DNA of 33,453 nt from NCBI GenBank assembly GCA_031281465.1, contig JAITFH010000022.1:1-33453 (forward strand), written 5' to 3'. The position numbers and the translations under genes are program-made. Below, piece by piece: positions 1 through 33,453 of this stretch (position 1 is the stretch's first letter; every line of letters starts with the position of its first letter). Source of the DNA: Mycoplasmataceae bacterium (GTDB lineage Bacteria; Bacillota_I; Bacilli_A; Mycoplasmatales; Mycoplasmoidaceae). Under the pieces are notes generated by a model, which saw nothing but the letters and a program-made list of their open reading frames with translations, did no database searches and was not told the origin of the DNA.

Positions 1-112
1 CAATAAGTAAAGAAGATTCAAACTAACTAAATATGTCCTATAAAGCACTAAAAACGTTAGTCTTAGCTATATAATACAGAAAGCAACCAAGGGGTGGGAA
101 CTTTGAGGTTAA

Positions 113-2155
113 TTTCAGGATGTTGTTATTAAAAACACTACGGATTTTAGTAGAACAGTAAGTATTTTGAGTATTGATGATTTTGATGCTACTAACAGTA
201 AATATCGAATAAACATTTATGGAAATTGATTGGATGGAGACGTTTTGGAAGTAAGTTTAAGTAAACGAGGATTTGAATTTATTAAACTATCTTCTTTACA
301 ATGTACTGTTTTTAAAATACTTAATGTTACACTATTAAGTTTATTATCTGATGGTGAAGCAAACTATGTGAACACAACATTTTTAACTTTAAATACTTCT
401 TCTCCAATTAATGGATTAGCGATAGGAGAAATAACTTTAACAAACAAAACCACTAGTTCAAGAACCATCACAGTTAGTTCGGTTAACAACGATCCATTAC
501 AATACCGAATAGGAATTTCTGGAACATGAAACGAAGGAGATGTAGTTGAAATTTCTGTTCAAAAACTTGGTTACAATATTTCTCTAAATCCAACTGCAAC
601 TCTTCACTGAGCTACTCCTATTGTTATTACTTCAGTTGATGTAGATGGGGAAGAAGGAGAAGAACCTTCTACTACGTTAACACTAGTAACCGATCATGCT
701 GTAGAAGGATTAAGCGCAAGCGACTTAACTCTTACTAAAATAGATGCGGCTGATGATTCAAATGTAATATTAGGTGATATCCAAGCAGAATATGAAACAT
801 ATACATTCCCTCTTAGTGGTAATTGAACAGAAGGAGATGTGTATCAAATAACTGTAAGAAAATTTGGGTACCAAATCACTGGTATGCCACAAATTACTTT
901 ACACAATAAAAACGTTACCATAACTAGTGTAACTCAAGTTGGTGGAGCAATTGGAACGCTTACTACTCAATCTTTATCTATTCAACTTACTTCTACTATC
1001 GATGGGTTAGCCAAGGAATGTATTAGTGTTTCTGATATCACAACTCCTGCTGCAGCAATTAATGTAAATTCGATTACAATTACTGATACATTAGTTAATG
1101 TTAATATTTCTGGCAGTTGAAATAATAGCGATAATTGTACTGTTGTTATTACAAGAAGAGGATATGTAATAACAAGTCCTGAACAACCAACAACTATTTA
1201 TAGAGATATTACAACTCACTATAATGTAGTTTCTGTAACTCCAGATGGTTCTGCTGGTACCACAACTACTACTAAATTAACTTTACAACTTAATACGGGA
1301 GGAACAGTTTTTCCAATAGTTATGAGCGAAGTGGTTGTAACTAACCAAGCTACAGATGAAACTATAACAGTTACCGGTGTTTCTTCACAGGCATCCTTAG
1401 GAAGTGGTTTGTTCGAATATGAAATTTTTATTCAATGTTCATGAACTGATGGAACGGAAGCCAATGTAGCTTTAGTTAAAGAAGGATATACTTTCGAGAA
1501 CAATAATAGAACTGTTACACTTTCTACTTCAATTTCTGCATATAAAAAATTAGAAGCTAATGGAGCAAGTGGTGAAACTTTAACTACTAAATTAACTTTA
1601 GATATTTTGCATAACGAAACATGAGCATTACTACCAGCAGATATTCAATTAGTTTTAACTTCTACTGCTCCAGAAGCTTCCATTACTGTAAATAGTGTTA
1701 GTGATCCAACAATATCTCAACACGATTCTGAATACTGAGATCAGTATGAAATTGGTATTACTGGTAAGTGATATAACGGAGATTTAGTTACACTTGCTAT
1801 CGTTAAAGTAGGGTGTCAAATAACTGGAGATATTTCTACCTATTTGTTTACTCCATTTGTAACGATTAATGGAGTGGTTGCTAACGGAGAACATCTTACT
1901 ACTAGTTTAACAGTAACACTTGATAAAGATGTAGGAACGTTAACAAACCAAAATATTTTTTTAACTTGTAATGGACATCCTGAAATAATAATTACCATCG
2001 GAGATGTTACTGGACCAACTGGGGATGGAACAAGTGGGTATGTATACCAGGTAAACATTACTGGTAACTGAACAAAAGGTACAGTAGTTAATATTGTTAT
2101 CGATGTAGCTGGTTATACATTTAATCCTTATACAGATGAAATCGTATTAAATTAA
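113..2155 (+). CDS. Tandem-repeat surface-type protein, 5' end missing or decayed
   Basis: I do not recognise a named family. With TGA read as Trp the frame is open from 113 to the TAA at 2153-2155, about 680 codons. It encodes roughly seven imperfect repeats of 90-100 residues. Each repeat has a Thr-rich strand segment (LTTxLTxxL, then DIxLT), a TVxSV segment, and a closing motif close to ISGxWxxGDxVxIxVxKxGYxI. The pattern suggests stacked beta-sandwich modules of an extracellular protein, but that fold is inference. No ATG, signal peptide or ribosome site precedes the first repeat. Frame 2 has a TAA at 110-112, while bases 67-120 in another frame still read like the preceding repeat (GVGTLRLISG). 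The 5' part is therefore frameshifted or truncated. A TTG at 230 could start a shorter product. It is convergent with tmk. A pseudogene or silent recombination cassette is the main alternative. Confidence 0.6.
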
Positions 2156-2221
2156 ATACCGCCTAATAGGTATAGCTGTATGTTATGTTATTTGCGGACA
2201 TGTCTACAATAGAAATAATAA

Positions 2222-2872
2222 CTAAAAATTTTGTTGAAGTTTAGGCAATAGTTTTGCTAAAACTTCTTCTAAAACAGTTGGTAAATCTTTAGAAGCATCA
2301 ATTTCAATAATTCTTCCAGTTTTATCACTATCAATGATCTTTCGATAAGCATCATAAACCATTTGGTGTAAACCACCTTTTTCTTTATCGATTCGATTAA
2401 CTTCTCTTGTTTTGTTAGAAAATATTCTTTCTAAACCAACTTCTGGTTTTACCATTAGAATAAAAGTAACATTAGGTAAAACTCCTTGCATAGCAAATTC
2501 ATTAATTTTAAGAATATTTTCTACACCTAGTTTTCTTCCATATCCTTGATAAACAATAGAAGAATCAATATAACGATCGCATAAAACTATAGCATTCTTT
2601 TCTAAATTAGGTTTAATAAAATCACTAACATGTTGAGCACGTGAAGCTGCAAAAAGTAAAGCTTCAGTGTGGTAATCTATTTTGTATTCTATTTTATTAA
2701 GGAGAATGTTCCTAATGTCTTCTGCGATAGGATTATTTGTTCCACCTGGTTCTCTTGTTAATAAGATAGAATGATTAGAAAACTTTTGTTGTAATGTTTC
2801 ACCAACCATTTTTAAAATGGTACTTTTTCCTGACCCATCAGGCCCTTCGAATGTGATGAAAAATCCGCTCAT
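2222..2872 (-). CDS. tmk: Thymidylate kinase
   Basis: Phosphorylates dTMP to dTDP with ATP in the cytoplasm, an essential step of dTTP supply. The 216-residue product has the P-loop GPDGSGKS (residues 10-17), the DRY motif at residues 99-101 followed by a substrate-site stretch (SSIVYQGYG), and a basic lid-like region (NKTREVNRIDKEKGG). Length and motif order match bacterial Tmk. The start is the ATG at 2870-2872. A TATAAT box lies on the minus strand at 2888-2893, 15 bases upstream. In many Firmicutes tmk sits beside holB or recR; no such neighbour is visible here. It is convergent with the repeat-protein gene and separated from it by 66 bases. Confidence 0.95.
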   Translation of the reverse strand: MSGFFITFEGPDGSGKSTILKMVGETLQQKFSNHSILLTREPGGTNNPIAEDIRNILLNKIEYKIDYHTEALLFAASRAQHVSDFIKPNLEKNAIVLCDRYIDSSIVYQGYGRKLGVENILKINEFAMQGVLPNVTFILMVKPEVGLERIFSNKTREVNRIDKEKGGLHQMVYDAYRKIIDSDKTGRIIEIDASKDLPTVLEEVLAKLLPKLQQNF

Positions 2873-2887
2873 TTGCTCGTTAATTCA

Positions 2888-2893
2888 ATTATA
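2888..2893 (-). promoter_or_regulatory. Probable -10 box of tmk
   Basis: A perfect TATAAT on the minus strand, 15 bases before the tmk ATG. No convincing -35 element is seen, as is common in mollicutes. Confidence 0.5.
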
Positions 2894-2967
2894 TTGTTTT
2901 ACGAGGAAGGAATGATTTATGTGGAAAAAGTAAACACGATTTGCACAAGGTTTTACCAGTGTTTTAG

Positions 2968-3234
2968 TTATGATTTTAGTTCATTAAGTTTAATAACTTT
3001 TTCAAGTTTATCACCAGTTTCTTTTGTGGTATTTTCGACTTTTTCAACTCTTTTGGTAAGATCGTCAACTTTAGTTTCGATCCTAGTGTTGAACTTTTTT
3101 TACTCAGCATTAACCGTTTTCTGCTCAGCAATAAACTCTTTCACATCAGAGTTAAACCTAGTTTGTTCATCGATAAACTTTAAAAGTATTTCTTTAAGAC
3201 TTCCGTCTCCGCCATCTCCACCCTTACCTTTCAT
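2968..3234 (-). pseudogene. DUF16-like coiled-coil protein with an internal stop
   Basis: Reads from ATG 3234 to TAA 2968-2970 as an 88-codon frame interrupted once by TAA at 3100-3102. The translation begins MKGKGGDGGDGSLKEI, continues with LKFIDEQTRFNSDVKEFIAEQ, and after the stop gives KKFNTRIETKVDDLTKRVEKV. The heptad-rich sequence and the repeated EQ-F-N/E pattern resemble the mycoplasma DUF16 coiled-coil family. The stop lies exactly where the repeat predicts Gln (AEQKKFN), so a single CAA to TAA change explains it. A good Shine-Dalgarno (GGAGAAAGAG) precedes the ATG and a TATAAT lies at 3263-3268. The function of DUF16 proteins is unknown. A 44-residue peptide could still be made from the first part. 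Confidence 0.6.
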
Positions 3235-3262
3235 TAACTCTTTCTCCAATTATTCGTTTACC

Positions 3263-3268
3263 ATTATA
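3263..3268 (-). promoter_or_regulatory. Probable -10 box of the DUF16-like gene
   Basis: A TATAAT on the minus strand 28 bases before the ATG at 3234. The implied leader carries the purine-rich GGAGAAAGAG, one of the few clear ribosome sites in the window. The remaining gene-free bases up to 3584 hold AT-rich sequence and the Ca2+-ATPase promoter only. Confidence 0.4.
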
Positions 3269-3569
3269 TACCCGTTGTCTTTAGTGGGTACTAGGGCGTT
3301 TTTGATTTGATTTTAAATAACTTAAATTTCATTTTTGTCCTCCATCTATATATTACCGCGTTTTTGACCATTTACTTAAAAAATTTTTAAAAAATGGAAA
3401 GTAATATGTGTAATATATTAAGTTGCAAGAAAAAATTTTTCGTTTAAGCAAAAAATGGAGGTTTTTAAAAAGACCCTATGTTTAAAAAAGAACAATATTT
3501 TTTCCGCAATTCAAATTTCTTTTTATATGAAATTATTAAAACAAAATTTGTTATATTTATGTGGTTATA

Positions 3570-3575
3570 TATAAT
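3570..3575 (+). promoter_or_regulatory. -10 box of the P-type ATPase gene, leaderless type
   Basis: A TATAAT ends 9 bases before the ATG at 3585. Transcription would start within one to three bases of the ATG, and no ribosome site is present between them. Confidence 0.55.
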
Positions 3576-3584
3576 TTTCCCATA

Positions 3585-6320
3585 ATGTTTGATAAAGATA
3601 TAACCGAAATTCTACAGGAATTAAAAACACAAGAAGAAGGACTAAATGACGAAGAAATAAAAGAAAGAATCGCCAAATATGGTTTAAACCAATTGCCAAC
3701 TAAAAAAAACGATTCATGAATGAAAATTTTTGTAAAACAATTCGTTTCATTTATGTCAATTGTTTTGATTTTAGCTGGAGTTTTATCTTTAATTTTCGGA
3801 TTCGTTGAAGAAAAAGAAGCTACCACAAATTTCATTGAAGCTGGATTGATTTTTGCGGTATTAATTATTAATGCATTAATTGGAACAATCCAAGAATATA
3901 ATGCCTCAAAAACTTTAGAAGCATTAAAAAAAATTGGTGCACCAGTAGCAAAAGTTTATCGTAATGGTAAACTACTTGTCGTACCTTCTTCTGACATCGT
4001 CCCGGGAGATATTGTTTTCATTGATGATGGAAGTATTATCCCTGCCGACATTCGTCTTATCTCATCTAATAACTTGCAAATTCAAGAAGCTTCTTTAACA
4101 GGTGAATCTGTACCCGTTAAAAAGAACGCTAAATGAGTAGGTAAAGGAGAAGAACTATTAGGAGATAGAATCAATATGTGTTTTTCTTCTACCATTGTCA
4201 CATACGGTAATGGAATAGGAGTAGTTTGTGCTACTGGGCTAAAAACGGAAATTGGTAAAATCGCTAACTTAATTAACAATGAAAAAGAAGTTTCTACTCA
4301 CATTGAAAAAACAATGAATAGAATTGGTAAAATTCTAACAATCGTTGGTGGAATTGCTGCTGCTATCGTATTAATATTCTCTTATATTAATAACTTTGTA
4401 ACAACTGACAGCCACAACTGAATGTTACCAATCTTATTAGCAGTTTCTTTAGCAGTCGCTGTCATCCCTGAAGGTTTACCGGCTATGAGTACAGTGTTGA
4501 TGTCTATGGGAGTAAGAAAAATGGCTAAAGAAAATGCTATTGTTAAAAAACTTCCAGCAGTAGAAACTTTAGGAAGTTGTACTTGTATTTGTTCAGATAA
4601 AACTGGAACACTAACGCTAAACCAAATGACAGTGACAAAAATCTTTACCCCCGATGAAATAATAAGTAATAAAGTAGATGAACCAATTGAAGTTAAAAGT
4701 GAGAACAATGAAATTTATAAAGAACTATTAAAATGTGGAGCACTTTGTAATACTGCTACCCTAAACCAAGATAACTCTACAGTCGGAGATCCAACAGAAG
4801 GTGCTCTATTACTTGTTTGTCAACAATTTAAACTTTCATACGAAACACTACGTATCGAACATCCTAAATTATTTGAATTACCTTTCGATAGTGATCGAAA
4901 AAGAATGTCTACTATCCAAAAGGTATTTGATAACGATGTATTGTTCTGTAAAGGTGCAACTGAAGAAGTTTTAGATATCTGTGATTATTACCAAGATGCT
5001 AATGGACAAAAACAACCTATGACCGAACAAATCAAAAACCAGATTAAAGATCTTAACGCTAATCTTTCAGCTCAAGCATTAAGAATATTAAGTTTTGCTA
5101 AAAGAGAGTTAAATGATGAAGTAAAAGATCAAAACTTAGAAAACCATTTAACTTATATTGGTTTGATGGGAATGATTGATCCACCAAGAAAAGAAGTTAA
5201 AGCAGCAGTTTTAAAATGTCGAGATGCTGGAATTAAAGTAGTAATGATTACCGGAGATCACGCCATTACCGCTAAAGCTATCGCTTCAGAGTTAACTATT
5301 TTCCAAGAAGGAAACGAAGTTATGAATGGGGATGAATTGGAAAAAATATCTGAAGAAGAATTAATGAAAAAAGTTCAAAAGATTACAGTTTTCTCAAGAA
5401 TATCTCCTTCTGGAAAACTAAAAATCATTAATGCTTTAAAAAGATCAAATGAAATCGTTTCCATGACTGGGGATGGAGTAAATGATGCTCCATCATTAAA
5501 AGCTGCTGATATTGGAGTAGCAATGGGTATTACTGGAACAGATGTAGCAAAAGCTTCAGCTGATGTAATACTATTAGATGATAACTTCACTACCATCGGT
5601 AATGCAGTATTCGAAGGTAGAAGAATATTTAGAAATATTCAAAAGGTAGTACAGTTCTTAGTGTCCGGATGTATTGCGGAAGTATTAGTAATTATCTTCG
5701 CTACCATCCTTTCTACTTTCTTTGGTTCATCATGGGATGAAATCCTTAACCCAATTCAAATTCTAATGTTGAACTTGGTAACCGATACTATTCCTTGTTT
5801 TGCTATCGGAGCTGATAAACTAACTAAAAATAGTAAGTTTAAAAAACCAGATGTATTTAGAGAAATTTTCTCTAAAAATGTAATGTTTAATATCGCTATC
5901 ACTGGTGCATACTTCTCTTTAATTGCTCTTGTGGGATATGTATTGGGTGAAGTGTTATTACACGAAACCCCACACGCTGGAATGACAATCGCTTTCTTAA
6001 CACTTAGTTTAGTCCAAGTGTTCCACACATTTAACATGCAAAGTAATTTCGTTTCTATCTTTTCTAAAGAAAACCAATTTAATAAACTAGTTCCTATTTT
6101 AACCGGAAGTTCAATTTTGGTTATCGCAGCGTTTGTTGTTGTTGGACTAGTGGGAGGACCAGTTGCTAGTCAAACTCTAGGTATCGTTTCTTTACCAGCT
6201 TGAGCTTGAGCAGTTTCTATTATTTTACCATTAAGTGTTATTCCTTTTGTTGAATTAGTAAAATGACTACACCGAATTAATACAAAAAAACACAATCAGT
6301 TGTTTGCTGCTACAAAATAA
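3585..6320 (+). CDS. P2-type calcium-transporting ATPase
   Basis: Integral membrane pump of 911 residues that uses ATP to move Ca2+ out of the cell. The order of domains is the SERCA/PacL one: an N-terminal cation-ATPase segment (residues 1-60), the actuator loop with TGES (172-175), the M4 motif VIPEGLP, the phosphorylation motif DKTGT with Asp338, the hinge TGDGVND (628-634), and an M6 motif NLVTDTIP. The M4 Glu, the M5 Glu (SGCIAEV) and the M6 Asn/Thr/Asp of site II are visible. The M5 Asn typical of SERCA is replaced by Gly, which may affect stoichiometry or ion choice. In-frame TGA codons (for example in DSW and AWAW) must be Trp. The ATG at 3585 is chosen because it starts the conserved N-terminal segment and follows a -10 box. 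Ca2+ is inferred from family motifs; another divalent cation is possible. Confidence 0.93.
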
Positions 6321-6396
6321 TTAATAAGATTAGTAGAAAAGGAAGAACAAAAGTAAAAAATATACTTTGAAAAAATACCAGGTTTAAATAGCTAGA

Positions 6397-6402
6397 TATA
6401 AT
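6397..6402 (+). promoter_or_regulatory. -10 box of lipoprotein gene A
   Basis: A TATAAT ends 9 bases before the ATG at 6412, giving a leaderless arrangement. Confidence 0.5.
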
Positions 6403-6411
6403 TTATAAATA

Positions 6412-8195
6412 ATGAAAAATCATAAATTTTCTGCTCCGTTTTTAGCTGCTATTTCAGTCGCCTCTCTCTCTCTCTCTCTCTCTCTTTAGTATTAACTAAC
6501 TGTTCTAATTTTAACAACCAAAAATATGCTCCATACCAACAATTAGAAATAGCTAATGTATTTGAACCAATTTTAGATGGTCCTGATTTTATTAATCTAC
6601 CCGATGAATCAATAATCCTAAATAGGCTTAAACCTACTTCTGATCATGAAAATGATGTTTATATTGAAGAATTAGAAGTTTTTGATATTACAACAAAAAA
6701 CTGTAAAGTAAGAGCGAAAGTTTCTTATCACTATAAAATGAACCAATCAATCACTTTTACATACCCAGCTCCATATAAATTCAAGATTAATGATTTCTTC
6801 CCTAATGTTGATAAAAATTTAGCTGTTACCGATGGAACCTTACCTGCAGTTTGTCCAGATTACATTTCAGCTTACGATTTAAGTATGAACTATCATGATG
6901 TACCTTATCAAGGTAATCATGATCAGCCTAACCATTTTTATTGAGACGCAAGTGTTTTTGTTAATGATTCAGAACAAACACTTTATCAAAATGGAATAAA
7001 TAGTTTTTGAAGTTTGTTAAGTGGGTTGAAAGCAAAAATCGGAGATAGTGAAGTTTTATTTAATCGTAATCAGATAGATATTGAATCTATTACTGAAAAT
7101 GACGGAGGAACATTAGGAGTTGATAGTAGATATAAAGTAACGGTAAAAACAAAATCTGACTCAAACTTTTATGTTCCTAATACTAAGTTTGATTTCTATA
7201 TTGCAAAGAATGTGTATGAAGCAATCAGTGACTATACTACGTTAAAAACTAGAACAACTTTTACTGGAACAAATGATAGTAAGCATTATTACCTTTCTAA
7301 TAATATAAGTTGGGATGGAAGTGGAGAAATTTACACTGGAGATTTTCACGGTGTATTAGATGGTAGATGAAAAAAAATCACAACTACTAACAACACTATT
7401 AATTGAGATGATAATTCAACGGTTTTTGGGGGAGATGGATATTATCGTAATTTATATTTAACTTTACCTAATTGAAAAATGTCAGTCAATGGAAAAGTAA
7501 GTATATTTAATTCTGCTAATATAGAAAACTTATATTTAAATGCACATTTGAAGGCAGCTAAAGTTCGAGAAGGTGGAAATGGAAGTTGTGCAGGAATGCT
7601 TAGTAATATTATGGGTTCTGATACCTCAAATACTCCTTATAGCAACCGTAAAATTACAATCAAAAGAATATTTATTACGGGAGAAATAGATTTTTCTAAT
7701 ATATACCAGGTGGGAGATTACGAACCAATGACTGGAATAATTTCCGGTAGTTCTAATTTTAACGGTGGTAAAAACACTGTAAAAGTAGAGGATATTAATA
7801 CATATGTAAATTTTAAAGGTTTTAACGACATGGTTAAAATTGGCGGTTTTTTAAAAAAAACGGAAGGCTATTACTTTGGAGGAATATATGGTACAAGTAA
7901 ATCCGAAGAAAACAAGTCAACAATTTCTGTTTCTAATGGTTTTGGAGATGGACTAAGTTTGGAATATCCTTCACCATATGTTGGTCAGTTAGACGGAGGA
8001 ACCGCGACATATACTGAAAACAATATAAAATGAACGGTAGCTTCCACAACTGATCTTGATCGAAAAAAGATAGGTACATATGACACTTGTCTTGGTTATT
8101 ATGACAATCAAAAGCATTTCTCTGATTTGTGATGTATCCCTACCACTGATAACAGAGCAATTCCCCAACGCGCATGAGCAGCAGGAATTTTTTAG
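6412..8195 (+). CDS. Phase-variable lipoprotein A, currently off
   Basis: Predicted surface lipoprotein of unknown function, paralogous to the next gene. ATG 6412 starts a signal peptide (MKNHKFSAPFLAAISVAS) that runs into a (CT)12 tract at 6462-6485. In this copy number translation ends at TAG 6487-6489 after 25 residues. One CT fewer, or two more, joins the leader to the long downstream frame, which begins LVLTNCSN and would supply the lipid-attached Cys. The restored protein has 593 residues. A middle part (YYLSNNISW, GVLDGRW, NLYLTLPNW, IENLYLNAHL) looks like beta-helix or GLUG-type repeats; this fold is inference. The C-terminus is the conserved RAIPQRAWAAGIF. The downstream frame has no TAA or TAG across about 570 codons, so the gene is maintained rather than decayed. 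Confidence 0.75.
6462..6485 (+). repeat. (CT)12 contingency tract in the signal peptide of gene A
   Basis: Twelve uninterrupted CT units encode alternating Ser-Leu in the hydrophobic core of the signal peptide. The length puts the ATG out of frame with the mature protein. Changes of one unit by polymerase slippage would switch the gene on or off. Confidence 0.85.
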
Positions 8196-8204
8196 TTTTC
8201 TACA

Positions 8205-8210
8205 TATAAT
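8205..8210 (+). promoter_or_regulatory. -10 box of lipoprotein gene B
   Basis: A TATAAT lies 18 bases before the ATG at 8229, in the 33-base gap after gene A. Gene B can therefore be transcribed independently of gene A. Confidence 0.45.
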
Positions 8211-8228
8211 TTCATTAGTTTTAAATTA

Positions 8229-10000
8229 ATGCTAAATAAGAAAATATTTCGTTCATTTTTTTCATCAATATTAATCTCCACCCCCCCCTACTTTTTACAA
8301 CCAATTGCTCTAATTTCAACAGTCAAAAATATTCTCCTTACCAACAATTTAATTTAAGTGATGTATTTGAACCAACTTTAGATGGTCCAAATTTTTCTAC
8401 TATTCCTGATAAAGAGACAATATTGAATAGACTAAAACCTAAACCTGGTCATGAAGGAGATGTTTATATAGAAGAATTACAAGTGTTCGATATCACTCCT
8501 GGTGGTTGCAAAATCAAATCAGAAATATCTTGACACTACAAGATTACCTCGCAATTAGTTTTTACATACCCGGCACCATACCAGTTTAAAATTAATGATT
8601 TCTTTCCTAATATTGACAAAAACTTAGCTGTTACCGATGGAACCTTACCAACAGTTTGTCCAGATTACATTTCAGCTTACGATTTAAGTATGAACTACCA
8701 CGATGTGCCTTATCAAGGTAATCATGATCAACCTAACCATTTTTATTGGGATGAAAACGATTTTGTTAACAACCCAGCACAGACGCTCTATCAAACAGGA
8801 ATCAACAATCTTTGAAGTTTATTGACAAGTTTGAAAGCGAAAATCGGAGATGGTGAAGTTTTATTTAATCGTAATCAGGTAGATATTGAATCTATTACTG
8901 AAAACGATGGAGGTGTACTAGGTGTAGATAGCAGATACAAAGTAACGATAAAAACAAGACCTGATTCTAATTTTTATGTTCCCAATACTAAGTTTGATTT
9001 CTATATTGCGAAGAATGTGTATGAAAAAATTACTAATTACGGAGAATTAACTAATCCAAGTATTTTTACAGGTTTGACAAAACACTATTATTTGGATAAC
9101 GACATAGCATGAGAAACTGCAAATAAAAATGAAATAAAAATTCTTAATTTTGATGGTGTTTTAGATGGTAGATGAAAGAAAATTGATTCTAAAGGAACTT
9201 TCAACTATGCTGGTAATTCGGTATGTTTTTCTGGAGGTGCGAAATTTAGAAATCTATATTTAACAATTAATAATACAAAAACTTACTGAAATAGTGGTAG
9301 TGGCATCGTAGATAGTTCTGGAACTTCTATTTTTAGTAATTGTGATATTGAAAATCTATATTTAAATGCTAAAATTCAAGCGAGCGATAATATTAAAAAT
9401 TCTAATGGAATTGGTTTTCTTGCTAAAAAGCTTTTTGAAAACCCTAGTGGAAATGCATATGCAAAACGTCATTTAGTGTGAAAAAGAATTTATTTAACAG
9501 GAGAACTTGATTTTAGTAAACTTAGTACTTCTGGGACATGAGAACCGATGGCAGGAGTACTTTTTCCGGTAGCATGATATAAAAAAGGTTCGAATAATAA
9601 TACCTTAACTGTTGAAGATGTTAATTCTTGAGTTAATTTTAAAGGTTATCCAGCAACCATTGGAGGAACAACTTTTAATAGCCAACAAGGAAGATGATTT
9701 GGATACGCAAGAAATGATGATGACACTACTAATACAGATTTTAGTATTACTAATTTGTTTTATGACGGTTCAAATAAAATAGCTCCTAGTAGAGATTATG
9801 TCTCTGTAAAGGATGTGCCATTTAATACCACTAATACCAAAACACTACTTACTACCACCGATGATAGAACTAAAATTTCAACTTATCGAGGCATACTTGG
9901 TAAGTATCAAAATGTAGAACACTTTAACGATTTATGATGTATCCCTCAATCTGTTGGACGTCCTATTCCCCAACGTGCATGAGCAGCAGGAATTTTTTAG
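8229..10000 (+). CDS. Phase-variable lipoprotein B, paralogue of A, currently off
   Basis: Paralogue of the preceding gene, sharing long stretches such as PDYISAYDLSMNYHDVPYQG and FYVPNTKFDFYIAKNVYE. ATG 8229 gives the leader MLNKKIFRSFFSSILIS, followed by a run of eight C at 8281-8288. In this state the frame ends at TAA 8355-8357 after 42 residues. Nine C (or six) would join the leader to LLFTTNCSN and then to 590 residues in total, with Cys as the expected lipid-attachment site. Both the length and the C-terminus (RPIPQRAWAAGIF) match gene A. Several internal TGA codons are Trp. The ligand or role of this family is unknown to me. A surface-exposed, antigen-like or adhesin role is inferred only from the lipobox and phase variation. 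A homopolymer sequencing error is an alternative explanation for the frame. Confidence 0.75.
8281..8288 (+). repeat. C8 contingency tract in the signal peptide of gene B
   Basis: A homopolymer of eight C inside leader codons encoding Pro. Adding one C restores the reading frame to the mature lipoprotein, the usual arrangement of a slipped-strand switch. Confidence 0.8.
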
Positions 10001-10003
10001 TTT

Positions 10004-10009
10004 TATAAT
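10004..10009 (+). promoter_or_regulatory. -10 box of lipoprotein gene C
   Basis: A TATAAT ends 8 bases before the ATG at 10018 and starts only 4 bases after the stop of gene B, so gene C has its own leaderless promoter. Confidence 0.5.
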
Positions 10010-10017
10010 CTATACAT

Positions 10018-11727
10018 ATGTATAAAAACCTTTTAAAATTAAGCTCTTGTTTACTAATTTCAGGAGCAATTGGAACAGTTGCTTATTCTTTAACTAGTTG
10101 TTCAAATTCTAAAGTTTTAGATATTTCACAAACTTTCGATTCAGTTGATGAAGGTATATTATGACAACCAAACGATAGTGTTACCCTATCAGTAACAAAC
10201 GCAAATAAAGAAGATGTAGAATGAAATGACGAACCAATGGAACAATATCAAGATGTATTGGAGTTTAATATTTCTCCTACCAACGATTTAGTAATTACTG
10301 TTAGTGCAAACTATAAGATTGCTGAACTTACAACTTTTGAAATAGTTGCCTCAATTGGAAACGATATAGGCAAAGCTACAATAAGTGTAGGAAAAGTTGT
10401 CAAAATTCCTCTTTCTACAGAATATTTTACTTTCGCCGAAAATGGACAAAATGATACGATTACCGGTTTTAGTCAACTAGTAAAAGAAGATTATGATTCA
10501 TTAAACGAATTTAATGTTTGAGATTTTTCTAATCAAACTAACGTTAAATATGTTGACGGAAACTGCACTTTTGAGACTGCTATCATGAACAATTGGAAAG
10601 TGGGAATAATAAACTTTGGAAGTTTAACATTTTTAAATAATACTAGCTGAAAAACAGGTGCCGGACTTTTTAAAGAAGTAAATTTCAGTTCACTTTATTC
10701 TTTAAATTTCGGAGTTTCTGTTTGAGCGATTCAACAAACAAATTATTCGGCATACGAAACATTTAAAAAAGCTAAATTTCCTAACTTAAAAGAATTGAAA
10801 ATTAACCAAGCAGCATTTGCTGCATCAGAGATGAGAAATAAAGGATCTTACATTTTTACCGGATACGAAACGTTTAGCGAAATTGAAGCACCTAAACTAA
10901 AAGAATTAGATTTGTCAAACATTTCACTTGCTGTACCACAAATGAACGAAGACGATTCTTTATGTGTTGTTCATACTGGACTTGAAATGTTTAAAAAAGC
11001 CGAGATCCCCAATCTTGAAAGCCTTAACCTTACTAATGCGAAATTTGCGGCAACCGGAATGACAATAAGTGGAAGCGTTTACACAGCGGATTGTATGTTC
11101 CAAAATGCAGACTTATCCAATCTGAAAGAACTAAATTTATCCAAAACAGTTTTCGCTGCAACCGGAATGGGTGGTGAACCAATTGTAGAAACAGCTCGTC
11201 ATACTTTTGCTTCTGCTATTCTACCAAAACTAATTGATTTGAATTTATCCGAAACAGTGTTTGCGGCAACCGGAATGACACAAAACGGAGATATTAGAAC
11301 CGCTAATAATACTTTTTTTAGTATAAATTTTTCTAGCCTAACGAAATTAAATTTATCTGGTACAATCTTTGCAGCAAGTGGGATGAATGAAGAAAGGGAA
11401 ATACGCACCGCAAGTTATACTTTTGATAGTGCGACATTCCCTAGTTTAACGAAATTAGACTTATCCGAAACGATATTTGCGGTAGGAGAACAGGAGTTAA
11501 ATTTTAGTCCAGCTTATAACACATTTTTGAATACTACATTTTCCGATAGTTTCACAAAACTTTATTTACCAACCGAATATGATGTAAATTTAGGAGCATG
11601 AGTTAATACTTTTGCTCCTGGACACCCAGGAGCAACTATAAGCATCTATGGATATGGTGCTTGCCCTACAGATTGATTTAGCGATAGCTGATGACCAGAT
11701 GCTATATGAGTTCCCACAAATAATTAA
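10018..11727 (+). CDS. Lipoprotein with leucine-rich-type repeats (gene C)
   Basis: An intact surface lipoprotein of 569 residues. The signal peptide MYKNLLKLSSCLLISGAIG ends in the lipobox SLTSC. Residues of about 30-140 form an Ig-like or all-beta segment (DSVTLSVTN, LVITVSANYKI, KATISVGKV). From about residue 245 to 530 there are seven or eight repeats of 36-40 residues with consensus LKELxLSxTxFAATGMxxxGxIxTAxxTFxxAxFPN, a leucine-rich pattern like that of BspA-type surface proteins. The tail is Trp-rich (DSWWPDAIW). TGA codons within the tail are Trp. Leucine-rich surface proteins often bind host or microbial partners, but no ligand can be read from the sequence. Gene D is a close paralogue. 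Confidence 0.8.
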
Positions 11728-11741
11728 ATTTTAGAAAAATT

Positions 11742-11747
11742 TATAAT
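11742..11747 (+). promoter_or_regulatory. -10 box of lipoprotein gene D
   Basis: A TATAAT ends 8 bases before the ATG at 11756, the same spacing as in gene C. Confidence 0.5.
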
Positions 11748-11755
11748 TTATACAT

Positions 11756-13599
11756 ATGACTAAAAAATATTTTTTTCTAAAAACAAGTTCGATTGTAGCA
11801 TTTGTTGGTTTAGCAACCACTAGTGGTTGGCAGCTAGTAAGCTGCCAAAACCCTACTAATGATCCGACATTAAAAATCTTAGATGAATTTGACACGAAAG
11901 ACAATGACAACATATTATGTCATCCAGAAGATTCAGTTACTTTAACTGTAGAAAACACAAACGGTGCAGAAGTTAGTTGAACTGTTACAAATGAAGAAGA
12001 ATATGAAGACATATTAAGTTTTGATGATTCAACGGCAGAACAATTAGTACTTACCGTTGATGCTGATTACATAATCGCTGAAGTACAAGAAGTTGAAGTT
12101 ATTGCTTCAGCTGGAGATAAAAGTGATAAAATCATAATTAACATAGGAAAACTTATTCCGGTTCCGCTTACTTTAGATTATTTCAGTTTTGGTAATGAAA
12201 AAGGTGAAAATGATATGATTGAAGGGTTCAGCGATGGAGTGCTCACTAATCCAAGTTTACTAGATGGTTTTAATGCTTTAGATTTTTCAAATCAAAACAA
12301 CATTAAGTATGTTGCATTCTATTGCACATTTAGCACTAATAATGTAATAGAAGACTGAAAAGTTGGGTTAATAAATTTTGGAAATTTAATTTTTTTAAAC
12401 GATAATGATGGTTATACAGGAAAACACCTTTTTGCTGAGATTACTTTTAACTCATTGTATCGTTTAGATTTTGGTACATCTACTTGGGCAAATGAAAATA
12501 CTTCTTGGTCAGTGTGCGAGACTTTTGTTGTTTCTGATTTTCCTAATTTGAAAGAATTGGTTATGAATAAAGCTAATTTTGCATGTGAAGGAATGGCACC
12601 GGACGAAGGAGAAATTTTAACAGCTTATGCCACGTTTGCTGGTGCAACAATGAATAAGTTAAAAGAATTAGATTTGTCGAATGCGGCATTTGCTGTACCA
12701 CTAATGAGTAACAAGGTAAACCTGATATTTATACAACGGCAGAGACTTTTGCTCATACAAACTTTCCTGCGTTAGAAAAACTAAATCTTTCTAACGCAAA
12801 ATTTGCTTCAGCGGAAATATCTATAAATGCGGGGATTTCCACCGCTAGTAATACTTTTCGCAGTTCTGTACTCCCTAATTTAAAAGAACTAATCTTAACA
12901 ACCACCGCTTTTGCAGCTACACAAATGGTGGCTGATGGAGTAATTAATACCGCATCTACCACTTTTAGCTTTGCAAATTTATCTGGTTCAAAAGAGCTAA
13001 GTTTATCTAACGCGATATTCGCTGCGGAAGGAATGAGCACAGGAAATACTCAAGGAATATATACCGCAATGGATACTTTTTTAGAATCAGATTTATCAGA
13101 ATTGACCAACTTGAGTTTGGATGGTGCGATATTTGCAGCTTCAAACATGTGTGTTGATGGACTAATTAGTACCGCTTGCCAAACTTTTGAGAAAACAGAA
13201 CTTGCCAAAATTGAAAAATTAAATCTAACCGGTGGAATATTTGCAGTGAATGGAATGAGTCAAGAAGGAACAGTTGAAACAGCGGTTTTCACTTTTGGAG
13301 AAACAAAATTCCCTAATTTAAAAGAACTAAATCTTTCTGAAACAGTGTTTGCGACAAGCAATATGATTTCTTCTGGAACTGTAGAAGTTGCTATTGATAC
13401 TTTTGCTCGTTTTGAAATTACTGATAAGTTTGCAAAACTTTACTTACCAACAGACTATGATGAAGAACTAGGCGAATGATATGGAACTTTTTCTAACAAT
13501 AGTCCTTACACTAACCCTATAACTATTTATGGCGATGAAGAAGCTTCGTGAGAATGATTTAATGTAAACTGATGACCAAACGCCACTTGAACCGAATAG
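11756..13599 (+). pseudogene. Leucine-rich-repeat lipoprotein paralogue with a one-base frameshift (gene D)
   Basis: Paralogue of gene C with the same architecture: signal peptide with lipobox LVSC, Ig-like segment (SVTLTVENT), the conserved block LDFSNQNNIKYV, then LKEL/FA-x-M leucine-rich repeats and a Trp-rich tail (NWWPNATW). The frame from ATG 11756 ends at TAG 12773-12775. Near 12714-12716 the paralogue pattern SNKGKPD becomes SNKVNL because one G appears to be lost (GG instead of GGG). Restoring it gives a 614-residue protein ending at TAG 13597-13599. The 3' part stays open over about 290 codons, so the event is recent, reversible or an assembly error. As read, a 339-residue truncated lipoprotein would be made. 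Confidence 0.7.
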
Positions 13600-13655
13600 T
13601 TCTTATTTTCACTTTTCTTATTAACTCTACTTTCTAAATAGAAATTTAGAAAGAA

Positions 13656-13661
13656 TATAAT
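13656..13661 (+). promoter_or_regulatory. -10 box of parC
   Basis: A TATAAT ends 6 bases before the ATG at 13668, so the transcript would begin at or beside the start codon. Confidence 0.5.
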
Positions 13662-13667
13662 TCTTAT

Positions 13668-16166
13668 ATGGCTAAGAATAGCAAAAATAATAATATTCCT
13701 GAAGAAAATATTCCGGAAAAAATTATCGTAACTAATATCGAAGATGTAATGTCTTTTGCTTTTGGAAGATATGCCAAAAGCATTATTCAATCCCGTGCCT
13801 TACCCGATATCCGTGATGGACTAAAACCAGTACAACGAAGAATAATTTATGCAATGTACGATTTAGGAATCGTACATAACCAACCACACAAAAAATCAGT
13901 TAGGACGATTGGTGAAGTAATTGGTAAGTATCACCCACATGGTGATAGTTCAATCTATGAAGCAATGGTTGTAATGAGCCAAGATTGAAAAAAGAATATT
14001 AAACTAATTGATATGCACGGTAATAACGGTTCATTAGACGCTGATCCTCCTGCAGCTCCCCGTTATACCGAATCTCGTTTAAGTTTGTATAGTGAAAAAT
14101 TAATCGAACTTATTAATAAAAAAACAGTAGATTTTATTGATAACTTCGATGGTAGTGAACAAGAACCAGTAGTGCTACCCAATCTACTACCCAACTTATT
14201 AATTAATGGTGCTAATGGTATAGCTGCTGGATATGCTACAAATATTCCACCATTTAATCCAATCGAATTATTGGACACGGTAATTGCTCGAATCGATGCT
14301 CCTAATTCAAGATTAGACACTATTTTAAAAATATTACCAGGTCCTGATTTTCCAACTGGAGGAATTATTTTAAATCGTCAAGGTATTCGTGATGCTTATG
14401 AAACTGGAAGAGGAAAAATTGCTATCAGAGCAAAAATGGAGTTGGTAGAAAAAGATCGTAAAAAGAAAATTTACATTTCTGAAATCCCTTATGAAACAGT
14501 GAAATGCAATATTATCGATCAAATTAATGATTTAGCAGAAAAATTTGAAACATTAAACATTATTGAAGCTCACGATGAATCTGATATGAGTGGAGTTTCT
14601 ATATGTATTAATTTAAGAGATAATGCTAATTATGAATTTGTAAAAAACTATTTATGTAAAAATACTGAGTTACAGATTTCTTATAGTTTTAACATGATTG
14701 CAATAAGTGATAAAAAACCAGTTCTCTTCTCTATTTTTGAATATTTAGATAGCTTTATTAAACATGCTATTGAAATAGTTACCAAAGCTGTTACATTTGA
14801 TTGCAATAAAGCTAAACAAAGAAAAGAAGTGATTGAAGGAATTATTAAAGCTATTTCTATTGTCGATGATGTGATTTTATTAATAAAGAAAAGTGCAGGA
14901 AAAGCTGATGCTAAAAAATCACTTATTGAAAAAATGTTTTTTACTGAATCACAAGCAGAAGCAATTCTTGAATTAAAACTTTACCGTCTTTCTAACACAG
15001 ATGTGGTAGAATTAAAAAAAGAACAAGAAGAATTGAAAGCAAATATTACAGAATATGAAATGATATTAAATAACGAAGAATATCGTAATAACTATCTTAA
15101 AACTAAATTAAGAGAATATAAAAAGATTTTTAATCTTCCGAGAAGAACAATGTTCAGCGACGAAGAAGCTAATGTACAAATAGAAGCGATAGATGTAGTG
15201 GAAGATCGTCCAATCTTTATAGTTGTTACTAGAGATGGATATCTTAGAAACATCCCGATTAAATCTTTTAATAGTTCTGAATATGCAATGATGAAATTTA
15301 AAGATGGTGATTACCCTGTTGCTCAATTTGAATCAAATTTAAAAAACAGAATCATTTGTATTACTTCTAAAGGAAACTTTATCTCTATTCCTAACTATAA
15401 GATTCAACAAGTGAAATTTAAAGATATGGGTGTACATATCAACACCCTTATCCCTATTGATTCAAATGAAAAGATTGTTTTTGTTTGCGAACACTTAGGA
15501 GTTAGTGATAATCGAATCTTAACAATCGCTTCAAAGAACGGATATATCAAAAGAACTAGTTTAGAAAACATTACAGTTTCTAAAACCCCTAAAACAGGAA
15601 ACATTATGGGCTTTGAAGATGAAGATGAAGTGATTGGATGTTTAATCAATAATGCTGACGAAGAAAAAACCATTTGTGTTACTTCAACTGATGGAAAAGT
15701 ATTAGCTTATCCAATTAGTCAAGTTAGTGTTATTGGTAGAAGTGGAAGGGGAGTAGTTATGTCAGGAGACAGAAATATCACTTATGCTGACATAACTACT
15801 TTAGATGATAAAGATTTCTTACAAATTAATTGTAATTTAGGAAGCAAAAGAATTAAGAAAGATACTATTAAAGTAGCTAAACGTGCTAGTAAATTAACTC
15901 CTGTTTTAACACAAGTTAAGACTAACCCTATTATCGTTAAAAGTGCTTACGGTGTTAATGCAAATGATTTATCTTATTTTGTTTTTGAGGATTTTTCTTT
16001 TTCTTATATCAAGTCTTCTGATATAACAATTGGTTCTCCTGACACAAGAGTTAGTCCTATTAAAAAAGAAAAATTAGTTAATGCTTTATTAGTGCCAAAA
16101 ATAGTTGCTGATAAAGTACAAAATATTGATAGCGGCAAAGATGGTGAACAGGGAGGATTGTTTTAA
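13668..16166 (+). CDS. parC: DNA topoisomerase IV subunit A
   Basis: The DNA-breaking and rejoining subunit of topoisomerase IV, which with ParE decatenates daughter chromosomes. The product has 832 residues. It shows the breakage-reunion domain with catalytic Tyr133 in APRYTE, the quinolone-determining region [11 protein letters not shown] with Ser94 and Glu98, and beta-propeller repeats of the C-terminal domain (for example [32 protein letters not shown]). The [11 protein letters not shown] stretch and MSQDW favour ParC over GyrA. An in-frame TGA at 13986-13988 is that Trp. parE, usually adjacent in mollicutes, is not next to it here, so the usual pair is separated. Confidence 0.93.
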
Positions 16167-16211
16167 ATAAAAATTTAAAACTCCGAAGTGTTTTATAGCA
16201 GTATTTAATTA

Positions 16212-17321
16212 ATGTTTCTTTCGATAACCAAAAAAAATTACTTCCACTATTTGAATAAATATATTTTTCTTTGTTTGCTACCTTCTTTATTACTTTATTT
16301 TGTTCAAGCATTCACTTGAATAGTGCCGCAACTAGTTTTGCCTTTAATGATGAAAGCTGGATACTGACAAATATATGTATGAATGCCTATAGATTTAATT
16401 TTTGGTTGACATAATTTTAATGAATCTCCTAGGTTTTTCCAAGTGGTTTATACAATCTTTGATTTAACAAGTATTATTATGCCATCGGTGGTATTTTTAG
16501 TAATGGGTAAAAAAACTTTCTTTCGTTGTATTTGTATAGCTAGCATAATTTACGTATTTTCAATGTTTTTTTGAATCCTTTTCCCGTCATACGATTATTT
16601 ACTTGATTCAACTTGACATGGACAAGAAATCAATCCAGCAACTTATCCGTATATTTCCCAAGGATGAGGATGCTTTCCGAGTTTTCATAACATCTGTGTA
16701 ATTGTATTTTTATTAGCTTTTATATTCAATCAAAACAAGTTGCATAATACTTATTTAAATAAAAATAATTTCTTTTTTATAGCATTTTCGGTATTTTTAT
16801 TGTTCTGTTATGGGATGATAAAATATTTCACTATCGGAGCTTTTTATTATCGTTGAACAGAAATAATTTTTACTATAGTTTTTTTGTGTAGTTTTATTGC
16901 TATGTCCCCGCTTTGGTACCAAAACAATTTACACAAAAATAGAGAACAAAGAAATGAAATAACAACACCGATTAACGAAGGAAAGAATTGTTTTTTATAT
17001 ATTAAATTTACATGTATTTTAGTCTTTACTGCACTGTGGATTTTAATATATTTATCTACGATTTTTACTAGGAATCATTTTGTAAGTGATGGTTTGTTTA
17101 GTTTAGCGGTATGTTTATTTTTTTACATCGTATGTACTTTGATTTTTACATATGCAAAAGACTTTTCTTTAGCTTATCGAGATTTCTTTGTAAAAATAGT
17201 TTATAAGTTCGGTGGGAAAAGATATTTTCCACTAATTAGGATTAATATTATTGTTTGCTTGATTATTGCGGTTTGTGTTCATTTATATATGCAATATTCT
17301 TTTTTATTTACTAGATATTAG
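16212..17321 (+). CDS. PAP2-superfamily integral membrane protein, AUR1/IPC-synthase-like
   Basis: A membrane protein of 369 residues with many hydrophobic segments and at least eight TGA-encoded Trp. It carries the two signatures of the PAP2 superfamily in the right order: FPSFHN (Pro156, Ser157, His159) and, about 130 residues later, TRNHFVSD with His289 and Asp293 (H-x3-D). The FPSxH form and the lack of the usual Arg before the second His resemble phosphatidic-acid phosphatase relatives that transfer lipid head groups, such as inositol-phosphorylceramide synthase. A lipid phosphatase or phosphotransferase role in the membrane is therefore likely; the substrate is unknown. It follows parC by 45 bases in the same direction and ends at a probable bidirectional terminator. 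Confidence 0.65.
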
Positions 17322-17375
17322 GTTTGTTTTTAGGGAAAAATATTACAAAAAAGAAAAACTTTTCACACCGCTTTG

Positions 17376-17408
17376 GACTTTATTTTCGAATTTTTTTAAA
17401 ATAAAGTC
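17376..17408. terminator. Bidirectional terminator between convergent genes
   Basis: A perfect 11-base inverted repeat (GACTTTATTTT, then AAAATAAAGTC) with an 11-base loop. Partial pairing continues outward (CACACC-CTTT with AAAGGTTGAGTG). It sits between the ends of the PAP2 gene and the nuclease gene, which converge here. Confidence 0.6.
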
Positions 17409-17430
17409 TAAAGGTTGAGTGAGAAAATAA

Positions 17431-18282
17431 TTATTCATTTTTTGTTAGAATATTTAATAATTCATTTTCTTCAGAAAAACAATTTTCTCCTGTAAGGGAA
17501 ATTGTTAGACTTCCAAGTTTGTAATTTCCTTCCTTTTCAAATTTCAAAATCGGTATAATGTTGGGATTCACCAGTTTAATTTGTGTATCATTTGTGTAAG
17601 TATACGATTTGACGTATTCTTCGTCCTCGTTTTTATATTTAGAATATATAGCATCTAGATGTTTGTTTTTTCCTTTTCCTATTTCTTCAATTAGTTCTAA
17701 AATAGTTTTACCGGTATGCAATTTATCTATTAAAACAACAGTAAAGAAAACTGTTTTTTTGGGATTAAAACAAGGCAATTGTCGAAAATCTATATAAATT
17801 TCTTTTTTATATCTAGTAGTTGTTTTTACCTCAATATAAATTTCTTTAGTAAAAGAAAAATCAAATAATTCGTTAATTTTTGTATCGGAATTTATTTGAT
17901 AATATTTTGCTCATTCTATTTCATTTTTTTCTAAAAAATAAATAAAAACAACTTCTCCTAAATCTCCTAAAAGTGTGTGTTCTTTCTGTTGTCTATTTCA
18001 AAACTCTCCAAAATTCTCTATATTTTTTAGAAACGGAATAGATTTGTCGTATTCCGTTTCTATTAAATTTCAAAGAAATGTTTTGAAGTTTGAAGAAATA
18101 TTAGAAAACTCATACTTTTTATACAATAACCCATTGTCAATTAAATTACCATTTTGTTTTACATGTTTTAAGTTAGAAGAAGTATATGTTTTCACCAATT
18201 CTTCTTTAACAGCTAAAATAAAACTAGTATCGTTATTATCGTTCACCCAAAAAAAATTCTTTACTTTTCTTTCCATAAACAT
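17431..18282 (-). CDS. PD-(D/E)XK nuclease, last gene of the GHKL-Z1 operon
   Basis: A 283-residue protein with the restriction-endonuclease core: GDLGE (Glu110), then FDF (Asp141) and IYIEVKT (Glu151, Lys153), the D-x(n)-E-x-K catalytic pattern. This resembles the PD-(D/E)XK (DUF4420-type) proteins found beside Z1 and GHKL ATPase genes. It probably cuts DNA under control of its partners. The start is ATG 18280-18282 (a second ATG lies two codons later), overlapping the end of the Z1 gene by 22 bases. Such tight overlap indicates translational coupling. An A7 run in the coding strand near 17754-17760 could slip. In-frame TGA codons are Trp. The family assignment rests on motifs and context. 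Confidence 0.72.
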
Positions 18283-19625
18283 AACTTATTTAAAAGTTCG
18301 GGTTTTCCTTCAACATATTTTATTATTTCATTTTGAGTTTTTCCTTGCAAATTATAAAATCCAACAATAAATTCTTTGCTTTCTTCCTCGGTGAATACTT
18401 TGTAAATGTTTTCTGAACACAAAACTGTTATATATTTATATCTGTCGAATGATTCGACGTATTCTTTATTCTCACGTCTGTACCCAAATCATCTAGCTCT
18501 TTGTAGCAATGAATCGATCTGAGGTTTTTCTCCGGAATTCATTATTAGTTCTGTTGTGAGATATTTATAAGTAAATCCTCTGGAAAGTTTTGTTCCGCCG
18601 ATTATACATATATATTTTTTACTGCCTGAAATATAGTTTTCTTTTGTTCTTCCGTTACTGATAACAATATTTTGTTGTATATCTAAAGTATTCACAATTC
18701 TTTTCATTCCTTTTCATGTTTCAACAAAAATTTCTTTGTTTTTAAATTTTTGCTTCCAAGCATTTTCTTTTATTACTTGTTCCAAAACTTTTGGCCAGCT
18801 GTTTTGAGATAAGAAAATAATTTTTATTAATTCTTCCCTAATTTCATCATGCTTCTCCGTTAAAGAATCAATATTTATTAAAAATTCACTTTTTTCATTA
18901 GGAAATTCTTTCTCGATTAAATATGTGTCATACAAAAAAATAAAGAAAGAAACCAAAATAGATTTATTAATTTTTTTACTTTGTTTATTATCTTCTAAGC
19001 AAAGATATATATCTGATTTTAAATTATAAAAAAATTCATATCCACAGTAATATTTATTTGGTTCTAAAAAAATAATTTTATCATAATATTCCGGATTTTT
19101 CCTAATAAATTCGATATTCTTAAACGGGGTAGCGGTTATAGAATAAAAACACCCATCCGATTTTTTTGTTATGTCTTTTAAATTAGTTAGCGTTTCGTGA
19201 ATAAGCCCGTCATTTCCACTAATCGAAAAATAATCAGCTTCGTCATCGAAAATAAATAACCGTCTATTTCAATTAAAATACTTTAGTTTATTGTTTATTT
19301 TTTCAAAGTTGCTGCCTTCTTTCATAATAACTAATAAGACTTTATTTTTTTTGTATATACTGTAGTTTTGGAAATACATTTCATAGTCCGAAAAGATATT
19401 CATTCCTTTTTTTTCAAATCTTTCTTTAGTTTGTTTAAGCAAATCTGTTGTCGTACCCCCGAAAACAATAATCGTAAATCCTTCACAAGTGTTTTCGTAA
19501 GTTTCATAGATATTTTCAATTTCTCTCAATATATAGTTTGTTTTCCCACTTTGAACTTGTCCAATAACTAAAATAGAATTGGTTGGAATATATTCATAAA
19601 TAGTAGAATCAAAATTATTACTCAT
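18261..19625 (-). CDS. Z1-domain helicase-like ATPase
   Basis: A 454-residue NTPase. The N-terminal half has Walker A GQVQSGKT (residues 22-29), Walker B FDDEAD (126-131) and an SF2 motif III SITATPF. The C-terminal half has the Z1 signature GGTKLSRGFT (from about residue 343) and LLQRARWFGYR (373-383), including the arginine-rich helicase-like motif VI region. Z1 proteins occur in operons with MutL/MORC-type GHKL ATPases and restriction nucleases, where they are thought to move along or remodel DNA. It starts 8 bases inside the end of the GHKL gene and runs 22 bases into the nuclease gene. From memory most Z1 proteins are much longer, so this looks like a compact version. Confidence 0.82.
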
Positions 19626-21393
19626 CTTCGGTTAAATAATTAAGGATTTCGTCAACCAATTTAATAAAATCAAATTCATTTAAATCGATACGCTCGAATA
19701 TTTCATTATCTTTTTCTTCGAATCTTATTTTTATAAGAGAAAAACAAATAGCAAACACTCCAATAGCATTAGAAAAAGTGCCTTTATTTTTCTTTGCATC
19801 AATCATGTCTTTCCAAACTTTATGTGAAGAATTAATGTAAATGTAGTGTCTATTAATGTCTCCAGGAAAAATTCCTTCATTAGGACCATGAGCAATTAGA
19901 AGAGGATTGTTATATTCAAGCTCAGGTACTAATTTTAAGCAAAATTCGTATGGTTTTTCTTTGATTTCTAACTTAAACCATTTTTCGTTTTCACCATTAA
20001 TGTTTTTATCTTCAACTTTAAATTTTTTAGCGAGTTTCATTTCCTTAAGTAAATTTTCTTGTTTCTTTTTAATTGGAATATCTTTCGCTTCTATTTTCTT
20101 TTCGATGTTTTTTAAAAATATATCTCTAAAAACATCTTTAATTATTGGTTTCATATCGTTTAAAAAATTTTGTATATCAGCACTAATTTTCTTACCATTA
20201 TCTGTTTGTCAACTAAAGTCTTTTTTATTTTTTTGTGTCAAAACAACACCGGTTAAATCAATCTCCATAATAAGTCTGGTAGAAAAATCGTTATCATCAT
20301 TAACGAGTGGATAACAACCGAATGAAGTAAGTTTTTGAGAACCAGCGTTATGAGATTCGTTTGGAGAATGACATATATATCTTCCTGCCTCACTAAAATA
20401 ACCACCATGTAAAGAACGGAATTGATGTTCTTCGTCACTTATTCCACATGAGTTATTTAAAAATCCTCAGTACACTTTAATTTTCATTTTTTCTTCAGTT
20501 TCATTTCCATTGATGTCGATTTTTTGATATTCTGTTTCGGGCGAGAATGAAAATTTTACATAACTTTCAATACTTTTATCCCTAATACTTTTAATAATTA
20601 ATTCTTTAAGTTTAGTACAACCGTATTTTTCCAAAGTAGCATTATATTTATCAATTTCAATCTTATTGATGGCGGAAATTATTTTATCTTCATTACTAAT
20701 AATTTCATATTTTTCTTCCTTTCCTTTTGCTTTTATACTGGTGTAAAATGTACTAAAATTTCATCACGAAATATCTTTGTAATCAAGTTCGTGATTATTG
20801 ATTTGTATTTTCAATCCTTCTTTAATAAATTTACAATATCTTAAACTTAAAATGCTTTCAACTTTTCCTAAATATTCTTTTATAGAAGGGTAATGATTTA
20901 TATCTTCAACTATAATCACCGTTCCTCTTTCTAACTCTAAACTAGACGGTACGCATTCTGTTTCAATGTTTGCACTTTCATCGTATTTTTTTTCATTCAT
21001 ATATCAAAATGACATCTTTTCTTCTTCCTCTCTTTTTGATTTAATTTCTATACTTTTTCCGGTTCAGAAAAGAGCTAGCTTCATCCCTACACCATGTGCT
21101 CCTAGTTCACCAGCATTGGTGTTTTGATTTTTGGGCATAATTGCTTCAGCTAGTTCTTCATCGTTCATACCGTAGGCATTGTCCTCAATTGTAAATTTAT
21201 AATCTTCTTTTTCTTTATCTTCATCATATTTAATTTTAACAGTCAAACCTCTGATGTTAGAATTGTTTTTTTGTCATGAATTAATTGAATTATCTATAAA
21301 TTCACATAAACAAAATCCGATGTTGGTTTGTTCTTTTTTTCATTCAAGATGCACATCTCTTCATGTTTTTTCTCCATATTTCCTAACCGCCAT
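19618..21393 (-). CDS. GHKL ATPase, MutL/MORC-like
   Basis: A 591-residue ATPase of the gyrase/Hsp90/MutL superfamily. The Bergerat fold is complete: N box EFIDNSINS (Glu31, Asn35), G1 box EDNAYGM (Asp71, Gly75), and G2 box GELGAHGVGMK (residues 95-105). A transducer-like region follows, with a Lys-bearing GVVLTQKNKKDF loop. The rest is charged and partly helical. In conflict systems such ATPases are proposed to clamp DNA and gate the nuclease. ATG 21391-21393 is chosen because it places the N box at the expected distance from the N-terminus. It overlaps the upstream gene by 11 bases. Five or more TGA codons are Trp. It could alternatively belong to Hsp90-like ATPases without DNA function, but the neighbours argue for a restriction-type role. 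Confidence 0.82.
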
Positions 21394-22633
21394 AATGTCT
21401 CAAAACTTCCTCCTTTTCGTCTTGATTATTCCATATACTTGGATTTCTTAGTTCGATTTCATCGAGGATTTTTCTTACATTTTCTCTTTTGTTACTATAC
21501 CATTTTTCTAGATTGTTTTTTTCTATTCGGTAAAGTTTTTCATATTCTTCACATTCGATATCCAAATGAATGCCTAAGTGTGTCAAAGGTTTTCATAATT
21601 GAGGTTCTCCAAGTACATAGTAATCAAAAGCTTTTCTATTTGATGCAAACAATAATTCGAACCTATTAGGAATTCCGGTTTTTTCTTTTATCATTTCTTC
21701 TAAACTTAAACCAAACATGCAGCAAACACAGCCGGATCTGAGGTAACCTTTTGGTAAACGAGATTCCCTATCTAGTTTGTATACTGGTGAAACTTCGATA
21801 TTTTTCTCTACAATAAAATTTCAAATATCTTTTTCTGTTCATAAAGATAAAGGCTTGCAAGTTGCTGGTTTCCCTTTTTCATACCCTATACACCCATATT
21901 TAAGTCATGTATTTCTTCTTAATCTTGATTCCTGAATAGTTGTGCCAATAAAAACTGGTCTTTTATCGTGTTTAACAGGACCTTTGATAAAATCACAACA
22001 CTTGTGAGAAATTTTATAATCACACAACTCTTTATCTAAAAAATGTATGTATTTAATTGGTAGCACTCCAAAAATTTTATTATCTAAACCTAGTGTTGCT
22101 CGGATATATGTTTTGTGGTTTTGTGTATTCCTGATATGAGAAATTTTCTGAGCAAGTTGTTTAGATATCATTGGGATACCATCTTGCTTAATTAGTTTGT
22201 CAAACGATTTAATTCATGGTAAAATGACATCTCTCTCTCTCTCTCTAGACATATCTTTAATAAATTTAAAAGTTTCTGGATGGAAAATTTCCATTGCGGT
22301 AATGGTAGGGAAATATTCTGATATTCCCATTTCCTTTTGTACTTCGTCTACAAGATATTTTAAAACACAACTGTCTTTTCCACCCGAAAAACTAATCATA
22401 ATTTCTTGATTAGGTAAAGATTCAATGAATTCTTTAATCCTAGCTTTAGCCATAATCACTTTATCTTGTAAAGTTAAATCTTTGAAAAATTTACTTGGAA
22501 CATTTAATTGAGTGTATTGATTATTTTCGAAAACTTGATAAACCACTCCCGGCATTTTTTCTTTATTTGCTAAAAAATTAAGTCTTATCCTTGCTTCTGA
22601 TATAACTGATACTTCGTCGTAAATATTAGCCAT
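21383..22633 (-). CDS. PAPS-reductase/DndC-like PP-loop protein, phase-variable
   Basis: A 416-residue member of the PAPS-reductase (adenine nucleotide alpha-hydrolase) superfamily. It has the PP-loop SFSGGKDS (residues 81-88), GTTIQESRLRR, CKPLSLWTEKDIW, and a Cys-rich GCVCCMFG near the C-terminus that could hold an Fe-S cluster with other cysteines. The closest relatives I recall are phage-type PAPS reductases, IbrA and the DNA phosphorothioation enzyme DndC. It is the first gene of the overlapping operon, ahead of the GHKL ATPase, Z1 and nuclease genes, in the place where a methyltransferase would be expected. Codons 130-134 (RERER) are a (GA)8 tract, in frame in this copy. A TATAAT lies at 22645-22650. 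Whether it modifies DNA with sulfur is inference. Confidence 0.78.
22231..22246 (-). repeat. (AG)8 contingency tract inside the PP-loop gene
   Basis: Eight AG units on the coding strand (CT on the plus strand) encode the Arg-Glu run after residue 129. Gain or loss of one unit would shift the frame and remove the C-terminal two thirds, including the conserved CKPL and Cys-rich motifs. The gene is in the on state. Confidence 0.75.
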
Positions 22634-22644
22634 TTTATATAGGT

Positions 22645-22650
22645 ATTATA
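22645..22650 (-). promoter_or_regulatory. -10 box of the GHKL-Z1 operon
   Basis: A TATAAT on the minus strand, 11 bases before the ATG at 22633. The transcript would start within a few bases of the ATG. No -35 element is evident. Confidence 0.5.
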
Positions 22651-22748
22651 AGGTTGAGTGCCGTCAGTTATATTTTATAAACAGCGAAAAAACAAAAATT
22701 CAAAGATTTTATGTAAAAAGTAGATAATAAATATGAAGGATTTTTTTA

Positions 22749-22754
22749 TATAAT
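22749..22754 (+). promoter_or_regulatory. -10 box of rplQ
   Basis: A TATAAT 20 bases before the rplQ ATG. It is divergent from the operon promoter about 100 bases away. Confidence 0.45.
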
Positions 22755-22774
22755 AATTGCATAGATTATCTTTT

Positions 22775-23131
22775 ATGTCATACGTTAATAAAAAAGGAAA
22801 AACAACAGCTAGCCGTTTGATGATTATTAGACAACAAGTTTCTGATGTAATTAGCTATGGTAAAATTATCACTACTAAAACTAAAGCAAAAGAAACTCAA
22901 AAACATGTTGAAAAATTAATTACTTTAGCCAAATTAGGAACATTAGAAGCTAAACGTCGTATTATGTCTGTAATTTTAGATACTAAAACAGCAGAAAGAC
23001 AAAAATTATTAGAAAAACTTTTAGGTATTGCAAAAAAATATAAAGATCGTCAAGGTGGATATACTCGTGTTTTAAATTTAGGAACACGTTTAGGTGATAA
23101 TACTGAAGAAGCAATTATTCAGTTTGTTTAG
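22775..23131 (+). CDS. rplQ: 50S ribosomal protein L17
   Basis: A 118-residue large-subunit protein. It shows the conserved layout of L17: MSYVNKKGKTTASRLMIIRQQ, then TTKTKAKETQKHVEKLITLAK, and the C-terminal GGYTRVLNLGTRLGDNTEEA. Start ATG 22775 is chosen because MSY is the family N-terminus; an upstream TTG at 22757 would add six residues and is less likely. In most bacteria rplQ follows rpoA at the end of the alpha operon, but here it stands alone between two minus-strand genes. Its last 17 bases overlap the end of the convergent esterase gene. Confidence 0.92.
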   Translation: MSYVNKKGKTTASRLMIIRQQVSDVISYGKIITTKTKAKETQKHVEKLITLAKLGTLEAKRRIMSVILDTKTAERQKLLEKLLGIAKKYKDRQGGYTRVLNLGTRLGDNTEEAIIQFV

Positions 23132-24101
23132 TTTTTTTAACTTTTTGTTTAGGACTACTTTTTTTAACTCTTTCTTTCTTAACAGGTTTTTTAGTTTTCT
23201 TGTTTTGGTCAACACCATTAAGAATATCGATTATAAATTGGTTTCCTTTTCTAGATTGTTTTAAGAAAGTAAAAATAATATAGTCGTGAAACATATTCGG
23301 TTCTACGAATGCTGAGTAAGTAATACCAACCTTTTCTAAATAAGTAGTAAGAACTTTTGTCTGTTTTAAAAGATATTCTCTTTCTCCATTAAAAATATAT
23401 ATTTTTTCTGAAGGAGAAAAATCATTTGCATAAACATTAAATAATTCAGCATTTTCCGGTGTTTGAATACTTGTTTGTCATTGTTTGATTATCATCGCTA
23501 GTTGATAGTTTAAAACTGGATCTTTAACATTGTCTGGTTTTTCATTTTCGTCAAAAGAAATTAATGGTGAATTTAAAAATAGATTTTCGAATTTTTTAAG
23601 ATTTAGTTTGTTTACTTGACCAGCTAAAATTAAAGCAAAAAAACCGCCAGCAGAATCACCCATTAATTGGTATTCAGAATCAGAATCTTCTTTTAAAAGA
23701 ATTTTGTATAAATCGACAAACATTTTGATACAATCTTCTTGAGACGAATAAAAATTATTTGATAAAGGATAAATTGGTACGTAAACAATAGAATTTGTTT
23801 TATTAGCAATTTCGTTTATTTGTTCTCAGTGGAAAGAAGTAATTTCCATAACAAAAGCTCCTCCATGTAAATAAATTATTTTATGTGGTTTAATACTTTT
23901 ATCAGCTTTTAATGGAGCAAAAACTACACATCTAAAACCATTAATAATTTTTATTGTAATACTATTGTTAATATAAAATTTTTTGGCTGGCCAGAAGTTT
24001 TGTACAGAGTTGGTAAATTTTACTAAATTTTCCTGAGTTTTAGAAATTTTAGACATTTCTTTTCCGAAAAAAAATTCAACTAAATTAGAAATTGCTGACA
24101 T
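23115..24101 (-). CDS. Alpha/beta-hydrolase esterase, HSL-type, with Lys-rich tail
   Basis: A 328-residue hydrolase. It has the oxyanion-hole motif HGGAF (His79-Phe83), the nucleophile elbow GDSAGG with Ser150, and a C-terminal His272 in FHDYI completing a probable triad. These are signatures of the hormone-sensitive-lipase (alpha/beta-hydrolase fold 3) family, which cleaves carboxyl esters. The substrate is unknown, though host or medium lipids are plausible for a mollicute. The last 30 or so residues are very Lys-rich (KKTKKPVKKERVKK, then KQKVKKTKQTE) and look disordered, an extension beyond the catalytic fold. The gene ends inside the 3' end of rplQ. TGA codons at 23478 and 23823 regions are Trp. 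No secretion signal is clear. Confidence 0.82.
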
Positions 24102-24260
24102 ATATTAATATATTAAGTGTTATATATTGGAATGAATATATTGGAAACAATTGTGTATGGTTGAAACTGCACTTTAGTTTTCATTATATTTCCCTTATAG
24201 TTTTTAAGTATAAGTTTTCCCCAAAATAAGTTTTTTGAAATACTTGAAGTTGTATATTTC

Positions 24261-24584
24261 TCATAGTTCTGTCCTATCTTGCATCAACGTTTTCAATATT
24301 TCTTTATTATCTTCGGTAAATTTTATTTTTTCAACTAAGTCGTGGATGTTATCATCTGTTGGGATGTTAATTTGTTTTTTAATTTTAATCAATTCACGAA
24401 TCGATTTGTATACTACGAAGGGAAAAATCGCACCACAAACCACATCTATTATTATTTCTCACCAATCAAGGTTCTTTTTTAAAAATAGTTCAGGAACAAC
24501 AAAAAAAACCAACAATATAATCCCAGCGATTCCGACGATGACTGAAAAAAATTCAAATATTACTGATGATTTTGGAAAAACCAA
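24261..24584 (-). CDS. Small membrane protein, uncertain start
   Basis: Not recognised. The frame is open from 24602 to TAA/TAG at 24261-24263. The only plausible starts are non-ATG, such as TTG 24582-24584. It encodes about 107 residues with one strongly hydrophobic stretch (FFSVIVGIAGIILLVFFVV), a WW pair that uses TGA and TGG, a second hydrophobic stretch, and a charged tail (DLVEKIKFTEDNKEIL). Its start overlaps the end of the preceding 75-residue frame, so it may be coupled to it or be the second half of a frameshifted single gene. Confidence 0.35.
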
Positions 24585-24592
24585 ACTTTTAT

Positions 24593-24820
24593 CTATATAT
24601 ATCTAACTTTTCGTGAAAGAAAGCCTAGTCTTGAACCAACTGTACTATATCTATAAATGCTTTTTTTAAGTAATGCTTCCTGCTTTCTTTTTTGGTTTAT
24701 AAGTTCTCCAGCACGTTCTACTTGCTTTTTCATACATAAATTGTATAGATTAGAAATTTTATTTAAAATTTCTTTTGTTTTTTCTACATCTAAATTTAAG
24801 CTGACTTCGTTATTTAACAT
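24593..24820 (-). CDS. Small coiled-coil-like protein of unknown function
   Basis: Not recognised. ATG 24818-24820 to TAG 24593-24595 gives 75 residues, charged and helix-prone (VEKTKEILNKISNLYNL, QKRKQEALLKKSIYRY). It contains no known motif. It lies between the permease cluster and the esterase, upstream of a small membrane-protein frame on the same strand. A fusion of the two by one base change would give a protein with a cytoplasmic helix and membrane anchors. Confidence 0.4.
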   Translation of the reverse strand: MLNNEVSLNLDVEKTKEILNKISNLYNLCMKKQVERAGELINQKRKQEALLKKSIYRYSTVGSRLGFLSRKVRYI

Positions 24821-24977
24821 ATGTATTTTCTAGATTTGCAAAATCAGAATCATAGTCGGGCATACTTTCGATAAGCATCCAAAACTAGAACTATTTTCTC
24901 TATGTTTTCAATTATACAAAAACAATGAACAAAATATGGAAATATATCGAAACAAAAAATAACTAAACTGTTCCTAC

Positions 24978-26456
24978 CTAATGTTTTAAAGCAACTTTCC
25001 CCTTCTTCTTCATAAATAATGGAGGCACGATGGCTCCCAGTACGCAAGAAACTAAACAAACAATAGGCATAATGAAACTAGCTAACGAAACATTTGGATT
25101 ATTTCGATCATTTACTAAATAGTAAATTAAATCAAAAATAGTTTGTACACATACCATACCAAAACATAACACACAAAAACCAAATGCCACAATACAACAA
25201 GGTACAAAGTATCACGTTTTCTTGATTCCGCTTTCCGGATTCTTTCTTTTCTTTAAACAACCCATCGCAGCAATAGCGATGAACAAAAAAGAAATTAAAG
25301 AAGTTCAATTAGAAAAATCATCGCTAGCAGTTAATAAACTTCCGAAAGTGATTCCTGTTGCATCGGTTGCACCGTAGTTGGTGTAATTACTATAGTAAAA
25401 AATTCCTATAAAAGAACAAACCAAAAAGTAAATCAGGTAAACTGCTAAACTATAGTACATACCTATTTTTACATTGTTGGCACTAACTTGTCTTTTGAAT
25501 CTTTTAGCAAATGGTACTTCATTATTTTTGATTGCATCAAAAAAGATGATTGTACCATAATAAGCACATCCATTTAAAACTCCAAATATACTTATTGAAA
25601 TACAGGTATTTAAAAATATACTTAGTCCTTTGGTTACTAATGGTGGAGTTTCTTCCAAAGCTCCATTCACATTTAAAAAAATTAAAGAAATACTACAAAG
25701 TAAATAAATAGCAGTAACAATTAATGTTCCCACAATCATTGCTTTAGAAAAAGTACTTTTATTTTCTACTTCTTCATACAAACTTGTAGCGGTAAAAAAA
25801 CCATCAAACCCAAAGTAGATAGCTGGAATAGAAAGACTAATACCAATAACTGGAGCTAGGTTAACAAAATAAGAAGCAGATTTTTCTATCTGACTATGGT
25901 CAAAAACTGCTTGATTTGTCCCTAATGCTACAAATCCGATAATACAAGCGAACACTAATGGTAAAACTTTTACATAAGTAATAATGTAATTTTGGATAAC
26001 GCTAATTCTTGCACTTCTACCAGAGGTAAGAATGAAGTAAACGAAAATAATTAGTGAAATTAGCAATCCAAGTCATCAAGGAATATTTCATCCCATAGCC
26101 GAACTTAATTGATCAACACAATAAATAGGCATAAAAAAATGGCTGGTGGGAAGGTATAACCAGGTTGTAAAACTCATGGCAGATTTAGCAATAAAATTAT
26201 TGTTGTAGGTTTTACATCATCCAGGTATACCGTTGGTATTTTCTTCTTTTGCTCCTTGGCACATTTCAAACAAAGTTAACACTAAAGCAAAAAATCCAAT
26301 CAAAGCTAATGCTCAAGAAATAGAAGTGAAAATTAAATTTCCACCATTGTATTTTAAGATGGTAGTATTTTTAATAAAAATTCCAGATCCAATTGTTGAA
26401 CCGACTATAAAAATTACTAAAGACAAGAACGTTATTTTCTTTGTTTTCTTACTCAT
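24978..26456 (-). CDS. APC-family amino-acid permease, copy 1
   Basis: A 492-residue transporter with about 12 hydrophobic segments. The first helix carries the family motif GSTIGSGIFIKN, where the unwound GSG region binds the amino-acid backbone. Other conserved parts are QGAKEENTNGIPGWCKTYN, the FGFDGFFTATSLYEEVENK loop and GRSARISVIQN. It probably imports amino acids (proton-coupled or by exchange) across the cell membrane; the substrate cannot be told. It is a tandem paralogue of the next gene, only three bases away, so the two are likely co-transcribed. Several Trp are coded by TGA. It ends at TAG 24978-24980. Confidence 0.85.
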
Positions 26457-26459
26457 AAA

Positions 26460-27935
26460 CTATTTTTTAAGTGCTACAGATTTCTCTTTCTTATATCATA
26501 CGCTAGGTATGATAGTTGCTAGCGTATAAATTAGTAAGATTATAAGCGGAGTGATATAGTTTAATAATTTTTCAAGACTTTTATTATTTTCCACCACTAA
26601 ATAAAAAGTTAAATCGTAGACTGTTTGTGTACAGATTAATCCAAAACATCCTATACAAAATATCGAGCTAATAATAATACAAGGAAAGAAATATCAAGTT
26701 TTCTTGATTCCAAATTTTGGATTATTTCTTTTTGTAGCACAACCAATTCCTGCACAAGTAATAAACAGAAAGATAATTAAAGAAGATCAATTTGATAACG
26801 CATCGCAAGCTGTTAAAATTTGTCCAAAAACTATGTTTGTACTATCAGTAGGAGCATATATTTGATAGTCATCATAAAAGAAACAACCGATTACAGAATA
26901 GATAATAAAGAAAATTGTACAAACAGTCAAACTATAGTACATCCCAACATTAGTGTTTTCATTCGTTGTGTATTTTTGGAGTTTTTTAGAAAAAAATATT
27001 TCTCCATTTTTTATAGCATCATAAAATATCATTGTTCCATAAAAGGAAAAACCATTTAAAATTCCAAAAATACCAATAGTGATACAAATGTTTAGTATGA
27101 TGCTTAATCAATTTGGAACAAGTTCTCCTTCTTCCAAAGAGCCATCGATATTTAGCAAGATTAAAGAAATGGAACAGAAGATGTAAATCACTGAAACAAT
27201 TAATAAGCCAACAATCATTCCTTTGGTAAATGCATTCTTTTTCTCTAATTTGTCATAAAGCGATGTACTACAATAAAACCCATCAAATGAGAAAAAGATA
27301 GCTGGAATAGAAAGCCCGATTCCTAAAATAGGTGCTAGGTTTATAAAATAAGAGGCAGATTTTTCAATGCTAGTATGATCAACTATTTCTTTATTCATCC
27401 CTAATGCCACAAACCCGATAATACAGCAAAATACTAGAGGAATAAATTTGACGGATGTTATTACGTTGTTTTGGATAGCACTAATGTGAGCACTTCGTCC
27501 AGAAGTTAGGATGAAATAAAAAGTTAGTGCTAAACCAATCGTAATTCCAGCTCATCAAGGGATATCTCATCCTGTTGATTCAGATATTTGATCAATCGCA
27601 TAAAGAGGCATGAAAAAGTAGTTTGTAGGTAAATAAATCCAAAGAGTAAAATTTTTTGCTGCTTTAGCAAAAAAATTATTGTTGTAGGTTTTGCATCACC
27701 CTGGTATTCCATTAGCGTTTTCTTCTTTTGCTCCTTGGCATACTTCGACTAAAGTCAATGCCAGAGCAAAAAATGCTACTAATGCGAGTATCCAAGAAAG
27801 TGAAGTTCCAAGTAATTCTCCTTGGTTGTATTTTAAAATTGTTGAGTTTTTGATAAAAATCCCTGATCCAATAGTACTTCCTACAGTAAATAGTACGATG
27901 GACAGAAAAGTTATTTTTTTTGTTTTCTGTTGCAT
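26460..27935 (-). CDS. APC-family amino-acid permease, copy 2
   Basis: A 491-residue paralogue of the downstream permease, with the same order of motifs: GSTIGSGIFIKN in the first helix, QGAKEENANGIPGWCKTYN, GRSAHISAIQN, FSFDGFYCSTSLYDKLEKK and a matching C-terminus (VALKK). The loops and pore-lining stretches differ from copy 1, which suggests different substrates rather than gene dosage. It is transcribed first in the pair. The upstream region has a TGACACA/TGTGTCA inverted repeat 26 bases before the ATG at 27933-27935, a possible operator. TGA codons are Trp. Confidence 0.85.
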
Positions 27936-27960
27936 AATAATAAGTTAAATTTTTTTGAAG

Positions 27961-27980
27961 TGACACAAAAAGATGTGTCA
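27961..27980. promoter_or_regulatory. Inverted repeat upstream of the permease pair
   Basis: TGACACA and TGTGTCA, a perfect 7-base palindrome with a 6-base spacer, lie just upstream of the first permease. A TTGACA overlaps it on the minus strand. It may be an operator or a hairpin in the leader; neither can be proven from one copy. Confidence 0.35.
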
Positions 27981-28120
27981 AAATAATTAACAGCGATTAG
28001 CTAAATTTACAAAACAAGAAACTTTATTAGAATAATACATATGTATATAGTTATAGCACAAAAAGTGAGAACACTGGTTTATTTGTTTATGGTGTATTTG
28101 ATAAGTAAAAATAATCTCGT

Positions 28121-29323
28121 CTAAATCTCGATTTCACCTAAAAGAAATTTTTCAATATCAATCAAAGTAATTCCTTTTATTTGACCAACACTTATTTCGA
28201 GCGTAAATATTATTTTTTCATATCCATCTTTCATATTCAATAAACTTCTAGTCTCTCTTTCGAAATTCTCATCATTTAGTGAATGACAAACCTGGATATA
28301 TTTGATAGTATTATTTTTCTTAATGATAAAATCAATTTCATTTTTATATCTATCAGTTCCTGTGTAAACTTCATATCCTGCTTCTAGAAGTTTTAATAGA
28401 ACTGCATTTTCTAAACGATATCCAAAATTAAAATCAATTTTATCAGAAGTAGAATAAGTTAATAAACCTAAATCTGTGGCATAGTATTTTGCTTTTGTTT
28501 GAAGTATTGCTTTCCTACGAACATCGTAGTATTTAACTTTGTAAAACAAGTAAGCCACTATTAATCAGTTAAAATAATTTAAAATTGTTTTTTTAGATAA
28601 TACAAGTTCATTGTTGGATTTTAAATAATTTTCAATGTTTGTAGCGGAAGTATTTCTTCCAACATGGTTATATAAAAATTTACTAATTTTTTCAATACCA
28701 CTAGTTTCTTGGATACGATGTCTGGTTTTGACATCTTTTACCAAACATCCTTGATAAACTTTTTCTATCGTATTTATAGTTTTAGAAAAATCTTTGTAGG
28801 TGGGTATAGTTATTCCTAAACCACCAGAAAGAAGATATTTGTTAAAAGCATTACTATTAGGAGTTGAATCAAAAATAGAAATCAATATCTCTTTATAGCT
28901 GATAGGAAAAACTTCTATTTCACTAACCCTACCGGTAAAAAGAGAAACCAATTCGGTAGAAAACATTTTGGAGTTTGAACCTGTAATATAAATATCGTAC
29001 TTAAATTTTTTATGACTGTACAAAGTAATTACAGCTTTTTCAAATTCTTTTATTTCTTGTATTTCATCTAGAAAAATATAGTTTGTAACTCCAAAATTAC
29101 TTTTGGACTCAATATAACTTATAAGCTTTTCTCAATCATATTGTTTTACTAAACGAGCATCGTTAAAATCAAACTCTATAACATTCTCGTTTTTCAAAGT
29201 GTTTTTAAATTGGTTAAGAATCGTTGTTTTACCAACATTTCTTATTCCGGTTAAAACTTTAATGAAGTTGGTATTTTGTTCACTTCTTAACCAATCTAAA
29301 TATTTATACCTCGGTATTTCCAT
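28121..29323 (-). CDS. AAA_14/DUF4143 ATP-binding protein
   Basis: A 400-residue ATPase. The N-terminal AAA domain has Walker A GIRNVGKTT (residues 26-34), Walker B YIFLDEIQ (82-89) and a sensor-like TGSNSKM. The C-terminal DUF4143 domain has the pattern GYRLENAVLLKLL, then NEIDFIIKKNNTIKYIQV, which resembles a PD-(D/E)XK-type fold although the final Lys is not conserved. Such proteins are common in accessory regions and in small genomes that live in hosts, with no settled role; links to conflict systems have been proposed. Trp residues at TGA join the frame. A TATAAC lies 6 bases before the ATG and an array of inverted repeats fills the upstream 420 bases. Confidence 0.85.
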
Positions 29324-29345
29324 AAAGTAGTTATATTTCTTGAAA

Positions 29346-29592
29346 GGTAATTTTGTGGAGTGTGTGATTTGGCGTTATTAAGTAAAAAATAATGTTTGAC
29401 TCCACACTTTTACCAAAACGGTAATTTTGTGGAGTACAAATAGTAATTAAATGCGAATATCGAAATTTAGTTTCTTTCGAACTAAAGTGAGAACTCCAAT
29501 TTTTTGCAATTACTTTAATTTTGTGGAGTTAAAACTGCAAAAACGATTAGATAACTCCACAATTTTCTAAAAATAAGAAAAAAATGGAGTTA
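29346..29592. repeat. Array of seven alternating GGAGT-core inverted repeats
   Basis: The gene-free stretch 29324-29744 contains seven copies of a GGAGT core in strictly alternating orientation: 29346-29361 (+), 29399-29414 (-), 29420-29435 (+), 29492-29500 (-), 29517-29531 (+), 29552-29566 (-) and 29585-29592 (+). Copies 1 and 3 share all 16 bases GGTAATTTTGTGGAGT. Neighbouring copies can pair as hairpins, for example 29521-29531 with 29552-29562 over 11 bases. The rest of the gap is AT-rich with the rplU promoter at its end. Confidence 0.6.
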
Positions 29593-29715
29593 TCTTAGGC
29601 AAAAAATGAATGCTAATTGCTTCTATTTATGCAAGTTTTCGTAAATTAGCAATTAAAATATAACCAAAGTACTTATGTTTTCTCCCCAATACCATAAAAA
29701 CCCCAAAGATTCATA

Positions 29716-29721
29716 TATAAT
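29716..29721 (+). promoter_or_regulatory. -10 box of rplU
   Basis: A TATAAT 23 bases before the ATG, giving a short leader without a clear ribosome site. Confidence 0.45.
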
Positions 29722-29744
29722 ATCATCACTAATTTTAAAGCAAA

Positions 29745-30044
29745 ATGTTCGCAATAATTCAAACAGGTGGAAAACAATATAAAGTTTCAGTAGGAGATGA
29801 AATTTATGTTGAAAAAATTGAACAAGAAGACGGAAGTGAATATACTGTTAACGAAGTTTTAGCAATTGATTCAGAATTTGGCACTCCTTTTTTAAAAGGT
29901 GCTAAAGTAGTTTGCACTGTAGAAAAACAAGGATTACAACCTAAAATAGATATTATTAAACACCGTTCTCAAAAACACCACACAAAGAGACAAGGACACC
30001 GTCAACCATACACTAAACTTGTAGTTAAAACCATTTCTAATTAG
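29745..30044 (+). CDS. rplU: 50S ribosomal protein L21
   Basis: A 99-residue 23S-rRNA-binding protein of the large subunit. The N-terminus MFAIIQTGGKQYKVSVGDEI is the classic L21 signature, and the basic C-terminal HRSQKHHTKRQGHRQPYTKL matches the family. Length is normal. In most bacteria rplU is followed by rpmA (L27); here the next gene, 47 bases on, is an unrelated membrane protein with its own promoter, so the usual pair is broken up. Confidence 0.95.
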   Translation: MFAIIQTGGKQYKVSVGDEIYVEKIEQEDGSEYTVNEVLAIDSEFGTPFLKGAKVVCTVEKQGLQPKIDIIKHRSQKHHTKRQGHRQPYTKLVVKTISN

Positions 30045-30070
30045 TTAGAAAACTTGTACAACCACAGTCA

Positions 30071-30076
30071 TATAAT
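30071..30076 (+). promoter_or_regulatory. -10 box of the membrane-protein gene
   Basis: A TATAAT 15 bases before the ATG at 30092, inside the short gap after rplU. Confidence 0.45.
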
Positions 30077-30091
30077 ATATACAACCTGGGT

Positions 30092-31015
30092 ATGGACAAC
30101 TATAACAAAACAACTGTAATTGATGTAGATGTCGATGCAGTTGAGCAAAATAATAATATCGACGAAGCAATATTCAAAACAGTTAATATAGGTAGTATTG
30201 TTGGTAAAGAACAACTATTAAAAACAAAAAAAGTAAATAAACATAGTTTACAATATTTAAACCCTTATTATTTATACTTTCCAAATTTTTATAAAAAAGA
30301 ATTAAAGAATGCAAAAATTACTTGTTGATTCTGAATTTTGTTAGCAGCATTTTTTTTCATAGGAGCTACAGTACTAACCGTTATGTACGTTGTAAACAAA
30401 GGAAACCTAAGTCATTTATGATTTTATATTCTTTTAGTTCCAGTGACGGTAATCTTTTTAGCACTAATGATTGTTTACATTACTAGATATCGTTTCTTTG
30501 CTCAAGAAGCTCATGATATCAATTTTAAAGATTCTAAGGTTTTACCCATCAACGTAATTAAACTTTATAAAAGACTTAAAACAAACTATATTTTTATTAA
30601 CTGAATGTCTGGTTTGAGTTATTTATTAGTAATACTATCTTTTATCTTATTATTCTTTTCTTCATTAATTTTAAATGGATGAAATATCCATAATGCAGTA
30701 GGCGAAATGATTAATATTAAATTAAGTAATGATATTTTTATTGCTTTTATTACAATTGTAGGAGTGTTTGTGATTACTGTTATTTTACAATTTGTAATGA
30801 TTATTAATAACTACTACCGTGCTACAAGAATAGATAACTACTACAATTGTGCTATTGTTTCAGCAGAAGAACTAAAAGAACTTAAAAAAGCTAATAATAG
30901 AAAAGGATTAATAATTTTCCTTATTTGTTTACTTATCTTTGGTCTTGTAGCTTGAATGGTAATTAAATTAGTTAGAAGAAAAAGAGCAAAAACTACTAAT
31001 GTAATTATCAAATAA
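30092..31015 (+). CDS. Four-helix membrane protein of unknown function
   Basis: Not assigned to a named family. The 307-residue product has a charged cytoplasmic-type N-terminus of about 75 residues, two hydrophobic segments in close succession (ILLAAFFFIGATVLTVMYVV and FYILLVPVTVIFLALMIVYI), a basic loop, two more hydrophobic segments around residues 175-235, and a last one near the C-terminus followed by a basic tail (RRKRAKTTN). Trp residues coded by TGA start the first helix and recur later. Similar conserved hypothetical membrane proteins occur in mycoplasmas. It ends by overlapping the convergent tyrS gene by 11 bases. Confidence 0.7.
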
Positions 31016-32270
31016 TTAAAGTTCAATCTTTCTTTCCTTTTTTAATAAAAGAAAATTTAGTTTTTTTACTAGTAAATGAAAATTTGTTATCAACAACTTT
31101 ATCATTTGTTTCAACTACTATATTGTTGTAAACAATATTCTTTTGTGAGATTAATTGTCTACCTTCTGTTTTAGAATTACAAACCTTAGCTTCAACCAAT
31201 AAATCAACAATGTTGTAACTAGATTTGGTAGCATTAAACACTCTTGTTCCAGATAAAGCAGTGAATAGTTCGTCATTAGAAAGATTAACTACATTACCGC
31301 TAAATAAAGCATCAGATATTTTTTTAGCTTTTAAATATTCTTCTTTTCCACGAAGAAAAGTAACAACATTTTCTGCTAAAGTGTTTTGTCCAAGTTTAGC
31401 ACTAGGATTTTTATTGTGATCAGCGATAATTTTTTTAGCTGTTTTAGTAGGAATGAAAGTTAAACGCATAATTAATGTTTCAACCATTGAATCTGGTTGG
31501 TTGATAAAAAATTGGTAAATTTCATACGAACTAGTTTTTTTGGGATCTAATCATAGAGTTCCACCTTCACTTTTCCCAAATTTAGTACCATCAGGTTTTA
31601 GTAATAAAGGGCAAGAGAAACAACAAGCATTGTTGTCTGAACCATTAACTTTTCTAATTAACTCTAAACCTGTGGTAATGTTACCTCATTGGTCAGCACC
31701 ACCAAATTGACAAACTACTTTTTTATGGTTGTATAACCATAATGAATCATAACCTTGTAATAATGTATAGCTAAACTCAGCATAAGATATTCCTGTTTCT
31801 AAACGACGAGCGATAACATCTTTTTCAAGCATATAGTTAACATTAATTAATTTTCCAATATCTCTTAAATAATCAGCTACACTCATATTTTTATAAAAAT
31901 CAGCGTTATTTAATACTTCTGTAGCATCGAAGTATTGTTTAAGTTGTTTTTTTAATTGTATAACATTAGCTTCAATTACTTTTTTATCTTGTAAAGTTCT
32001 TTCAATCTGAGCATTTTTTGTTAATTTAGGATCACGTGGATCACCAATTAAACCAGTAATTCCACCAACAATAAAATAAACAGGATGTCCAGCATCACGT
32101 AATCATTTTCCTGCGGCTAGAGAAGAAAAGTGGTGAACTCCTAAACTAGGTGCACTTGGATCAACTCCGATATAAGCAGCAGATTTATTTTTTTCAAACT
32201 TTTTTAAGTTTTCTAAATTAGCTTCATCTTGGATAAAACCACGTTCTTTTAATATATCAATAATCCCCAT
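31005..32270 (-). CDS. tyrS: Tyrosyl-tRNA synthetase with an atypical HIGH motif
   Basis: Attaches tyrosine to tRNA-Tyr. The 421-residue product has the class I fold features of Tyr[10 protein letters not shown] (residues 36-43), [13 protein letters not shown], the tyrosine-site stretch [27 protein letters not shown] (230-234) and a C-terminal S4-like RNA-binding domain ([20 protein letters not shown]). At the HIGH position the sequence is GVHH (44-47) instead of HIGH or HLGH, so the first His is replaced by Gly. The true stop is TAA 31005-31007; a TGA at 31023-31025 is Trp in the terminal DWTLIIW. It starts at ATG 32268-32270, divergent from the ferredoxin gene. Confidence 0.93.
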
Positions 32271-32294
32271 AAGCTAGTGTTATTTGTTATGGTT

Positions 32295-32304
32295 ATTATA
32301 TAAT
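32295..32304. promoter_or_regulatory. Palindromic -10 shared by tyrS and the ferredoxin gene
   Basis: ATTATATAAT is its own reverse complement and contains TATAAT on both strands. It lies 9 bases before the ferredoxin ATG and 24 bases before the tyrS ATG, so a single site can serve both divergent genes. Confidence 0.5.
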
Positions 32305-32313
32305 CATGTACAT

Positions 32314-32493
32314 ATGGAAAAAGTAGAAGTTAACCAAAAACAATGTATTAGCTGCGGAGCTTGTACTTCTGTTTGTCCAACTGAAGCTCTTTATTTTGAT
32401 AAAGACTATAAAATTAAATATGATAGCTCTAAATGTACTAATTGTGGTGCTTGTGTAAAAGTTTGCCCAGTAAGAGCTATTAAAAAGATTTAA
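32314..32493 (+). CDS. 2[4Fe-4S] ferredoxin
   Basis: A 59-residue electron carrier with two complete cluster motifs CxxCxxCxxxCP: Cys11, 14, 17, 21 and Cys41, 44, 47, 51. This is the bacterial clostridial-type ferredoxin, a low-potential donor or acceptor for enzymes such as pyruvate:ferredoxin oxidoreductase. ATG 32314 is chosen over an upstream TTG because it follows the -10 box at leaderless spacing and gives the family length. The stop overlaps the end of the convergent NifU-like gene by 4 bases. Its partner enzyme is not in the window. Confidence 0.92.
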   Translation: MEKVEVNQKQCISCGACTSVCPTEALYFDKDYKIKYDSSKCTNCGACVKVCPVRAIKKI

Positions 32494-32738
32494 ATAAAAA
32501 TTATTTCGTGAACTTCACTGATTTCGGTTTTAATAATTTCGCCAATCCCTGAATCAAATGTATCGCCAATAAAAGAACACCCTACACAAGCTCCTAAAAT
32601 TTTTATGGTAAGTGTTTTTGTTTCTTCGGTATAACCGACAAACTCCATATCACCTCCATCGTTTTGTAAATAAACCCGAAGCTTTTCAATGAGATTTTTA
32701 ATTTTGTCTACAATAATATTCTTTTCCTTCTCAGTCAT
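32490..32738 (-). CDS. NifU C-terminal-domain Fe-S carrier protein
   Basis: An 82-residue protein matching the NifU C-terminal (Nfu) domain: LRVYLQNDGGDMEFVGY and the cluster-binding CVGC (Cys51, Cys54) within ILGACVGCSF. Nfu proteins carry an assembled [4Fe-4S] cluster at a dimer interface and pass it to apo-proteins. The ferredoxin encoded next door is an obvious client. It lies 20 bases downstream of rplS on the same strand and is probably co-transcribed with it. Confidence 0.9.
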   Translation of the reverse strand: MTEKEKNIIVDKIKNLIEKLRVYLQNDGGDMEFVGYTEETKTLTIKILGACVGCSFIGDTFDSGIGEIIKTEISEVHEIIFI

Positions 32739-32758
32739 AAATAAAGGATGGAAGAAAA

Positions 32759-33139
32759 TTAATCAGTAAGTGATCTTTTAGTAGTAGCTTGTTTAATACG
32801 AGCAGTTTTTCCACTTCTTCCACGCATGTAAGAAATGTAGTTTCTACGAACTTTACCTTGTTTAATTACATTAATTTCAACGATTAATGGTGAGTTTAAG
32901 TTGTAAGTAATTTCAGATCAAACACCACTAGTTTCACGACGAAGAATAAAGTTTTTGTTTAAACCACTACCGCGTACACGAATAACTACACCAGTTAATT
33001 TTTGAATACGAGTTTTAACTCCTTCTACGAATTTTGTTGTTACAGAAATTGTATCTCCACTACGGAAAACTGGTAAATCATTACGCGTTTGTGTAGCTTC
33101 AATTGAGTTAATAATAGCTTGTTTATTAAAATGTTTCAT
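32759..33139 (-). CDS. rplS: 50S ribosomal protein L19
   Basis: A 126-residue large-subunit protein at the subunit interface. It has the L19 layout: FRSGDTISVTTKFVEGVKTRIQ, GVVIRVRGSGLNKNFILRRETSGV, and the basic end GKVRRNYISYMRGRSGKTARI. A TGA in GVWSEI is Trp. The C-terminus (KQATTKRSLTD) is slightly extended. The usual upstream partners rpsP, rimM and trmD are absent; instead it precedes the NifU-like gene. The start ATG 33137-33139 follows a leaderless-type promoter. Confidence 0.94.
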
Positions 33140-33148
33140 AATAGCAAT

Positions 33149-33154
33149 ATTATA
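33149..33154 (-). promoter_or_regulatory. -10 box of rplS
   Basis: A TATAAT on the minus strand ends 9 bases before the rplS ATG, leaving no room for a ribosome site. Confidence 0.5.
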
Positions 33155-33301
33155 TATTTCTTATTACTTAGGAAGATATTACATTTTTCTGTGGTTAAAC
33201 TAAGCTAAATTAAGTATGAATTTGTTTTTGTGGTTGGTTGGTCCAGGGATGTTTTCACTCACCAAACCGCATCACATAAATAACCAGAAATACTGCTAAT
33301 A

Positions 33302-33307
33302 TATAAT
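33302..33307 (+). promoter_or_regulatory. -10 box of the right-end leader ORF
   Basis: A TATAAT 17 bases before the ATG at 33325, the same spacing as in lipoprotein gene B. Confidence 0.4.
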
Positions 33308-33324
33308 GTAATAAATAACTCCGA

Positions 33325-33453
33325 ATGAAACTTCATAGCACCTTAAAATTGTTTTCTTTGTCCCTAATTTCTGCCCCCCCCCTAGAGACCATACCCCTCA
33401 AAAGTAACACTTTTTGTGGTAAAATTTTAATGCCCCTACTTAGTTTTTGTTAA
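33325..33453 (+). CDS. Short ORF with signal-like leader and C9 tract, possible lipoprotein remnant
   Basis: ATG 33325 to TAA 33451-33453 gives 42 residues. The start, MKLHSTLKLFSLSLISAPP, resembles the leaders of lipoprotein genes A and B, and a run of nine C at 33376-33384 lies at the equivalent place. After the tract none of the three frames stays open to the window end: the current frame stops at 33451, and the other two stop sooner. It is therefore either a leader detached from its gene, a decayed copy, or a switch whose partner sequence lies elsewhere. No lipobox Cys is visible. Confidence 0.35.
   Translation: MKLHSTLKLFSLSLISAPPLETIPLKSNTFCGKILMPLLSFC
33376..33384 (+). repeat. C9 homopolymer in the right-end leader ORF
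   Basis: Nine C in a row within Ala-Pro-Pro codons of a signal-like leader, matching the position of the C8 tract in lipoprotein gene B. Confidence 0.6.

What the first reader, a model, noticed from the sequence alone, without database searches (positions are those of the whole stretch)
17431..22633. Four-gene overlapping operon: PAPS-reductase/DndC-like protein + GHKL ATPase + Z1 helicase + PD-(D/E)XK nuclease, with no methyltransferase
All four genes are on one strand and overlap by 11, 8 and 22 bases, which implies one coupled unit. Known: comparative genomics by Iyer and colleagues linked MutL/MORC-type GHKL ATPases, Z1 helicases and restriction nucleases, normally with a DNA methyltransferase. 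Here the expected modification gene is replaced by a PP-loop enzyme with SGGKDS and a Cys-rich C-terminus, the chemistry used by DndC and IbrA. Inference: self DNA might be marked by a sulfur or related modification, and unmarked DNA checked by the GHKL-Z1 pair and cut by the nuclease. DndC normally needs a cysteine desulfurase and other Dnd proteins, which are not present here. An alternative is that the PP-loop protein makes a nucleotide signal or modifies RNA.
Basis: partly seen in the sequence, partly recalled or inferred. Interest (0 to 1): 0.92.

Follow-up and report, generated by a model that had tools for sequence, protein, structure and literature searches.

The report
Sulfur-type enzyme replaces methylase in restriction operon
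A mycoplasma-like bacterium carries a DNA-restriction operon in which an enzyme related to those that put sulfur into DNA sits, behind an apparent genetic on/off switch, where a DNA methylase normally sits; related bacteria fill the same slot with methylases or with the known DNA-sulfur enzyme DndC.

Summary
In detail: four overlapping minus-strand genes (overlaps 11, 8 and 22 bp), open only under code 4, encode a PAPS-reductase-type PP-loop protein, a MORC-type GHKL ATPase, a Z1 helicase and a PD-(D/E)XK-like protein; no methylase was detected in the window. The association is not chance. In 95 genomes of the family, 21 of 22 with this short-Z1 cassette also carry the PP-loop gene, against 15 of the other 73. 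Beyond the family, the same slot holds C5-methylases, N6-methylases or, in five genomes, DndC itself next to GHKL-Z1. DndD and DndE were not detected in the four of these five that were searched. The window's PP-loop protein is homologous to DndC but not a DndC; its nearest relatives are instead paired with GmrSD/SspE-like proteins. It carries an in-frame (AG)8 tract, and such tracts mark PP-loop genes (12 of 40, against 3 of 391 neighbouring genes), as in a mycoplasma methylase gene. Best reading: a phase-variable restriction-modification system in which a sulfur-transferring enzyme marks self DNA and the MORC-Z1-nuclease module attacks unmarked DNA. The chemistry, a DNA target and restriction are inferred, not shown. 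New variant of a known kind.

The parts
21383..22633 (-). PP-loop / PAPS-reductase-type enzyme, 416 aa (P0001), proposed sulfur-transferring modification enzyme
   Evidence: PAPS_reduct 4e-11; AlphaFold2 model pLDDT 87, nearest solved folds PAPS/APS reductases, FAD synthase, [4Fe-4S] sulfurtransferases TtuA/LarE; hhalign to DndC family prob 98, E 1e-13
22370..22387 (-). PP-loop motif SGGKDS (residues 83-88)
   Evidence: nearly invariant in the family
21995..22000 (-). invariant CC (C212, C213)
21719..21730 (-). invariant CxxC (C302, C305); aligns with the CxxC of APS reductase and of DndC
22230..22245 (-). (AG)8 repeat inside the PP-loop gene (from codon 130); a change of 1 or 2 repeat units truncates the product to 140-147 aa; predicted phase-variation switch, currently ON
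19618..21393 (-). MORC-type GHKL ATPase, 591 aa (P0002)
   Evidence: HATPase_c_3 1e-17; family profile matches SMCHD1 and MORC2/3/4 structures; invariant E31, D34-N35, D71, G75, K105, N389-K390
18261..19625 (-). Z1-domain superfamily II helicase, 454 aa (P0003)
   Evidence: Z1 7e-17; QSGKT, DDEAD, TAT and DSLLQRARWFG motifs
17431..18282 (-). predicted PD-(D/E)XK nuclease, 283 aa (P0004)
   Evidence: invariant E110, D141, K153, Q168 with E151-x-K153; NOV_C 0.003; the gene in the same position in L242 matches DUF4420 (putative PD-(D/E)XK) at 4e-6; no fold match in the PDB

Best explanation
The operon is a phase-variable restriction-modification system. The PP-loop enzyme, fed by a housekeeping cysteine desulfurase encoded elsewhere, is proposed to put sulfur into DNA, most likely as a backbone phosphorothioate, and so to mark self DNA in place of the methylase that related operons carry. 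The MORC-type GHKL ATPase acts as an ATP-driven DNA clamp, the Z1 protein as the translocase, and the PD-(D/E)XK protein cuts DNA without the mark. An (AG)n tract in the PP-loop gene switches the modification protein on and off by slipped-strand mispairing. Shown by sequence here: gene content, motifs, slot exchange with methylases and DndC, co-occurrence, repeat tract. Inferred: the sulfur chemistry, a DNA substrate, restriction activity and actual switching.
For: (1) Co-occurrence: 21 of 22 short-Z1 genomes have the PP-loop gene against 15 of 73 others, Fisher 1.6e-10. (2) Slot exchange next to GHKL-Z1: an NPPF N6-methylase-like protein in L098; C5-methylases in L226, L229 and many long-Z1 operons; D12/N6-N4 methylases in L228, L230, L238, and a LDPPY-motif methylase in L232. 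(3) DndC sits directly against GHKL-Z1 in L240, L241, L242, L244 (TIGR03183 324-339 bits, cut-off 290) and in L257 (genome-level match over cut-off). DndD and DndE were not detected in G157, G198, G321, G344, while DndE is found beside DndC in L258 and L264. All 8 DndC-carrying genomes of the order in the sample have the Z1 cassette; 10 of 14 in the phylum sample, Fisher 2.6e-7. (4) The window's Z1 groups (SH-aLRT 95) with three DndC-linked Z1s. (5) The PP-loop protein aligns with DndC and its CxxC with APS reductase. (6) The nearest PP-loop relatives are paired with GmrSD_N proteins, the fold of the phosphorothioate-dependent effector SspE. (7) SufS-like desulfurase in trans at G000:C60:8121-9236. 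(8) Repeat tracts in or before 12 of 40 PP-loop genes against 3 of 391 others; in L027, L041 and L042 the conserved C-terminal tail lies in another frame behind the (AG)n tract, and in L040 a similar tail may do so. A mycoplasma Type III methylase gene carries (AG)12 in the same manner (abstract of PMC3498834).
Against: No wet evidence. P0001 is not matched by the DndC model, and PADLOC's best match is BrxP. No DndD/DndE, SspB/SspC-like or other known target-selecting partner was recognised; the PP-loop enzyme would have to act alone or with GHKL-Z1. In six genomes the PP-loop gene and the cassette lie apart, which sits uneasily with one tight complex. Fisher tests ignore relatedness. The nuclease assignment rests on motifs and weak profile matches.
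Confidence: 0.64

Rival explanations
1. The sulfur mark licenses or triggers the effector, as in SspE or modification-dependent (type IV-like) enzymes, instead of simply shielding self DNA; effectors (MORC-Z1-nuclease or GmrSD) read the mark.
For: The closest PP-loop relatives are paired with GmrSD_N/DUF262 proteins, a fold used by modification-dependent enzymes and by SspE (PMC12707154); in L027, L040 and L042 an HNH_2-family protein is co-encoded upstream of the PP-loop gene.
Against: The MORC-Z1-nuclease modules occur with ordinary methylases in the same slot, where shielding is the simplest logic; no sulfur-reading domain was recognised.
Confidence: 0.17
2. The PP-loop protein does not mark DNA: it thiolates RNA, conjugates a nucleobase to a protein (as QueC-like proteins do in type IV CBASS), or makes a nucleotide signal that activates the other three proteins.
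For: PP-loop enzymes are chemically versatile; the model resembles PAPS reductase, FAD synthase and the thiolase TtuA; P0001 is not within the DndC model; QueC-family precedent (abstract of PMC13279940).
Against: It shares a slot with DNA methylases and with DndC; phage homologues lie near DNA methylases more often than expected (19 of 384 near genes, 23 of 1060 far genes, one-sided p 0.006); no QueC match.
Confidence: 0.14
3. The PP-loop gene is a chance neighbour of an ordinary MORC-Z1-nuclease module whose methylase lies elsewhere.
For: In six genomes PP-loop gene and cassette lie apart.
Against: Co-occurrence 21 of 22; overlapping genes; repeated partnership in several gene orders.
Confidence: 0.02

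Closest known systems
MORC/paraMORC - SFII (Z1) helicase - RE-fold nuclease restriction operons (third operon type of Iyer, Abhiman and Aravind 2008, PMC2292703)
   Same: GHKL ATPase, Z1 helicase with the DxxxQxxRxFG motif, separate nuclease with E-D-ExK residues, all in one operon
   Different: those operons frequently carry DNA methylases (mostly cytosine); here a PP-loop enzyme takes that place. No PP-loop gene is mentioned in the two sections read
MZA (mzaABCDE) and the related Z1 / PD-(D/E)XK / cytosine-methylase systems (PMC9523054)
   Same: weak matches of GHKL to MzaB and of Z1 to MzaC; a homologous nuclease, L082 6631-7566, matches MzaD weakly
   Different: no sigma factor and no AIPR protein recognised in the window operon; a PP-loop enzyme in addition
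Dnd phosphorothioation (DndABCDE)
   Same: PP-loop enzyme homologous to DndC, cysteine desulfurase in trans; true DndC occurs in sister cassettes
   Different: DndD and DndE not detected in the genome; MORC-Z1 in their place; P0001 is below DndC recognition
Ssp (SspABCD-SspE) and BREX type 4 (BrxP)
   Same: PAPS-reductase-type enzyme; PADLOC weak matches BrxP 3e-8 and SspD 2e-5; relatives paired with DUF262 proteins like SspE
   Different: DUF4007 (SspB) not detected in the genome (no positive control), no SspC or BREX genes recognised in the window
Phase-variable mycoplasma Type III methylase M.MmyCI (PMC3498834)
   Same: AG-dinucleotide repeat tract inside the modification gene, frameshift to a stop
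   Different: the switched gene here is a PP-loop enzyme, not a methylase

Membership tests
MORC-Z1-nuclease restriction operon (Iyer type 3) | GHKL ATPase with intact ATP-binding motifs, MORC-like | tested here: met
MORC-Z1-nuclease restriction operon (Iyer type 3) | SFII helicase with Z1 domain and DThhQXuRhFG motif | tested here: met
   Z1 over cut-off; window has DSLLQRARWFG, S for T
MORC-Z1-nuclease restriction operon (Iyer type 3) | RE-fold nuclease with E-D-ExK | tested here: inconclusive
   residues conserved; profile matches weak; fold search empty
MORC-Z1-nuclease restriction operon (Iyer type 3) | DNA methylase in the operon (frequent, not universal) | tested here: not met
   none detected in the window; PP-loop gene in the slot
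MZA | MzaB/MzaC equivalog scores, AIPR and sigma-factor genes | tested here: not met
   17.8 of 850 and 28.7 of 1500 bits; no AIPR or sigma factor recognised among the flanking genes
DndC | TIGR03183 over 290 bits | tested here: not met
   P0001 has no match; the genome has none at the E-value limit used; sister-cassette genes in L240, L241, L242, L244 meet it
Dnd system | DndD ATPase and DndE partner | tested here: not met
   no DndD over cut-off and no DndE in G000; DndE model works on L258 and L264
Dnd/Ssp sulfur supply | cysteine desulfurase, dedicated or housekeeping | tested here: met
   SufS-like gene G000:C60:8121-9236, E 2e-110, in trans
Ssp / BREX type 4 | DUF4007 (SspB) | tested here: inconclusive
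   no match, but the control genomes were silent too
BREX type 4 | PglZ, BrxC, BrxL | not tested
   none noticed in the window; whole genome not searched
Any DNA phosphorothioation system | phosphorothioate in genomic DNA | not testable with these tools
   needs LC-MS/MS, iodine cleavage or nanopore data
Phase-variable gene | repeat tract whose length change shifts the frame, with relatives in other frames | tested here: met
   population switching itself not tested

The most novel reading that the evidence does not exclude
A third architecture of DNA phosphorothioation: DndC or a DndC-like PP-loop enzyme works without DndD/DndE or SspB/SspC, with a MORC-type GHKL clamp and a Z1 translocase doing DNA scanning for both modification and restriction, and with the modification gene itself phase-variable, so that a mycoplasma population switches a sulfur epigenome on and off.
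Probability: 0.33. Interest if true: 0.88.

Novelty: new variant of a known kind. Interest (0 to 1): 0.75.

Why it matters
DNA phosphorothioation is thought to need a scanning core (DndD/DndE, or SspB/SspC). Here DndC and a second DndC-like lineage are linked to a MORC-Z1-nuclease module, in the place of methylases. This makes it testable whether sulfur marking can be done by one enzyme, whether MORC-family ATPases take part in reading a backbone mark, and whether mollicutes carry sulfur-modified DNA at all; none of the papers read here reports it for them. A phase-variable sulfur mark would be a new kind of switchable epigenome.

Tried and rejected
Standard genetic code: gives only fragments. 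Nuclease fold search in the PDB: nothing meaningful; profile search of PDB sequences: nothing. HNH_2 protein upstream of the PP-loop gene in L027 as a sulfur-binding-domain nuclease: only a weak TagI-like HNH match (E 0.96), so not claimed. Genome-collection scan with P0001: three distant CysH/CysD-like proteins, uninformative. Plasmid search with P0003: Z1 proteins, three of the four records examined with a cytosine methylase close by, none with an annotated PP-loop gene in the stretch. Plasmid hit of the PP-loop protein (Butyrivibrio) lies beside a Wadjet system, not a Z1 cassette. Distant PP-loop hits in G364 lie away from any Z1 cassette. Literature for an existing report of PP-loop/DndC with MORC-Z1: none found in the open-access library; a recent Dnd census treats DndD/DndE as the core, so loci without them could be missed (PMC10853773). 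Chance neighbour: rejected. A search centred on another phylum was not possible, so the range outside this phylum is only sampled through viral contigs, phages and plasmids.

Full report
What is there. The window comes from a 1.25-Mb draft genome that reads TGA as tryptophan: under the standard code the region is a string of fragments, under code 4 it resolves into four intact minus-strand genes, 21383-22633, 19618-21393, 18261-19625 and 17431-18282, overlapping by 11, 8 and 22 bases. Pfam places the first three over the curated cut-offs: PAPS_reduct, HATPase_c_3 and Z1; the fourth has only a sub-threshold NOV_C match. Flanking genes include ribosomal protein L17, topoisomerase subunit A, an alpha/beta hydrolase, amino-acid permeases and tyrosyl-tRNA synthetase. 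No methylase profile or motif was found in any gene called in the window.

The parts are intact by sequence. The GHKL protein keeps E31, D34-N35, D71, G75, K105 and N389-K390, and its family profile matches SMCHD1 and human MORC2/3/4 structures. The Z1 protein has QSGKT, DDEAD, TAT and DSLLQRARWFG, close to the DThhQXuRhFG signature of the third MORC operon type of Iyer and colleagues (PMC2292703). The fourth family keeps E110, D141, E151-x-K153 and Q168; the gene in the same position of L242 matches DUF4420, a putative PD-(D/E)XK family, at 4e-6. The PP-loop protein keeps SGGKDS and five invariant cysteines (C212, C213, C248, C302, C305). Its model (pLDDT 87) is nearest to PAPS/APS reductases, FAD synthase and the [4Fe-4S] sulfurtransferases TtuA and LarE; C302-xx-C305 aligns with the CxxC of APS reductase and of DndC.

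The association is real. A family-wide search of 95 genomes found the PP-loop family in 36 and Z1 in 30. Reading the loci shows two Z1 kinds: long (about 700 aa), several of them with a C5-methylase (L082, L083, L087, L093), and short (about 440-510 aa), the window's kind. Of 22 genomes with short Z1, 21 carry the PP-loop gene, against 15 of the other 73 (Fisher 1.6e-10, not corrected for relatedness). The exception (L097, 78% complete genome) begins at a contig edge. Adjacent sets include the window, a second copy in the same genome (L027), L034, L038, L040-L043, L045, L046, L060, L062, L074, L075 and L078, in several gene orders; in six genomes (L100-L105) PP-loop gene and cassette lie apart.

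The PP-loop gene sits in the methylase slot. In L098 an NPPF-motif, N6-methylase-like protein (EPSAGCGDF, GNPPF; no Pfam match) overlaps the GHKL gene by 16 bp, where the window has the PP-loop gene. In the sister family f5 the same short-Z1 module carries a C5-methylase (L226, L229), or a D12 or N6/N4 methylase (L228, L230, L238; a LDPPY-motif protein in L232). In L240, L241, L242 and L244 the slot is filled by DndC, over NCBI's cut-off (324-339 bits, cut-off 290.4); L257 of a third family has the same arrangement. In L228, L231 and L233 a DndC scoring below the cut-off lies downstream of the module with a roughly 290-390 aa protein and a GmrSD_N-like protein. In a sample of 392 genomes of the phylum, all 8 DndC carriers of this order also have the Z1 module, and 10 of all 14 (Fisher 2.6e-7). 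DndD and DndE were not found in seven of the f5 genomes or in G000 (the third-family genome G061 was not searched), whereas relatives of the class with canonical loci show a DndD-like ATPase and DndE next to DndC (L258, L264). A divergent DndE could still be missed. The window's own Z1 groups with the Z1s of L228, L231 and L233 (SH-aLRT 95, quick tree, long branch).

Partner exchange. The nearest relatives of the window's PP-loop protein (52-57% identity) are followed by one GmrSD_N/DUF262 protein (L031, L032, L033, L035, L036, L037, L080). In the tree the window protein is nested among them, so at least two partner changes are needed. SspE, the effector of the Ssp phosphorothioate system, is a DUF262-DUF1524 protein (PMC12707154). 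Thus one PP-loop family is combined with two different restriction modules, and one restriction module with methylases, DndC and this PP-loop family. Phages carry single PP-loop homologues in replication and structural gene blocks, with DNA methylases moderately enriched within three genes.

Phase variation. The window gene contains (AG)8 in frame from codon 130 (window 22230-22245); adding or removing one or two units gives products of 140-147 aa. Among 40 PP-loop genes of the family, 12 have a non-AT repeat tract inside or within 150 bp upstream, against 3 of 391 other genes in the same loci (p 3e-11). Four of the twelve are one lineage, and the 46-C tract of L035 is at a contig end, so the independent cases are fewer, but at least five placements differ. 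In L027, L041 and L042 the conserved C-terminal tail lies in another frame behind the (AG)n tract (in L040 a similar tail may be present), as expected of switched copies. A mycoplasma Type III methylase gene has 12 AG repeats ending in a stop (abstract of PMC3498834), so the PP-loop gene shows the genetics of a mollicute modification gene.

How it most likely works. The PP-loop enzyme activates a target phosphate (or base) with ATP and transfers sulfur supplied by the SufS-like desulfurase encoded elsewhere, marking self DNA. The GHKL clamp and Z1 translocase find unmarked DNA, and the nuclease cuts it. Slot exchange, co-occurrence, homology and repeats are shown; sulfur transfer, DNA as substrate, and restriction are inferred. 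Alternatives are a licensing mark as with SspE, or RNA/protein/nucleotide chemistry.

What it is and is not. It meets the GHKL and Z1 features of the MORC-Z1-nuclease operons; the nuclease assignment is inconclusive and the usual methylase is absent. It is not MZA, not DndC and not a Dnd system by the tested features. Papers read or searched in the open library did not describe a PP-loop or DndC partner for MORC-Z1 modules; subscription journals and preprints could not be checked.

Noticed in passing
L240:3655-8258, L241:6570-11244, L242:6771-11413, L244:6824-11454, L257:5120-9681: DndC (over NCBI cut-off) directly beside GHKL and Z1; DndD/DndE not detected in the first four genomes. Probably the clearest experimental entry to the question.
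   Followed up: partly
L228:8813-12914, L231:9074-12916, L233:9226-13065: Recurrent trio downstream of the GHKL-Z1-nuclease module: DndC-like protein, a 290-390 aa protein without family match, and a GmrSD_N-like protein.
   Followed up: partly
L031:622-4034, L032:3110-6047, L035:14931-17802, L036:10409-13085, L037:9342-12851: Two-gene units of the same PP-loop family with a GmrSD_N/DUF262 protein; in L036 and L037 the PP-loop gene is interrupted near a G8/G9 tract.
   Followed up: partly
G000:C54 = L027:4068-10299: Second, diverged copy of the cassette in the same genome, with an HNH_2 protein overlapping the PP-loop gene upstream; same arrangement in L040 and L042.
   Followed up: partly
L040:5688-7430: An additional second GHKL protein inside the cassette.
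   Followed up: no
L049:3-1263: A DNPPF-motif methylase-like gene overlaps a PP-loop gene cut by the contig end.
   Followed up: no
window 6462-6485: (CT)12 tract upstream of two similar neighbouring genes (6738-8195 and 8423-10000); possibly another phase-variable locus.
   Followed up: no
window 28121-29323; L041:415-1353: AAA_14/DUF4143 protein in the window and a DUF4143 protein next to the cassette in L041 (the latter matches PADLOC candidate PDC-S01).
   Followed up: no
L108-L187 and phage records H2-H19: Many phages carry a single PP-loop homologue (about 30% identity) in replication or structural gene blocks, some near DNA methylases; possible stand-alone viral DNA modifiers.
   Followed up: partly
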